Below, piece by piece: positions 1 through 64,000 of a stretch of 64,000 nucleotides of DNA (its first letter is position 1; each line of letters begins with the position of its first letter). Origin of the DNA: Neoroseomonas oryzicola (GTDB lineage: Bacteria; Pseudomonadota; Alphaproteobacteria; Acetobacterales; Acetobacteraceae); assembly GCF_012163135.1 (NCBI RefSeq), contig NZ_JAAVUP010000002.1, forward strand, positions 186,001-250,000, in the 5' to 3' direction. The notes below the pieces were generated by a model. That model searched no databases. It saw nothing but the letters and a program-made list of their open reading frames with translations, and was not told the origin of the DNA. Made by a program: the position numbers and the translations under genes.

Positions 1-1
1 G

Positions 2-952
2 GATGCGCCCACGATGAACGAGGTGATCTCGCACGGCGCGAACGGGCTGCTCTATCCGCCGGGGTCGCGGGCGCCGCTTGATTTCGGCGATGCGCGGCGG
101 ATCGGCGCCCGCGCCCGGGAGAGCGTCGCCATCGGACGGCGCCGCTTCGAGGCGGCGGTGCCGGGCCTGCTGGAGTTCGTCGCGACGCCCTTCGCCGCGC
201 TGGCGCGGACGGCGGGGCGGCGAGGGATCCTTCTGCCCGCGCGGCCGGCCACGGCGGCGCCGGAAATCGGCATCGTCCTGGACGGCACGATGCCCGCCAC
301 GTCCTGGATCCTCGCCCCCGCCGCGGGCGACGCCGTGGCGGAACCCGCGATGCTGGCCGCCGCGCTGGCCGGCGCCCCGCCCGAAGCGGTGGCGATCCGC
401 GGCCATCATCTGGTCCTTACCGCCGATGGCGCGGAACATCTTCGCCGCACGGCCGACATCGCGGCGGCCTGGTCGCGCCTGACGGCGGGCAGCGCCGAAG
501 TCGCGGGGTTCGGGATGCCCGCGGCCACGCTGCTGCGCGCCGATGCGTTGCGGCGGATCGGCGCGTCGCCGCCCGCGACGCCGCCGGAACTCGGCGACCT
601 GCTGCTGCGCTGGCACGACGAAGGGGCGCTGATCCACGACGCCGACGAGGTGCTCGCGACGTGCCCGGAATCCGACGACCGTGCCGGCTGGATCGCGCTG
701 GTGGAACGGCGCGCTGGCCCTGCCGTCGCTGGCCGCCTGCGCGATGCCTTCGCCGTCGCAGATACGGCCACAGCCGAGGCCGCCCGGCGCACGCGGCCGG
801 CGCGGATCGCCTTGGACTGCGTCGCTGCGGCCGATCGCCTCTCGCCGGCCCTCGGGCGCCTGGCGGAGTCGATGATCCTCGGCGGCGGCCTGCGGCGGCT
901 GCGGTCCATGCTGGCCGGGAAGCGTGCGCGCGGCGAGGATGGCGCGGCATGA
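2..952 (+). CDS. Glycosyltransferase, GT4-type C-terminal part (5' end outside window)
   Basis: The reading frame is already open at the first bases, so the N-terminus lies outside the window. The first residues (DAPTMNEVISHGANGLLYPP) match the end of the nucleotide-sugar binding domain of GT4 retaining glycosyltransferases, where the conserved Glu contacts the donor. After this short piece come about 280 residues unusual for GT4. Their middle contains RADALRRIG and ELGDLLLRWHDEG, which resemble the acceptor-side half of GT2 enzymes. The protein may therefore be a multi-domain transferase with a degenerate GT2-like tail. Its stop overlaps the start of the next gene (ATGA), so the two are probably cotranscribed in a polysaccharide or glycan locus continuing to the left. 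An internal ATG at position 14 is not the true start. Confidence 0.7.
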   Translation, partial: DAPTMNEVISHGANGLLYPPGSRAPLDFGDARRIGARARESVAIGRRRFEAAVPGLLEFVATPFAALARTAGRRGILLPARPATAAPEIGIVLDGTMPATSWILAPAAGDAVAEPAMLAAALAGAPPEAVAIRGHHLVLTADGAEHLRRTADIAAAWSRLTAGSAEVAGFGMPAATLLRADALRRIGASPPATPPELGDLLLRWHDEGALIHDADEVLATCPESDDRAGWIALVERRAGPAVAGRLRDAFAVADTATAEAARRTRPARIALDCVAAADRLSPALGRLAESMILGGGLRRLRSMLAGKRARGEDGAA

Positions 953-1860
953 CCGCGCCCCGATTCACCATCGTTACGCCCTGCCTCAACCGCGCCGCGA
1001 CCATCGGGGCCGCGATCGAGAGCGTCCTCGCCCAGCACCATCCTTCGGTCGAACACATCATCGTCGATGGCGGATCGACCGACGGCACGGCCGAGGTGCT
1101 GGCGCGCTACCCGCATCTGACGGTGGTGCGGGAGAAGGACCGCAACCTCTATGACGCCATCAACAAGGGACTGCGGCGCGCGACCGGCGATATCGTCGGC
1201 CTGCTGAACAGCGACGACCTCTATGCGCCGGGCGCCTTCGTTGCGGCGGAGGCCGTGCTGGCCGATCCGTCGATCGCGATGGTCATCGGCGCCGCCGAGT
1301 TCTTCACGGAACAGGACGGACGCGAGGTCGTGACGCGCCACCTCTCCGGCGCCGCGGCGGTCGGGCTGACCGAAGCGAATGCGATCGGCAACGTCACGAC
1401 GATGAACGCAGCCTTCTACCGGCGCCCGCTGATCGAGGCGGTGAAGGGCTTCGACGACCGGTTCCCGCTCGCCGCGGACAAGGATTTCTGGCTGCGGCTG
1501 GTGCTGCTCGCGCCGCGGCACGTCATCATCCCCGACACCGTCATCCGCTACCGCAGCCATGCCGGTTCGCTGACCTTCGCGGCAGGCGACCTGCGCGACA
1601 AGCTGTCGCGGCATCTGCTGGAACTGGCGCGGACGCGGCTGGCGGAGACGCCGCCGGGGTCAGCCGAGCGCGCCGCCTATCGGCGCTGGCACGCCTGGGC
1701 GGTCGGCTACCGCGCCATGGTGCAGGCACGCGCCGGCAGCATCGGCACAGCGTTGCGGACGATGGGCGCGGGCTTCGCCCTGGACCCGGCCTGGCCGTTG
1801 CGTTTCCTCGCGCGGTTGCCGGAACACTGGCGCGATCGCGCCGTGCGGCGCGAGGCCTAG
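949..1860 (+). CDS. Glycosyltransferase family 2
   Basis: 303 residues. The N-terminus FTIVTPCLNRAATIGAAIES is the classic GT2 nucleotide-binding strand. It is followed by DGGSTDGT (about residues 43-50) and an LNSDD metal-binding motif of the DxD type (about 85-89). KDFWLRL around residue 180 matches the conserved acceptor/catalytic acid region. The family transfers a sugar from a nucleotide-sugar to an acceptor in the cytoplasm with inversion. The ATG at 949 overlaps the upstream stop (ATGA), so translational coupling is likely; longer forms starting upstream only read through the other gene. Donor and acceptor cannot be told from the sequence. The TAG stop overlaps the stop of the convergent gene in a shared CTAG. 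Confidence 0.88.
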   Translation: MTAPRFTIVTPCLNRAATIGAAIESVLAQHHPSVEHIIVDGGSTDGTAEVLARYPHLTVVREKDRNLYDAINKGLRRATGDIVGLLNSDDLYAPGAFVAAEAVLADPSIAMVIGAAEFFTEQDGREVVTRHLSGAAAVGLTEANAIGNVTTMNAAFYRRPLIEAVKGFDDRFPLAADKDFWLRLVLLAPRHVIIPDTVIRYRSHAGSLTFAAGDLRDKLSRHLLELARTRLAETPPGSAERAAYRRWHAWAVGYRAMVQARAGSIGTALRTMGAGFALDPAWPLRFLARLPEHWRDRAVRREA

Positions 1861-3200
1861 AGCCCGCGCCGGGCGAGGAAGTCGTCCACCACGCCGCCGA
1901 GCCCGGGCTGCTCGACCTCCTCATAGGCATAACGCGCGCGCACCACCGGCTTGCCCAACCCCGGGATCACCGCGATGTCGGCGGGCGTTCCTGAGATGAC
2001 GACGTCTGCCTCCGATGCCGCGATGGTTGCCGCCAGCGCCGCGCGCTGCCCCGGATCGTAGCCCATCGCCGGCAGCACCGGGCCGAGATGCGGAAAGGCC
2101 GCGAAGACGCGTGCAATCGCGGGCGCGGCCGAGCGGCGGGGATCGACGATCTCCGCGACGCCGGCCGCCTGCGCCGCCGCATATCCAGCCCCCGTCGCCA
2201 TGCCGCCATGGGTCAGCGTCGGTCCATCCTCGACCACCAGCACGCGCCGTCCGCGCACGGCCGCCGCATCCTCGAGCGTGATGCGGGACGCGCCGCGCAG
2301 CAGCGTCGCCCCAGGGTTCAGGACGTGCGCTGCCGCGGCGACCTGCTCGACCGCCGCCGCGGGCGCCGCGTTGGCCTTCGCGACCAGAACGACGTCCGCC
2401 ATGCGCAGCACCGCCTCGCCGGGGTGGTAGGCGCTTTCATGGCCCGGCCGTAGCGGGTCGACCAGCGTGATCAGCAGGTCCGGCCGGATGAAGGGGAAGT
2501 CGTTGTTGCCGCCGTCCCAGAGGATGACGTCGCTCTCGGCTTCCGCCTGGCGCAGGATGGCGGCGTAGTCCACGCCCGCATGCACCACGCCGCCGGCGGC
2601 GATGTGAGGTTCGTATTCCTCGCGTTCCTCGATGGTGCAGTCGGCGGCGTCGAGGTCGGCACGCGTCGCGAAGCGCTGCACCGCCTGGCGCGCCAGGTCG
2701 CCATAGGGCATCGGATGGCGCAGCACGCCGACGCGCAGCCCGCGCGCCTTCAGGCGGGATGCGATCCAGCGCGCGACCTGCGACTTGCCGCAGCCGGTGC
2801 GCACCGCGCAGATCGCGATCACCGGGCGGCTGGAGGGGATCATCGTCGCCCTCGGTCCCGGCAGCGAGAAATCCGCCCCCGCCGCCAGCGCGATGGAGGC
2901 AAGATGCATCACATGCGCATGCGGCGCGTCGCTGTAGGCGAAGACCGCCTCGTCGACCTCGCGATCGCGCAGCAGACGACCCAGCGTCGCTTCCTCCTCG
3001 ATCGGGATGCCGGCCGGGTAGAGCGGCCCGGCGAGCGCGGCCGGATAGGCGCGCCCGGCGATATTCGGGATCTGCGCCGCGGTGAAGGCCACGACCTCCC
3101 GCGACGGATCCTCGCGGTAGACCGTGTTGAAGACGTGGAAGTCGCGCCCCGCGGCGCCGAGGATCACCACGCGCCGGCGTGTCGTTGCCCCTGCGGTCAT
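1857..3200 (-). CDS. Cyclic 2,3-diphosphoglycerate synthetase-like GTPase/ligase
   Basis: 447 residues resembling the family named after archaeal cyclic 2,3-diphosphoglycerate synthetase (COG2403-type predicted GTPases). An N-terminal Rossmann-like part (VVILGAAGRDFHVFNTVYRE) precedes a P-loop region with RTGCGKSQVARWI (about residues 130-150), a Walker-B-like VILWDGGNNDFPF and the conserved LITLVDPLRPGHES. Archaeal members use ATP to cyclise 2,3-diphosphoglycerate. Bacterial members are widespread but their reaction is, to my knowledge, not settled, so the substrate is unproven. The ATG at 3200 has an AGGAG six bases upstream. The stop overlaps that of the convergent glycosyltransferase, so the gene probably stands alone. 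Confidence 0.75.
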   Translation of the reverse strand: MTAGATTRRRVVILGAAGRDFHVFNTVYREDPSREVVAFTAAQIPNIAGRAYPAALAGPLYPAGIPIEEEATLGRLLRDREVDEAVFAYSDAPHAHVMHLASIALAAGADFSLPGPRATMIPSSRPVIAICAVRTGCGKSQVARWIASRLKARGLRVGVLRHPMPYGDLARQAVQRFATRADLDAADCTIEEREEYEPHIAAGGVVHAGVDYAAILRQAEAESDVILWDGGNNDFPFIRPDLLITLVDPLRPGHESAYHPGEAVLRMADVVLVAKANAAPAAAVEQVAAAAHVLNPGATLLRGASRITLEDAAAVRGRRVLVVEDGPTLTHGGMATGAGYAAAQAAGVAEIVDPRRSAAPAIARVFAAFPHLGPVLPAMGYDPGQRAALAATIAASEADVVISGTPADIAVIPGLGKPVVRARYAYEEVEQPGLGGVVDDFLARRGL

Positions 3201-3322
3201 GGCCGTCTCCTGTCCCTGCGCGCAAGGTCAGCAGCCCGGTCCGCGCGCCGTCAAGCGCGGGCCCTGCCGCGCCGGCGCGGCGCATGCTATCGGCGCGGGA
3301 TCGTTGCGAGGGGAAACGCATC

Positions 3323-4075
3323 ATGGGCGTGCTGGACGGGAAGGTCGCGCTGGTCACCGGCGCCGGGAAGAACATCGGGCGGGCCATCGCGCTGACGCTC
3401 GCGCGCGACGGCGCGACGGTGGTGGTGAACGGGCGCTCCGACCAGGTGGCGATCGAGGCCGTGGCGGAGGAAATCCGGGCCGCGGGCGGCCGCGCCGAGG
3501 CGATCCTCGCCGACGTTTCCACGGCGGATCAGGTCGCGCGCATGGCCGACCAGGTCGCCTCGTCGCTCGGTGGTGTCGACATCCTCGTCTCCAATGCCGG
3601 GCTGCGGCGGCAGACGCCGTTCCTGCAGATGAGCGTCGAGGAATGGCGGGAGATCCTCTCCGTCGCGCTGGACGGCGCCTTCATCCTGACCCGCGCCTTC
3701 GTGCCGCAGATGATCGCGCGCGGGGGCGGGTCCGTCATCGCGCTGTCGGGCATCTCGACCCATGTCGGCACGCCGAACCGCGCGCATGTCTCGGCCTCCA
3801 AGGCGGGGCTCGAGGGGCTGATCCGCGCGCTGGCGGTCGAGCTCGGGCCGCAGGGCATCCGCGCCAACTGTGTCGCGCCCGGCGCGGTGGACACGGTGCG
3901 CGGCGCGAGCGCCGGCGCGATGCCGCAGACCCTCGGCCGCGACGAGGGCATCCCGATGCGCCGCAAGGCCGCGGTGCAGGAGATCGCGGACGTGGTCCGC
4001 ATGCTCGCCGGGCCGGAAGGCGGATATGTCTCCGGCCAGACCATCCACGTGAATGGCGGCGCCTTCCTCGGCTGA
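3323..4075 (+). CDS. SDR-family protein with degenerate catalytic tetrad
   Basis: 250 residues with the full short-chain dehydrogenase fold signature: the nucleotide-binding TGAGKNIG (residues 12-19), the NAG strand motif (VSNAG), and the C-terminal GQTIHVNGG of FabG-like members. The family normally uses Ser-Tyr-Lys. Here the segment is LSGISTHVGTPNRAHVSASK: the Tyr position is Val156 and the aligned Ser position is Gly143, while Lys160 is kept. This argues against ordinary NAD(P)-dependent oxidoreduction, or for unusual chemistry. The start was chosen at ATG 3323, preceded by GAGGGGAAA. Longer in-frame forms lack such a site and lack family similarity. It stands between two minus-strand genes. 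Confidence 0.8.
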   Translation: MGVLDGKVALVTGAGKNIGRAIALTLARDGATVVVNGRSDQVAIEAVAEEIRAAGGRAEAILADVSTADQVARMADQVASSLGGVDILVSNAGLRRQTPFLQMSVEEWREILSVALDGAFILTRAFVPQMIARGGGSVIALSGISTHVGTPNRAHVSASKAGLEGLIRALAVELGPQGIRANCVAPGAVDTVRGASAGAMPQTLGRDEGIPMRRKAAVQEIADVVRMLAGPEGGYVSGQTIHVNGGAFLG

Positions 4076-4090
4076 GGAGGCCGCTGCGGG

Positions 4091-5389
4091 CTACCGATGC
4101 CGCGCATTCGCCGCGGCATCGGCGGGCCACAGATAGGGGCGCCACGCCAGCGCGATGGCCACCGTCGCGACCAGCCCGATCCCCGCGAAGGCCGTCGCCG
4201 TCGCGGCGAAGCCGAACCAGGCGATGAGCGGCCCGGCGCCGAGCAGTCCGACCGGCAGCCCGTAGACCGCCAGCATCCGCAGTCCCATCACGCGACCGCG
4301 GAAGGCGTCCTTGGTCACGCGCAGCAGCAGCACGCCCATCGGAACCATGCAGAAGCTCTGCACGAAGCCGACCGCGGCGAGCAGCACCATGCCTGCCGCC
4401 GCATCGCGAACCTGCGCGAAGCCGAGCAGCAACAGGAACCAGATGAGGGATGCGGCGAGCATCGTGCGCGCCGGCGGAAAGGCGCCGCCGCGCGCGCTCA
4501 GCACCATCGAGCCGATCAGCGCGCCCGTCGCGAAGACGGCGATCAGCCGCCCGAGCCCACCCTGGTCCATGCCGTAGATGTCACGGGCGACGTGCGGCAG
4601 AAGCCCGCCCGTCAGCGGATAGGCGAGGAAGTTCGCGAGGAAGGCGAGGCACATCGCGGCAAGCAGCGCCGGGGCCGCGCGCACATAGGCGGCGCCGTCC
4701 ATCACGTCGCGCCAGACGCGCGTCACCGGGGCGGCCCCAGCCGGGACGTGGATGCGCGATTCCTCGATGCCGGTCATCAGCAGGAGGCTCGTCAAATACA
4801 GGCCGGCGACCACCAGATAGGCCTGCCCGACGCCGAGGGCCGCGACCAGCGCCGCGCCGGACAGCGCGCCGACGATGCGGGCGGTGTCGGCGCTCATGCG
4901 CTCGATGCCCATCGCGCCCATCAGGTAGGGCGCGGGCATGGTCGCGCCGATCAGCGCGTTCCGCATCCCGATGTCCGAAGGCCGCACCAGCCCGGCCAGC
5001 AACGCCACCACGAAGATCGCCGAGATGCCCAGCATCCCGGTCAGCGCCAGGCCCGCGAGCGTCAGCGCCAGTGTCAGGTAGGCCGCGCGCATGGCGATCA
5101 GGACCCGCCGATGCCCGAGCCGGTCGCCCATCACGCCGAACATCGGCGAGATCAGCGTGCCGACGAATTGCAGGGCGCCGAACAGCGTGAGCACGACCAC
5201 CGATCCCGTCTCGGCCAGGACGTACCAGGCGAGGATCAGGGTCTCCATCTCGAAGGCCCAGGAGGTGGCGAGGTCGGCGGGCCACTGGAAACGGAAGCTG
5301 CGCTGGCGGAAAGGCGCCAGCACGGAGGCGCGCGGTGCTGTGCTCACCTGGCGTGGCCGGCGGACATGGATCGTTTTCCCCCTGGGCAC
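4091..5389 (-). CDS. MFS transporter (EntS-like, MFS_3 type)
   Basis: 432 residues with about twelve hydrophobic membrane segments. The MFS loop-2 signature is visible as GVMGDRLGHRRVLIAMR. The sequence pattern resembles the MFS_3 / enterobactin-exporter-like subgroup, which exports small molecules by proton antiport at the inner membrane. The substrate is unknown. The annotated start is GTG at 5389 with a GGAA just upstream. A GTG at 5347 (giving MSTAPRASVLAPF) fits the usual family N-terminus equally well, so the start is uncertain. The gene is divergent from the VOC gene at 5509 and convergent with the SDR gene. Confidence 0.8.
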   Translation of the reverse strand: MPRGKTIHVRRPRQVSTAPRASVLAPFRQRSFRFQWPADLATSWAFEMETLILAWYVLAETGSVVVLTLFGALQFVGTLISPMFGVMGDRLGHRRVLIAMRAAYLTLALTLAGLALTGMLGISAIFVVALLAGLVRPSDIGMRNALIGATMPAPYLMGAMGIERMSADTARIVGALSGAALVAALGVGQAYLVVAGLYLTSLLLMTGIEESRIHVPAGAAPVTRVWRDVMDGAAYVRAAPALLAAMCLAFLANFLAYPLTGGLLPHVARDIYGMDQGGLGRLIAVFATGALIGSMVLSARGGAFPPARTMLAASLIWFLLLLGFAQVRDAAAGMVLLAAVGFVQSFCMVPMGVLLLRVTKDAFRGRVMGLRMLAVYGLPVGLLGAGPLIAWFGFAATATAFAGIGLVATVAIALAWRPYLWPADAAANARHR

Positions 5390-5429
5390 CGTTCCGGCGC
5401 CCGTGCGGGGAGTATGCGGCAGCGTCGCG

Positions 5430-5453
5430 TGGGGGCGAAGCCCCGCGCCCCCA
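5430..5453. repeat. Intergenic hairpin, 8-bp perfect arms
   Basis: TGGGGGCG at 5430-5437 and CGCCCCCA at 5446-5453 are exact inverted repeats around an eight-base spacer. An alternative fold, GGGGC-GAA-GCCCC, uses the same bases. It lies between the divergent MFS and VOC genes and has no T-tract, so it is not a typical terminator. It could be a dispersed intergenic palindrome or part of the 5' leader. Confidence 0.45.
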
Positions 5454-5508
5454 TGTTGCGGCGCATCACGGTCGGTGCCTAGTATTCCGGCCCATCAGGG
5501 AGACGAGC

Positions 5509-6297
5509 ATGCTGACCAGCCTGACGGGGCTCGACCACCTCGTCGTCGCCGTGCGTGACCTCGACGCCGCCGCCGCGGCCTGGTCGGCGCTTGGCTTCAC
5601 CTTGTCGCCGCGCGGTCTGCACAGCGCGCATATCGGCAGCGCCAACTACACCATGATGTTCGGCGAGGATTACCTCGAGCTGCTCGGGGTGGTGACGCCG
5701 ACGCCGCACAACCAGGCGCTCCGGGACTTCGTGGCGCGGCGCGAGGGGCTCGACCGCGCGGCCTTCACCACGACCGATGCCGCCGCGGGCGTCGGCGCGC
5801 TGCGCGCGCGCGGCGTGGAGGCCATCGGCCCCGTCGATTTCGGCCGCCCCGTGCCGCTGCCCGACGGCGGCGAGACGGAGGCGCGCTTCACCGTCTTCCG
5901 CTGGCCGCCGAGCCAGCGCGTGGGCGGCCTCGGCATCTTCGCCTGCCAGCACCACACGCGCGACGCGGTCTGGGTGCCGTCGCTTCAGCAGCACGCCAAC
6001 GGCGTGACGCGCATCCGTCGCGTGCTGGTTGCGACGGACGACCCGGCGGGCGCGGCCTCGGGCCTCGCGGCCGCCATCGAAGGCGGCGTGCGGCCCGACG
6101 GCGCCTTCCGCTTCGTCGAGACGGGCGTCGGCCGTGCCTCCGTCGGCTTCGCGCCGCGGGCCGCCATCGCAGCACTCGCCGGTTGCGCCGAGGATGCGCT
6201 GCCGCGCGAAGGCGGCGCAGCCATGGTGCTCGGCACGGCCAAGCCCCGTCCGCCCGGCTTCGCCACGGGCGTTGCCGTCATCTTCGAACCCGCCTGA
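5509..6297 (+). CDS. VOC-superfamily protein (glyoxalase_3-like)
   Basis: 262 residues. The start of the VOC fold is visible as LDHLVVAVRDLDAAAAAW, with the metal-ligand His at residue 8, followed by a second half including FACQHHTRDAVW. The arrangement resembles the glyoxalase-like domain of PF13468 type, found in uncharacterised cytoplasmic proteins; the reaction is unknown. The start is ATG 5509, with CAGGGAG 8-10 bases upstream. The gene is 21 bases ahead of a peptide-type ABC binding protein on the same strand, so it is probably the first gene of that uptake operon. It may act on the imported compound; that link is inference. Confidence 0.75.
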   Translation: MLTSLTGLDHLVVAVRDLDAAAAAWSALGFTLSPRGLHSAHIGSANYTMMFGEDYLELLGVVTPTPHNQALRDFVARREGLDRAAFTTTDAAAGVGALRARGVEAIGPVDFGRPVPLPDGGETEARFTVFRWPPSQRVGGLGIFACQHHTRDAVWVPSLQQHANGVTRIRRVLVATDDPAGAASGLAAAIEGGVRPDGAFRFVETGVGRASVGFAPRAAIAALAGCAEDALPREGGAAMVLGTAKPRPPGFATGVAVIFEPA

Positions 6298-6318
6298 TCC
6301 CGCGCCAGGAGAACGACA

Positions 6319-7911
6319 ATGTCCGGACCGACCCGCCGCGAGATGCTGCTTCTCGGCGCCACGGCCATGCTGCCGGTGCCCGTCGCCGCGCAGGAGGCGC
6401 CGCGCCGCGGTGGTGCGCTGACGGTGCATTTCGCGACCGAGCAGCGCATCCTCAACCCCTCCCTGCAGGCCTCGACAGGCGTCTACATCGTCGGCGGCAA
6501 GATCCAGGAGGCGCTGCTCGACCTCGACGCGCAGGGCAATCCGGTCGGCGTGCTGGCCGAGTCCTGGGAGTCCGCGCCGGATGGCCTGACCCATACCTTC
6601 CGCCTGCGCCGCGGCGTGACCTGGCATGACGGCAAGCCCTTCACCTCCGCCGACGTGCAGTTCACGGCGATGGAGATGTGGAAGAAGATCCTCAACTACG
6701 GGACCACCCTGCAGCAGTTCCTGACCGAGGTGCAGACGCCCGATCCGCACACAGCGGTCTTCAAGTACGAGAAGCCGATGCCGCAGGGCCTGCTGCTGCG
6801 CGCGCTGCCCGACCTCGGCTACATCTCGCCCAAGCATGTGTTCGAGACCGGCGACATCCGCCAGAACCCGGCGAACACCGCGCCGATCGGCACCGGTCCC
6901 TTCAAGTTCGTGCAGTACGAGCGCGGCCAGTTTATCATCGCCGACCGCAATCCGAACTACTGGCGCGACAACATGCCCTACCTGGACCGCGTGGTCTGGC
7001 GGGTCGTGAGCGACCGCGCCGCGGCGGCCGCGCAGCTCGAATCCGGGCAGCTCCTGTTCAGCCCCTATTCCTCGCTGGCCATCGCCGACCTGCAGCGCCT
7101 CGGCCGCGACCCGCGCTTCGAGGCGACGACGCGCGGCAACGAGGGCAATGTCCGCACCAACACGCTGGAATTCAACTTCCGCAACCCGGTGCTCGCCGAC
7201 ATCCGCGTGCGCAAGGCGATCGCGCATTCCCTGAACGTGCCCTTCTTCATCGAGAACTTCCTCGGGCCCTTCGCCAAGCCGGGCACCGGGCCGATCCCCT
7301 CGGTGTCGACCGACTACTACCCGACCGAGCCGATGCCGCAGTATGGCTACGACGTCGCGCTGGCGAACCGGCTGCTCGACGAGGCCGGCCAGCGCCGCGG
7401 CGCCGGCGGCGTGCGCTTCAGCGTCCGCCTGCTCCCCGCCCCCTGGGGCGAGGACATCGCGCTCTGGGCGACCTTCATCCAGCAGTCGCTGCAGCAGGTC
7501 GGCATTCGCGTCGAGATCGTCCGCAATGACGCCGCCGGCTTCCTGCGCAGCGTCTACAACGACTGGAACTTCGACCTCGCATCCGGCTGGCACCAGTACC
7601 GCAGCGACCCGGCGGTCAGCACGACGGTCTGGTACCGTTCCGGTAGCCCGCGCGGGGCACCCTGGACCAACCAGTGGGGCTGGAAGGACGACCGCATCGA
7701 CGGGATCATCGACGCCGCGGCGACCGAGGTCGATCCGGTGAAGCGCAAGGCGCTCTACGCCGACTTCGTGCGCGCGGTGCAGACGGAACTGCCGCTATGG
7801 ATGCCGATCGAGCAGATCTTCGTCTCGGTGTTCAACCGCCGCGTCCGCAATGCCGGCAACAACCCGCGCTGGGCGTCCTCGACCTGGCACGACACCTGGC
7901 TGGCGTCGTGA
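6319..7911 (+). CDS. ABC transporter substrate-binding protein (SBP family 5, peptide-type)
   Basis: 530 residues of the DppA/OppA class. The N-terminus has tandem arginines (TRRE) then a hydrophobic stretch ending at VAAQEA, fitting a Tat-like or Sec signal peptide. Family motifs include LRRGVTWHDGKPFTSADVQF (about residues 95-115), GTGPFKFVQYERG, and SGQLLFSPYSS. It binds its ligand in the periplasm and delivers it to the two permeases encoded directly downstream. SBP_bac_5 proteins carry peptides, opines, nickel or other compounds, so the ligand cannot be read from sequence. AGGAG lies a few bases before the ATG. The next gene starts about four bases after the stop. Confidence 0.9.
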   Translation: MSGPTRREMLLLGATAMLPVPVAAQEAPRRGGALTVHFATEQRILNPSLQASTGVYIVGGKIQEALLDLDAQGNPVGVLAESWESAPDGLTHTFRLRRGVTWHDGKPFTSADVQFTAMEMWKKILNYGTTLQQFLTEVQTPDPHTAVFKYEKPMPQGLLLRALPDLGYISPKHVFETGDIRQNPANTAPIGTGPFKFVQYERGQFIIADRNPNYWRDNMPYLDRVVWRVVSDRAAAAAQLESGQLLFSPYSSLAIADLQRLGRDPRFEATTRGNEGNVRTNTLEFNFRNPVLADIRVRKAIAHSLNVPFFIENFLGPFAKPGTGPIPSVSTDYYPTEPMPQYGYDVALANRLLDEAGQRRGAGGVRFSVRLLPAPWGEDIALWATFIQQSLQQVGIRVEIVRNDAAGFLRSVYNDWNFDLASGWHQYRSDPAVSTTVWYRSGSPRGAPWTNQWGWKDDRIDGIIDAAATEVDPVKRKALYADFVRAVQTELPLWMPIEQIFVSVFNRRVRNAGNNPRWASSTWHDTWLAS

Positions 7912-7915
7912 CGCC

Positions 7916-8893
7916 TTGAGGGTCCTGCGGCTTGCGCTGAGGCGGCTCGCCGCCTCGCTGCCCACGCTCGTGCTCATCCTGGTCGGGCTGTTCCTGCTGC
8001 TGCAGCTCGCCCCGGGCGACACGGTCGATGCGCTGATGGCGCAGATGGGCGGCGGCGACCAGGCGCTGGCGGAGGAACTGCGCCGCTTCTACGGCCTCGA
8101 TGTCGGGATCGCGGCGCAGCTCGGGCGCTACCTGATGCGGTTGGTGACGCTCGACCTCGGCTTCTCCTCGATCTACGGCAAGCCGGTCGCGACCGTGATC
8201 CTCGAGCGCCTGCCGGCGACGCTGCTGCTGATGGTCTCGGCGCTGTCTTTCGCCTTCTTCTTCGGGCTGGTGCTCGGCGTCGTGGCGGCGCGGCGGGTCA
8301 ACAAATGGCCCGATACGCTGATCTCGACGCTGGGGCTGGTCTTCTACGCGACGCCGTCCTTCTGGTTCGGGCTGATGGCGATCGTCCTGTTCAGCGTCTA
8401 CCTGCAATGGCTGCCGGCAGGCGGCTTCGGGGACATCACCCAGAACCTGACCGGCATCGCCGCCGTGCTCGACATCGCGCGCTACCTGGTGCTGCCGACG
8501 CTCACGCTGGGGCTGATCTTCCTCGCGATCTACCTGCGGATCATGCGGGCCTCGATGCTGGAGGTGCTGTCGCTCGACTTCGTGCGCACCGCACGGGCGA
8601 AGGGGCTGAGCGAGACGCGGGTCGTCGCGCGGCACGTCCTGCGGAACGCCATGCTGCCGATGGTCACGCTGATCGGGCTGCAGGCCGGCACCATGCTCGG
8701 CGGGTCGGTGGTGGTGGAGAGCGTCTTCGCCCTGCCGGGCCTCGGGCGGCTGGCCTATGAGAGCGTCGTGCAGCGCGATCTCAACACGCTGCTCGGCATC
8801 GCCTTCATCTCGGCGGTGCTCGTCATCTGCATAAACTTCCTCGTCGACATCCTCTATGCGCGGCTCGATCCGCGGATCTCGGCGGAGTCCTGA
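7916..8893 (+). CDS. ABC transporter permease (DppB/OppB-like)
   Basis: About 325 residues with six predicted membrane segments and the BPD permease fold. The EAA loop is visible around DFVRTARAKGLSETRVVARH (about residues 218-240), which docks on the ATPase. The family begins with a short basic stretch and a first helix, as seen here (LRLALRRLAASLPTLVLILV), which supports a TTG start at 7916. An ATG at 7850 would overlap the binding-protein gene by 61 bases and add an atypical N-terminus. The stop overlaps the ATG of the partner permease (TGATG). Confidence 0.88.
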   Translation: MRVLRLALRRLAASLPTLVLILVGLFLLLQLAPGDTVDALMAQMGGGDQALAEELRRFYGLDVGIAAQLGRYLMRLVTLDLGFSSIYGKPVATVILERLPATLLLMVSALSFAFFFGLVLGVVAARRVNKWPDTLISTLGLVFYATPSFWFGLMAIVLFSVYLQWLPAGGFGDITQNLTGIAAVLDIARYLVLPTLTLGLIFLAIYLRIMRASMLEVLSLDFVRTARAKGLSETRVVARHVLRNAMLPMVTLIGLQAGTMLGGSVVVESVFALPGLGRLAYESVVQRDLNTLLGIAFISAVLVICINFLVDILYARLDPRISAES

Positions 8894-9722
8894 TGCGCGC
8901 GCTGAAGGCCTATTGCCGCAGCCCGGCGGCGCTGATTGGGACCGCGATCCTGATGGCCGTCGTCGTCATGGGGGTGGGCGCGACTTTCTTCTATCCGAAC
9001 GATCCGCTTGGCCTGGCCGGACGGCCTCTGCAATGGCCAGGCGCCAACCCGCGTTTTCCGCTCGGCACCGACCCGTCCGGGCGCGACATCGCGGCGCAGT
9101 TGTTCCATGGCGCGCGCGTATCGCTGCTGATCGGCTTCGTCGCGACCTCCATCGCGGTGATGATCGGCATCGCCATCGGTGCGCTGTCCGGCTTCTACGG
9201 CGGCGTGACGGACACGGCGCTGATGCGCGTGACCGAGGCCTTCCAGACCCTGCCCAACTTCCTACTGTTGCTGGTCCTCGTCGCGGTGTTCGGCTCGACC
9301 ATCGAGACGGTGACGATCGCCATCGGCCTCGTCTCCTGGCCACCGGTCGCGCGGCTGACGCGGGCGGAGTTCCTCACCCTGCGCACCCGCGACTTCGTGC
9401 AGGCCTGCCGCGTGCAGGGCCTGTCCGACCTGCACCTGATCGTACGGGAGGTGCTGCCCAACGCGCTGCCGCCGGTGATCGTCTATGCCTCGGTCGTCAT
9501 GGCGGTGGCGATCCTGCTCGAGAGCGCGCTGGCCTTCCTGCAACTGTCGGATCCCAACGTGCCGTCTTGGGGGAACCTCATCGGCCTCGGACGCAACGTG
9601 CTGCGGACGGAGTGGTACGTCTCGGCTATTCCGGGTGTCGCGATCCTGCTGACCATCCTCGGCGTGTCGCTGGTGGGGCAGGGGCTCAACGACGCGCTGA
9701 ACCCGCGCCTGGCGGCCAGCCG

Positions 9723-9726
<4 letters not shown>
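8893..9726 (+). CDS. ABC transporter permease (DppC/OppC-like)
   Basis: 277 residues. It has the OppC N-terminal pattern: one membrane helix, a periplasmic loop with LGTDPSGRDIAAQLFHGARV (about 57-76), then the BPD permease domain with an EAA-type loop near RDFVQACRVQGLSDLHLIVR. With the preceding permease it forms the heterodimeric inner-membrane channel of a dipeptide-type importer. The start overlaps the previous stop and its own stop overlaps the next ATG (ATGA), so all transport genes here are translationally coupled. Confidence 0.9.
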
Positions 9727-11299
<1,573 letters not shown>

Positions 11300-11309
<10 letters not shown>

Positions 11310-11322
11310 CGCTCAGGTCGCG
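11300..11322. terminator. Palindrome spanning both convergent stop codons
   Basis: CGCGACCTGA at 11300-11309 and TCAGGTCGCG at 11313-11322 form a perfect 10-bp inverted repeat with a three-base loop. The two TGA stops of the convergent genes sit inside the arms, because both proteins end in Ala-Thr-stop written with the same codons. There is no T-tract. A bidirectional terminator is a reasonable inference. Confidence 0.5.
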
Positions 11323-12077
11323 TAGTCGGGTTCCTCGCGGTCCAGCACCCGGCGCCAGGCATCGAGGTGCAGCCGCGCGTCGAGCTTCTCGCCCCAGGCG
11401 CCGGTGTGATGGCGGCGCAGGTTGTCCGGCAACTTGTGCAGCGGCAGGCCCGTCTGCATCGCGGTCATCTGGTACATGGTCGTGCGCTCGGCCATGTAGG
11501 TCTCGTCGAAGGCGTCGTGGACGGTCGGGCCGACCACCGTCACGCCATGGCCGCGCATGACCATGATGGTCTTGTCGCCCATCAGCCGCGCGATGCGGTC
11601 GCCTTCCTCGTTGCTGTGGACGGGCTGGTCGCCCTCGCCGTCATAGACCGTGCGGTCGTTCAGCAGCAGGCTGTTGTGGTGCGAGAGGGAGAATTCCGCG
11701 CCCTCGATCATCGACAGCGCCGTCAGCCAGCGCGGATGGACGTGCACCACGCAGGTCGCCTTCGGGTTCGCGAGGTGGATGCGGCAATGGATGTGGAAGG
11801 CGACCTTGCGGAGCTCGCCCTTGCCGCGCAGCACCTGGCCGTCGAGGTTGCAGACGATCAGGTCGCTCGCCCGCAACTCCTGGAACAGGTAGCCGCGGGG
11901 GTTGATGAGGAAGGTCGGCTCCGCCTCGTCCGGCAGCATCAGCGAATTGTGGTTGCCGATGTGCTCGTTCCAGCCAAGCCGCGCGCCGATGCGGAACACC
12001 GCGGCCATGTCGCAGCGGAGCGCCCATTCGCGTTCCTCCGCCTTGCTGCTGGTGAGGGTGCGGACGACATTCGCCAT
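11313..12077 (-). CDS. Class II aldolase/adducin family protein
   Basis: 254 residues of the AraD/FucA aldolase fold. The zinc-binding HxH is visible in CVVHVHPRWLTALS (about residues 105-118) and the later His in MRGHGVTVVG (about 175). HNSLLLNDRTVYDGEG follows the HxH region. Family members cleave sugar phosphates or act as decarboxylases; many catabolic members act on unphosphorylated hydroxy-acids, so the reaction is undefined. The start is ATG 12077 with a GGAGG six to eight bases upstream, which rules out longer forms. It is divergent from the dimethylformamidase-like gene at 12202, and the shared 124-base region probably holds both promoters. Confidence 0.85.
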   Translation of the reverse strand: MANVVRTLTSSKAEEREWALRCDMAAVFRIGARLGWNEHIGNHNSLMLPDEAEPTFLINPRGYLFQELRASDLIVCNLDGQVLRGKGELRKVAFHIHCRIHLANPKATCVVHVHPRWLTALSMIEGAEFSLSHHNSLLLNDRTVYDGEGDQPVHSNEEGDRIARLMGDKTIMVMRGHGVTVVGPTVHDAFDETYMAERTTMYQMTAMQTGLPLHKLPDNLRRHHTGAWGEKLDARLHLDAWRRVLDREEPDYAT

Positions 12078-12201
12078 CGGGGCCTCCTGCGCTGCCGGGG
12101 CAAGGCTGGCACGATCCGCGGGGCGGCGCCAATGGGGGGTGGCGTTGACGCGCGCGCCGCATCGCCGGACGCTGCCGCACCCGCCGCCGAGGAGTGCCGC
12201 C

Positions 12202-14397
12202 ATGTCCCCGCCGCTGCCGATCGCCGAACTGCCGATCACGGGCTACCTCGACCGCTTCTCGCATCGGCCCGGCGAACGCTTCACGGCCCATGTGAGCGTG
12301 CGGGACGGCGGGACGGCGCGGGCGCGTCTGGTGCGGGTGATCTCCGGCGATCCGAACCCGGCCGGTCCGGGGCTGCGCTTCGAGGACCTGTCGCAGCGCT
12401 TCGACGTAACCTTCGCGGGACGTCGGCAGCCGATCCGGCTTGGATCCCACGCGGTGGTGCCGCGCGCACCGCGCCGCGCGGCCGGGCCGCTCACCTGGAC
12501 GGCGCTGGTCTGGATGGCCGCCCTGCCGCCGGGAGAGGCGACGATCCTCTGCGAAGTGGCCGAGGGCGTTGCGTCCACCCTGGCGATCGGGCGCGACGGC
12601 GTGACGGGCATCGTGAGCGCGGATGCGCAGGCCGTCGTCGTCGCGACCGGACGCGCGCCCGCCCTGCGCCGCTGGTATCGCGTCTGGCTGAGCGCCGATC
12701 CCGGCACCGGCCGCGTCGCGGTCGGCGTGGCGCCGTTGGACGGCGGCGCGGCGACGGTGGCGACCGCGGTGGTGCCCGGCCTGCGGATACCGCCGGGCGG
12801 CGGGCGCATCACCATCGCGGCGAATGGGGCCCCGCAGCCGTCCAACCACTTCACTGGCAAGATCGAGGATCCCGCCCTGCTCGAGGGCTATCGCGACGCC
12901 TGGCCGCATCCGGACGCGACGCTCGCCGCGCTGGCGCCGATCGCGGGCTGGGACTTCGCGCGCGACATCCCGACGCAGCGCATCCTCGATATCGGCGATC
13001 AGGCCTGCGACGGCCACCTCGTGAACATCCCGACCCGCGCGGTGGTCGGCGCGCGCTGGTCAGGGCGCGAGATGTGCTGGCGCCACGCGCCGGCGGACTA
13101 CGCCGCGATCCATTTCCACGCCGACGACCTTGGCGATTGCGGCTGGCAGGCGGACTTCGCCTTCGAGGTGCCGGCCGGCCTCCGCAGCGGCGCCTATGCC
13201 TTGCACCTGACCTGCGAGGGCGGAGAGGACTGGCTGCCGCTCTACATCCTGCCGCCGCGCGGGGAGGCGCAGGCGAGGGTCGCCTTCCTGGCCTCGACCT
13301 TCACCTACCAGGCCTATGCCAACCATGCGCGCGGCAATGCCGATGCGGCGTACAAGGCGCGCGTCGCGGCCTGGGGCGCTTATCCGCACAATCCCGACGA
13401 CTTTCCGATCTACGGACGGTCCACCTACAACAAGCATCCGGACGGCAGCGGCATCGCCTTCTCGTCGCGGCTGCGGCCGATCCTGACCATGCGGCCGGGC
13501 TTCCTGACCTTCAACGATGCGCGCGGGTCGGGGCTGCGGCATTACCCGGCCGACACGCACCTGCTTGCCTGGCTCGAGGCGAGGGGGATCGCCTTCGACG
13601 TCATCACCGACGAGGACCTGCACGAGGAAGGCGTCGGCCTGCTGAAGCCCTACAGCGTGGTGATGACGGGCTCTCACCCGGAATACCACACGCTGCAGAC
13701 CCTCGATGCGCTGGCCGCCTACACGCGGGACGGCGGGCGCCTGATGTACCTTGGCGGCAACGGTTTCTACTGGCGCATCGCGGTGACGCAGACGCTGCCG
13801 GGCGTGATGGAACTGCGCCGGGCCGAGGGCGGCATCCGTGCCTGGGCGGCCGAGCCTGGCGAATACTGGCACCAGACCGATGGCGCCTATGGCGGGCTGT
13901 GGCGGCGCAACCGGCGGCCGCCGCAGATGCTCGCCGGCGTCGGCTTCTCGGGGCAGGGGCTGTTCGAGGGCACGCATTACCGCCTGCTGCCGCTCGCGCG
14001 CGATCCGCGCCACGCCTGGATCTTCGACGGCGTGGAGGGCGAAACCTTCGGCGATTACGGCCTGTCGGGCGGCGGCGCCGCCGGCTTCGAACTGGACCGG
14101 GCCGACTTCGCGCTGGGCACGCCGGAGGGCACGGCGATCCTCGCGCGGTCCGAGGATCCACCGGCCTCCTTCGTCACGGTGCCTGAGGAGCTGCTGTCGC
14201 ACATCGCGACCGTCACCGGCGAGAAGCCCGATGCGCTGAAGCGCGCCGAGATCGTCTACTTCGAAACACCCGGCGGTGGCGCCGTCTTCGCCACCGGATC
14301 GATCACCTGGTGCGGCAGCCTCTGGCAGGATGGCGCCTTCCAGGGCCCGGTCAGCCGCATCATGGAGAACGTGCTGCGCCGTTTCGCAGCGCAATGA
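12202..14397 (+). CDS. N,N-dimethylformamidase-like large subunit
   Basis: 731 residues resembling the large subunit of N,N-dimethylformamidase, an iron amidohydrolase that releases dimethylamine and formate from DMF. The N-terminal half (to about 240) looks like a jelly-roll/lectin-like domain (NHFTGKIEDPALLEGY near its end). The C-terminal half holds the catalytic region: FTYQAYANHARG (Tyr369), IYGRSTYNKHPDGSG (Tyr409) and TGSHPEYHTLQTL (Glu494). The spacing of these residues is close to the two-Tyr-one-Glu iron site I recall for the Paracoccus enzyme, so they are candidate ligands. GAGGAG precedes ATG 12202. No gene for the roughly 15-kDa small subunit is visible nearby, so either the substrate differs or the protein acts alone. 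Confidence 0.75.
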   Translation: MSPPLPIAELPITGYLDRFSHRPGERFTAHVSVRDGGTARARLVRVISGDPNPAGPGLRFEDLSQRFDVTFAGRRQPIRLGSHAVVPRAPRRAAGPLTWTALVWMAALPPGEATILCEVAEGVASTLAIGRDGVTGIVSADAQAVVVATGRAPALRRWYRVWLSADPGTGRVAVGVAPLDGGAATVATAVVPGLRIPPGGGRITIAANGAPQPSNHFTGKIEDPALLEGYRDAWPHPDATLAALAPIAGWDFARDIPTQRILDIGDQACDGHLVNIPTRAVVGARWSGREMCWRHAPADYAAIHFHADDLGDCGWQADFAFEVPAGLRSGAYALHLTCEGGEDWLPLYILPPRGEAQARVAFLASTFTYQAYANHARGNADAAYKARVAAWGAYPHNPDDFPIYGRSTYNKHPDGSGIAFSSRLRPILTMRPGFLTFNDARGSGLRHYPADTHLLAWLEARGIAFDVITDEDLHEEGVGLLKPYSVVMTGSHPEYHTLQTLDALAAYTRDGGRLMYLGGNGFYWRIAVTQTLPGVMELRRAEGGIRAWAAEPGEYWHQTDGAYGGLWRRNRRPPQMLAGVGFSGQGLFEGTHYRLLPLARDPRHAWIFDGVEGETFGDYGLSGGGAAGFELDRADFALGTPEGTAILARSEDPPASFVTVPEELLSHIATVTGEKPDALKRAEIVYFETPGGGAVFATGSITWCGSLWQDGAFQGPVSRIMENVLRRFAAQ

Positions 14398-14410
14398 CGA
14401 TCATCCCCGG

Positions 14411-14439
14411 TTGACAGGCCGCGGATCGCGTCGGACGCT
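14411..14439 (+). promoter_or_regulatory. Candidate sigma-70-type promoter
   Basis: A perfect TTGACA -35 hexamer is at 14411-14416. Seventeen bases downstream is GACGCT (14434-14439), a poor -10. It lies in the 87-base gap before the binding-protein gene that opens the second transport operon, the right place for its promoter. Confidence 0.3.
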
Positions 14440-14484
14440 TCGCGCAATTCGGGTGGATCACGCATTTTCCGGGGGATGGTGCTC

Positions 14485-16056
14485 ATGAAGCGCTCTCGTC
14501 TTGCGTCCTCGATCCTCGCGGTGGGCCTTGGCCTGCCGGCGGCGGCCCTCGCGGCACCATTCCAATGCCCGTCGCGCGGAGGCGACATCGTCTTCGGGCA
14601 GGAAGCCAACGTGAACTCGCTGGACCAGATGACGTCCAGCACCATCTCGACCCGCAACATCGCGATGAACATCTACGAATCGCTGATGACGCGCGACGAG
14701 AACAACCGCCCGATCCTCGAGCTCGCTGAGAGCATGGAGGAAGCGCCGGACGGGATGACCTACACCTTCCGGCTGCGCCGCGGCATCACCTTCCACAACG
14801 GCAAGCCGATGACCTCGGCCGATGTCGCGGCCTCCTTCAACCGCTACAACCGCATCGGGCTGCAGCGCAGCACGCTCGACAACGTGGCGGGCTGGGACAC
14901 ACCGGACCCGCACACCTTCGTCATCCGCATGAAGCAGGTGCAGCCGACCTTCATCGAGGCGTTGTCTTCCTTCTCGGTGCCGATCGTCATCATTCCCTCC
15001 GAGCACGAGAACGACGAACGGCAGCAGCTGCGCACGGTCGGCACCGGGCCGTTCCGGCTTCTGGAATTCACACCGGGCAGCCATGCGCGGCTCGGCCGCT
15101 TCGACGGCTACCAGCCGAACACGGCCTTCGAGCAGCGGACCGGATTCGGCGGCTATCGCGTCGCCTGCGTCGACACCGTCACCTTCCGCATCGTGACCGA
15201 GGCTTCCGCCCGCGTCGCCGGCCTCGAGACCGGCGCGCTGCATGCGGTGGAGGACGTGCCGACCCGTTCGGTCGAGGCGCTGCGCCGCAACAGCGCCATC
15301 ACCATCCTGCCGCTCGAGAACTGGTGGATCCAGATCGCGCTGCCCAACACATCGACGCCGCCGACCAACAACCTGGCTTTCCGCCGCGCGGTGCAGGCCG
15401 CGCTCGGCATGGAAGACATCATGGATGCGGCGACGGACGGCAACTATCGCCTGAACGTCGGCTTCCAGTTCCCCGGCCGTCCCGCCTACACGGACGCCGG
15501 CAAGGAGACGTACAACATCAACGACCAGGCGCGCGCCCGCGCGCTGCTGCGTGAATCCGGCTATCGCAACGAGCCGATCACCATCCTGACCAACCGCGAC
15601 TATCCGCCGATGTACAATGCGGCGCTGGTCATGCAGCAGCAGATGCGCGCGATCGGCATCAATGCGAACCTGCGCGTGGTGGACTGGCCGACCTCGGTGC
15701 AGATGTCGCAGCGGCTGAACAGCGACGAATGGCATTTCTACCATTCGGGCTGGGGCACGCAGCCGGCGCTCGGCGCGCTCGCGACTATGCAGTTCCTGGT
15801 CAGCCCCAATGCCGCCTATCGCCCGCGGGACGACCGCGACGATCCGGAGGTGATGGCGGCGTGGAACGCGATGAACAACGAGCGTTCCGCCGAAGCCCGC
15901 CAGGCCGCCTTCGCCACCATGCAGCGCCTGGTGCTGGAACGGGTCTACGCCATCCCCTTCGGATCGCTGACCAAGGTGCAGGCGGTGCGGTCCAACGTGC
16001 AGGGCTTCGTGCCCTTCCGCATCCCGCGCTTCTCCAACGTGTGGGTCCAGCGATAA
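14485..16056 (+). CDS. ABC transporter substrate-binding protein (SBP family 5, peptide-type)
   Basis: About 523 residues. A Sec signal peptide (KRSRLASSILAVGLGLPAAA) is followed by a mature part with LRRGITFHNGKPMTSADVAA and TVGTGPFRLLEF, the typical DppA-class landmarks. A GGGGG at 14471-14475 is spaced nine bases from ATG 14485 but directly abuts ATG 14476, so 14485 is preferred. It is the first gene of an operon encoding two permeases, two ATPases and a zinc deacylase. This suggests an N-acylated amino acid or peptide as ligand, by inference from context. Confidence 0.9.
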   Translation: MKRSRLASSILAVGLGLPAAALAAPFQCPSRGGDIVFGQEANVNSLDQMTSSTISTRNIAMNIYESLMTRDENNRPILELAESMEEAPDGMTYTFRLRRGITFHNGKPMTSADVAASFNRYNRIGLQRSTLDNVAGWDTPDPHTFVIRMKQVQPTFIEALSSFSVPIVIIPSEHENDERQQLRTVGTGPFRLLEFTPGSHARLGRFDGYQPNTAFEQRTGFGGYRVACVDTVTFRIVTEASARVAGLETGALHAVEDVPTRSVEALRRNSAITILPLENWWIQIALPNTSTPPTNNLAFRRAVQAALGMEDIMDAATDGNYRLNVGFQFPGRPAYTDAGKETYNINDQARARALLRESGYRNEPITILTNRDYPPMYNAALVMQQQMRAIGINANLRVVDWPTSVQMSQRLNSDEWHFYHSGWGTQPALGALATMQFLVSPNAAYRPRDDRDDPEVMAAWNAMNNERSAEARQAAFATMQRLVLERVYAIPFGSLTKVQAVRSNVQGFVPFRIPRFSNVWVQR

Positions 16057-16060
16057 CGCC

Positions 16061-17005
16061 ATGGCCGGGGTCGCCTTCCGCCGCCTGCTGAGCGCGATCC
16101 CGGTTCTCCTCATCGTCAGCCTGATCTCCTTCGGGCTGATGCGGCTGATCCCCGGCGACCCGGCCGCTGCCATCGCCGGGGTTTCCGCCACGCCGGCGCA
16201 GATCGAGCAGCTGCGCCGCGACCTCGGCCTCGACCAGCCGATCTACATGCAACTACTGGATTATTATCAGGGGCTGGCGCGGGGCGACCTCGGCAAGTCG
16301 CTGCTGCTCGGCAAGGGCGTCTTCGCCGCGACGATGGAACGGCTGCCGGTGACGATCGGGCTGTCGCTCTATGCCCTGGTCTTCACCCTGCTGATCGGAA
16401 TCGCCAGCGGCATCGTCGCGGCGCTGCGGCAGAATTCCTGGGTGGACCAGGCGGCGATGATGTTCGCGATGATCGGCATCTCGGTGCCGAACTTCTTCCT
16501 CGGCCTGCTGATGATCATCCTGTTCGCGGTGCATCTCGGCTGGCTGCCCTCGGGCGGCTACGTTGCCTTCAGCCAGGATCCGGCAGGGTGGCTGGCGAGC
16601 ACGACCATGCCGGCCTTCTCGCTCGCGCTGCTGCAGGCGGGGCTGCTCGCGCGCATCACGCGGTCCTCGATGCTGGAGGTGCTGCGCCAGGACTACATCC
16701 GCACCGCGCGCGCCAAGGGGCTGCCGCAGCGCAAGGTGGTGCTGAAGCACGCGCTGTCGAACGCGCTGATCCCGATCGTGACGGTGGTCGGCATCATCGT
16801 CTCCCTGCTGCTCTCGGGCGCAGTGGTGACGGAGGCGCTGTTCTCCCTGCCCGGGATGGGCCAGCTGCTGACACAGGCGGTGCTCAGCCGCGACTATCCG
16901 ATGGTGCAGGGCGGGCTGCTGCTGGTCACGACCTTCCTCGTGCTGGTGAACATCACCGTGGACACGCTCTACGCCGTGCTCGACCCACGGGTACGCTATG
17001 AGTGA
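16061..17005 (+). CDS. ABC transporter permease (DppB/OppB-like)
   Basis: 314 residues, six membrane segments. The OppB periplasmic motif LIPGDPAAAIAGVSATPAQI follows the first helix, and the EAA loop appears around DYIRTARAKGLPQRKVVLKH (about 212-232). It forms the inner-membrane channel with the next gene product. The ATG lies four bases after the binding-protein stop, and its own stop overlaps the downstream ATG by eight bases, indicating a polycistronic unit. Confidence 0.92.
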   Translation: MAGVAFRRLLSAIPVLLIVSLISFGLMRLIPGDPAAAIAGVSATPAQIEQLRRDLGLDQPIYMQLLDYYQGLARGDLGKSLLLGKGVFAATMERLPVTIGLSLYALVFTLLIGIASGIVAALRQNSWVDQAAMMFAMIGISVPNFFLGLLMIILFAVHLGWLPSGGYVAFSQDPAGWLASTTMPAFSLALLQAGLLARITRSSMLEVLRQDYIRTARAKGLPQRKVVLKHALSNALIPIVTVVGIIVSLLLSGAVVTEALFSLPGMGQLLTQAVLSRDYPMVQGGLLLVTTFLVLVNITVDTLYAVLDPRVRYE

Positions 17006-17882
17006 CGTCGCGGACGCCGAAGGCATCGCGCTCAAGCGCGAGCACCCCGCGCGGGCGACGCTGCGGCGGCTGTTCCGGCATCGCCTGTTCGTCACCGGGT
17101 TGCTTCTGTTCGGCGTGATCGCCGTCATCGCCATCACGGCGCCCTGGATCACCACGGCCGATCCGCAGCGCCTGTCGATGCGCAACAAGTTCCTCCCGCC
17201 CGGCGAGGCCTGGGTGTTCGGGACCGACAATTTCGGACGTTCGCTGTGGTCGCGGGTGGTCTGGGGCGCACAGCTGTCGATGATCATCGGCGCGTCCGTG
17301 GTCGGGCTAAACGCGGTGTTCGGTACGCTGATCGGGGCGCTGGCCGGGTATTTCCGGCGGCTCGACAACGCGCTCATGCGGGTCAACGACGCGCTGATGG
17401 CGTTTCCGGCCATCCTGCTCGCGATCGCGGTGACGTCCGTGCTCGGGCCCTCGACGCTGAACGTCATCCTGGCGCTGTCGATCGTCTACATCCCGCGCAC
17501 CGCGCGCATCGTCCGCTCCTCGGTCATCGTGCTGCGGGAGATGGAATACGTGCAGGCCGCGGTCGCCGCCGGCGCGGGGCATTGGCGCATCCTGCGCCAT
17601 CACATCCTGCCGAACGCCATGGCGCCGATGATCGTGCAGCTCTCCTTCCTGTTCGCCTATGCGGTGCTGAGCGAGGCGACGCTGTCCTTCCTCGGCGTCG
17701 GTGCGGTGCCGCCGACGCCGACCTGGGGGAACATCATGGCCGAGGGCCGCGACTTCATGCGAGAGGCCCCCTGGATCATCACCATCCCCGGCGTCGCGCT
17801 GATGATCACGGTGATGGGGCTCAACTTGCTTGGCGACGGGCTGCGCGACGTGCTCGACCCGCGGCTCAGGATCCAGCAGTGA
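16998..17882 (+). CDS. ABC transporter permease (DppC/OppC-like)
   Basis: 294 residues. A cytoplasmic N-terminus and first helix lead into a loop with FGTDNFGRSLWSRVVWGAQL (about 74-93), diagnostic of OppC-type subunits, then the BPD domain with the EAA-like segment EMEYVQAAVAAGAGHWRILR. The gene overlaps both neighbours: it starts eight bases inside the previous permease and its TGA overlaps the GTG start of the following ATPase. Confidence 0.92.
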   Translation: MSDVADAEGIALKREHPARATLRRLFRHRLFVTGLLLFGVIAVIAITAPWITTADPQRLSMRNKFLPPGEAWVFGTDNFGRSLWSRVVWGAQLSMIIGASVVGLNAVFGTLIGALAGYFRRLDNALMRVNDALMAFPAILLAIAVTSVLGPSTLNVILALSIVYIPRTARIVRSSVIVLREMEYVQAAVAAGAGHWRILRHHILPNAMAPMIVQLSFLFAYAVLSEATLSFLGVGAVPPTPTWGNIMAEGRDFMREAPWIITIPGVALMITVMGLNLLGDGLRDVLDPRLRIQQ

Positions 17883-18852
17883 ATCTTCTCGAGGTCCGCG
17901 GCCTGACCACCGCCTTCATGACCGGACGTGGCGAGGTGAACGCCATCGAGGAGGTCTCCTTCTCGCTGAAGGAAGGGGAGATCCTCGGCATCGTCGGCGA
18001 GTCCGGCTCGGGCAAGTCGGTCACCGCGCTCACCGTCATGGGCCTGCTGCCGCAGCCCCCGGCGCGCGTCGCCGCCGGCGAAGTGGTGTTCAACGGCCAG
18101 AACCTCACGCGCATGTCGGATCGCGACATGCAGCGCATTCGCGGCCCCGGGATCTCGATGATCTTCCAGGAGCCAATGACCTCCCTGAACCCGGTCTTCT
18201 CGATCGGCGACCAGATCATGGAGACGATCGCCGCGCATGAGCGCCTGTCCCAGGCCGATCTGCGCAAGCGCGCGATCGACATGCTGGACAAGGTCGGCAT
18301 TCCCTCCGCCTCGAAGCGGTTGGACGATTATCCCCACCAGATGTCCGGCGGGCAGCGCCAGCGCGTGATGATCGCCATGGCGCTCGCCTGCAATCCGAAG
18401 CTGCTGATCGCGGACGAGCCAACCACAGCGCTGGATGTCACGATCCAGGCGCAGATCCTCGACCTGCTGATGGACCTGCGCGACGAGTTCGGCATGGCGA
18501 TCATGATCATCACCCACAACATGGGCGTGATCGCGGAGACCGCGGACCGGGTGCTGGTGATGTATGCCGGGCGGGTCATTGAGGAAGCACCGGTGGCGCA
18601 GGTCTTCGACCGCCCTCTGCACCCCTATACGCGTGGCCTGCTGGAATGCGTCCCCTCCTTGACCGAGGACAAGCCGCGCCTGGTCGCCATTCCCGGCACG
18701 CTGCCCGAACCCGCGCGCCGTCCGCCGGGTTGCCGCTTCGCCCCGCGCTGCAGCCACGCGCTGCCGGCCTGCTCCGAAGCAATCCCGGGTCTCGAGCTGC
18801 TGGAGCCCGCCCACGCCGTCGCCTGTTTCCGCGCGAAGGAGCTCGCGCCGGC

Positions 18853-18856
<4 letters not shown>
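17879..18856 (+). CDS. ABC transporter ATPase (DppD-like)
   Basis: 325 residues. Walker [17 protein letters not shown] (about 40), Q-loop [10 protein letters not shown], signature [15 protein letters not shown] and Walker [14 protein letters not shown] are intact. The C-terminal oligopeptide-transporter tail carries [16 protein letters not shown] plus a later Cys, the four-cysteine pattern associated in this family with a [4Fe-4S] cluster. The GTG at 17879 overlaps the upstream TGA and its stop overlaps the next ATG. Longer upstream frames are shadows of the permease. Confidence 0.93.
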
Positions 18857-19836
<980 letters not shown>

Positions 19837-19844
19837 GGAACGCC

Positions 19845-20867
19845 ATGTCCCAACAACGGAAGTCCCGCCTGGTCCCGGAAGTGGACTTTGCGAAGGATGG
19901 CAAGCAGACAGGCTTCATCCGCCTGTTCCATTCGACACATGAATCCGCCTACGGCTTCCTGCCCGTGCCGATCGTGGTGGTGAAGAACGGTGAGGGGCCG
20001 ACAGCGCTCTTCACCTCCGGCAACCATGGCGACGAGTACGAAGGCCAGGTCGCGCTGACCAACCTGATCAAGTGGCTCGAGCCCGGCATGATCAAGGGCC
20101 GCGTCATCATGATGCCGATGGCGAACTACCCGGCGGCGCTGATCGGCCGCCGCGTCTCGCCGATCGACGACCTCAACATGAACCGCATCTTCCCCGGCGA
20201 CCCCGATGGCACGGTGACGCGGCAGATCGCGCACTACATCGACAGCGAGCTCATCCCGCTCGCTGACCTGGTGATTGACCTGCATTCCGGCGGCTCGTCG
20301 CTGAACTACATCCCGACGGCGCTGGCCAAGCAGTCCGCCGATCCGGCGCTGTACCAGAAGCAGCTCGCCGCGCTGCGGGCCTTCGGCGCGCCCTACACCT
20401 ACATCCAGGGCGGCGCGCAGGGACAGGGCGGGGACCAGACGCTCGGGTCCGGCGCGGACCGGCGCGGCAAGATCGCGCTCGGCACGGAACTGGGCGGCGC
20501 GGGGGCGGTGAACGCGTCAGGCCTCGCGATCGCCGAGCGCGGGCTGCGGAACCTGCTCGTCCATCTCGGCATCCTCGGGCAGGCGCATTTCGTCGAACCC
20601 CCGGCACCGACGCGCTTCCTCGATGTGCGCGGACCCGAGATGTACGTCTATGCGCCCGAGAACGGCGTCTTCGAACCGCTGGTCGAACTGGGCGACACGG
20701 TCGCACCCGGCACCTCCGCCGCGCGCATCCACATGCCTGAGACACCGTGGCTGCCGCCGGTCGAGATCGCCTTCAAGGCCGCCGGCATCGTCATGTGCAA
20801 GCGCATCCCCGCGCGCACCAAGCGCGGGGACTGCCTGTTCCACTTGGCGAGCGACCTCGCCGTCTAG
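19845..20867 (+). CDS. Succinylglutamate desuccinylase/aspartoacylase-family zinc deacylase (DoeB-like)
   Basis: 340 residues of the M14-like AstE/aspartoacylase family. The zinc ligands are visible: His61 and Glu64 in GNHGDEYEG and His147 in DLHSGGSSLNYIP. NMNRIFPGDPDGT is the conserved Asn-Arg substrate-carboxylate region. It looks closest to the branch containing DoeB, which removes acetyl from N-alpha-acetyl-diaminobutyrate in ectoine degradation, but no other doe genes are present. Family members hydrolyse N-acyl amino acids in the cytoplasm. Its place as last gene of a peptide-type ABC operon suggests that it processes the imported ligand. Confidence 0.82.
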   Translation: MSQQRKSRLVPEVDFAKDGKQTGFIRLFHSTHESAYGFLPVPIVVVKNGEGPTALFTSGNHGDEYEGQVALTNLIKWLEPGMIKGRVIMMPMANYPAALIGRRVSPIDDLNMNRIFPGDPDGTVTRQIAHYIDSELIPLADLVIDLHSGGSSLNYIPTALAKQSADPALYQKQLAALRAFGAPYTYIQGGAQGQGGDQTLGSGADRRGKIALGTELGGAGAVNASGLAIAERGLRNLLVHLGILGQAHFVEPPAPTRFLDVRGPEMYVYAPENGVFEPLVELGDTVAPGTSAARIHMPETPWLPPVEIAFKAAGIVMCKRIPARTKRGDCLFHLASDLAV

Positions 20868-20870
20868 CCG

Positions 20871-21842
20871 CTACTGCGGCTCGATCCCGGCGGCGCGCAC
20901 CACGGTGGACCAGCGGTCGACCTCGCTGCGCACCAGCCGGGCGAGGGCCTCGGGGCCCTGCTGGTCGGGCGCGGCGGGTATGGAGCCCAGCGCCTCGATC
21001 CGCTGGCGGATGGCGGGGTCGGCGAGGGCCGCGCGCAGCGCGCCGTCCAGCTTCGCCACCACCGGCGCGGGCGTGCCGCGCGGCGCGAACACCGCGTTCC
21101 AGCCCTGGAAGATGTAGTCCGGCACGCCGGCCTCGGCGGCCGAGGGCACGTTCGGCGCATTCGGGTTGCGCGTCGCGGCCGCGGTCAGCAGCCCGCGCAT
21201 GGTGCCGGCCTGGATCTGCGGCACGGCGGCGGGGGCGAGCACGCAGGCGCTGTCCACCTGCTGGGCCACGATGTCGTTCACCGCCGGACCCTCGCCGCGA
21301 TAGGGGATGTTGTTGAACTGCGCCCCGGTCAGGTGCGCGAATAGCGCACAGGCCAGGTGGTTGGTCGACCCGATCCCCGCATGCCCGTTCGACACGCGGC
21401 CGGGATTGGCCCGCACATGGGCGAGGAATTCCTGCATGGTCTGCGCCGGGAAGCCGTTTCGTACGACGAAATAGAGCGGCGTGCCGGCGATCAGCCCGAT
21501 CGGCTGCAGCTCGCGCGGGTCATAGGCGATGGAGCGGTAGATGGAAGGCGCCGCCGAATGGCTGCCGAGGCTGCCGACCGTCAGCGTGTAGCCGTCTGGC
21601 GCGGCCTGGGCGCCCCGCGCCCCGCCGATCGTCCCGCCGGCGCCCGAGACGTTCTCCACCACCACGCTGCGGCCGAGGGTGCGGGACATGTGCTCCGCGG
21701 CGATGCGCGCCAGCACGTCGGTCGCGCCGCCCGGGGCGAAGACGACGATCATGCTGATCTGGCGGTTGGGGAAATCCTGCGCGCGCGCCGGCACGGCGCA
21801 GCCCAGCAGCAGTGCCGCCGCGGCGGCGAAAAGGCGCTTCAT
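20871..21842 (-). CDS. Tripartite tricarboxylate transporter-type binding protein (Bug family)
   Basis: 323 residues. A signal peptide (KRLFAAAAALLLGCAVPARA) precedes a Bug-type mature domain with FPNRQISMIVVFAPGGATDV, VVVENVSGAGGTIGG and RVSNGHAGIGSTNHLA. Bug proteins bind carboxylates or aromatic and amide compounds in the periplasm and normally pass them to TctA/TctB membrane subunits. No such genes are in the window, so it is an orphan or serves subunits elsewhere. It is divergent from the IclR-type regulator, with a likely operator between them. This suggests it is regulated with the TPP-enzyme operon. Its stop is three bases from the convergent deacylase stop. Confidence 0.9.
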   Translation of the reverse strand: MKRLFAAAAALLLGCAVPARAQDFPNRQISMIVVFAPGGATDVLARIAAEHMSRTLGRSVVVENVSGAGGTIGGARGAQAAPDGYTLTVGSLGSHSAAPSIYRSIAYDPRELQPIGLIAGTPLYFVVRNGFPAQTMQEFLAHVRANPGRVSNGHAGIGSTNHLACALFAHLTGAQFNNIPYRGEGPAVNDIVAQQVDSACVLAPAAVPQIQAGTMRGLLTAAATRNPNAPNVPSAAEAGVPDYIFQGWNAVFAPRGTPAPVVAKLDGALRAALADPAIRQRIEALGSIPAAPDQQGPEALARLVRSEVDRWSTVVRAAGIEPQ

Positions 21843-21888
21843 CCGATCGTTCCTCCCGAGCCTGGCGGCTGGTCGCCGCCCTTTGCGT

Positions 21889-21905
21889 GTTACGTATAGC
21901 GAAAC
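21889..21905. promoter_or_regulatory. Candidate IclR-family operator (GTTnCG-N5-CGnAAC)
   Basis: GTTACG at 21889-21894 and CGAAAC at 21900-21905 form inverted half-sites GTTnCG/CGnAAC around TATAG. IclR-family operators are typically short palindromes of this size and style. The site is 47 bases upstream of the Bug gene start and about 90 bases upstream of the regulator start, in their shared promoter region. A nearby CGAAA-CGCT-TTTCG (21900-21913) overlaps it. Confidence 0.45.
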
Positions 21906-21953
21906 GCTTTTCGGATTTGCGCGTCAAGTGTATCAAGGTTGGTAACGCATTTC

Positions 21954-21978
21954 GGCAGGCGATTCAGGATCGCCTGCC
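21954..21978. repeat. Perfect 10-bp inverted repeat in the iclR leader
   Basis: GGCAGGCGAT at 21954-21963 and ATCGCCTGCC at 21969-21978 are exact inverted repeats with a five-base loop (TCAGG). The element ends 17 bases before the regulator's ATG. It could be a second operator (autoregulation) or an mRNA hairpin masking the ribosome site. Confidence 0.5.
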
Positions 21979-21995
21979 CCGGACTGGAAACCGCC

Positions 21996-22805
21996 ATGGC
22001 GCCGACCGACCAACCCGCCCCGGACAGCCCGAAGGACCCCTACCTGCTCGCCTCGCTGCATCGCGGGCTGGAGGTGCTGGACTGCTTCGCCGCGCGGGAT
22101 TCCTGGGGCCTGGCCGACCTCGCCGCCCATCTCGGGCAGAACAAGGCGACGATCTTCCGCGTGCTCCATACGCTCGAGCAGTTCGGCTACCTGGCGAAGG
22201 ACGCGGGGACCGGGCGCTATTCACTCGGCCTCAGGCTGCATGCGCTGGGGGCCGCGGCCGTGCGCAACGAGCAGCTCCGCTGGCAGGCCCTGCCGCCGCT
22301 GCAGGATCTCGCCGAAACCACCGGAGAGACGGTGCATGTCGGCATCCTGCATGACGGCGTGGTTGTCACCGTGCAGATCGTCGAGGGCACGCACGCGGTC
22401 CGCATGCACTCCACCGTCGGCAAGCGCAGCCCCGCCCATGCGAGCGCGCTGGGCAAGGTGCTGCTCGCCTACCTGCCGGATGCCGAGGTCGATGCCGTCG
22501 TCGCGGCCCATGGCCTGCCGCGCTTCACGGCGAACACCATCACGACGCCGTCGGCGCTGCGCGAGCGCCTGCACCGCGTTCGCCTCGACGGCTATGCGCA
22601 GGACGAGGAGGAGATCGAGGCGGGCCTGCGCTGCGTCGCCGCGCCGATCACCGACCATGCGGGCCGGCCGACCGCCGCGCTCGCGATCTCCGCCCCGGCT
22701 TCGCGCATGGATCCTTCGCGGGTCGCCGCGCTGATCCCGCAGGTGAAGGCCACGGCGCTGCGCATCTCACGCATGCTCGGCAGCCCCTCCATGGCGGCCG
22801 CCTGA
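21996..22805 (+). CDS. IclR-family transcriptional regulator
   Basis: 269 residues. A winged helix-turn-helix (about residues 15-75, LADLAAHLGQNKATIFRVLH is the recognition part) is followed by the IclR effector domain with ETVHVGILHDGVVVTVQIVE and AHASALGKVLLAYLP. The family binds small carboxylates and controls adjacent catabolic genes, often from a divergent promoter. The start is taken at ATG 21996; an upstream in-frame ATG at 21939 would place the inverted repeat inside the coding sequence. The TPP-enzyme gene starts 22 bases downstream, and the Bug gene is divergent. Confidence 0.9.
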   Translation: MAPTDQPAPDSPKDPYLLASLHRGLEVLDCFAARDSWGLADLAAHLGQNKATIFRVLHTLEQFGYLAKDAGTGRYSLGLRLHALGAAAVRNEQLRWQALPPLQDLAETTGETVHVGILHDGVVVTVQIVEGTHAVRMHSTVGKRSPAHASALGKVLLAYLPDAEVDAVVAAHGLPRFTANTITTPSALRERLHRVRLDGYAQDEEEIEAGLRCVAAPITDHAGRPTAALAISAPASRMDPSRVAALIPQVKATALRISRMLGSPSMAAA

Positions 22806-22827
22806 CACGAGACGAGAGGAAACGACC

Positions 22828-24636
22828 ATGGACGGTAGCAGCAAGCAGGCGCTGATGAACGGCGCCGACATCATCGTCGACCACCTGGTGAAGCAGAAGG
22901 TGCCCTACCTGTTCGGCCTCTGCGGCCACGGCATCACCGGCTTCATGGATGCCGCCTTCAAGGCGCAGAACCGCATCCGCACCATCTCGACCCACCACGA
23001 GCAATCCGCCGGCCACATGGCCGACGCCTACTACAAGGTGAAGGGGGAGCCGGTGGCGACCTTCACCTCCTGCGGGCCTGGCTCGGCGAACCTGGTGGTC
23101 GCGTTGGCGGCGGCGATGATGGATTCCTCGGCCTTCCTCGCCATCACCGGCAACGTGCCGACGAGCCAGTTCAACCGCGGGCCCTTCCAGGAATCGGGGC
23201 GGCACTTCCAGGGCGACTTCCCCTCCGTGGTCCGTCCCTATGTGAAGCGATCCTTCCAGCCGACGCGCGCGGACATGGTGCCGCTCGCGGTGACGCAGGC
23301 CTGGGATATGCTGACCTCGGGGCGTCCCGGTCCGGTGAACCTCGATGTGCCGCTGAATGTCTTCGTCGAGGAGACGGATGTGCGCGCGCATGGCGGTGCG
23401 ACGAGCCGCATCGTCAACGCCGCGCCGGGCAACCCGAAGGAGCTGACCGCGGCGCTCGAACTGCTCCTCGGCGCGAAGCAGCCGGTGATCATCGCGGGGC
23501 AGGGGGTGCTGATCGGCCATGCTTCCGATGCATTGACCGCCTTCGCAGAACTCACGGGCATCCCGGTTGTCACCAGTCCGAACGGCAAGGGCGCGATCCC
23601 CGACCGCCACGCGCTGGCCTTCGGCGCGATCGGGCGGAACGGGGCCTATGCGGCGAACGACGCGACACGGAATGCGGATGTCATCCTCGCCATCGGCTTC
23701 TCCTTCGACGATCGCGCGACCAGCGCCTGGCTCGACGGCTACACGCTCTCGGTGCCGCCCTCGCGGCTGATCCAGATCGACATCGATCCCTCCGAGATCG
23801 GGCGGAACTACCCGGCGGAATACGGCATCCTCGGCGACGCGCGGGCGAGCCTCGAATTCCTCATCGAGGCCGCGCGGCCGCGACTGAACCCGGGCCGCAG
23901 CATCGCGGAGTGGATCGCGCGTCTCGACAAGGGCCGCCAGGTCTGGCGCGAATACCAGGGCGGCCTGGCGGACTCAGACCAGATGCCGCTGCGCCCCGAG
24001 CGCCTGATGCGCGCCCTGTCGCGCGCCATCCCCGAGGACGCGGTCGTGGCCTCCGACGTCGGCGTGCACCACAACTGGATCATCCAGCTGATGGACACGC
24101 TGCGCCCGCGCCACCTGATCCATTCCTGGGGCTTCGCGGCGATGGGCTTCGCGACCTCGGGCATCCTGGGTGCGAAACTCGCCGCGCCGGAGCGCCCCTG
24201 CGTCGCGGTGGTCGGCGACGGGTCCTTCCTGATGACGCCGCATGCGCTGGCCACCGCGGTGGAATACGACATCCCCGTCGTCTGGGTGGTGTGGAACAAC
24301 AACGGCTTCTGCTCGATCCGCGACATCCAGCACGGCATGTTCGGCGGGCGGGAACTGGCGACAGCCTTCGAGATCCAGCGCAGCGGCGAGCCCTACAGCC
24401 CCGACTTCGCATTGATGGCGAAGTCCTACGGCGTGCCGTCCCACCGCGTGACGCATGCGGGTGAGGTCGAGGACGCCATCCAGACCGCCATCAAGGCGAA
24501 CCGCCCTTACCTCGTGGAAGTGCCGGTGGACCGCGACATCCGCCCGATCGGCACCGGGTCCTGGGACCTGCCGCCGCTGCCGAACCCGGAGCCGAACTTC
24601 CTCAAGGCGCTGCAGGCCCGCGGCCTGAGCCTGTGA
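22828..24636 (+). CDS. Thiamine pyrophosphate-dependent enzyme (acetolactate synthase-like)
   Basis: 602 residues with the three-domain TPP-enzyme layout. The N-terminal Pyr domain carries the cofactor-activating Glu58 in THHEQSAGHMADAY. A central Rossmann-like domain follows (QPVIIAGQGVLIG). The C-terminal PP domain has the GDG...NN magnesium motif beginning at Gly463 (GDGSFLMTP ... WNNNG). The family includes acetolactate synthase, glyoxylate carboligase, benzoylformate and oxalyl-CoA decarboxylases and sulfoacetaldehyde acetyltransferase; sequence alone does not separate these. GAGAGGAAA precedes the ATG. Placement behind an IclR regulator points to a catabolic carboligase or decarboxylase rather than branched-chain biosynthesis. 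Confidence 0.85.
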   Translation: MDGSSKQALMNGADIIVDHLVKQKVPYLFGLCGHGITGFMDAAFKAQNRIRTISTHHEQSAGHMADAYYKVKGEPVATFTSCGPGSANLVVALAAAMMDSSAFLAITGNVPTSQFNRGPFQESGRHFQGDFPSVVRPYVKRSFQPTRADMVPLAVTQAWDMLTSGRPGPVNLDVPLNVFVEETDVRAHGGATSRIVNAAPGNPKELTAALELLLGAKQPVIIAGQGVLIGHASDALTAFAELTGIPVVTSPNGKGAIPDRHALAFGAIGRNGAYAANDATRNADVILAIGFSFDDRATSAWLDGYTLSVPPSRLIQIDIDPSEIGRNYPAEYGILGDARASLEFLIEAARPRLNPGRSIAEWIARLDKGRQVWREYQGGLADSDQMPLRPERLMRALSRAIPEDAVVASDVGVHHNWIIQLMDTLRPRHLIHSWGFAAMGFATSGILGAKLAAPERPCVAVVGDGSFLMTPHALATAVEYDIPVVWVVWNNNGFCSIRDIQHGMFGGRELATAFEIQRSGEPYSPDFALMAKSYGVPSHRVTHAGEVEDAIQTAIKANRPYLVEVPVDRDIRPIGTGSWDLPPLPNPEPNFLKALQARGLSL

Positions 24637-24643
24637 AGTCCAG

Positions 24644-24677
24644 GCCGGGACCGGGGCGTTGAGAACCCCGGCCCGGC
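24644..24677 (+). terminator. Strong G+C hairpin between TPP enzyme and LivJ-like gene
   Basis: GCCGGG(A)CCGGGG at 24644-24656 pairs with CCCCGGCCCGGC at 24666-24677: twelve pairs with one bulged A and a nine-base loop. No T-tract follows. It could attenuate transcription or protect an mRNA end between the two genes, allowing them different levels. Confidence 0.4.
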
Positions 24678-24716
24678 ACCAACGCCCGGGGCCAGGAACG
24701 ACAAGGGAGGAATTCG

Positions 24717-25931
24717 ATGAACCGCAGGATGCTTCTCGCCGGCGCCGGTGCGCTGGCGATCCCGACGCTGGGTCCCGTGCGCGCCCAGGCGGCGATCTCC
24801 GACGGGGTGGTGAAGATCGGCGTGCTCGACGACATGTCAGGCGTCTTCTCCGACCAGCAGGGCATGGGCGACGTGGTCGGCGCGCGCATGGCGGCCGAGG
24901 ATTTCGGCGGCCGCGTCCACGGCGCGCCGATCGAGGTCGTCTACGCCGACCTGCAGAACCGCGCCGATGTCGGCCTCGCCATCGCACGGCGCTGGTACGA
25001 CCAGGAGAAGGTCGACGCCATCTTCGGCCTCGGCAATTCCGCCGTCGCGCTGGCGGTGCAGAACCTCTCGCGCGAGCGCCAGCGCATCGACGTCCCGATC
25101 GCCGCCGGCACGACGGACCTGACGGGCAAGGATTGCTCGCCCTACGGCATCCACTGGACCTACGACAACTACTCCGCCGCGAAGGGACCGGTGACGGCGC
25201 TCGTCGGCAATGGGCGGAAGAAGTGGTTCTTCCTCACCTCCGACTACGCCTTCGGCCATTCGCTCGAGCAGAACGCCTCGCAGATCCTGCAGGGCCTCGG
25301 CGGCACGGTGACCGGCAGCGCGCGGGCGCCGCTGGGCGAGACGGACTATTCCTCCTACCTGGTGCGCGCCGCGGCCTCGGGCGCCGAGGTGGTCGGCATC
25401 TGCGCCGGCGGGGCGGACATGATCAACATCGCCAAGCAGATGGGCGAGTTCGGCCTGCTACGGCGCGGCATCCAGCCGGCGGCGCTGAACTGCTCGCTGA
25501 CCAACATCAAGTCCATCGGGCTCGAGACCGGGCAGGGCCTCGTCTATTCCGAGCCCTACTACTGGGACCAGAACGACGAGACGCGGGCCTTCGCGACGCG
25601 CTTCCAGCGCATCCACGGGCGTCCGCCCACCGCCTTCCAGGCCAGCACCTGGGGCGCGGTGACGCATTACCTCAAGGCGATCCAGGCGGCCGGCACCGAC
25701 GCCGCACCGGCCGTCATGGCGAAGATGCGGGAGATCCCGATCAACGACTTCATGACGCGCAACGGCTCCATCCGCATCGACGGCCGCGTGATCCGCGAGA
25801 TGTACCTGATGCGCGTCAAGCGTCCGGGGCAGAACCGTGGGGAGTGGGACCTGCTCGAGGTCGCGCAGGCGATCCCAGGCGACCAGGCCTTCCGCCCGCT
25901 TGCCGAAGGCGGCTGCCCGCTGGTGCGCTGA
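24717..25931 (+). CDS. ABC transporter substrate-binding protein (branched-chain amino acid/LivJ type)
   Basis: 404 residues. An N-terminal signal (NRRMLLAGAGALAIPTLGPV, cleavage near RAQA) precedes a type I periplasmic-binding fold, with VKIGVLDDMSGVFSDQQGMG at the start of the mature part and YADLQNRADVGLAIARRWYD following. It matches the LivJ/amide-binding class rather than the peptide class. No LivHMGF genes are in the window, so it is an orphan here. AGGGAGGAATTCG gives a near-consensus ribosome site. Its position after the TPP-enzyme gene suggests that its ligand feeds that enzyme's pathway. Confidence 0.9.
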   Translation: MNRRMLLAGAGALAIPTLGPVRAQAAISDGVVKIGVLDDMSGVFSDQQGMGDVVGARMAAEDFGGRVHGAPIEVVYADLQNRADVGLAIARRWYDQEKVDAIFGLGNSAVALAVQNLSRERQRIDVPIAAGTTDLTGKDCSPYGIHWTYDNYSAAKGPVTALVGNGRKKWFFLTSDYAFGHSLEQNASQILQGLGGTVTGSARAPLGETDYSSYLVRAAASGAEVVGICAGGADMINIAKQMGEFGLLRRGIQPAALNCSLTNIKSIGLETGQGLVYSEPYYWDQNDETRAFATRFQRIHGRPPTAFQASTWGAVTHYLKAIQAAGTDAAPAVMAKMREIPINDFMTRNGSIRIDGRVIREMYLMRVKRPGQNRGEWDLLEVAQAIPGDQAFRPLAEGGCPLVR

Positions 25932-25940
25932 GGCGCCGCG

Positions 25941-26975
25941 TCAGGAAGCGGCGGCGAGGGCCTCGGCCGCCGCTTCCAGCACGACGACGCGGTTCCGCCC
26001 GTCGCGCTTGGCGCCGTAGAGCGCGGCATCCGCACGTTCGATCCAGCGATCGATCGCCTCGCCCGGTTCGTAGCGCGCGATGCCGACCGAAACGGTGATG
26101 CTGCCGATCGGTTCGGCATTGGCGCGCAGGCTGATCCGCCGCGCCGCGAGCATCGCCCGCAGTCTTTCCCCATGCGCCGCGGCGTCCGGCAATGGCGTGG
26201 CGGGCATCAGCAGGGCGAATTCCTCCCCGCCATACCGCGCGGCGCGGGCCGCGTCGGGCCGCGTCTGCGCGAGCGTCGCGGCGACCAGCCGGATCACCGC
26301 ATCGCCCACCGCATGGCCCCAGGCATCGTTCACCCGCTTGAAGTGGTCGATGTCGATCATCAGCAGGCAGAGCGCCTCCCCGCTGTTCATCGCCCGCCCG
26401 GCATGTTCCAGCACCATGCTGTCGAAGGCGCGGCGGTTGGGCAGGGTGGTCAGCGCATCGGTCAGCGAGGCCTGGTGCGCCGCGGCGAGTTGCCGTTCCA
26501 GCTCCGCGATGCGTTCCCCGGAGGCATTGAGTTCCTCCCCGAGCCGCGCCGAGCGCACCGACAGCGCCGCGGTCTCCGCCGCCAGCTCGGCGATCAGCGT
26601 CGCGAGGCCCTGCGCTCCGGCCTCCATGCCGACCGCGGCGGCGTTCAGCCGGTCCCCGTAGCGGGCGGCATCGGCGCCGGCTTCCAGGATTCGCTCGGCC
26701 GCCGCCCGCATCGCGACGCGTGCTTCCCGCGCAGCCTGGCGTTCGGCGCCATCGGCGAGGAAGAGCTCGTGCAGTTCCGCCATCATGTAGCTGTCGATGG
26801 CGCGCCGGTTCGACAGCGCGACCGAGAGCACGCGCCGCAGCCCGGCATTGCGGCCTGCGTGGAATTCGAACCAGACGGCGTAGTTCACCGGCGTCGGCGG
26901 CAGCGCGTGCTGCCGCATCGATTCCAGCGCCGCCGCGCAGAGCGCAGCGGCGTCCCCCGAAGCCGAATCCTGCAT
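25941..26975 (-). CDS. Diguanylate cyclase (GGDEF domain)
   Basis: 344 residues. No membrane segment is visible. About 150 N-terminal helical residues (PPTPVNYAVWFEFHAGRN) precede a GGDEF domain with DALTTLPNRRAFDSMV, the metal-binding IDIDHFKRVND and an active GGEEF motif at residues 249-253. It should make cyclic di-GMP from two GTP. The RxxD inhibitory site normally found just upstream of GGDEF is not present, so product inhibition may be weak. The start is ATG 26975, with GGGAG five bases upstream; a TTG at 26987 is less likely. It is a single gene convergent with the LivJ-type gene. Confidence 0.9.
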   Translation of the reverse strand: MQDSASGDAAALCAAALESMRQHALPPTPVNYAVWFEFHAGRNAGLRRVLSVALSNRRAIDSYMMAELHELFLADGAERQAAREARVAMRAAAERILEAGADAARYGDRLNAAAVGMEAGAQGLATLIAELAAETAALSVRSARLGEELNASGERIAELERQLAAAHQASLTDALTTLPNRRAFDSMVLEHAGRAMNSGEALCLLMIDIDHFKRVNDAWGHAVGDAVIRLVAATLAQTRPDAARAARYGGEEFALLMPATPLPDAAAHGERLRAMLAARRISLRANAEPIGSITVSVGIARYEPGEAIDRWIERADAALYGAKRDGRNRVVVLEAAAEALAAAS

Positions 26976-27032
26976 GCAGTCTCCCAAGGCCGCTGCCCGG
27001 GAGAGACTGCGTGCGGTCGCGTGAATCGATGG

Positions 27033-28133
27033 TTATCCGTCCGCGGGCCGGGGGCGCTCGATCGCGAGGTCGATGCTGCGGTCGGCGGGATCCAGGCGTG
27101 GCTCCAGCGCGTCCAACGCCGCGGCGAACTCGGCCCGCAGCGCTGCCTTGCGGTCGGCGGGCAGCCAGCTGGCCTCCACGCCGGCGAGGCTGAGCCGCCG
27201 CGCTTCCGGCACGCCCCAGCCGGTGTGGTTGAACACGACGCGCCAGCCATGGCCGATGGTGGTTGCGAACATGGTCGGGTCGTCCGTGCCGAGGACGATG
27301 TTCAGCCCGGCCTCGCCCATGCGCTTGATGCGATCCAGGCGCGGGATGCGGTTCGGCAGGATCGAGGACCAGCAGGCCATGGTGAAGGGCGTGCCGTCCT
27401 CGACCATGCGGGCGACCAGGTCCGGGTCGGCCAGCATGTTGTAGCCATGGTCGAGCCGGTCGCAGCCAAGCGCGTGCCGGCAGTTGATGACATGGCTCGG
27501 CGGCCCTTCGGACAGCGTCTGGTTGTCCTCGCAGACATGGGCGGTACGCAACAGGCCCATCCGCCCTGCGCGTCGCCAGGCCTCGAGCCAGACCAGCGGT
27601 GGCCCGCCGCGCTCGGCGCCGTCCAGGCCGACGCCGACCACGCGCGGATGCGGATGCGCGCGGATCCAGTCCAGCATCTCCAGCGCCTCGCTGGGGACGC
27701 AGACGCTGCGGTCGATGCAGGCGATCATCAGGGAGGAGACGCCGAAGTCGCGCTCGGCGCGTTCCAGCCCCGCGGCCAGGCCTTCGACGATCAGCGGGTA
27801 GGTCGCGCCGTTCGGGGCGTAGTAGTGCGGGTTGAAGAAGATCTCGACATGCCGCGCATTGCCGTGGCGGTGCATGTCCTCGATGCATTCATAGGCGACG
27901 CGCTCGAAATCCTCGCGCCGCCGCACGGCGAGCGCGCCGAGGCGCAGCACTTCGAGGAAGCCGTAGAAATCCTTCCACTGGTACAGCGTCTCGGCCGGGC
28001 GGGGCAGCGCCACGCCGTTGGCCGCGGCGATCTCGTGCAGCGTCGTCGCGCGCACCGCACCGGCGATGTGGCAGTGCAGCTCGACCTTCGGCACCAGGTC
28101 GAGCCAGTCGGAGTAGGACAGCAGCGCGCCCAT
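27033..28133 (-). CDS. Adenosine deaminase-family amidohydrolase
   Basis: 366 residues of the adenosine/AMP deaminase family. Metal ligands His20 and His22 are in KVELHCHIAGA. TAHVCED corresponds to the HAGE motif (catalytic Glu kept), RLDHGYNM to the next His, and GTDDPTMFAT to the final Asp pair. Members deaminate adenosine, adenine, N6-methyl-AMP or aminodeoxyfutalosine, so the substrate is open. The ATG is two bases after the stop of an ABC-type binding protein, making a two-gene operon. A link between the binding protein's ligand and this deaminase is inferred. Confidence 0.82.
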   Translation of the reverse strand: MGALLSYSDWLDLVPKVELHCHIAGAVRATTLHEIAAANGVALPRPAETLYQWKDFYGFLEVLRLGALAVRRREDFERVAYECIEDMHRHGNARHVEIFFNPHYYAPNGATYPLIVEGLAAGLERAERDFGVSSLMIACIDRSVCVPSEALEMLDWIRAHPHPRVVGVGLDGAERGGPPLVWLEAWRRAGRMGLLRTAHVCEDNQTLSEGPPSHVINCRHALGCDRLDHGYNMLADPDLVARMVEDGTPFTMACWSSILPNRIPRLDRIKRMGEAGLNIVLGTDDPTMFATTIGHGWRVVFNHTGWGVPEARRLSLAGVEASWLPADRKAALRAEFAAALDALEPRLDPADRSIDLAIERPRPADG

Positions 28134-28135
28134 GC

Positions 28136-29704
28136 TCAGCGTCCCCGCCGGATGTTCCACAGCCACATGGCCGGGCCCGTCGGCACGTCCGACAACTCCG
28201 ACCGCCAGGCCGAGGCGCCGACGAACTGGCCGAGCGGCATGTAGAAGCCGTCCTCGGCGGCACGACGATGCAGGTCCTCGGCGATGCGCTTGCGGGTCGG
28301 TTCGTCCGCGGCGGCGGCGAAGGCGGCGCGGTCGGATTCGACGCCAGCATCCTCCGGCCAGCCGGCGAAGCCGCCCTGCCGCCCGGCGCCGTTGAGGAAG
28401 GGGTTCTGCAGCGGCGTCTGCATGTCCGGCACGGTGTTGGTGGTGTGGAAGACGTTCCAACCGTCCTGCCGCGCGCGGCGACCGAAGAAGGTGTTGAGGT
28501 CCATCGACTGCAGGTCGACCCGGAAGCCGAGCCGCGTCAGCAGGTCCTGCGTCACCAGCCCGAGCGCGGCTATGCCCGGCGCATCGGCTGGATGCAGGAT
28601 GACGACGGGGCGGGAGAGATCCGTCCCGGCTTCCCGCAGCGCACGGCGCGCGGCCTCGAAATCGGTCGCGGCCGGCATGCCGGCCGTGGTCTCGTAGGGC
28701 GTCCCGCAGCCGAGCATGCTCAGGCAGTCGCGCGCGAAATCCGGCCGGCCGGACACCGCCGCCATGTAGTCCGACTGCTTCACCGCCAGCATCACCGCCC
28801 TGCGCACGCGCACGTCGTCGAAGGGCGGCTGCAGGTGGTTGAAGCGCAGGATGCCCTGGTAGCCGAAGGGCGAGACGACCTGGATGCGGACGTTGCGGTT
28901 GCGCTCGAGCGCCGGCAGCACGTCGGCGGGCAGCCGCTCGAGGTAGTCGACCTCCCCGGTCGACAGGGCACTCACCTGCGTCGAGACGTCGGGCATGGCG
29001 ATCATCTCGATCCGCTCGAAGGTCGGCCGCTTGCCGCCGGCGGCCCAGATCGAGGCCTCGGCGCGCGGCACATAGGCCGCGTTGCGGGTTAGGACGATGC
29101 GTTCCCCGGGCCGGTACTCGCCGGCGACGAAGCGGTACGGGCCGGAGCCGATGGGCTCGGTGACCGGGCGCGTCGGCGGGGTCTCGGCGAGGCGCTTGGG
29201 CATGATCATCGGCACCATGGCGCCGGGCTTGGCCAACGCCTCCAGCACCAGGCCGAATGGGCGGGAGAGGCGCAGGCGGAACGACCGCGCATCGGTGGGT
29301 TCCAGCGTCTCGGTGGCGGCGATGAGGAAGCCACCGAGGGAATCCCGCGCGCCCCAGCGGCGCAGGCTGGCGGTGCAGTCCTCGGCCGTCACCGGCGTGC
29401 CGTCGTGGAAGGCGAGTCCCTCGCGCAGGGTGAAGGTCCAGTCGCGACCCTCGGGCGTCTTCGTCCAGCGCTCGACCATCTGGGGCTGCGGCTGCCAGCG
29501 GTCGTCCACAGCGAACAGCGTGTCGTAGACCAGGTAGGCGAAGTCCCGCGTCGTGAAGCTGGTCGTGAAGTGCGGGTCGAAGATGGTGGTCAGCGTCTCG
29601 GGCACCACGCGCAGCGTTGCGGCGCGGCTGGCCTGGGCGCCCGCGCCCCGCGGCAGGAGGGCCGGGGCGGCGAGCAGGGCGGCGAAGAGGGGGCGGCGGC
29701 GCAT
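28136..29704 (-). CDS. ABC substrate-binding protein, SBP family 5, orphan
   Basis: 522 residues. An Arg-rich start and hydrophobic stretch (RRRPLFAALLAAPALLPRGA) form a signal peptide. The mature part shows LREGLAFHDGTPVTAEDCTA and GSGPYRFVAGEY, as in DppA-like proteins. It is clearly a paralogue of the protein at 44134-45714: both share CGTPYE(T/S)T, RFN-L-PPF and a C-terminus ending near WNIRR. No permease or ATPase is adjacent. The only partner is the deaminase gene, two bases downstream. The start is ATG 29704; longer frames run into the promoter region shared with the divergent DUF47 gene. Confidence 0.88.
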   Translation of the reverse strand: MRRRPLFAALLAAPALLPRGAGAQASRAATLRVVPETLTTIFDPHFTTSFTTRDFAYLVYDTLFAVDDRWQPQPQMVERWTKTPEGRDWTFTLREGLAFHDGTPVTAEDCTASLRRWGARDSLGGFLIAATETLEPTDARSFRLRLSRPFGLVLEALAKPGAMVPMIMPKRLAETPPTRPVTEPIGSGPYRFVAGEYRPGERIVLTRNAAYVPRAEASIWAAGGKRPTFERIEMIAMPDVSTQVSALSTGEVDYLERLPADVLPALERNRNVRIQVVSPFGYQGILRFNHLQPPFDDVRVRRAVMLAVKQSDYMAAVSGRPDFARDCLSMLGCGTPYETTAGMPAATDFEAARRALREAGTDLSRPVVILHPADAPGIAALGLVTQDLLTRLGFRVDLQSMDLNTFFGRRARQDGWNVFHTTNTVPDMQTPLQNPFLNGAGRQGGFAGWPEDAGVESDRAAFAAAADEPTRKRIAEDLHRRAAEDGFYMPLGQFVGASAWRSELSDVPTGPAMWLWNIRRGR

Positions 29705-29903
29705 GGCGGACCTCGCAGCGTGAGGGCGGAATGGTCGGCCAGCCGTTGCTGCGGCGCAAGATGATGGCACCCGGAGCGGTTGTGGGTGGCGCAGTTGGCG
29801 GGATAAGAAGGCGTCGCGGTGGTGCGGCGGCTCGTGGCCCGGGAGCGATCCTGCCGATCTCGCTGCCGCAGCGACGTTCCGCCGATGCCGCGAGGGCCCT
29901 TCC

Positions 29904-30551
29904 TTGATCTTCAACCTGTTCCGCCGCCTCATGCCGCGTGAGGACGATTTCTTCGACATGTTCGCCCGGCATGCCGATACCGTCGTCCGCGGTGCGGGCG
30001 AGCTGCGCGCCATGCTGGACGGGGGCGCGGCGGTCCAGCGGCACTACCCCGCCGTCCTCGGCGCCGAGGACGATGCCGACGCCATTACGCGCGAAGTCGT
30101 CCAGGCCGTCCGGCACACCTTCGTCACCCCCTTCGACCGTGGCGACATCCAGACGCTGATCAGCCACATGGACGACACCATCGACCAGATGAAGAAGGCG
30201 GCGAAGGCGATCGTCCTGTTCGAGATGACGGAGTTCCACGACGACGCCCGGCGCATGGGCGACGCGATCCAGCGCTGCGCCGGCTTGCTGCGGGAAGCGG
30301 TGCCGCTGCTGTCCGCCATCGGCACCAACGTCTCGCGCATCAACGAGCTCTGCGAGCAGATCCGCCACGTCGAGGGCGAGGTGGACGACATCCACGATTC
30401 CGGCATGACCGAGCTGTTCCGCCGCAGCCGGCCGGAGGACGCGCTCCGCTTCCTCGCCATCCGCGAGGTCTTCGACCAGCTCGAGAAGATCGTGGACCGC
30501 TTCGACGATGCGGCGAACGTGATCGAGGGCATCGTGGTCGAGCACGTCTGA
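29904..30551 (+). CDS. DUF47-family protein (PhoU-like, Pit-associated)
   Basis: 215 residues, entirely helical, with the family start FNLFRRLMPREDDFFDMFAR and the conserved DDTIDQMKKAAKAI. DUF47 proteins resemble PhoU and are commonly encoded beside Pit phosphate transporters, where they are thought to modulate uptake. The initiation codon is TTG at 29904, with GAGGG about nine bases upstream; no ATG fits the conserved N-terminus. The Pit gene starts 11 bases after its stop. Confidence 0.87.
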   Translation: MIFNLFRRLMPREDDFFDMFARHADTVVRGAGELRAMLDGGAAVQRHYPAVLGAEDDADAITREVVQAVRHTFVTPFDRGDIQTLISHMDDTIDQMKKAAKAIVLFEMTEFHDDARRMGDAIQRCAGLLREAVPLLSAIGTNVSRINELCEQIRHVEGEVDDIHDSGMTELFRRSRPEDALRFLAIREVFDQLEKIVDRFDDAANVIEGIVVEHV

Positions 30552-30562
30552 GGCCGGCCCGC

Positions 30563-31567
30563 ATGGACGCCTCGCTTGCCCTGCCGCTGCTGATCGGCCT
30601 GATCGTCGTCGCGCTTGCCTTCGACTTCCTGAACGGCCTGCACGATGCGGCGAATTCCATCGCGACGATCGTCTCGACGCGCGTGCTGCGGCCGCACTAC
30701 GCCGTCGCCTGGGCCGCCTTCTTCAACTTCATCGCGTTCCTGTTCTTCGGCCTGCACGTCGCGCAGACCATCGGCACCGGCATCGTCACCGCGGCGATCG
30801 TCGACCCGCGGGTGATCTTCGGCGCGCTGAGCGGCGCGATCGCGTGGAACCTGATCACCTGGGCCTGGGGCATACCGTCCTCGAGCTCGCACGCGCTGGT
30901 GGGCGGCATCCTCGGCGCCGGCATCGCCAAGGCCGGGTTTTCCGCCATCGTCTGGTCGGGGCTGGGCAAGACGCTGTTCGCCATCGTGCTGTCGCCGGCC
31001 GTCGGCATGCTGCTCGCGGTGGTGCTGATCATCGTGGTGTCCTGGATCTTCTCCCGCACCACGCCCTTCGTCGTCGACAACACCTTCCGTTCGCTGCAGT
31101 TCGTCTCGGCCTCGCTCTACTCGCTCGGCCATGGCGGCAACGATGCGCAGAAGACGATGGGGATCATCGCCGTGCTGCTCTATTCGCAGGGGCTGCTCGA
31201 GGGCGGGTTCCACGTGCCCTTCTGGGTCGTGATCTCCTGCCAGGCGGCGATGGGGCTCGGCACGTTGTTCGGCGGCTGGCGCATCGTCCACACCATGGGA
31301 TCGAAGATCACCCGCCTGACGCCGATGCAGGGCTTCTGCGCCGAGACGGGTGGGGCGATCACGCTGTTCGCCGCGACGGGGCTCGGCGTGCCGGTCTCGA
31401 CCACGCACACCATCACCGGCGCGATCGTCGGCGTGGGCGTGATGCGGCGGACCTCGGCCGTGCGCTGGGCGGTGGCGAGCGGCATCGTCGTCGCCTGGGT
31501 GCTGACGATCCCGGCCTCGGCGATCATCGCGGCGACGGTCTACGCCCTGGCGGGGCTGTTCGGGTAG
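30563..31567 (+). CDS. pit: Inorganic phosphate transporter, PiT family
   Basis: 334 residues, about ten membrane segments. The duplicated PiT signature is present: FDFLNGLHDAANSIATIVST near the N-terminus and SLGHGGNDAQKTMGI in the middle, plus SSSHALVGG and VSTTHTITGAIVG. The family imports phosphate, usually as a metal-phosphate complex, with proton or sodium coupling at the inner membrane. Length fits the shorter bacterial form. It forms a two-gene operon with the DUF47 gene. Confidence 0.92.
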   Translation: MDASLALPLLIGLIVVALAFDFLNGLHDAANSIATIVSTRVLRPHYAVAWAAFFNFIAFLFFGLHVAQTIGTGIVTAAIVDPRVIFGALSGAIAWNLITWAWGIPSSSSHALVGGILGAGIAKAGFSAIVWSGLGKTLFAIVLSPAVGMLLAVVLIIVVSWIFSRTTPFVVDNTFRSLQFVSASLYSLGHGGNDAQKTMGIIAVLLYSQGLLEGGFHVPFWVVISCQAAMGLGTLFGGWRIVHTMGSKITRLTPMQGFCAETGGAITLFAATGLGVPVSTTHTITGAIVGVGVMRRTSAVRWAVASGIVVAWVLTIPASAIIAATVYALAGLFG

Positions 31568-31593
31568 CGGGCCTGCCGGCGTGGGAGGGGTGG

Positions 31594-31670
31594 TGGCGTC
31601 CCCGGCGAGATTCGAACTCACGGCCCCAGGATTAGGAATCCTGTGCTCTATCCTGCTGAGCTACGGGGAC
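31594..31670 (-). tRNA. tRNA-Arg (anticodon CCT)
   Basis: Read on the minus strand, a 77-nt cloverleaf folds with acceptor arms GTCCCCG/CGGGGAC, a D-arm (GCTC...GAGC), anticodon stem CAGGA/TCCTG enclosing TTCCTAA (anticodon CCT), and T-arm GTGAG-TTCGAAT-CTCGC. The 3' CCA is encoded. It reads AGG codons. No integrase or repeat adjoins it. Confidence 0.95.
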
Positions 31671-31698
31671 CCGCCACCGGCGCTTCCTTACCACGCCC

Positions 31699-32655
31699 TC
31701 AGCGCCGCCGGAACCGCTCCACCGCCGAGACCAGCGCCGTCCTGACGCCCGGTTCCAGCGCCGAATGCCCGGCATCCGGCACGATGGTCAGCCGCGCGCC
31801 GGGCCAGGCCGCGGCCAGCTCGAAGGCGGTCTCGGGCGGGCAGACCATGTCGTAGCGGCCCTGGACGATCTCGGCGGGGATGTTCGCGATCCGGTCGATG
31901 CGGCCGAGCAGCCCCTCGGGCGGCAGGAACAGGTCATGCGCGAAGTAGTGCGCCTCGATCCGCGCCAGCCCCAGCGCCGTGCGGTCCTGCGCGAAGGACG
32001 CCACGGTCTCGGGCGAGGGCAACAGGGTCGAGCAGGACCCCTCGTACTGGCTCCAGGCCCGCGCTGCCGGCAGATGGACCGATGGGTCGGGGTGGCAGAG
32101 CCGTTTCAGGTAGGCGCCGAGCAGATCGCCGCGTTCGGCCTCGGGCAGGTGCTCCGCGAAGGATGCCCAGGCATCGGGGAAGACGCGCTTCAACCCGGTG
32201 AGGAACCAGTCCACCTCGTCCCGCCGGCCGAGGAAGACGCCGCGCAGCACGCAGCCCGTCACCCGCTCCGGATGTTCCTGGGCATAGGCCAGGGCGAGCG
32301 TCGATCCCCAGGACCCGCCGAACAGCAGCCACTTCTCGATGCCGAGGAAGCGGCGCAGCACCTCGATGTCGCCGACCAGGTGCGGCGTCGTGTTGTCCCG
32401 CAGTTCTCCCAGCGGCCGCGACCGGCCGGCCCCGCGCTGGTCGAAGATCACGACGCGCCAATGGGCGGGGTCGAAGAAGCGGCGATGCACCGCGCCCGCA
32501 CCCGCGCCCGGCCCGCCGTGGAGGAACAGTACCGGCTGGCCGCGCGGGTTGCCGACCTGCTCCCAATACATGACGTGCCCGCCGGACAGCGGCAGCAGTC
32601 CGGTCTCGTAGGGTGCGATATCGGGGAAGAGGTCGCCGCGCGGCATGGGTGACAT
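31699..32655 (-). CDS. pip: Proline iminopeptidase
   Basis: 318 residues of the alpha/beta-hydrolase S33 family. The oxyanion HGGPGAG, catalytic nucleophile Ser115 in GGSWGS, Asp in GRYDMVCPPE and His in AGHSALEP are all present, and the length matches the bacterial enzyme. It removes N-terminal proline from peptides in the cytoplasm, which fits the peptide-uptake theme of the window. The start is ATG 32655 (MSPMPRG), with GGTTGGG just upstream; ATG 32646 is an alternative. Much longer in-frame extensions are antisense to the next gene. Confidence 0.92.
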   Translation of the reverse strand: MSPMPRGDLFPDIAPYETGLLPLSGGHVMYWEQVGNPRGQPVLFLHGGPGAGAGAVHRRFFDPAHWRVVIFDQRGAGRSRPLGELRDNTTPHLVGDIEVLRRFLGIEKWLLFGGSWGSTLALAYAQEHPERVTGCVLRGVFLGRRDEVDWFLTGLKRVFPDAWASFAEHLPEAERGDLLGAYLKRLCHPDPSVHLPAARAWSQYEGSCSTLLPSPETVASFAQDRTALGLARIEAHYFAHDLFLPPEGLLGRIDRIANIPAEIVQGRYDMVCPPETAFELAAAWPGARLTIVPDAGHSALEPGVRTALVSAVERFRRR

Positions 32656-32739
32656 GTGCCCAACCGCGCGCATGCGTGCAATGGCAGAACGTCGTCCTGA
32701 TTCCCGGCCCCGCATGTTCTGGTCTAGGATGACGGTTCC

Positions 32740-33492
32740 ATGGCCGAGACGCCTTCCGCCTCCTCCCGTTCGGCTGCCGCGGGCCAGACCACCTGCGGCG
32801 TCTGCGGGCGCGAGAGCCGCCAAGCCCCGTTCCGTCCGCCGCCGCCCGAACAGGCGCCGGACCTCGACCTGCGCCCGGGCGAACCGGTGCGCTCGACCAT
32901 GGCGCGCTGGCTGCAGCAATGCCCGCATTGCGGCTATGCGGCGCCGTCGATCGCCAAGGCGCATCCGGCCGCGGCCGCGGCGGTCTCGGCCGCACCCTTC
33001 CGCGCCCTGATCCAGGATTCCAGCCAGCCCCCGCTGGTCCGCCGCTTCCTCGCCTGGGCCCATGTCCTCGAGGAGACCGGCGCGCTGCACGCCGCGGCCG
33101 AGGCCACGCTGCACGCCGCCTGGGTGGCCGACGACGCCTTCAAGCCGCACCTGGCCCAGGCGCTGCGGCAGGACGCGGTGGCGCTTTGGCGCAGCGGCCC
33201 GCCGCTCGACGCCGAGCAGACCGTGCGCATCATCGACGCGTTGCGTCGCGCCGAGGCCTGGGACGACGCCGACGCGACCGCCGCCGAGCTCGCCCGCCTC
33301 TCCCCGCCCGAGGCGGTGGCGCAGGTCGTCGCGCTGGAACGGCGGCTGATCGCCGCGCACGACACCGGGCGGCACACGGTGGCGAGCGCGCTGCCGCCGC
33401 CTTCCCGCCGGCCCCATGCGACGCACCAGCGCCGCGACCCGGCCGGCGGCGGCCTGCTCGGCTGGCTGAAGCGCCTGTTCCGCAAGGAGTGA
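32740..33492 (+). CDS. Zinc-ribbon/helical-repeat protein, DUF2225-like
   Basis: 250 residues. The N-terminus has two Cys pairs, CGVCGRE and CPHCGYAAP (about residues 19-22 and 67-70), forming a likely zinc ribbon similar to that of DUF2225. The remaining part is helical with TPR-like character (HVLEETGALHAAAEATLHAA). The C-terminus is basic and amphipathic (LLGWLKRLFRKE), suggesting membrane contact. No function is known to me. It stands alone, in the same direction as the ZnuA-like gene 76 bases downstream. Confidence 0.65.
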   Translation: MAETPSASSRSAAAGQTTCGVCGRESRQAPFRPPPPEQAPDLDLRPGEPVRSTMARWLQQCPHCGYAAPSIAKAHPAAAAAVSAAPFRALIQDSSQPPLVRRFLAWAHVLEETGALHAAAEATLHAAWVADDAFKPHLAQALRQDAVALWRSGPPLDAEQTVRIIDALRRAEAWDDADATAAELARLSPPEAVAQVVALERRLIAAHDTGRHTVASALPPPSRRPHATHQRRDPAGGGLLGWLKRLFRKE

Positions 33493-33536
33493 TCGCGCCA
33501 GGCCCCCACTTGCCAGTACGAACTTCGGTCGATAAA

Positions 33537-33552
33537 GATACAGTATAACATC
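33537..33552. promoter_or_regulatory. Candidate Zur-type operator upstream of znuA
   Basis: An AT-rich island stands out in this G+C-rich DNA: GATACAGTATAACATC at 33537-33552, 16 bases before the ZnuA-like start. The right part (TATAACATC) matches a half-site of proteobacterial Zur boxes, and the left part is a degenerate mirror of it. The location over or next to the ribosome site is suitable for repression by zinc. Confidence 0.4.
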
Positions 33553-33568
33553 ACGCGAGATTGCCTCC

Positions 33569-34519
33569 GTGCGTCGTCGTTCCCTGCTGGCCATGCCTGC
33601 CCTCCTGATCGCCGGCCGCGCCCGTGCTCAGGGCGGCGGGCGCTTCGCGGTCGTCGCCTCCTTCTCGATCCTCGCCGACATGACGGCGCAGATCGGCGGG
33701 GATCGCGTCGCGATCCGCACCATCGCCGGGCCGGACGTGGACGCGCACGGATTCCAGCCGCGGCCATCGGATGTGGCCGCGCTGCGCGATGCGGGGCTGG
33801 TGGTCCGCAACGGGCTCGGCTTCGATGCGTGGATGGATCGACTGATCCGTTCCGCCGGCTTCCGCGGGCCCGTCGCGACCGCGACCGAGGGCATCACCCC
33901 GCGCGCCATGTCGGCCCGCGCGCACAATCACGACCATGGCGGCGGCGGGCGGCGCCAGGCCCATGCAGTCGGTCCGGGCAGCGTGCCCGATCCCCATGCG
34001 TGGCAGGACCTCCGCCTGGGCCAGTCCTATGTGCGGACCATCGCGGCCGCGCTGGCCGCCGCCGATCCGGCGGGCGCGGAGGGCTATCGCGCCAATGCCG
34101 CCGCCTATGCCGCGCGCCTCGCCACGCTCGACGCCTGGGTGCGCCGGGAGATCGGCACCGTGCCCGAAGGCCGGCGCCGCGTCGTCACCAGCCACGACGC
34201 CTTCGGCTACTTCGCCGCGGCCTATGGCATCGCCTTCCTCGCGCCGCAGGGCGTCTCGACCGAGGCCGAGCCCTCAGCCGCCGAGGTCGCCCGCCTGATC
34301 CGCCAGATCCGCGACGAACGCATCACCGCCGTCTTCATGGAGAACATGGCCAATCCCGCGACCCTGCGCCGCGTCGCCGAGGAGGCGCGCGTGCGCGTCG
34401 GCGGCCGGCTCTACGCCGATGCGTTGTCGCCCGCGGGCGGCCCCGCACCGACCTACGAGGCGATGTTCCGGCACAATGTCGGCCTCATCGTCCCGGCCAT
34501 GCGGCAGGAGGCGTCGTGA
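33569..34519 (+). CDS. znuA: Zinc/manganese ABC transporter binding protein (ZnuA-like)
   Basis: 316 residues of the cluster A-I metal-binding proteins. A signal peptide (RRRSLLAMPALLIAGRARAQ) precedes metal-site landmarks DAHGFQPRP, DPHAWQD and TSHDAFGYF, with a His-rich loop ARAHNHDHGGGGRRQAH (about residues 112-128) typical of zinc-specific members. No ZnuB/ZnuC genes adjoin it. The GTG start at 33569 is supported by the position of the signal peptide. The stop overlaps the GTG start of an outer-membrane barrel gene, so uptake across both membranes may be co-regulated. Confidence 0.88.
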   Translation: MRRRSLLAMPALLIAGRARAQGGGRFAVVASFSILADMTAQIGGDRVAIRTIAGPDVDAHGFQPRPSDVAALRDAGLVVRNGLGFDAWMDRLIRSAGFRGPVATATEGITPRAMSARAHNHDHGGGGRRQAHAVGPGSVPDPHAWQDLRLGQSYVRTIAAALAAADPAGAEGYRANAAAYAARLATLDAWVRREIGTVPEGRRRVVTSHDAFGYFAAAYGIAFLAPQGVSTEAEPSAAEVARLIRQIRDERITAVFMENMANPATLRRVAEEARVRVGGRLYADALSPAGGPAPTYEAMFRHNVGLIVPAMRQEAS

Positions 34520-35754
34520 AGCGCGCGCTGCTGCTCTGCGCCGCGCTGGCGCTCCCGGCCCCGGCCTTCGCGCAGGATTCAGCGGCCCCGCCGCCCGAGG
34601 CCCAGGTCCGCTTCCCACAGCTCGAGACCGAGATCGACATGGGGCTGATCGGCGTCGGCACCACGCGCGCGACCGATCCGCGCCGCCGCGGCACCAGCGT
34701 CTTCCTCTTCGGCGACATCGATTTCGGCCTCCACCTGACCGAGAATTTCTCGATCCAGCTCGGCCTCGCGACCGAGCCGATCGGGGAGGGGGATTCGACC
34801 GGCGGCTTCCCCGATGGCGGCGTGATCGGCTTCCGCCGCCAAGCCCTGTTCATCGAGCAGTTCCACGCCGACTGGAAGCCGGTCGAGGATCTCACCCTCA
34901 GCGCCGGCACCTTCGTGGCACCCTTCGGGCGCGGCTACATGGACTTCCCCGGCATCCTCATCCCGGTCCGCGCGCATGAGGCCTATCTGTTCAACCAGTT
35001 GCTGGGCGCCTCGGCGGCCTGGACCTGGCTGGACGATGTGCGCTTCGGGCAGCACGAGGTCACGGGGATGGTCTACACGCTGGACCGCTCCTTCCTCTCC
35101 TCGACGCTGATCACGCGGCCGTCCTGCTGCGACCCGCGTTACGAGCGCTACAACCGGAACACCGCGGCGCAGGGCGGGCCCGGCAACAACGGGACCTTCG
35201 ACAATTTCGCGCTCGCCTTCGACGGCGACCGCATGCCCTGGCTGCCGGGCTTCTCCTATCATCTCGCGCTACTGTCCCAGGCACCCGGGTCGGACGGCAC
35301 GGCGCGGGAATGGGGCTATGCGGTCAGCCTGCGCTACCGCCACGAATGGAACCGCGAGCAGTCGACGTTGCTGTTCGCCGAGGGCGTGCAGTTCCGCAAC
35401 GCGGGCGGCCGCCCGCGCATCGACGTGCCGACCGGCACCAGCGATCCCGACACCGGCGTGTCCGACAGCATCGCCACCACCCTGGCCGCGCGGGAGACCT
35501 TCTTCACCCTCGGCATCCAGCATCGCATCGGCCCCTGGCGCGGCAGCGTCGCCTGGCAGCAATGGCAGCGGAAGCGCAGCGTCGATCCCGTGCCGAACGA
35601 GAACTGGATCGAGGTCTCCTTCGGGCGGGAGATCGGGTCCGGCTTCAGCATCGATGTCGGCTACCAGTATGCGCGGCAGTTCATCGACGAGGGGCCGGAG
35701 CGCGGCACATCCCACGCCATCCTTGCGCGGCTGGGTTATCGCGGCGGGTTATGA
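34516..35754 (+). CDS. Outer-membrane beta-barrel (porin-like) protein linked to znuA
   Basis: 412 residues. The signal peptide ends near APAFAQDS. The mature sequence alternates short amphipathic strands with aromatic residues, as in a 12-16-strand barrel (GDIDFGLHLTENFSIQLGLA, FFTLGIQHRIGPWRGSVAWQ, GFSIDVGYQYARQF) and ends with a hydrophobic strand. A Cys pair lies in a loop (RPSCCDPRYERY). I cannot assign a named family with certainty. The GTG start overlaps the ZnuA-like stop (GTGA), so the two are translationally coupled. A zinc-responsive outer-membrane channel is the simplest inference. Its stop overlaps an ATG in the next gene. Confidence 0.75.
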   Translation: MKRALLLCAALALPAPAFAQDSAAPPPEAQVRFPQLETEIDMGLIGVGTTRATDPRRRGTSVFLFGDIDFGLHLTENFSIQLGLATEPIGEGDSTGGFPDGGVIGFRRQALFIEQFHADWKPVEDLTLSAGTFVAPFGRGYMDFPGILIPVRAHEAYLFNQLLGASAAWTWLDDVRFGQHEVTGMVYTLDRSFLSSTLITRPSCCDPRYERYNRNTAAQGGPGNNGTFDNFALAFDGDRMPWLPGFSYHLALLSQAPGSDGTAREWGYAVSLRYRHEWNREQSTLLFAEGVQFRNAGGRPRIDVPTGTSDPDTGVSDSIATTLAARETFFTLGIQHRIGPWRGSVAWQQWQRKRSVDPVPNENWIEVSFGREIGSGFSIDVGYQYARQFIDEGPERGTSHAILARLGYRGGL

Positions 35755-35783
35755 CCGCGTCCTGCGCGTGGCAGGATCCAGCC

Positions 35784-36470
35784 ATGGTTCCGGACCTGCC
35801 GCCGCACTGGCTCCATCCGCCCGACATCGCCGCCGCCCGCGCCGCCCAGGCGGAGATGGCCGCGTGCATCGTCGCCGAGGATGACCTGCCGGCGCGCATC
35901 GCACGCCTCGGCGGCGCGGACGTCAGCAACACCCGCTTCGATCCGGGCAAGCGCGTCCATGCCGCGCTGGTGACGCTCGACGCCGCGACGGATGCGGTGC
36001 TGGCGACGGCCGCTGAATCCCGCCGCGCCGACTTCCCCTACGTCCCCGGCTATCTCGGCTTCCGCGAGGTCCCCGCGCTGCACGCCTGCTGGCGGCGCCT
36101 GGCAGTGCGGCCGGACGTCATCCTGGTGGACGGGCAGGGCATGGCGCATCCGCGCGGCGTCGGCCTCGCCTGCCAACTGGGGCTTGTCCTTGGCGTGCCG
36201 ACCATCGGCGTCGCCAAGTCGCTGCTGGTGGGGGAGGGCGAGCCCGGCCCCGATCCCGGCGACACCGCCCCGCTGCTGTGGAAGGGAAGGCGCATCGGCA
36301 CGGCGCTGCGCACGCGGCGCGGCGCGCGGCCCGTCTATGTCTCGGTGGGGCATCGCGTCTCGCTGGAGACCGCGACGTGCATCGTCTTGGCATCGACGCG
36401 GGGCCGCCGCCTGCCGACGCCGATCCGCGCCGCGCATGACGCTGCCAACGCGGCGCGCCTGCAGGGCTGA
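35784..36470 (+). CDS. nfi: Endonuclease V
   Basis: 228 residues. It cleaves the second phosphodiester 3' of deoxyinosine and similar lesions. Catalytic residues are visible: Asp46 in GGADVS, Glu95 in YLGFREVPAL, Asp116 in ILVDGQGMAHPR; their spacing is close to that of the Thermotoga enzyme. GVAKSLLVGEGEPGP is the conserved Lys region. The start at ATG 35784 gives the usual length. An in-frame ATG at 35751 overlapping the porin stop (ATGA) would add eleven residues and may be used through translational coupling. Confidence 0.93.
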   Translation: MVPDLPPHWLHPPDIAAARAAQAEMAACIVAEDDLPARIARLGGADVSNTRFDPGKRVHAALVTLDAATDAVLATAAESRRADFPYVPGYLGFREVPALHACWRRLAVRPDVILVDGQGMAHPRGVGLACQLGLVLGVPTIGVAKSLLVGEGEPGPDPGDTAPLLWKGRRIGTALRTRRGARPVYVSVGHRVSLETATCIVLASTRGRRLPTPIRAAHDAANAARLQG

Positions 36471-36549
36471 CCCGATCCTGCCGCGGCTTGCCGCTGCGAG
36501 GCGGCCCCCTAGACTGCCCCGGCACCGACAAAGAGACCGGGGAAACGCC

Positions 36550-37545
36550 ATGACCATCGACAACACGCCGCGTCGCGGCGCCTCCCGCCGCGCCCTGATT
36601 GCCGCCGCCGCGGGGGCCGCGCTCGCGCGGCCGGCGTTCGCGCAGGAATGGCCGACGCGGCCGATGCGCATCATTGTCCCCTACACGCCGGGCGGCACCA
36701 CCGACATCGCGACGCGCCTGGTCGCCGAGCCGCTCTCCCGCGTGCTCGGCCAGCCCGTGGTCGTCGAGAACCGTCCCGGTGCGAACAGCATCGTCGGCGC
36801 GGCGGCGGCGGCGACCTCGGCGCCCGACGGCTACACGCTGGTCATGGTGCTGCCTGCCCATGCCGCCAACGCGACGCTGCAGGCCGGCAAGATGCCCTTC
36901 GACGCGCTCACTTCTTTCGCGCCGGTGTCGCTGGTGGTGCAGGCGCCGCTCGTCCTCGCCGGCAGCAGGCATGTCCCGGCGGAGGATTTCCGTGGCTTCG
37001 TCGAGTACATCCGCGCCCGCCCCGGCCGCGTGAACTACGGATCGAGCGGCATCGGCGCGACCGCGCATCTCGCCATGGAACAGCTCGCGCTGCGGCTGAA
37101 CCTGCGCATGGAGCACGTGCCCTATCGCGGCACGCAGCCGGCGCTGCAGGACCTCATGGTGGGCAATATCGGCCTGATGTTCGACACCTATTCGACGCTG
37201 AAGCCGCAATTCGAGGCCGGCAATGTCCGCCCCCTCGGCATCGCGACCGTCACGCGGCCCGACTTCGCGCCGAACCTGCCGACCATCATCGAGGCCGGGC
37301 TGCCCGACTTCGCCGCCTCCTCCTGGTGCATGCTGCTCGCCCCGGCGCGCACGCCGGATGCGGTCAACGAGCGCATCGCGCGCGAGGTCCGCGCCATCGT
37401 GATGGAACCGACGATGAAGAAGCGGCTCGAGGATCTCGGCTTCGTCGCCGAGGGCCGCGCGCCGGCGCCGACCGGCGAATTCCTCCGCGCCGAGGTCGCC
37501 CGCTGGGGCGAGGTGATCCGTACCGCGAATATCCGCGTGGAGTGA
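36550..37545 (+). CDS. Tripartite tricarboxylate transporter-type binding protein (Bug family)
   Basis: 331 residues. A twin-arginine signal (RRGASRRALIAAAAGAALAR, cleavage near FAQEW) leads into the Bug fold: WPTRPMRIIVPYTPGGTTDI, VVVENRPGANSIVG and RVNYGSSGIGATAHLAMEQL. It is a second orphan of this class, without TctA/TctB genes. Its ligand is unknown. GGGGAAA precedes the ATG and lies in one arm of a weak hairpin (CCCCGG 36517-36522 with CCGGGG 36537-36542). A clear terminator follows the stop, so it is probably monocistronic. Confidence 0.9.
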   Translation: MTIDNTPRRGASRRALIAAAAGAALARPAFAQEWPTRPMRIIVPYTPGGTTDIATRLVAEPLSRVLGQPVVVENRPGANSIVGAAAAATSAPDGYTLVMVLPAHAANATLQAGKMPFDALTSFAPVSLVVQAPLVLAGSRHVPAEDFRGFVEYIRARPGRVNYGSSGIGATAHLAMEQLALRLNLRMEHVPYRGTQPALQDLMVGNIGLMFDTYSTLKPQFEAGNVRPLGIATVTRPDFAPNLPTIIEAGLPDFAASSWCMLLAPARTPDAVNERIAREVRAIVMEPTMKKRLEDLGFVAEGRAPAPTGEFLRAEVARWGEVIRTANIRVE

Positions 37546-37550
37546 CGCAC

Positions 37551-37591
37551 CGGGGCGGCATCCACCGCCGCCCCGCTGATTTTCCTTGTTT
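37551..37591 (+). terminator. Rho-independent terminator after the Bug gene
   Basis: CGGGGCGGC at 37551-37559 and GCCGCCCCG at 37567-37575 form a perfect 9-bp stem with a seven-base loop, followed by T-rich sequence (GATTTTCCTTGTTTTTG). It begins six bases after the stop codon. The rest of the gap up to 37809 shows no further feature I can name. Confidence 0.82.
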
Positions 37592-37809
37592 TTGCGACTG
37601 CGAAGGCGCATACGCGTCGGATCGCGCGGATGATCTGCGCGCCACGCGCCAGCCCGGCCGCGTGATCGGTCCCCGCCGCTTCCCTTCGCAGAAGGCGTGA
37701 AGCGCGGTGCGGGCCCGGGCCGGGACAGGCGCGCCACCTACCGGACGGTCCCAATCCCGCGGGGCTTTCTCACCGCAGCGACGCGCGCCGCGCATGAACC
37801 GGCGCGCGC

Positions 37810-39243
37810 GTGACAGGACGCATCTTGACCACGACCTTCGAGGCGCTTGGCCTCGACACTCGTATCCTCCAGGCGCTTGCCGAGGAGGGCTATTCCTCTC
37901 CCACCCCCATCCAGGCGCAGTCCATTCCGTCCGTGATGGAAGGGCGCGACCTGCTCGGCATCGCGCAGACCGGCACCGGCAAGACGGCGGCCTTCAGCCT
38001 GCCGATCCTGCACCGTCTGGCGCAGCAGACCGGCCGGCCGCCGCGCTACGGCTGCCGCGTGCTGGTGCTGAGCCCGACGCGCGAACTCGCCTCCCAGATC
38101 GCCGACAGCGTGCGCGCCTATGGGCGGCACCTGGGGCTGTCCACCACCGTCGTCTTCGGCGGCGTCGGCTTCGGCGGGCAGAAGAGCGCGCTCGCGCGCG
38201 GCGTCGACATCCTCGTCGCCACGCCGGGCCGGCTGCAGGACCTGATCGACCAGGGCGCGGCGCGGCTCGACCACGTCACGACGCTGGTGCTCGATGAAGC
38301 CGACCAGATGCTCGACAAGGGCTTCCTGCCGGCCATCCGCCGCCTGCTGAAGGCGATCCCGCAGCAGCGCCAGACGCTGTTCTTCAGCGCCACCATGCCG
38401 GCCGAGATCAACAAGCTCGCCGCCGAGATGCTGACCGACCCGGTGCGCGTCGCCGTCGCTCCCGTGGCGACGACGGCCGAGAAGGTCGCGCAGCGCGTCA
38501 TCCACCTGCCCGCGGGCGGCAAGCGCCAGGCGCTCGCCGAGCTGCTGCGCATGGAGGGCATCGGCCGCACGCTGGTGTTCAGCCGCACCAAGCACGGTGC
38601 CGACCGCATCGTGAAGCAGCTCGACCAGGACGGCATTGCCGCCAACGCCATCCACGGCAACAAGGCGCAGAACGCGCGCGAGCGTGCGCTCGCCGCCTTC
38701 CGCGACGGCTCGGCGCCGGTGCTGGTGGCGACCGACATCGCCGCGCGCGGCATCGACGTCGATGGCGTCACGCACGTCATCCAGTTCGACCTGCCGGAAG
38801 TGCCCGAGACCTACGTCCACCGCATCGGCCGCACCGCGCGGGCCGGCGCGACGGGCGAGGCGATCGCGCTCTGCTCGCATGAGGACCGCGACAAGCTGCG
38901 GGCGATCGAACGGCTGATCCGCCAGCAGATCCCGGCGGAGACGCGCAGCGGTGCGGCGACGCCCGAACCCGCGCGTGCCCCCGCGCCGCGCCAGCCGCAG
39001 CAGCAGAAGCCGCCGCGTGGCGCGCACAAGCCGCAGCGCCAGCCGCAGCACCGCCCTGGCGGCCATGCGACGCCGGCCGAGCCGAAGCGCCAGGCCGAGC
39101 CGCCGCGCCCGCAGGGCGGCGATTCCGCGCGCCGTCGTCCGGCCGCCGGGCAGCAGGACGCGCCGCGGCGCGACCGGTCGTGGCGCGAGGGGGATTTCCG
39201 CGACGGCTCGCCGGCGCCGGCCTTCCTGCGCCGCGGCCGCTGA
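37810..39243 (+). CDS. DEAD-box RNA helicase (RhlE-like)
   Basis: 477 residues. It has the Q-motif (FEALGLDTRILQALAEEGYS then PTPIQ), motif I AQTGTGKT, Ia PTRELA, II DEAD, III SAT and VI HRIGRTAR in order, covering residues 10-370. The last 100 residues are a low-complexity tail rich in Pro, Gln and Arg (RQPQQQKPPRGAHKPQRQPQ), typical of RhlE-type RNA-binding extensions. It unwinds RNA using ATP, often in ribosome assembly or cold adaptation. The start is GTG 37810, or TTG 37825, which has AGGAC six bases upstream and gives the usual N-terminus MTTTFEALGL. Confidence 0.92.
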   Translation: MTGRILTTTFEALGLDTRILQALAEEGYSSPTPIQAQSIPSVMEGRDLLGIAQTGTGKTAAFSLPILHRLAQQTGRPPRYGCRVLVLSPTRELASQIADSVRAYGRHLGLSTTVVFGGVGFGGQKSALARGVDILVATPGRLQDLIDQGAARLDHVTTLVLDEADQMLDKGFLPAIRRLLKAIPQQRQTLFFSATMPAEINKLAAEMLTDPVRVAVAPVATTAEKVAQRVIHLPAGGKRQALAELLRMEGIGRTLVFSRTKHGADRIVKQLDQDGIAANAIHGNKAQNARERALAAFRDGSAPVLVATDIAARGIDVDGVTHVIQFDLPEVPETYVHRIGRTARAGATGEAIALCSHEDRDKLRAIERLIRQQIPAETRSGAATPEPARAPAPRQPQQQKPPRGAHKPQRQPQHRPGGHATPAEPKRQAEPPRPQGGDSARRRPAAGQQDAPRRDRSWREGDFRDGSPAPAFLRRGR

Positions 39244-39351
39244 GCCCGTCGCGCGGCGCGACTGTGATCGGCTTCACCGCGCGCCACGCGACCATCCTCT
39301 AGGTATCCGCGCGCCGGCCTTGCGATGCCGGCGCGTGATCCTGGAGGTTCG

Positions 39352-39903
39352 ATGCTCTTCCCGCTGAAGTTTCTCCCGAAGGAATCCTACAAGGAGGCGC
39401 CGCGCCATTTCGGCGCCCGTCGCAGCAAGGGGAAGCGCAAGCACGCCGGCTGCGACCTCTATGCGCCCGTGGGCACGCCGATCTTCGCGGTGGCCGACGG
39501 CGTGGTGCTGGATTTCTACGAATTCTACCTCGAGAGCTGGGCGCTCGAGGTCGACCATGGCGACTTCGTCGTGCGCTACGGCGAGGTGAAGAAGACGCTG
39601 CCCGCCGGCGTGAAGAAGGGCGCGAAGATTTTCGCCGGCCAGCACATCGCCAATGTCGGCGTGCTGCAGGGCCTCAAGCTCTCGATGCTGCATTTCGAGA
39701 TGTATGCCGGCACCGCCAAGGGAGCGCTGACGCAGAAGGGCAACCCGCCCTACCAGCGCCGCAGCGACCTGATGGACCCGACGCCCTATCTCGATTCGGC
39801 GCAGATGTTCGGCGTCACCGCCTTCAACCCCTGCGTCTTCCTGCCCGGCATGTCGAAGGCGAGCTTCGGCTTCACCGCCGGGATGGGCCTGTATCCGGAA
39901 TGA
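39352..39903 (+). CDS. M23-like (LytM fold) protein lacking catalytic histidines
   Basis: 183 residues. The LytM/M23 fold is visible: zinc ligands His31 and Asp35 in HAGCDLYAPVGTPIFAVADG and His114 in LHFEMY. The two histidines needed for catalysis in active M23 enzymes are replaced: Glu78 (RYGEV, normally YxHL) and Met112 (SMLHFE, normally HxHFE). The zinc site remains but hydrolysis of peptidoglycan looks doubtful. No signal peptide is seen, so it may be cytoplasmic. CTGGAGG lies before ATG 39352. The C-terminus includes DPTPYL, as in other M23 proteins. No neighbour suggests a role. Confidence 0.75.
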   Translation: MLFPLKFLPKESYKEAPRHFGARRSKGKRKHAGCDLYAPVGTPIFAVADGVVLDFYEFYLESWALEVDHGDFVVRYGEVKKTLPAGVKKGAKIFAGQHIANVGVLQGLKLSMLHFEMYAGTAKGALTQKGNPPYQRRSDLMDPTPYLDSAQMFGVTAFNPCVFLPGMSKASFGFTAGMGLYPE

Positions 39904-39945
39904 CGGCGCGCGCCGCGGCGGGGGCAGCCCCTCCGCGGCGGCATC

Positions 39946-40608
39946 CTAGCCGAACACCTCGTCCCAGGCGGCGCGCAGCGCCGAATCGGCTTCCTCCATC
40001 GTCGCGAGCACGCCCTGCGCGTGCAGGCTCGTCACCCCGTGTTCGCTGATGCCGCAGGGCACGATGCCGCCGAAATGCGCCAGGTCCGGATCGACGTTCA
40101 GCGCGACGCCGTGCCAGGACACCCAGCGCGTCACCCGCACGCCGATCGCGGCGATCTTGTCCTCGCCGCCCGTGGCCCGGTTCGCGACCCACAGGCCGAC
40201 CCGGCCCTCCCGCCGCTCCGCCCGGATGTTGAAGCGGTCGATGGCCCGGATCAGCCATTCCTCGAGCCCATGGACATAGGCCCGCACGTCCCGGGCCGCG
40301 ACGCTGCCGTGTGGCCGCGTCAGGTCCAGCATGACATAGCCGGTCCGCTGGCCGGGCCCGTGATAGGTCCACTGCCCGCCACGGCCGGCCGCGAAGGTCG
40401 GGAAGCGGGCCTCCCGCAGGTCCTCGGGCCGGGCAGAGGTGCCGGCGGTGTAGGTCGGGTCGTGTTCGACCAGCCAGACGCGTTCGGCCGCCGTCCCGGC
40501 CCGGATCGCCGCGACGCGGGATTCCATGGCGGACAGGGCTTCGGCGTAGGGGGTGCGCCCCTCGGAGACGACCCATTCGAGGGGGGGGTTTGCGGATGGC
40601 GCGGTCAT
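39946..40608 (-). CDS. lipB: Octanoyltransferase (lipoate biosynthesis)
   Basis: 220 residues. LipB moves the octanoyl group from acyl carrier protein to lipoyl domains. The family motifs [33 protein letters not shown] and [15 protein letters not shown] are present. The catalytic pair is Lys151 and Cys185, 34 residues apart as in the E. coli enzyme. The ATG at 40608 faces a tRNA-Leu gene 30 bases away on the other strand. It stands alone. Confidence 0.95.
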
Positions 40609-40638
40609 CGGTTATACGCCGCGCCCTCTACCGGATTT

Positions 40639-40724
40639 GCGGTCGTGGCGGAATGGTAGACGCGCTAGCTTGAGGTGCTAGTGGGGGCAACCCCGTGGAA
40701 GTTCGAATCTTCTCGACCGCACCA
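40639..40724 (+). tRNA. tRNA-Leu (anticodon GAG)
   Basis: An 86-nt class II tRNA: acceptor arms GCGGTCG/CGACCGC, anticodon stem CTAGC/GCTAG with loop TTGAGGT (anticodon GAG), a long variable arm (TGGGGGCAACCCCGT) and a T-loop TTCGAAT. Discriminator A and CCA are encoded. It reads CTC and CTT leucine codons. Confidence 0.95.
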
Positions 40725-40763
40725 GTAGCCCGCCAGGGCAGGATTCCCTGACAGTCAGGCGTT

Positions 40764-40811
40764 GAACGACCAGGGCGCAGCCGTTGGGGCCGCGCCCTGT
40801 TTCCGTCGTTC
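40764..40811. terminator. Bidirectional hairpin between tRNA-Leu and a convergent gene
   Basis: CAGGGCGC at 40771-40778 pairs with GCGCCCTG at 40792-40799, and an outer stem GAACGAC (40764-40770) pairs with GTCGTTC (40805-40811) across a TTTCC bulge. The element ends at the stop codon of the minus-strand gene and follows the tRNA, so it can serve both. Confidence 0.6.
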
Positions 40812-41517
40812 AGGCGGCCAGGGCCAGGCGGCGGCGCAGGCGGTTCCAGGCCTCGGGCGCCAGGCCGATCATCGCCGCGCCGTCGATCGCCGCCAGCGCC
40901 GTGTCGTCGGGCGCCGCCGCGCGCGCGGTGGCGAGGAAGGCGGCGCGTTCGTCGTCGTCCATCGCAGGCAGTGCCAAAGCGAGGACCGCCTGCACGCGCG
41001 CCGGCGGCACCATCGCCATCATCCGGGCGGTGACGGCGCGCATCTCCCAGGCCGTCATCAGCGTCGCGAGCAGCGGCTGCAGAGCATCCTCGGCCTCGGC
41101 CAGCGCGACCAGGTCCTCGGCGGCGAGGCGCCCGCACCGGATGAACAGCCGCCGCGCCCAGGCCGGCCGCTCCTCGGCCCGTGCCGTCGCCAGGCTCTCG
41201 ACCAGCAGCGCGAGTTCGGCGACCGAGACCGCGGCATCCACCTCGCGCGGCAGCCAGGCCTCGAGCATCGGATGCACGGCGACGCGCTGGCGCTGGCCGG
41301 CGCCGGCCGCGTCGATCTCCGCGCGCAGCGCCGCGATCATCGCATCCATGTCCGCCGGCGACTGCCAGCCGCGCGTGCCGAGGGACACCAGCAGCCGCGC
41401 CAGCGCACGGCGCAGCCCGGCATGGATCGGTGCGCGGCGGTCCGTCGCCATGCCGGGTGCCGGGCCGAAGAGGTCTTCGCGCGTCGGGACGCGCTGATTG
41501 TCGTTCATGGTCTGCAT
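40810..41517 (-). CDS. Hypothetical helical protein
   Basis: 235 residues, rich in Ala, Leu and Arg and almost wholly helical (GLRRALARLLVSLGTRGWQS, LALLVESLATARAEERPAWA). No signal peptide, membrane segment, Cys pair or known catalytic motif is visible, and I recognise no family. A cytoplasmic helical-bundle protein is the most that can be said. The start is ATG 41517 with GGAAGG close upstream; ATG 41508 is an alternative. It is isolated between the tRNA-Leu and the VOC/GST pair. Confidence 0.6.
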   Translation of the reverse strand: MQTMNDNQRVPTREDLFGPAPGMATDRRAPIHAGLRRALARLLVSLGTRGWQSPADMDAMIAALRAEIDAAGAGQRQRVAVHPMLEAWLPREVDAAVSVAELALLVESLATARAEERPAWARRLFIRCGRLAAEDLVALAEAEDALQPLLATLMTAWEMRAVTARMMAMVPPARVQAVLALALPAMDDDERAAFLATARAAAPDDTALAAIDGAAMIGLAPEAWNRLRRRLALAA

Positions 41518-41594
41518 GGGTCCTTCCCCGGAACCGTGCGGGATCTTCTCCCGGCCCCCGCGCCGCACGCCGCGGGGACCGGGAAGGGTTGTCG

Positions 41595-42095
41595 TCAGGC
41601 GGCGGCCTTGCGCCGCTGCCAGGCCTCGAGCTTGTCGCGCGCGCCGTTGCGCGTCGGGTCCATCGATGCGTCATGCGACGGCGTCCTGGCTGTGAGTTCG
41701 ACCACATAGCCGTCGGGATCGCGGAAATAGATCGATCGCATCACGCCATGGTCGGCCGGCCCGCGCGTCTCGATGTCCATCGCCCGACCGCGCGCGAGCA
41801 TGGGCTCGAGCGCCTCCGGCGCGACTTCCATCGCGACATGCAGGTCGAAATCGTGTTGCGCCTTGAAGTCGAAGGGGCTGTCCGGCGCCTCGAAGAAGGC
41901 GAGGAAGCTGCCGTCGCCCAGCCGGTAGAAGGAATGCAGCACCGCGGTCGCACGCCCGGTCTTCGTCTGCTCGATGACGAAGGCCTCGGCGAGCGGCAGG
42001 CCGAGGAAATCCTCGTAGAAGCGCCGCGTCGCCCCGGAATCGCTGCAGCGATAGGCGACGTGGTGGAAGGCCCGGACGGGCGCGGGGGCGTCCAT
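41595..42095 (-). CDS. VOC-superfamily dioxygenase/glyoxalase-like protein
   Basis: 166 residues, a single VOC module pair. Metal-ligand candidates are His in FHHVAYRC near the N-terminus, a mid-sequence His (DFDLHVAMEV), and Glu in YVVELTAR. FYEDFLGLPLAEAF and IYFRDPDGY are standard family segments. Members include glyoxalases, extradiol dioxygenases and fosfomycin-resistance enzymes. The start is ATG 42095 (or GTG 42098), overlapping the TGA of the glutathione transferase gene, so the two form one operon. A shared role in detoxifying or degrading an electrophile is a reasonable inference. Confidence 0.8.
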   Translation of the reverse strand: MDAPAPVRAFHHVAYRCSDSGATRRFYEDFLGLPLAEAFVIEQTKTGRATAVLHSFYRLGDGSFLAFFEAPDSPFDFKAQHDFDLHVAMEVAPEALEPMLARGRAMDIETRGPADHGVMRSIYFRDPDGYVVELTARTPSHDASMDPTRNGARDKLEAWQRRKAAA

Positions 42096-42760
42096 CACGC
42101 GGCCCTCTGCGCCAGCGCCGCGTCGCGCCAGGCCTCGAAGCCGCCATTCGCCGCGGCCCAGGACGGGCGCGCCTTCATCGCCGCGATCCAGCGCACGACG
42201 CGGCGGAGGTCGCCGAAATCCTCGCCGATCATCTCCCCGATCGTCGTGTAGGCGACGCCCAGGAAGTCCGCGAGGTTGGGCTGCGCGCCACCCAGATAGG
42301 GGCCGGCATCGGTCAGCATGTGGTCGTTGAGGATGCGCAGCAGGGACTGCGCTTCCTTCCGGCAGGCGGCGCTGACCGCCTCCTGCACCTCGGGCGCATG
42401 GGCCGTGTGCGGCATCACCACGGGATAGACGACCCCGTAGCCGAAGCAGCGGTAGAAGGAGGTGTTGAACCAGTCCATCTGCGCGTTCACCCGCGCGCGG
42501 CCCTGCGGATCCGAGGGATAGGCGGGCGAGGCCGAGACCTCCGCGAGGTACTTCAGGATCGCCGAGCCCTCGTTCAGCAGGAAGCCGTCGTGGTCGAGCA
42601 GCGGCACCTTCCCGTTCGGGTTCTTCGCGAGGTAGGCCGGCTGCATCTGCTCGCCGCCGAAGAGGTTCACCGGCACGAGCTCGAGCGGAATGCCGGCCTC
42701 ATGCGCGAGCATCACGATCGGGCGGCAGGTCGTCGATCCGTCGAAATAATAGAGCTTCAT
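42095..42760 (-). CDS. Glutathione S-transferase family protein
   Basis: 221 residues. The thioredoxin-like N-terminal domain carries NPNGKVPLLDHDGFLLNEGS, with the cis-Pro and Glu-Ser that bind the glutathione gamma-glutamyl group. The C-terminal helical domain follows, with PNLADFLGVAY. Resemblance is to theta/dichloromethane-dehalogenase-like GSTs. It conjugates glutathione to electrophiles or cleaves such conjugates in the cytoplasm. It precedes the overlapping VOC gene. Confidence 0.88.
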   Translation of the reverse strand: MKLYYFDGSTTCRPIVMLAHEAGIPLELVPVNLFGGEQMQPAYLAKNPNGKVPLLDHDGFLLNEGSAILKYLAEVSASPAYPSDPQGRARVNAQMDWFNTSFYRCFGYGVVYPVVMPHTAHAPEVQEAVSAACRKEAQSLLRILNDHMLTDAGPYLGGAQPNLADFLGVAYTTIGEMIGEDFGDLRRVVRWIAAMKARPSWAAANGGFEAWRDAALAQRAA

Positions 42761-42775
42761 GGTGCGTGTCCTACC

Positions 42776-43438
42776 TTACTGGCTCGGTGTGGCCGGGTGC
42801 GTGTGCGCCACCGTTGCGGGCGGCTGTTCCATCTCGGCATAGGGGTGCCCGGCGCAGCCCACGCCCGGATTGGTCGCGTTGAACAGGCCGGCCGGGTTCT
42901 CCTTCCACAGCCAGACATGCAGGTCGTAGTGGTGCAGCGCGGCCGGCATCAGCGGCTCGTGCCCGGCCATGGGCCCGTCGAAGGGCCGGCCGAACAGCGT
43001 CGGGCGTTCCGCCACGCCCGTCGCGAGCGGGACGAACCACTCGGCCGCGACCAGGCGCAGCGTGCCGCGCGGGCCCGGTTCGTAGACCAGGATCTGCGGG
43101 CGCATCGGGTCGACCGTCGGGCCGATCAGCGCGGGGTTGAGGAAATGCACGCCCATCCCGCCGACCGGGTATTCGACGCAGCCCAGCGTCGAGAGGTAGC
43201 CCTCCCGGATCGCCACGCGCGGATCCTGGTACTTCGCCAGCGCATCGCGCACCGCCGCGAGCTCGGGCGGCAGGTTCGGCGCGCGGACCGGGGCCGAGGT
43301 CCGGTGCCGTGCACGATGGCCCTCATGGCCGAGGGCGCTGCTCAGCGTGCTCGTGGCAAGCCCGGCGGCCAGGATCGAGCCGAGCAGGAGCACCCCCTTG
43401 CGGAGGAAGTCGCGGGTGGTGCCATGGGTGCTGCTCAT
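42776..43438 (-). CDS. Secreted hypothetical protein, His-rich ends
   Basis: 220 residues. A Tat-like or Sec signal (RDFLRKGVLLLGSILAAGLA) leads to a periplasmic protein with His clusters near both ends (LGHEGHRARHR, TVAHTHPATPSQ). The middle includes YPVGGMGVHFLNP and HHYDLHVWLWKENPAGLF, seen in uncharacterised secreted proteins; I know no function. Copper or other metal binding is possible from the His clusters. GAGGGAGG precedes the ATG. It lies 27 bases downstream of a cytochrome c gene and is probably cotranscribed with it. Confidence 0.65.
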   Translation of the reverse strand: MSSTHGTTRDFLRKGVLLLGSILAAGLATSTLSSALGHEGHRARHRTSAPVRAPNLPPELAAVRDALAKYQDPRVAIREGYLSTLGCVEYPVGGMGVHFLNPALIGPTVDPMRPQILVYEPGPRGTLRLVAAEWFVPLATGVAERPTLFGRPFDGPMAGHEPLMPAALHHYDLHVWLWKENPAGLFNATNPGVGCAGHPYAEMEQPPATVAHTHPATPSQ

Positions 43439-43465
43439 CGGGATCCTCCCTCGGTTGGGGCGCGA

Positions 43466-43972
43466 TCAGCGCCCGGGAACGACGACCGTCAGGTAGGGCG
43501 CGGGCGGGGTCTCGCTGGCGCCGGCCATGCGGGGCACCTCGTTGCGGACGGGCGGCAGGCTGCGCAGGTAGCGGGCCAGCGCGCGGGCATCCGCATCGTT
43601 CAGCGCCGCATAGGAATGCCAGGGCATCACCGGGGCGAGGACGCGCCCGTCCGGCCGCACGCCGGTGCGCACGGCGCGGACGATGTCGGCCTCGCTCCAG
43701 CTGCCGAGGCCGGTCTCGCGGTCCGGCGTCAGGTTGGGCGGGTAGAAGACCCCGACCTCGGGGATGCCGAAGCCGATGCCCGATCCCGCCAGGTGCAGGC
43801 GCGGATCCGGCTGGCCGGCGAGCGCGCCGCCGGTGTGGCAGCCGCCGCAATCCATGATGCGGGAGAGGTATTCGCCGCGGGCGTTCGGCCCCGGGGTCGC
43901 CTGCTGGGCGGCGGCCGGGGTGGTGGCGACGAGCGCCGCGAACAGGGCGGCGCGCTGGAAGAAGGTCATCAT
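43466..43972 (-). CDS. Periplasmic c-type cytochrome
   Basis: 168 residues. The signal peptide ends near PAAAQQ. The haem-binding CGGCH (Cys42, Cys45, His46) and a downstream Met in APVMPWHSY, the likely axial ligand, mark a single-haem class I cytochrome resembling the cytochrome subunits of membrane dehydrogenases. LTPDRETGLGSWSEADIVRA is a frequent segment in that group. No dehydrogenase gene is adjacent. Of two adjacent ATGs, the first (43972) has AGGAG eight bases upstream. A possible Crp/Fnr-like site lies about 115 bases upstream. Confidence 0.85.
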   Translation of the reverse strand: MMTFFQRAALFAALVATTPAAAQQATPGPNARGEYLSRIMDCGGCHTGGALAGQPDPRLHLAGSGIGFGIPEVGVFYPPNLTPDRETGLGSWSEADIVRAVRTGVRPDGRVLAPVMPWHSYAALNDADARALARYLRSLPPVRNEVPRMAGASETPPAPYLTVVVPGR

Positions 43973-44035
43973 CGTCGGGGCTCCTGAGGACGGGACATCG
44001 CGCCCTCGCTTCGGAGCCACTTTCGTCAGCGCAAC

Positions 44036-44077
44036 CTTCCGGAGCCATCGCCGGAGTTTTCCGGGACTTTCCGGAAG
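44036..44077. repeat. Nested inverted repeats of TTCCGGA upstream of cytochrome c
   Basis: CTTCCGGA (44036-44043) and TCCGGAAG (44070-44077) form an outer 8-bp inverted repeat. Inside it CCGGA (44051-44055) and TCCGG (44060-44064) form a second one with a four-base loop. The region is 64-105 bases upstream of the cytochrome c start, where a regulator might bind. Confidence 0.4.
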
Positions 44078-44087
44078 CTTTCCCGCC

Positions 44088-44103
44088 GGTGACCGATGTC
44101 ACA
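44088..44103. promoter_or_regulatory. Candidate Crp/Fnr-family site
   Basis: GGTGA-CCGATG-TCACA at 44088-44103 differs from the Crp consensus TGTGA-N6-TCACA at a single base. It is between the binding-protein stop and the cytochrome c start on the minus strand, so it could govern the cytochrome operon. Confidence 0.35.
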
Positions 44104-44133
44104 CGGCGGGACCCGTCACCTTCGCCGCTGCGA

Positions 44134-45714
44134 CTATGCCCGGCGGATGTTCCAGGGATAGGCCGCGGTGCCCTTCACGAAGCCCGACAACCCGCTGCGG
44201 TAGGCGGTGTTGATGAAGAACTGGCCGAGCGGCAGCACCGGGACGTTCTCGAAGGATTCCTGTTGGATGCCGTCGGCGAGGCGCTTCTGCTCGGCCTCGG
44301 TCTCCGCGACCAGCCATTGCCGCGCGAGGTCCTCGACGCGCGGGTTCGCGTACCAGCCGAACCAGCCGCTGTCGCCCTGGCCGCGTAGCGTCGCGCTCAC
44401 CGCCGGGTTGATGATCGACAGGCTCGGCCACCAGGTGTGGAAGATGCTCCAGCCGCCCTGTTCGGGCGGAGACTTGCTCGCGCGGCGCTGCACGACGGAC
44501 CCCCAATCGGTCTCGACCAGGTCGGCATTCATGCCGAGCCGGCGGAGCAGGTCGGCGGTCACCTGGCCGAAGGGCCCGATGGTGGGGAAGTCCGTCGGGT
44601 TGATGATGACGATCTTCTCGCCGCGGTAGCCGGCATCGCGGATCATCCCCTTCACGCGCTCGAGGTCGCGCGGGCCGGTCAGCGACGCGTTGCCGGTCGT
44701 GCTCTCATAGGGCGTCCCGCAGGGCCACATCGATGCGCAGACGCGGTAGGCCGAGGGATCGTTGCCGGTCACGCCCCGCAGATAGTCCTCCTGGTTGAGG
44801 GCCAGCAGCAGCGCGCGGCGGATCGCGGGGTTGTTGAAGGGCGGGTGCAGGCAGTTGAAGCGGGCAACGCCGATGTAGCCGAGGGTGTTCAGCACCTCGA
44901 CCTGCACCCCGCGGGACCGTCGCAGCAGCGGCGCGAGGTCGGCGTTCACCTGCTCCCACCAGTCGATCTCGCCCGATTGCAGCGCGGCCGAGGCCGTGGC
45001 GCTGTCGGGGATGATGGTCCATTCCACGCGCTCGAAATGGGCGACCTTGCCGCCCGCGGTGCGCGAGGCGGCCTCCTGCCGCGGGACATAGCCGTCGAAC
45101 TTCGCATAGGCGGCGCGGCTGCCGGAAATGTACTCGTCCTTGAGGAAGCGATAGGGCCCGGAGCCGATCACCTCGGTCATCTGCTGGAAGGGATCCGTGC
45201 GCGCGATGCGCTCGGGCATCATGAAGGGAACGACGGCGGCCGGCTTGGCCAGCGCGTCGACCAGCATCGGGAACTTCGACTTCAGCCGGATGCGGATGGT
45301 CCGGTCGTCCGCGGCCTCCCAGGCGTCGACGACGGCGGCGAGCGACTGGCCGAAGGTGTCGCGGCGGCTCCAGCGCGCGAGGCTCGGCGCGCAATCCTGC
45401 GCGCGGACCGGTTCGCCATCGTGCCAGCGCAAGCCCTCGCGCAGCCGGATCAGCCAGGTGCGGCCGTCGTCGGAGACGGTATGGCCTTCGGCCATCTGCG
45501 GCTGGACCTTGAGGTCGTCGGTCATGCCGTACAGCGTGTCGAACACCGTCCAGCCGTGGTTCTCGGTGACCGCGGCCGTCGTCCAGATCGGATCCAGCGA
45601 GGTGAGGTTCGCCTGCGGCACGAAGCGGAGGGTGCGGGCGCGGGCGGGCTGGGCAAAGGCAGGGGCCGCGAGGCCTGCCAGCGGAGCGGCCAGGACGCTT
45701 CTGCGAGAGGGCAT
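44134..45714 (-). CDS. ABC substrate-binding protein, SBP family 5, orphan
   Basis: 526 residues. A signal peptide with RRSVLAAPLAGLAAPAFA precedes the mature part: LREGLRWHDGEPVRAQDCAP, GSGPYRFLKDEY and the C-terminal YPWNIRRA. It is a paralogue of the protein at 28136-29704 (shared CGTPYE and WNIRR segments). The N-terminal Asp-rich LDPIWTTAAVTENHGW is typical of this branch. No permease or ATPase is nearby. GGGAGAAGAACA gives a good ribosome site for ATG 45714; the upstream in-frame start would overlap the spacer before the TPR gene. Confidence 0.88.
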   Translation of the reverse strand: MPSRRSVLAAPLAGLAAPAFAQPARARTLRFVPQANLTSLDPIWTTAAVTENHGWTVFDTLYGMTDDLKVQPQMAEGHTVSDDGRTWLIRLREGLRWHDGEPVRAQDCAPSLARWSRRDTFGQSLAAVVDAWEAADDRTIRIRLKSKFPMLVDALAKPAAVVPFMMPERIARTDPFQQMTEVIGSGPYRFLKDEYISGSRAAYAKFDGYVPRQEAASRTAGGKVAHFERVEWTIIPDSATASAALQSGEIDWWEQVNADLAPLLRRSRGVQVEVLNTLGYIGVARFNCLHPPFNNPAIRRALLLALNQEDYLRGVTGNDPSAYRVCASMWPCGTPYESTTGNASLTGPRDLERVKGMIRDAGYRGEKIVIINPTDFPTIGPFGQVTADLLRRLGMNADLVETDWGSVVQRRASKSPPEQGGWSIFHTWWPSLSIINPAVSATLRGQGDSGWFGWYANPRVEDLARQWLVAETEAEQKRLADGIQQESFENVPVLPLGQFFINTAYRSGLSGFVKGTAAYPWNIRRA

Positions 45715-45779
45715 TGTTCTTCTCCCTGTTGTGCCGGGAGCATCGCACCGCAGCCTCGGCGCGAACAACCCTGCTGCGG

Positions 45780-47213
45780 CTATTCCGGCACGCCGGCCTT
45801 GACCAGGCCCTCGCAGAACACCTCGCCATGGGCGAAGCCCGAGAGGTTCTTGCGCAGCAGCCCCACGCGGATCGGCGGGCCCATCCGGTCGCGCGCGGCG
45901 ATGTAGTCCTGTGCCTCCTCGATGCGGCCGAGATGGCCGCAGCAGGAGATCAGCGTGTTGTAGTGCCCGAGATACTCGGCGAAGGCCGCGACCGAGGACC
46001 GCAGATGCGGCAGCGCTTCCTCGAAGCGCCGCGCCCCGAGCAGCGAGAGGCCGTGGATCGCGGTGTAGATGCCCGCGAAACTGTCCATCGGGCTCATGCG
46101 CAGCGCGAGGCCGGTCTCGGCGATCGCCTCCTCCATCCGCCCGGCCCGCAGCAGTCCCCAGCCATGCAGCGTGCGCCCCAGCGCGAAGCAGGGATTGAGG
46201 TCGAGCGCGGCGCGCAGCTCCACCAGCCCTGTCTCGTGCTGGCGCGCCGAGGAGAGGCAGATGCCATGCGTCATCCGCGCCCAGGGCTCCGAGGGATCAA
46301 GCGCTACCGCCGCGGCCGCCTGCTGCGCCGCGACGCGGTAGCCCTCCGCATTGTCCGGCCACCAGTAGCAGAGCGCCGCCCACCAGGCCGCCCACGCATG
46401 CAGCGCGTGGGCGCGCGCATAGCCGGGCTCGAGCGCCATCGCCTGTTCGAGCAACTGGCGCGCTTCCTCGTTCTGCTTCCGGCCGACCTTGCGGATCAGG
46501 CCCATGGCGCGGACGGCGAGGCCCCAGGCGGAGAGGTTCGCGGTCGGCCGCGATGCCGCGCGGTAGCCTTCCTCGGCGTAGAGATGCGGCTCGATCGCGG
46601 CGACCACGTTGCGGGTGATCTCGTCCTGCACCGCGAAGATGTCGGACAATTCCCGGTCGTAGCGCTCGGCCCAGATGTGCCGGCCGGTGCCGGCATCGAC
46701 CAGCTGCCCGGTGACGCGGATGCGGCCGCCCGCGACGCGCACGCTGCCTTCCAGCACGTAGCGGACGCCGAGGTCGCGCGCGACGTCCCGCACGTCAACC
46801 GCGCGGCCCTTGAAGGTGAAGGTGGAGTTGCGCGCGATGACGAAGAGCCAGCGCAGCCGCGCGAGGTCGGTGGTGATGTCCTCGGTGATGCCGTCGGCCA
46901 GCCAGTCCTGGCCAGGCGCGTCGCCCATGAAGGTGAAGGGCAGCACGGCGATCGACGGCGCGCTGTCCTCCTCGGCCGCCGGGACGGCGCCAGGGCCGGC
47001 GTCGGGCAGGGCAGGGGCGGCGACCGGCCCGCGCAGCGTCAGCCCCGTGGTGCCCTCCACGACCGCCAGCGTGCGGTCGGAGAAGAGCCCCACCAGCAGC
47101 TTGTCCACGGTCGAGCGACCGAGGCGGGTGCGATGCGCGAATTCCTCCCGCGAGATGCGCTCGCGGGCGAGGTAGTCCCTGACGATCCCTGCGACCTGTC
47201 GCCTGTCGTCCAT
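45780..47213 (-). CDS. HTH - TolB_N-like - TPR protein (copy 1)
   Basis: 477 residues in three parts. Residues 1-65 form a helix-turn-helix-like module (ISREEFAHRT, RLGRSTVDKLLVGLFSDRTL). Residues about 90-240 match the domain found between cyclase and TPR parts in many class III adenylate cyclases (SIAVLPFTFMGDAPGQDWLA, GVRYVLEGSVRVAGGRIRVT, HIWAERYDRELSDIFAVQDE). The rest is TPR repeats. No cyclase domain is present. A cytoplasmic sensor or scaffold coupling DNA or protein binding to TPR partners is inferred. The start is ATG 47213. A close paralogue lies immediately upstream, sharing the ending KAGVPE. Confidence 0.78.
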   Translation of the reverse strand: MDDRRQVAGIVRDYLARERISREEFAHRTRLGRSTVDKLLVGLFSDRTLAVVEGTTGLTLRGPVAAPALPDAGPGAVPAAEEDSAPSIAVLPFTFMGDAPGQDWLADGITEDITTDLARLRWLFVIARNSTFTFKGRAVDVRDVARDLGVRYVLEGSVRVAGGRIRVTGQLVDAGTGRHIWAERYDRELSDIFAVQDEITRNVVAAIEPHLYAEEGYRAASRPTANLSAWGLAVRAMGLIRKVGRKQNEEARQLLEQAMALEPGYARAHALHAWAAWWAALCYWWPDNAEGYRVAAQQAAAAVALDPSEPWARMTHGICLSSARQHETGLVELRAALDLNPCFALGRTLHGWGLLRAGRMEEAIAETGLALRMSPMDSFAGIYTAIHGLSLLGARRFEEALPHLRSSVAAFAEYLGHYNTLISCCGHLGRIEEAQDYIAARDRMGPPIRVGLLRKNLSGFAHGEVFCEGLVKAGVPE

Positions 47214-47316
47214 CCCGCCAGCCGCCCGTTGCGCCTGGGTCCGCTGCGCCCCATGCGCCGTTCCCGATCCTGTGGGAAGGATAGGCTGTGCATCGCGCCC
47301 TGGGAAACGCCGTCGT

Positions 47317-48696
47317 CTATTCCGGTACCCCGGCCTTGCGCAGCCCATCGAGCAGCAGCGCGCGATAGGCGAAGCCTTCGAGCTCGCGGCCGATCGCGGT
47401 GCGGGTGAGCGGCGGCGGGAGCGTTTCGCGCCGGGCGATCGCCGCGCGCGCGTCCTCCGGGCGGCCGAGATGGCCGAGGCAGGCGATCAACGTGTTGTGG
47501 TGTCGCGGATAATCCGTGAAGGCGGCGATCGAGGCCTGCAGGAACGGGAGCGCTTCCTCGAAGCGTCCGGCGGCGAGCAGGCAGCGCCCGTGCAGCGCCG
47601 TGTATATCCCCGCGAAACTGTCGAGCGGGCTGAGGCGGAGCGCGAGGCCGGTCTCGGCGATGGCCTCCTCGTACAGCCCGGCCCGCAGCAGCCCGCCGCC
47701 GAGATTGGCGTGGCCCAGTGCGAAGTTCGGGTTGAGGTCGAGCGCGGCGCGCAACTCGGCGATGCCGCGCTCGAAGTGCCGCTCATTGCTGAGACAAAGG
47801 CCCAGCGCCATGCGCGCCCAGGGTTCCGCCGGATCCAGCGCGACGGCGTCCTCGGCGTGGCGGCGAGCCTCCGCATAGTCGGGCACCCAGCCGCAGATCG
47901 CCGACCACCACACGGCCCAGGCCAGCAGCGCATGGGCGCGGGCGTAGCCGGGCTCCAGGGCGATGGCCTGCCGCAGCAGGGCCTGCGCCTCCTCGTTCTG
48001 GCGGCGACCGACGCGATGGATCAGGCCGATGGCGCGCACCACCAGTCCCCAGGCGTCGAGGCCGCCGGGCGGGCGGGCGGCGGCGCGGAAGCCTTCCGCC
48101 GCGTAGAGGCTCGGTTCGATCGCCGCGACCACATGGGCGGCCATGTCGTCCTGCACCGCGAAGACGTCGGTCGGGTCGCGGTCGTAGCGCTCGGCCCAGA
48201 GATGCGCGCCGGTCGCGGCCTCGACCAGGCGGGCGGCGACGCGCATGCGGCCGCCGGCGATCCGCAGGCTGCCCTGGAGCAAGTAGCGCACGCCGAGGTC
48301 CCGCCCGGCCTGCCGGACATCCGCCGAAGGGTCGCGGAAGGCCGCGGTGGAATTGCTCGCGATCACGAAGAGCCAGCGCAGCCGCGCCAGCGCCGTGGCG
48401 ATGTCCTCGGCAAGGCCTTCGGCCAGCCAGGCCCGGCCCTCCGCCTCGCCGAGGAAGGCGAAGGGCAGCACGGCGATCGAAGGCGGCGCAGAGGGGGTGG
48501 GGACGGGCGCGCCCCGCAGTGCGAGTCCCGTGGCCTTTTCCGCCGCGGCCAGGGTCCGGCTGGAGAACAGCCCGACCAACAGCTTGTCCACGGTGGAGCG
48601 GCCGAGCCGCGCGCGCTGGGCGAAGGCGTCCCGCGAGAGCCCTTCCCGCGCAAGCCAGTCCCGCAGCATGCCCGCGACGCGCTTCGCCTCGTCCAT
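47317..48696 (-). CDS. HTH - TolB_N-like - TPR protein (copy 2)
   Basis: 459 residues, colinear with the gene downstream: HTH module (LSRDAFAQRA, RLGRSTVDKLLVGLFSSRTL), then SIAVLPFAFLGEAEGRAWLA, GVRYLLQGSLRIAGGRMRVA and HLWAERYDRDPTDVFAVQDD, then TPR repeats, ending LRKAGVPE. The linker after the HTH is shorter than in copy 1. The two genes are a tandem duplication in the same orientation, separated by 103 bases. The start is ATG 48696, only 54 bases from the divergent malic enzyme gene, so their promoters must overlap. Longer in-frame forms are antisense to that gene. Confidence 0.78.
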   Translation of the reverse strand: MDEAKRVAGMLRDWLAREGLSRDAFAQRARLGRSTVDKLLVGLFSSRTLAAAEKATGLALRGAPVPTPSAPPSIAVLPFAFLGEAEGRAWLAEGLAEDIATALARLRWLFVIASNSTAAFRDPSADVRQAGRDLGVRYLLQGSLRIAGGRMRVAARLVEAATGAHLWAERYDRDPTDVFAVQDDMAAHVVAAIEPSLYAAEGFRAAARPPGGLDAWGLVVRAIGLIHRVGRRQNEEAQALLRQAIALEPGYARAHALLAWAVWWSAICGWVPDYAEARRHAEDAVALDPAEPWARMALGLCLSNERHFERGIAELRAALDLNPNFALGHANLGGGLLRAGLYEEAIAETGLALRLSPLDSFAGIYTALHGRCLLAAGRFEEALPFLQASIAAFTDYPRHHNTLIACLGHLGRPEDARAAIARRETLPPPLTRTAIGRELEGFAYRALLLDGLRKAGVPE

Positions 48697-48750
48697 CCGC
48701 CCCTGCCCCGCCGGCCCAAAACCCTCTACCCTGACTTCGGAGGTACCCTG

Positions 48751-51022
<2,272 letters not shown>

Positions 51023-51024
<2 letters not shown>

Positions 51025-51053
51025 TCCCCCCCGCGCCGCCTGGCGCGGGATCA
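51023..51053. terminator. Bidirectional hairpin after maeB
   Basis: CCCGCGCC (51030-51037) and GGCGCGGG (51042-51049) enclose GCCT; outer GATCC and GGATC bases extend the stem into both convergent stop codons. It can end transcription from both sides. No T-tract is present. Confidence 0.6.
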
Positions 51054-52562
51054 CTGCGCCCGGGCGGTGATCCCGAAGCGGCGCTGCGCCTCGGCGGCAT
51101 TGCCCGGCGGCTGCTGCGCGTCGACGAACTTGATCGGCTGCGGCGGGTTCACCCGCACTTCGACCGTCTGGGCCTGGCCACGGATGAAGCGCTGCACCGC
51201 GTCGCGGATGGGGTCGAGCCCCGCCGCCCCCGGCTGGGACAGCGCGCCGCCGGCCATGGCCGCGAACTGCTCGCGCAGCTGCGCTTCCGGCGTGCGGCTC
51301 TCGCGCGCCTGCAGCGCGACGAAGCGGCGGAACAGCGAGGCATCCGCATAGCGCAGCCCCGCCGAGATCAACCGCATGTTCGACACGTCGCCGGCCTGCG
51401 CGGCCTGCTGCGTCACCCCGTCCATCACCAGCGCGAGGGAGAGCGTGCCGACATCGCGGCCCGAGACCGAGAGGTCACGGATGTCGATCCGCCCGCTCGG
51501 CGCGTCGTAGGAGGTCTGGGCGGTGATCTCGCCCTCGACCGCCTGGTAGCCGAAGCGCGTCAGCCAATCGGAGATCATCGGCATGGGTTCGACGCGGATG
51601 CCGCGGAAGGCGACGGTGCCGGTGCCCGATCCGTCGGTGCGCAGGATGTCGGCCGCGATCCGCATCTCGCCCAGCCGGCCGACCGAACGCCCGCCGCCGA
51701 GGAAGTCGAGGCCATCCACTTCGATCGCCGCGCGGCCAACCAGGTTGGGCGGCTGCTGCTGGCGCATCACCGCGGCGAGCGTGCCGCCCAGGTCGACGCC
51801 GCTCAGCGCGAAGCGCGCGAGGCGCATGGTGTCGAAGACGCCGGCATCGATCGCCCCGACCTCGAGTCCTTCGACCGCCAGGCGCGCGGGCTGCCCCGCC
51901 ACCCAGTTCTCGAGCGTCGCGAGGCGCAGGCGGATGGTGGATTCGCCCGAGGTCTCGACCCCCTCGATACGCAGCTGCTCGAGCCGGACCTGGTCGGGCT
52001 CGGGCGGCTTGCCGCCGGCGTCGCGCGGCACGGTCAACCCGGCGATGCGCAGCTGTGCGATGCGGACGGTGTTGTTGTCCTCCGTCGTCGCAAGGTTGCG
52101 TGCGACGAGCTCGGCGACGCCGTCCTGGCGCAGGCCGTTGATCAGGACCTCGTCCGCGGTGGCGCGCTTGCCGGTCTGCTCGAGGACGACGCCGGTCATG
52201 CGGACCTGTTCGCCAAGGCCGTCGAGCGTCTCGGCGCTCGCGTAGCTCATCCGCACATCGGCGCCGAGCAGCCCGCGCAGGCGGGTGATGGCCGGCGCCT
52301 CGTTGGGCGGCAGGCCGGGGTTCACCGCCGGTGGCGGCGGCACCTGGACCGGTGCCTGGGCCTGCGGGGCGGGGGCGGGCCGGGCCGGCTGGGCCTGCTG
52401 CGCCGGCGCGCCGAGCGGCGCGGGCTTCGCAGTCGGCAGCGCCTGCTGCGGCGCGCCCTGGGGGGAGGGCTTGGTCTGGGCGAGGGCCACGCCGGCGACC
52501 GCAATCCCCGCCACGGTCGCGAGAGCGAGCGCCCTGAAGCCCGTCCTGCCTGCAGCCTGCAT
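51051..52562 (-). CDS. Periplasmic hypothetical protein with Pro/Gln/Ala-rich linker
   Basis: 503 residues. A signal peptide (RALALATVAGIAVAGVALAQ) is followed by a 60-residue low-complexity linker rich in Pro, Ala and Gln. The remaining 400 residues are beta-rich with repeated short patterns (VRIAQLRIAGLTV, VRLEQLRIEGVET, GRIDIRDLSVSGRDVGTLSL). This is reminiscent of AsmA/DUF748-like or other layered-beta periplasmic proteins, but I cannot assign a family. The C-terminal part is helical (ALSQPGAAGLDPIRDAVQRF). The start is ATG 52562, with AGGAGG nine bases upstream; ATG 52571 directly abuts that site and is unlikely. Confidence 0.65.
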   Translation of the reverse strand: MQAAGRTGFRALALATVAGIAVAGVALAQTKPSPQGAPQQALPTAKPAPLGAPAQQAQPARPAPAPQAQAPVQVPPPPAVNPGLPPNEAPAITRLRGLLGADVRMSYASAETLDGLGEQVRMTGVVLEQTGKRATADEVLINGLRQDGVAELVARNLATTEDNNTVRIAQLRIAGLTVPRDAGGKPPEPDQVRLEQLRIEGVETSGESTIRLRLATLENWVAGQPARLAVEGLEVGAIDAGVFDTMRLARFALSGVDLGGTLAAVMRQQQPPNLVGRAAIEVDGLDFLGGGRSVGRLGEMRIAADILRTDGSGTGTVAFRGIRVEPMPMISDWLTRFGYQAVEGEITAQTSYDAPSGRIDIRDLSVSGRDVGTLSLALVMDGVTQQAAQAGDVSNMRLISAGLRYADASLFRRFVALQARESRTPEAQLREQFAAMAGGALSQPGAAGLDPIRDAVQRFIRGQAQTVEVRVNPPQPIKFVDAQQPPGNAAEAQRRFGITARAQ

Positions 52563-52662
52563 CGCGCCCATCCTCCTGTTGCGGCGGCGCAGTAAACCCT
52601 GGCGCGCCGTCTGCCGCCAGCATAGCGGCCGCCCCCTTGGCGTGGCGTGTGAGGCATTTCAC

Positions 52663-53403
52663 ATGAGCGCCAGTCAGGACAACATTCGCGACATGGCCCA
52701 GCCGCCTTCCCGCCCAGGACCGACCACCGAGGTCGCCGCCTTCCTCGACAAGGTGGCGCGGATGCCGGCCGTCCGCCCGGCGCGCGGCAAGCCGGGGCGG
52801 CTGGTCTTCGCGGTGGATGCCACGGCCTCGCGCCAGCCGGCCTGGGACCGTGCCTGCGCGCTGACCGGGGAGATGTTCCTCGCCACCCGGGACCTCGGCG
52901 GGCTTGCCGTCTCGCTCGCCTATTGGCGGGGTTTCCTGGAATTCGCCGCGACGCCGTTCCTCACCGACGGCGCCGAACTGGCGCGACGGATGGCGACGGT
53001 CTCCTGCCTCGGCGGGCAGACGCAGATCCTGCGCGCCCTGCGCCACGCGATGAACGAGACGCGCCAGGACAAGGTCGGCGCCCTGGTGCTGGTGGGCGAC
53101 GCGGTGGAGGAGGATGTCGACGCGCTCTGTCATGCGGCCGGCGAACTCGGCCTGTTCGGAACGCCGGTCTTCTGCTTCCACGAGGGCAGCGACCGCGTCG
53201 CAGGCAACGCGTTCCGCCAGATGGCGAAGGTCTCCGGCGGGGCCTACGCGCCCTTCGATTCCTCCGCGGCCGAGACGCTGCGCGACCTGCTGCGTGCCGT
53301 CGCGGTCTTCGCCGCCGGCGGGCGGGCGGCGTTGGCCGCATTGCCGGGGGCGACGGCCGCGCGGATCGCGGGGCAGTTGCCGGGCCCCAAGGCCGCGCGA
53401 TGA
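52663..53403 (+). CDS. VWA-like domain protein
   Basis: 246 residues. A von Willebrand A-like fold is suggested by the first strand and metal-site motif FAVDATASR (Asp52, Thr54, Ser56, a DxTxS variant of the DxSxS MIDAS), a mid-chain Thr region (GGQTQILRALRHAMNE) and ALVLVGDAVEEDVDAL. No signal peptide or membrane segment is seen. The role is unknown. The start is ATG 52663 with GAGG eight bases upstream; ATG 52693 is an alternative. Its stop overlaps the start of a membrane J-protein gene (ATGA), so the two act together by inference. Confidence 0.72.
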   Translation: MSASQDNIRDMAQPPSRPGPTTEVAAFLDKVARMPAVRPARGKPGRLVFAVDATASRQPAWDRACALTGEMFLATRDLGGLAVSLAYWRGFLEFAATPFLTDGAELARRMATVSCLGGQTQILRALRHAMNETRQDKVGALVLVGDAVEEDVDALCHAAGELGLFGTPVFCFHEGSDRVAGNAFRQMAKVSGGAYAPFDSSAAETLRDLLRAVAVFAAGGRAALAALPGATAARIAGQLPGPKAAR

Positions 53404-54089
53404 CCTGGCTCGCCCTTGGCGCGCTGGCGCTGATCCTGCTGGTGGCGCTGCTGCGCGCCTTCGCCAATGCGCCGGTCGCCAGCGTGAAGAAGGGGCTCGC
53501 CTGGCTCGCGGGCGGCCTCGGCGCGGTGCTTCTGGTGGCCCTCCTGTTCAGCGGCCGGGGGCTGCAGGCGATCTGGTCGCTGACCCTGTTCGCGCCGCTG
53601 CTGGTGCAGGCCTGGCGGTCCTGGCGGACGGCACGGACCTTCTCGCGCGGCGGCCAGGCGACGCCCGGGCAGGAAAGCCGCGTCGCCACCGCGACGCTCG
53701 AGATGGTGCTGCACCACGACAGCGGCTGCATGACCGGCCATGTGACGCGCGGGCGCTTCGCCGGGGCGGACCTCGCGGAACTCGACCTCGAGGCGCTGCG
53801 CGCCTTGCTCGCCGACTGCGCCTCGGAGGATCCCGAGAGCGTGCCGCTGCTGGAGGCCTGGCTCGACCGCAGCCATCCGGAGTGGCGCGACGGCCCACCC
53901 CCGGTCGCCGAGGGGCCGATGACCCGTGCCGACGCCCTGGCGATCCTCGGCCTCGCCGAAGGGGCGACGGAGGCCGATATCCGCGCCGCCCATCGCCGCC
54001 TGATGCGCGGCGCGCATCCGGACGCCGGCGGCAGCGCCTGGCTGGCGGCGCGGCTTAACGCGGCGCGGGACCTGCTGCTCGGGACGTGA
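53400..54089 (+). CDS. Membrane-anchored J-domain protein
   Basis: 229 residues. Two N-terminal membrane segments (LALGALALILLVALLRAFA and about residues 33-65) are followed by a cytoplasmic region and a C-terminal J-domain (about 175-229: DALAILGLAEGATEADIRAA, with the essential HPD in RGAHPDAGG). This order resembles DjlA/TIM14-like co-chaperones that recruit DnaK to the inner membrane. Translational overlap with the VWA-like gene suggests a shared complex. Longer upstream forms are read-through. Confidence 0.8.
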   Translation: MTWLALGALALILLVALLRAFANAPVASVKKGLAWLAGGLGAVLLVALLFSGRGLQAIWSLTLFAPLLVQAWRSWRTARTFSRGGQATPGQESRVATATLEMVLHHDSGCMTGHVTRGRFAGADLAELDLEALRALLADCASEDPESVPLLEAWLDRSHPEWRDGPPPVAEGPMTRADALAILGLAEGATEADIRAAHRRLMRGAHPDAGGSAWLAARLNAARDLLLGT

Positions 54090-54188
54090 CCGGCCTGCAT
54101 GACGGTCCGGACGCGGCTGCATCCGTCGCCATGTTTCGGCACCGATGCCGCCGCGCCGGCGCCGCCTGGCGGGTATAGTCCTGCCGTC

Positions 54189-54941
54189 ATGCACAGCACC
54201 CGTCGCGCGGCCCTCGCGGCCGCCAGCCTCGTCCTTGCCGCGCCGCGCATCGGCCTTTCCCAGGGTGCGGCCATCACCGGCACCGCGACCTATCGCGAGC
54301 GCATCGCGCTGCCGCCCGGCGCTGTGCTCGAGGTCGAGCTGCTCGACATCTCCCGCGCCGACGCCCCGGCCGGGCGCATCGCCGCGGCGCGCATCGAGGT
54401 GCAGGGCCAGGTGCCGATCCGCTTCAGCCTGCCCTTCGATCCGGCGCGGATCGAGCAGCGCGGGCGCTATTCGGTCTCGGCGCGGCTGCTGCTGCGCGAC
54501 CAGGTCGCCTTCCGCAGCGAGCGGGTGAACCCGGTGCTAACCGGCGGCGCGGGGCGGGAGGTCGAGATCCTGCTCGTCCGTGCGCGCCCCGAGGCATCGG
54601 GCGATGCCGGCCTGGTCGGCCCGGTCTGGGTGGCCGAGGACATCACCGGCCGCGGCGTGGTCGATCGCCTGCAGTCCAGTATCACCTTCGGCGCCGATGG
54701 CCGTGCCTATGGCTCGGGCGGGTGCAACCGCTTCACGGGGGGCTACACGCTCGATGGCACCTCGCTCCGTATCGGCCCGATGGCGCAGACCAACATGGCC
54801 TGCGTGGAGGCGGCGATGGACCAGGAACAGCGCTTCCACCAGGCGCTCGGCGCCGTGCGCGGCTTTCGGATCGAGAACGGCATCCTGCATCTGACGGATG
54901 ACCGCGGGGCGACGGCGCTGCGCCTCGCCCGCGGCCAATGA
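54189..54941 (+). CDS. YbaY-META domain secreted protein
   Basis: 250 residues. A signal peptide (RRAALAAASLVLAAPRIGL) precedes a YbaY-like beta domain (ITGTATYRERIALPPGAVLE, LEVELLDISRADAP; about 30-130) and a META domain (about 140-250: GSGGCNRFTGGYTLDGTSLR, GPMAQTNMACVEAAM). META is found in HslJ-type heat-shock or surface proteins; the two-domain combination is known in proteobacterial periplasmic proteins, of unknown function. The two conserved Cys may form a disulfide. The start was set at ATG 54189 because the signal peptide begins there. The 99 bases upstream show no clear element. Confidence 0.78.
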   Translation: MHSTRRAALAAASLVLAAPRIGLSQGAAITGTATYRERIALPPGAVLEVELLDISRADAPAGRIAAARIEVQGQVPIRFSLPFDPARIEQRGRYSVSARLLLRDQVAFRSERVNPVLTGGAGREVEILLVRARPEASGDAGLVGPVWVAEDITGRGVVDRLQSSITFGADGRAYGSGGCNRFTGGYTLDGTSLRIGPMAQTNMACVEAAMDQEQRFHQALGAVRGFRIENGILHLTDDRGATALRLARGQ

Positions 54942-55005
54942 CTGGCACATGGCTTGCTGATCCCGGCTGCGGCACGATGGGCGCGCCGCAGTGGAGATCC
55001 CGGCC

Positions 55006-55659
55006 ATGGAGTTCCTCCCCAGCCTCCTGACGCTCGCGGGCATGCATCTGCTCATGGCGATGCTGCCCGGGCCCAACACCGTCGTGGTGAGCTGGCTCTC
55101 GGCCACCGCCTCGCGGGCGGAAGGGTTGCGCGCTGCGGGGGGCGTGGTCATCGCCTCGCTGGTCTGGGTGGTGCTGAGCCTGTTCGGCGTCGGGACGCTG
55201 CTGCTCGAGGCCGGGGCGGTCTATGCGGCGCTGCGGCTGCTCGGTGCGGCCTACCTGGTCTATGTCGGCGTGCGGATGCTTCGCGCGGGACTACGGGCAT
55301 CCGTTCCCGGTGCAGCGGACAACCGGCCTGCGCTGGCCGGCAAACGTCCTTTCGTCGCGGGCATGCTGACGACGCTGAGCAACCCGAAATCGGCGGTGTT
55401 CTGGACCAGCGCCTTCCTCGTCGCCGTGCCGGCCCATGCGCCGGCCTGGCTCTATGCCGCGATCGTCGCGGTGATCGCGGTCCAGTCGGCGCTCTGGTAC
55501 GGGACCGTTGCGCTGCTGCTGTCGACCGGCGTCGCGAAGCGGTCCTACCTGCGGATCGCGCGCTGGCTCGACCTAGTGGCGGGCGGGGTGATGGTGGCGC
55601 TCGGCCTGCGGCTGGCCGAGGAGGTGCGCCGGGAACTCGCGGTCCGCGCAGCGTCCTGA
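55006..55659 (+). CDS. LysE/RhtB-family exporter
   Basis: 217 residues with six membrane segments. The family N-terminus is MLPGPNTVVVSWLSATASRA with a conserved Pro-Gly-Pro, and the cytoplasmic loop has FVAGMLTTLSNPKSAVFW (about 115-132). Members export amino acids or derivatives by proton antiport. GGAGA precedes ATG 55006; GTG 54991 would add five residues. It is convergent with a flavin reductase gene. Confidence 0.88.
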   Translation: MEFLPSLLTLAGMHLLMAMLPGPNTVVVSWLSATASRAEGLRAAGGVVIASLVWVVLSLFGVGTLLLEAGAVYAALRLLGAAYLVYVGVRMLRAGLRASVPGAADNRPALAGKRPFVAGMLTTLSNPKSAVFWTSAFLVAVPAHAPAWLYAAIVAVIAVQSALWYGTVALLLSTGVAKRSYLRIARWLDLVAGGVMVALGLRLAEEVRRELAVRAAS

Positions 55660-55668
55660 CGCGTCAGG
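55655..55668. terminator. 14-bp palindrome across convergent stop codons
   Basis: CCTGACGCGTCAGG is fully self-complementary and contains the TGA of the LysE-type gene and the TCA (TGA on the other strand) of the flavin reductase. It is a second example of the pattern at 11300-11322. A short stem without a T-tract makes terminator function uncertain. Confidence 0.35.
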
Positions 55669-56194
55669 CCTTGTCCGACGGCAGGGTGATGGTGCGCCCG
55701 TCGAGGGCGAACTTCCCCCAGCCCTGGTGATGGACGGTCTTCGCGTCGCGCCGCTTGGGATCGATCCAGGCCTGCACGACGTCGAGGATGAACATGCAGT
55801 AGGCATTGACCATCCGCGTGTCGATCACGCGGCATTCGAGGTTGGCGATGCAGTCGGGCAGCAGCGGCGCGGCGACGTGGCGCGCGGGCTTCGTCGCGAT
55901 GCCGAGCGTCGCGAACTTGTCGGTATCGGCGCCGGAGCAATTGCCGATCGCCACCACGGTCTTGAGGAACCCCGCCGGCGGGATCGCGATGACGCATTCC
56001 TTGCTGCGCCGCAGCGCCTGGAAGGAATGGTTACGGTTGCTGACGATGCAGGCGATCTGCGGCGGGGTGAACTCGACCATCATGTGCCAGGACATGGCCA
56101 TGACGTTCGGGATGCCGCGGTGGCTGGTGGTCAACAGGACGACCGGCCCCGGTTCGATGAGCTGATAGACCTTCGCGAGCGCGAGCGTTCTCAT
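55664..56194 (-). CDS. Flavin reductase family protein
   Basis: 176 residues of the FMN-binding split-barrel family. The N-terminus GPVVLLTTSHRGIPNVMAMS, the NRNHSFQALRRSKECVIAIP segment and CRVIDTRMVNAYCMFILDVV match the pattern. Such proteins supply reduced flavin to monooxygenases or bind FMN themselves. No partner monooxygenase is adjacent. It is on the same strand as gap but separated by two strong hairpins, so it may be expressed separately. GGAGACC lies upstream of the ATG. Confidence 0.83.
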   Translation of the reverse strand: MRTLALAKVYQLIEPGPVVLLTTSHRGIPNVMAMSWHMMVEFTPPQIACIVSNRNHSFQALRRSKECVIAIPPAGFLKTVVAIGNCSGADTDKFATLGIATKPARHVAAPLLPDCIANLECRVIDTRMVNAYCMFILDVVQAWIDPKRRDAKTVHHQGWGKFALDGRTITLPSDKA

Positions 56195-56204
56195 GTCCCG
56201 GTCT

Positions 56205-56258
56205 CCAGAGGCCCTTCGGCCTCTGGCGGGGCGGTCCGGAGGGGCCGGGCCCCTCCGG
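56205..56258 (-). terminator. Two tandem hairpins downstream of gap
   Basis: CCAGAGGCC (56205-56213) with GGCCTCTGG (56218-56226) and CCGGAGGGG (56236-56244) with CCCCTCCGG (56250-56258) are two perfect 9-bp stems, loops of four and five bases, in the space between the gap stop and the flavin reductase start. They probably terminate or stabilise the tkt-gap message. Confidence 0.65.
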
Positions 56259-56265
56259 TCTCATA

Positions 56266-57285
56266 TCACAGCTTGCCGAACAGCGCCGCGGTGTCGCTCA
56301 TGCGGTTCGAGAAGCCCCACTCGTTGTCGTACCAGGACAGCACACGCACCAGGCCGCCATCGACCACCTGGGTCTGCGTCGCGTCGAAGGTGGACGACAT
56401 CGGGTTGTGGTTGAAGTCGATGCTGACCAGCGGCGCCGTGTTGTAGCCGAGGATGCCCTTGAGCGGACCGCTCTCGGAGGCCGCCTTCATCGCCGCGTTC
56501 ACCGCTTCCTTCGTCACGCCTTCCTTGGCCGGCACGAAGTCGAGCGAGACGAGGGAGACGTTCGGCGTCGGGATGCGGATGGCGGTGCCGTCCAGCTTGC
56601 CCTTCAGCTCCGGCATCACCAGGCCCACGGCCTTGGCCGCGCCGGTCGAGGTCGGGATGGCGGACACGGCGGCCGCGCGCGCGCGGTGCAGGTCCTTGTG
56701 CAGCGTGTCGACCGTGTTCTGGTCGCCGGTATAGGCGTGGATCGTCACCATGTAGCCGCGGACGATGCCGAAATTGTCGTGCAGCACCTTCGCAACCGGG
56801 GCGAGGCAGTTGGTGGTGCAGGACGCGTTGGAGATGACGGTCATCTCCTTCGTCAGCGTCTGGTGGTTCACGCCGTAGACGATGGTGGCGTCGGCGTTGT
56901 CACCGGGGGCGGAGATGACGACCTTGCGCGCGCCGGCCGTGAGCAGCGCGGAGGCCTTCTCCTTGCTGGTGAAGATGCCGGTGCATTCCATCGCGACGTC
57001 GACGCCGGCCAGCGGCAGCTTGGTCGGGTCGCGCTCGGCCGTGATCTTGATCGGGCCCCAGGTCTTGCCGGCGTTCTTGATGGTGATGGTGTCGCCCTCG
57101 ACGATCACCTCGCCGGGGAAGCGGCCATGCACGCTGTCGTAGCGGAACAGGTGGGCATTCGCCTCGACCGAGCCGAGGTCGTTGATGGTGACGAATTCCA
57201 GGTCGTCGCGGCCGGCCTCGCAGGCGGCGCGCAGAACCAGGCGACCGATGCGCCCGAACCCGTTGATGGAAACCTTCACCGCCAT
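56266..57285 (-). CDS. gap: Glyceraldehyde-3-phosphate dehydrogenase, type I
   Basis: 339 residues. The NAD-binding start [14 protein letters not shown], catalytic Cys156 in [13 protein letters not shown], the His-containing [14 protein letters not shown] and the C-terminal [13 protein letters not shown] are intact. It interconverts glyceraldehyde 3-phosphate and 1,3-bisphosphoglycerate in glycolysis/gluconeogenesis. INDLGS after the Rossmann fold keeps the Asp typical of NAD-preferring forms. The gene is 36 bases downstream of tkt, so the two likely share a message. Confidence 0.97.
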
Positions 57286-57321
57286 GGCGTTCGTATCCTT
57301 CCCGTCAGGTGAGTGAGTCGA

Positions 57322-59364
<2,043 letters not shown>

Positions 59365-59468
59365 GAGAAGGCACCTGCGGCTGCTGCGGGGGGCGGGGCC
59401 GCTATAGAGGCGGGGGGGCCTCGGGGCAACCTCGCGGGACGCAGCCCGGCCCCGCGCGGCCGCGGGGG

Positions 59469-60548
59469 TCAGGGGGCGAAGATCGAGAAGACGTAGGTCA
59501 CCGCCAGCACCAGGTGCACCACGCCGCAAAGCAGGTTCGTCCGCCCCGTGCCGTAGGTGATGATCGCCACCGCGAAGGACAGCCCGAGCAGCACCGACTG
59601 GGACGCCGAGATCCCGAGCGCCAGCGGCTGCCCGGCCCAATAGGCGACCACCGCGACCGCCGGCACGGTCAGCCCGATGCAGGCGACCGCGCTGCCGAGG
59701 GCGAGGTTGATGCTGGATTGCAGCCGGTTGGCCGCGGCGGCGCGCACGGCGGCGGCACTTTCGGGCATCAGCACGATCGCGGCGATGATGACGCCGACCA
59801 CGGCCATCGGCGCGCCCACCGCCTGCACCCCTTCCTCCAGCGCCGGGCCGAGCGACTTCGCCAGCATCACCACCGAGAACAGGGCGAGGCACATCAGGGC
59901 GAAGCAGGCGAGCGCCATCCGCGCCGAGGGACGGGCATGGCCGTCATGCCCCTCGTAGCCGACTGGGAGGAAGTAGTCCCGGTGCCAGTTCGTCTGGATG
60001 AACAGGAACCCCGCATAGAGCGCGAGGCAGGCCAGCGAGACGAAGGTGAGCTGCGTCCAGGACAGATACGGCCCCGGCGCCCCCAGCACGTGGTTCGGAT
60101 AGATCAGCACCAGCGTTGCCATCGGGATCAGCACGGCGAGGAAGGAATTGGCGCCCTCGACGCGGAATTCCGCATCCCGGTGCCGCCAGGAGGCGACGAC
60201 GATGCACACCCCCGCGAGGCCGTGCATCACCAGCATTACCGCCGCATGGACGGAATCCCGCATCAGCCCGGGATTGGGATCGCCGCCCAGCATCAGGGAG
60301 ATGATCAGGCCCGCCTCGATCACCGTGACCGCCAGCGCGAGGACCAGCGTCCCGTAGGGCTCGCCCACCCGCAGCGCCACGATTTCCGCGTGATGCACCG
60401 CCGAGAGCACGTTGCCCAGCAGCACCGCCGCCAGCACCGCCGCGAGCGGCCCCAGCCCAGCCTTGCCGAAGACGAGCCACGCCGCCACGCCAAGCACGGG
60501 CAGCGCGATGGTGTGCGGGGGGATGCGGTCGGTCGGTGCGCCAGCCAT
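59469..60548 (-). CDS. Calcium/cation:proton antiporter (ChaA-like, CaCA family)
   Basis: 359 residues with about eleven membrane segments. The duplicated CaCA alpha-repeats are visible: [20 protein letters not shown] near residues 60-80 and [20 protein letters not shown] near 265-285, each carrying the Glu used for cation binding. A hydrophilic, His-rich loop ([14 protein letters not shown]) separates the halves. ChaA-type proteins exchange Ca2+, Na+ or K+ for protons. The start is ATG 60548. It is divergent from the VIT-family gene. Confidence 0.88.
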
Positions 60549-60655
60549 GACGCCTGCCTAGGCGGCAATCCCGCGGCCTTCAACCGGAACCGGCACGACC
60601 TGGGCAGGAGTTGCGAACCTGTCGCGTCCGCGGCGATGCGCTAGCCTCCCCCGCC

Positions 60656-61408
60656 ATGGATTCCGCCACCCAGACCCCGAAGCCCGAGGCGCTGAACCGC
60701 GACGGCCTCTGGCCCATGCCGCCCGGCCCCCCGCATGAGGAGCAGCACATCGCCGAGCGCGAGGTGGTGCGCGACCTGGTGGGCGGTGCGGCGGATGGCC
60801 TGGTGGTGCCCTTTGCCGTCGTTGCCGTCCTCGCGGGCGTGGCCGCGCCGGCGGCGGTCCCGGCCGGCGTCGCGGCGGCGGTCGCGGGCGGCGTCGCCCT
60901 CGGCCTCGGCCGCTACCTCGCCGCGCGCGCGGAGACCGAGCACTACGCCGCCGAGCGTCGCCGCGAGGAGGAGGAGACGGTCGAATACGAGGACCGCGAG
61001 CGCTGGGAAGTCGCCGCGATCCTGCACCGCTACGGCGTGCGCGGGGATGCGCTGCGCCTCGCGGTCGATTCGATCTGCTCGGACACCAAGCGCTGGGTCG
61101 ACTTCATGATGCGCTTCGAACTCGACCTGAAGGAGCCCGAGCCGGTCCGTGCCGCGCGCGGGGCCGCGACCGCCGGCGCCGCGGCGGCGGTCGCCGGCCT
61201 GCTCCCGGTGCTGCCCTTCCTCGGCGGGGGCGCCCCGGGCCAGGCGCTGATGGTCTCAGCCCTACTGACCGGGGCGGGGCTGGTCGGTTTCGGCTGGCTG
61301 AAGGCGCGCGGCGAGGGGCAGGCCCCGATCGCCGGCGCGCTGCAGCGGCTGCTGGCCGGCGGGATCGCGGCCGCCGCCGCCCTGGTGGCGAGGATGGCGG
61401 CCGGCTGA
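60656..61408 (+). CDS. VIT1/CCC1-family protein
   Basis: 250 residues. Membrane segments [20 protein letters not shown] and others flank a hydrophilic, Glu-rich central part ([20 protein letters not shown]) that in this family binds iron or other divalent metals. The late part has two further helix pairs. VIT1/CCC1 proteins export Fe2+ or Mn2+ from the cytoplasm. The N-terminal [20 protein letters not shown] matches the family. The P-type ATPase begins nine bases after its stop, suggesting cotranscription. Confidence 0.8.
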
Positions 61409-61416
61409 GGCCGCCA

Positions 61417-64000
61417 GTGCCGGAGGCCGCTCCGCCACCCTGGCACGCCTTGCCGCCCGACGCGGCACTCGCCGCGCTGGCGACCGACCCTGGCGGGCTG
61501 TCCGGCCACGAAGCGGCGGAACGCCTCGCCCGCCACGGCCCCAATGCCCTGCCGCCGCCGCCGCGCCCGTCATGGCGTGCGCGGGCGCTGCGCCAGTTCG
61601 ACGACCTGCTCATCCGCGTGCTGCTGCTCGCCGCGACGCTGACGGCGCTGCTCGGCGAATGGGCCGATACCGCGGTGATCCTCGCGGTGGTGCTGATCAA
61701 CGCGGCGATCGGGCTGCTGCAGGAAGGCCGGGCGGAACGGGCGCTGGAGGCGATCGGCGGGCTGCTCGCGCCGCGCGCGGCGGTGCTGCGGGACGGCCTG
61801 CGCCGGACCCTCCCGGCCGAGGCCCTGGTGCCGGGGGATGTCGTCCTGCTCGAGGCCGGGGACAGGGTTCCGGCCGACCTCCGTCTGATCGACGCCGTGG
61901 CGCTGCGCGTGGAGGAGGCGGCGCTGACGGGGGAATCCGTCCCATCCGCCAAGGCGGCCGCGGCCGTCCCGGCGGCCACTCCGCTCGCGGAGCGGGCATC
62001 GATGGCCTTCGCCGGCACCATCGCCGTCGCCGGCCAGGGGCGCGGCGTCGTCGTCGCGACCGGGCCGGGGAGCGAGATCGGCCGCGTCGGCGCCATGCTC
62101 GCCGGGCTTGGCCAAGCCGAGACGCCGCTGCTGCGGCAGATGCGCGACCTCGCGCGGCTGCTGACCGGCCTGGTGCTCGGCCTCGCGGCCATCGTCTTCG
62201 CCGTCGCGGTGTTGTGGCACGGCATGAAGGTGGCCGAAGCCGTGCTCGTCGTCGTCAGCCTGGCGGTCTCGGCGATCCCGGAAGGGCTGCCCGCCGTGCT
62301 CTCGGTCACCCTGGCGCTCGGCGTGCGGCGGATGGCGGCGCGCAACGCCATCATCCGCCGGCTGCCGGCGGTGGAGACGCTCGGCGCCGTCGGCGTCATC
62401 TGCACCGACAAGACCGGCACGCTGACGGTGAACGAGATGGCGGTGCGCAGCGCCGCCTGGCCGGGCGGCTTTGCGCGCGTGGAGGGCCAGGGCTATGCGC
62501 CCGACGGCGCGGTCGCGATCGAGGGTGCGGCGCCGCCGGCGCGGCTGATGGACGTCGCGTTGCTCTGCAACGACGCCGCGCTGCGCGAGGGGCCGCGCGG
62601 CTGGGTCGTTGAAGGCGACCCGATGGAAGGCGCCCTGCTGGCCTTCGCCGCGCGGGCCGGCGCCGATGCCGATGCGCTGGAGGCCGAGCACCCGCGCCTC
62701 GCCACGCTGCCCTTCGATGCCGCGCACCGGCTGATGGCGACGCGGCACGCGGCGGGCGCCGGCGCGCTGGTCGCCGTGAAGGGCGCACCGGAGGCGGTGC
62801 TGCCGCGCTGCGTCGACGAGGCCGGCGGCGCGCCCTTCGATCCTGCCGCCTGGGCCGCCCGGGCCGAGGCGATGGCCGCGCGCGGCGAGCGCGTCCTGGC
62901 CCTCGCGATGCGGGAGGAGGCCACTCCGTCCGGGAGTCCCGGCCTGCCGGAGGGGCTGGTGCTCCTGGGCCTGCTCGGCCTCGCCGACCCGCCGCGGCCG
63001 GAGGCGCACGCCGCCGTCGCCGAATGCCGTGCCGCGGGCATCCGCGTCGTGATGATCACCGGCGACCATGCCGCGACGGGCTGCGCGATCGCCGCCGAAC
63101 TCGGCATCGCCGAAGCCCCGCGCGCCCTGACCGGGGCGGCGCTGGACGCGATGGACGATGCCGCCCTGGCCGGGGCCGTCGCGCGCACCGACGTCTTCGC
63201 GCGCGTCAGCCCGGCGCAGAAGCTCCGCTTGGTCGAGGCGCTGCAGCGCGACGGCGTGGTGGTGGCGATGACGGGGGATGGGGTGAACGATGCCCCCGCA
63301 CTGAAGCGCGCCGACATCGGCATCGCCATGGGCCGCCGCGGCACCGAGGCCGCGACCCAGGCGGCGCAGATGGTGCTCGCCGACGACAATTTCGCCTCGA
63401 TCGCCGCGGCGGTGCGGGAAGGGCGCACGGTCTACGACAACCTGCGGAAGGTGATCGTGTGGAACCTGCCGACTGATGGCGGGGAGGCGCTGGTCATCGC
63501 CTTCGCCGTGCTGTTCGGCCTCGCCCTGCCCATGACGCCGCTGCAGGTGCTGTGGATCAACACCATCACCGCGACCGCGCTCGGCATGGCGCTCGCCTTC
63601 GAGCCGATGGAGCGCGGCACCATGGCCGAGCCGCCGCGCGACCCGCGCCAGCCCCTGCTGTCGGGCTTCCTGCTGTGGCGCTTCCTGCTCGTCTCGGCGC
63701 TGATCGCGGCGGCGTCCTTCGGGATCTACGGCTGGGCGCTCGGCCGCGGCGCCGGGGAGGAGGTGGCGAGGACCGCGGTGGTGAACACCATCGTCGCACT
63801 CGAGATCGTCTATCTCCTCGTCGTGCGGCGTGGGCGCGGCACGCTTCTCAGCGCCGCGGCGCCGACACCGGCGCTCCTGCTGGGCATCGGCGTGACCGTC
63901 GCGGGGCAGGGTCTGCTGACATACCTGGCGCCGCTGCAGGCGGTGTTCGGGACTGCGGCCCTCGGCGGCGCGGAATGGGCGGCGGTCGGGACCGCGACGA
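61417..64000 (+). CDS. P-type cation ATPase, 3' end outside window
   Basis: About 860 residues are seen, and the frame is open to the right edge. The cation-ATPase N-terminal domain ([20 protein letters not shown]) is followed by the A-domain ([11 protein letters not shown]), [18 protein letters not shown] in the ion path, the phosphorylation site Asp331 in [14 protein letters not shown], and hinge [32 protein letters not shown] and [20 protein letters not shown] belong to later membrane helices. Class IIA/III-like; Ca2+, Mg2+ or Mn2+ is plausible but unproven. The GTG at 61417 has GAGG six bases upstream. Confidence 0.9.

Follow-up and report, generated by a model that had tools for sequence, protein, structure and literature searches.

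Two described enzymes frame the locus reported here. The first is the N,N-dimethylformamidase (DMFase) of Paracoccus aminophilus, whose large subunit DmfA2 (PDB 6lvb; plasmid pAMI2) holds its iron through Y399, Y440 and E521, is inactive when H519, N547 or E657 is mutated, and carries a phenylalanine, Phe693, that according to its authors restricts the pocket and the size of the substrate (PMC7686228); residues are numbered here on the P. aminophilus protein, which shows no offset against chain 6lvb_A. Alone, this large subunit is inactive; the authors regard the small subunit, DmfA1, as a stabiliser of the structure that possibly also shapes the entrance (PMC7686228). The second is an N-acetyl-(R)-beta-phenylalanine acylase (PDB 8huy, 8i59 and 8i5a), a function that we take from the names of the PDB entries. 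These entries name one molecule, and their chains gave no match to DmfA1 at E up to 1; DmfA1 of pAMI2 matches the small subunit in six DMFase PDB entries. The single-subunit state is therefore not new.

The window – a stretch of 64,000 nucleotides from the genome of Neoroseomonas oryzicola – encodes at 12202-14397 a full-length DMFA2-family protein of 731 residues, which lies among the following features:

6319..11309, + strand: upstream peptide-type ABC importer (binding protein matching PF00496, E 5.4e-79; two permeases; fused double ATPase)
11313..12077, - strand: class II aldolase/adducin-family protein (PF00596, E 1.3e-38), divergent from the enzyme; start placed at MANVVRTL by inspection; the query sequence ran from 12125
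12202..14397, + strand: DMFA2-family amidohydrolase of the single-subunit acylase branch (731 aa; PF20254, structure match, tree)
14476..16056, + strand: peptide-type (family 5) solute-binding protein of the downstream importer (PF00496, E 1.6e-68; query from 14485)
16061..17005, + strand: permease 1 of the downstream importer (open reading frame; family from position)
16998..17882, + strand: permease 2 of the downstream importer (open reading frame; family from position)
17879..18856 (start approximate), + strand: ATPase 1 of the downstream importer (within the open reading frame 17246-18856; by eye)
18853..19836 (start approximate), + strand: ATPase 2 of the downstream importer (within the open reading frame 18646-19836; by eye)
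19845..20867, + strand: DoeB-like deacetylase/acylase of the AstE/AspA family (PF24827, E 7.1e-37)

Open reading frames and profiles thus bear out the neighbourhood described in the initial annotation: a class II aldolase and two peptide-type importers, with a deacylase after the second. The profiles assign this deacylase to the AstE/AspA type. No aminotransferase stands next to the enzyme in the window, and neither the aldolase nor the downstream binding protein has a database match that names a substrate. The last gene belongs to the same AstE/AspA family as DoeB, the N-acetyl-L-2,4-diaminobutanoate deacetylase, but at 301.9 bits it falls short of the TIGR02994 cut-off of 402.7 and is not assigned to the DoeB equivalog; its PDB matches are 3cdx and 6twm (256.6 bits to 6twm). 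Public annotation labels proteins such as that of 12202-14397 'N,N-dimethylformamidase beta subunit family', a name that evokes solvent degradation and an absent partner. The enzyme is 86% identical to its homologue in N. eburnea, and inspection by eye revealed no signal peptide.

Membership of the family is plain: PF20254 (DMFA2_C) matches the protein at E 6.3e-97, with 325.8 bits against a curated cut-off of 27. The resemblance is closest to the acylase, which is the best solved match by sequence (8huy, 719.7 bits, versus 406.6 for the DMFase large subunit) and shares 49.9% identity with it, compared to 36.4% for DMFase; over residues 356-731 the figures are 60.3% and 42.5%. An AlphaFold2 model built from 55 sequences (pLDDT 93.6, pTM 0.92) predicts a full-length fold that superposes on 8huy_B over 712 residues (Z 58.0, rmsd 1.8) and on 6lvb_A over 701 (Z 49.3, rmsd 2.4), and Foldseek likewise ranks the acylase ahead of DMFase. 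At the level of the fold, therefore, the comparison with the known DMFase proposed in the initial annotation comes out in agreement. Half of the residues nonetheless differ from those of the acylase, which leaves room for a different substrate. A search of plasmids with the acylase found no nearer homologue, the best being 47% identical.

A critical issue is whether the residues upon which catalysis depends are in place. In the alignment Y399, Y440 and E521 of DMFase correspond to Tyr372, Tyr409 and Glu494 of the window enzyme, and H519, N547 and E657 to His492, Asn520 and Glu630. Two of the three iron ligands named from the sequence alone, Tyr409 and Glu494, thus stand, while the third, Tyr369, gives way to Tyr372: Tyr369, three residues away, aligns with Tyr396 of DMFase, which is not a ligand, and its position is occupied by H, C or F in eight of 122 members of the enzyme's clade (defined below). 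The six ligand and catalytic positions, by comparison, are invariant in 60 aligned homologues and in all 122 members of that clade; among 48 sequences from two-subunit loci five of them are invariant, with the Asn520 position being Asp in five. Judged by alignment, the enzyme appears to carry the full DMFase-type set of two tyrosines and one glutamate together with the catalytic His, Asn and Glu. It is probably an iron-dependent amide-cutting enzyme, although that its metal is iron we infer by analogy with DMFase. The two-subunit homologues with Asp at the position of the catalytic Asn547 of DMFase are those of loci L236, L237, L238, L239 and L240.

The relationship between the two kinds of enzyme was examined through a tree of the family. 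Our loci, which overlap, yielded 290 DMFA2 open reading frame rows, 223 of them near full length; removal of identical sequences and addition of 8huy left 184 for FastTree. An adjacent small subunit was lacking for 132 of these, present for 48 and unknown for four – proportions that are not natural frequencies, because we fetched two-subunit loci deliberately, whereas most single-subunit loci came in through their relationship to the window protein – where 'lacking' means no same-strand profile match within about 700 bases upstream, at least 450 bases being seen. The window enzyme and 8huy fall together in a clade of 122 (local support 0.965), in which an adjacent small subunit is absent from 119 members, present in none, and beyond the reach of the available flank in three; the smallest clade joining the two holds 76 sequences (support 0.826). 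All 48 two-subunit sequences lie on the other side of the tree, along with 13 that lack a small subunit and one unknown. Three of these 13 (two in L235 and one in L246) are in tandem with a two-subunit pair, and another is a second DMFA2 copy from the window genome itself. The window enzyme thus groups with the acylase and apart from the two-subunit enzymes, and since the tree is midpoint-rooted we make no claim on gain or loss of the small subunit. In L235 and L246, which hold three and two tandem DMFA2 genes respectively, one small-subunit gene was detected, adjoining one of the copies.

Several residues separate the branches. Scanning the alignment post hoc for positions that differ between them pointed to Arg446-His447, present in 122 of 122 clade members and in none of the 48 two-subunit sequences; Trp occupies position 446 in 36 of the latter, and the aligned pair in DMFase is Trp-Glu. 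Further separating positions are Arg377, Trp391, Asn410 and Phe588. In addition, Ser666 stands where DMFase has its size-limiting Phe693, a position that 119 of the 122 fill with Ser, Thr, Ala or Gly. In the model residues 446-447 directly precede a predicted helix (448-460) at the edge of the alpha/beta sheet, where the topology would place ligand loops, and the pair may have a role in binding the carboxylate of the substrate. Twelve chosen positions are identical in the window enzyme and the acylase, but most are so throughout the clade: they place the enzyme in its branch and do not single out a beta-amino acid. The sampled family thus falls into two parts, the single-chain acylase branch and another to which every two-subunit enzyme seen belongs; a simple residue mark distinguishes the two.

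DmfA2 is inactive without DmfA1 (PMC7686228), and no DmfA1 was found in the window genome. No small-subunit gene adjoins 12202-14397, as had been noted from the sequence, and the profile detects none fused into the window protein. Two queries were used for the genome-wide search that the initial annotation proposed: the DmfA1 protein of pAMI2, which as a positive control recovered its own gene on that plasmid, and a profile of 14 aligned small subunits. The single protein matched in 18 of 385 alphaproteobacterial genomes, too insensitive a result, and was replaced by the profile, which matched in 37, all of them among the 78 of 385 genomes with DMFA2_C. Neither query found a small subunit in the window genome (all 22 candidates there being scored against the profile), and the profile found none in any of the 35 same-genus genomes, the window genome included. 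The idea that loss of a partner gene is a quirk of this one genome was accordingly rejected. The missing gene is instead normal for the branch, given that the closest studied relative works without the helper subunit of DMFase; the single-chain state is of a kind already known.

Gene company provides evidence of a different sort. The enzyme has a match in 33 of 35 same-genus genomes (in G009 only a 301-residue piece at 58%), and wide flanks were fetched for 14 same-genus loci. In all 14 the aldolase, the downstream binding protein, both permeases, ATPase 2 and the DoeB-like gene accompany the enzyme, ATPase 1 being left out of the counts. The position 'between two importers' is accordingly true of the window, but only the downstream importer is conserved with the enzyme in the genus. 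The upstream importer, present in seven of the 14 loci, was rejected as a part of the system and is probably incidental. The gene set conserved within the genus ties the acylase to partners, and makes its substrate directly testable.

Beyond the genus the association thins. We counted as orthologous a binding protein of at least 55% identity within 3.5 kb of the enzyme, dropping 23 short-flank loci from the count by identity tier and accepting that some genomes appear twice (L013/L120, L016/L132, L040/L118). Among the 27 relatives 60-77% identical to the enzyme with enough flank, 20 have the binding protein nearby, four a class III aminotransferase and three neither; below 60% the aminotransferase is found in five of 32 and the binding protein, by the same rule, in none. 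The importer link is thus mostly gone below 60% identity, although L043 from that tier has the importer module within about 8 kb; the short-flank locus L081 has the module too. In the tier of at least 77% no aminotransferase adjoins the enzyme in any of 15 loci (again with some genomes twice). In several loci (L018, L026 and L031) the importer is divergent from the enzyme, showing that the link survives rearrangement. Binding proteins of 27-30% identity adjoin the enzyme in aminotransferase and other loci (L033, L036, L037, L038, L041 and L078).

The aminotransferase lies upstream of the enzyme in Roseomonas marmotae and in Palleronia, where in addition an aldolase lies directly downstream. 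A Pfam scan of 99 of 141 called neighbours in loci L043-L087, made with a crude gene caller that left L050, L057 and L065 uncalled, gave class III aminotransferases as the commonest family near the enzyme (eight of 99), followed by MFS transporters (six), as raw counts. Together these neighbours hint, weakly, at an amino acid or amine product. For the R. marmotae aminotransferase the closest PDB entries are general class III enzymes, so the match does not name the amino acid; many class III aminotransferase genes are present in the window genome, the best 40% identical.

Taken together, we consider it likely that 12202-14397 encodes a cytoplasmic single-chain iron acylase that deacylates an imported N-acyl amino acid and so releases the amino acid. 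This agrees with the earlier proposal of an amidohydrolase that would act, as a single subunit, on an N-substituted amide other than dimethylformamide: the nearest solved relative is an acylase, and no small subunit was seen in the genome or alongside the 122-member clade. The chain would probably be homodimeric, as the two-chain acylase entries suggest, and would on its own do what the small subunit does in DMFase. A mononuclear Fe(III), presumably held by Tyr372, Tyr409 and Glu494, would carry a water molecule for attack on the carbon of the amide; Glu630 would serve as the base and Asn520 would stabilise the oxyanion, as proposed for DMFase (PMC7686228). His492 would join the iron, Glu630 and Asn520 in this hydrolysis, the substrate being an N-acylated amino acid, possibly a beta-amino acid or another non-standard one that carries an N-acetyl group. 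The products would be the free amino acid and the acyl acid. Peptide-type importers carry many substrates, and the conserved downstream importer may be the route by which this one enters. The DoeB-like deacetylase and the class II aldolase-like enzyme could act on related or downstream compounds, and in some relatives the class III aminotransferase may take the released amine.

The nature of the amino acid divides this explanation. It is quite possible, although we put it at somewhat less than an even chance, that the enzyme is an iron acylase of the same branch whose substrate is not a beta-amino acid derivative but an N-acylated alpha- or D-amino acid, an N-acyl peptide or a cyclic amide. 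The conserved gene set includes a peptide-type importer and a second deacylase, the latter resembling N-acetyl-diaminobutyrate deacetylase; moreover, on a plasmid of Burkholderia vietnamiensis a two-subunit relative has genes for a D-amino-acid dehydrogenase and an alanine racemase in its vicinity. Against this, the nearest solved relative is named for a beta-amino acid, and we know of no other characterised member of the branch, while the residues do not decide, the positions common with the acylase being clade-wide. The Burkholderia locus (L294, plasmid pBVIE01) has a small-subunit gene immediately before its DMFA2 gene, at 106.7 bits to the profile, and an amino-acid ABC importer besides the two enzymes, an assemblage that suggests N-acyl-D-amino acid substrates there.

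That the gene instead encodes a true N,N-dimethylformamidase, or an amidase of small formamides, that lost or never needed its small subunit is very unlikely. The fold, the ligands, the catalytic residues and the public annotation are those such an enzyme would have. Yet the large subunit of DMFase is inactive alone (PMC7686228), the two enzymes belong to different clades, Ser666 replaces the size-limiting phenylalanine, Arg446-His447 stands in place of Trp-Glu, and occurrence in nearly all same-genus genomes is unexpected of a solvent-degrading gene. A non-catalytic or moonlighting descendant that keeps the fold and hydrolyses nothing is scarcely credible: all 122 clade members agree at the six catalytic positions, and the gene company is conserved.

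Returning to the single-chain acylase, a broader conjecture may be put forward tentatively, as one we would not yet favour over its negation: that the single-subunit branch of the DMFase family consists of N-acyl amino acid acylases; that Arg446-His447 binds the substrate carboxylate where the two-subunit enzymes mostly hold an aromatic residue, the two-residue motif telling acylases from formamidase-like enzymes; and that in Neoroseomonas-type bacteria the acylase makes up, together with an importer dedicated to it, a second deacetylase and an aldolase, a candidate undescribed pathway by which N-acyl derivatives of beta-amino acids or of other non-standard amino acids are scavenged.

The second DMFA2 copy in the window genome (G000:C5:39163-41352; loci L002 and L134) is 45% identical to the window enzyme and has Tyr-Trp at 446-447; its specificity should differ. 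It adjoins a solute-binding protein 27% identical to that of the window, and likewise no small-subunit partner was found for it. The DmfA1-like small subunits themselves (L147-L170 and L200-L232) form a divergent family, of which 14 were aligned; DmfA1 of pAMI2 has no Pfam model match at E values up to 0.1, and in some Agrobacterium plasmids the region matching the small subunit coincides with an annotated ABC permease feature. Also on pAMI2, a predicted carbapenem-class beta-lactamase (AAK-1; L003:5861-6124) lies inside an IS3 transposase and is probably an annotation artefact.
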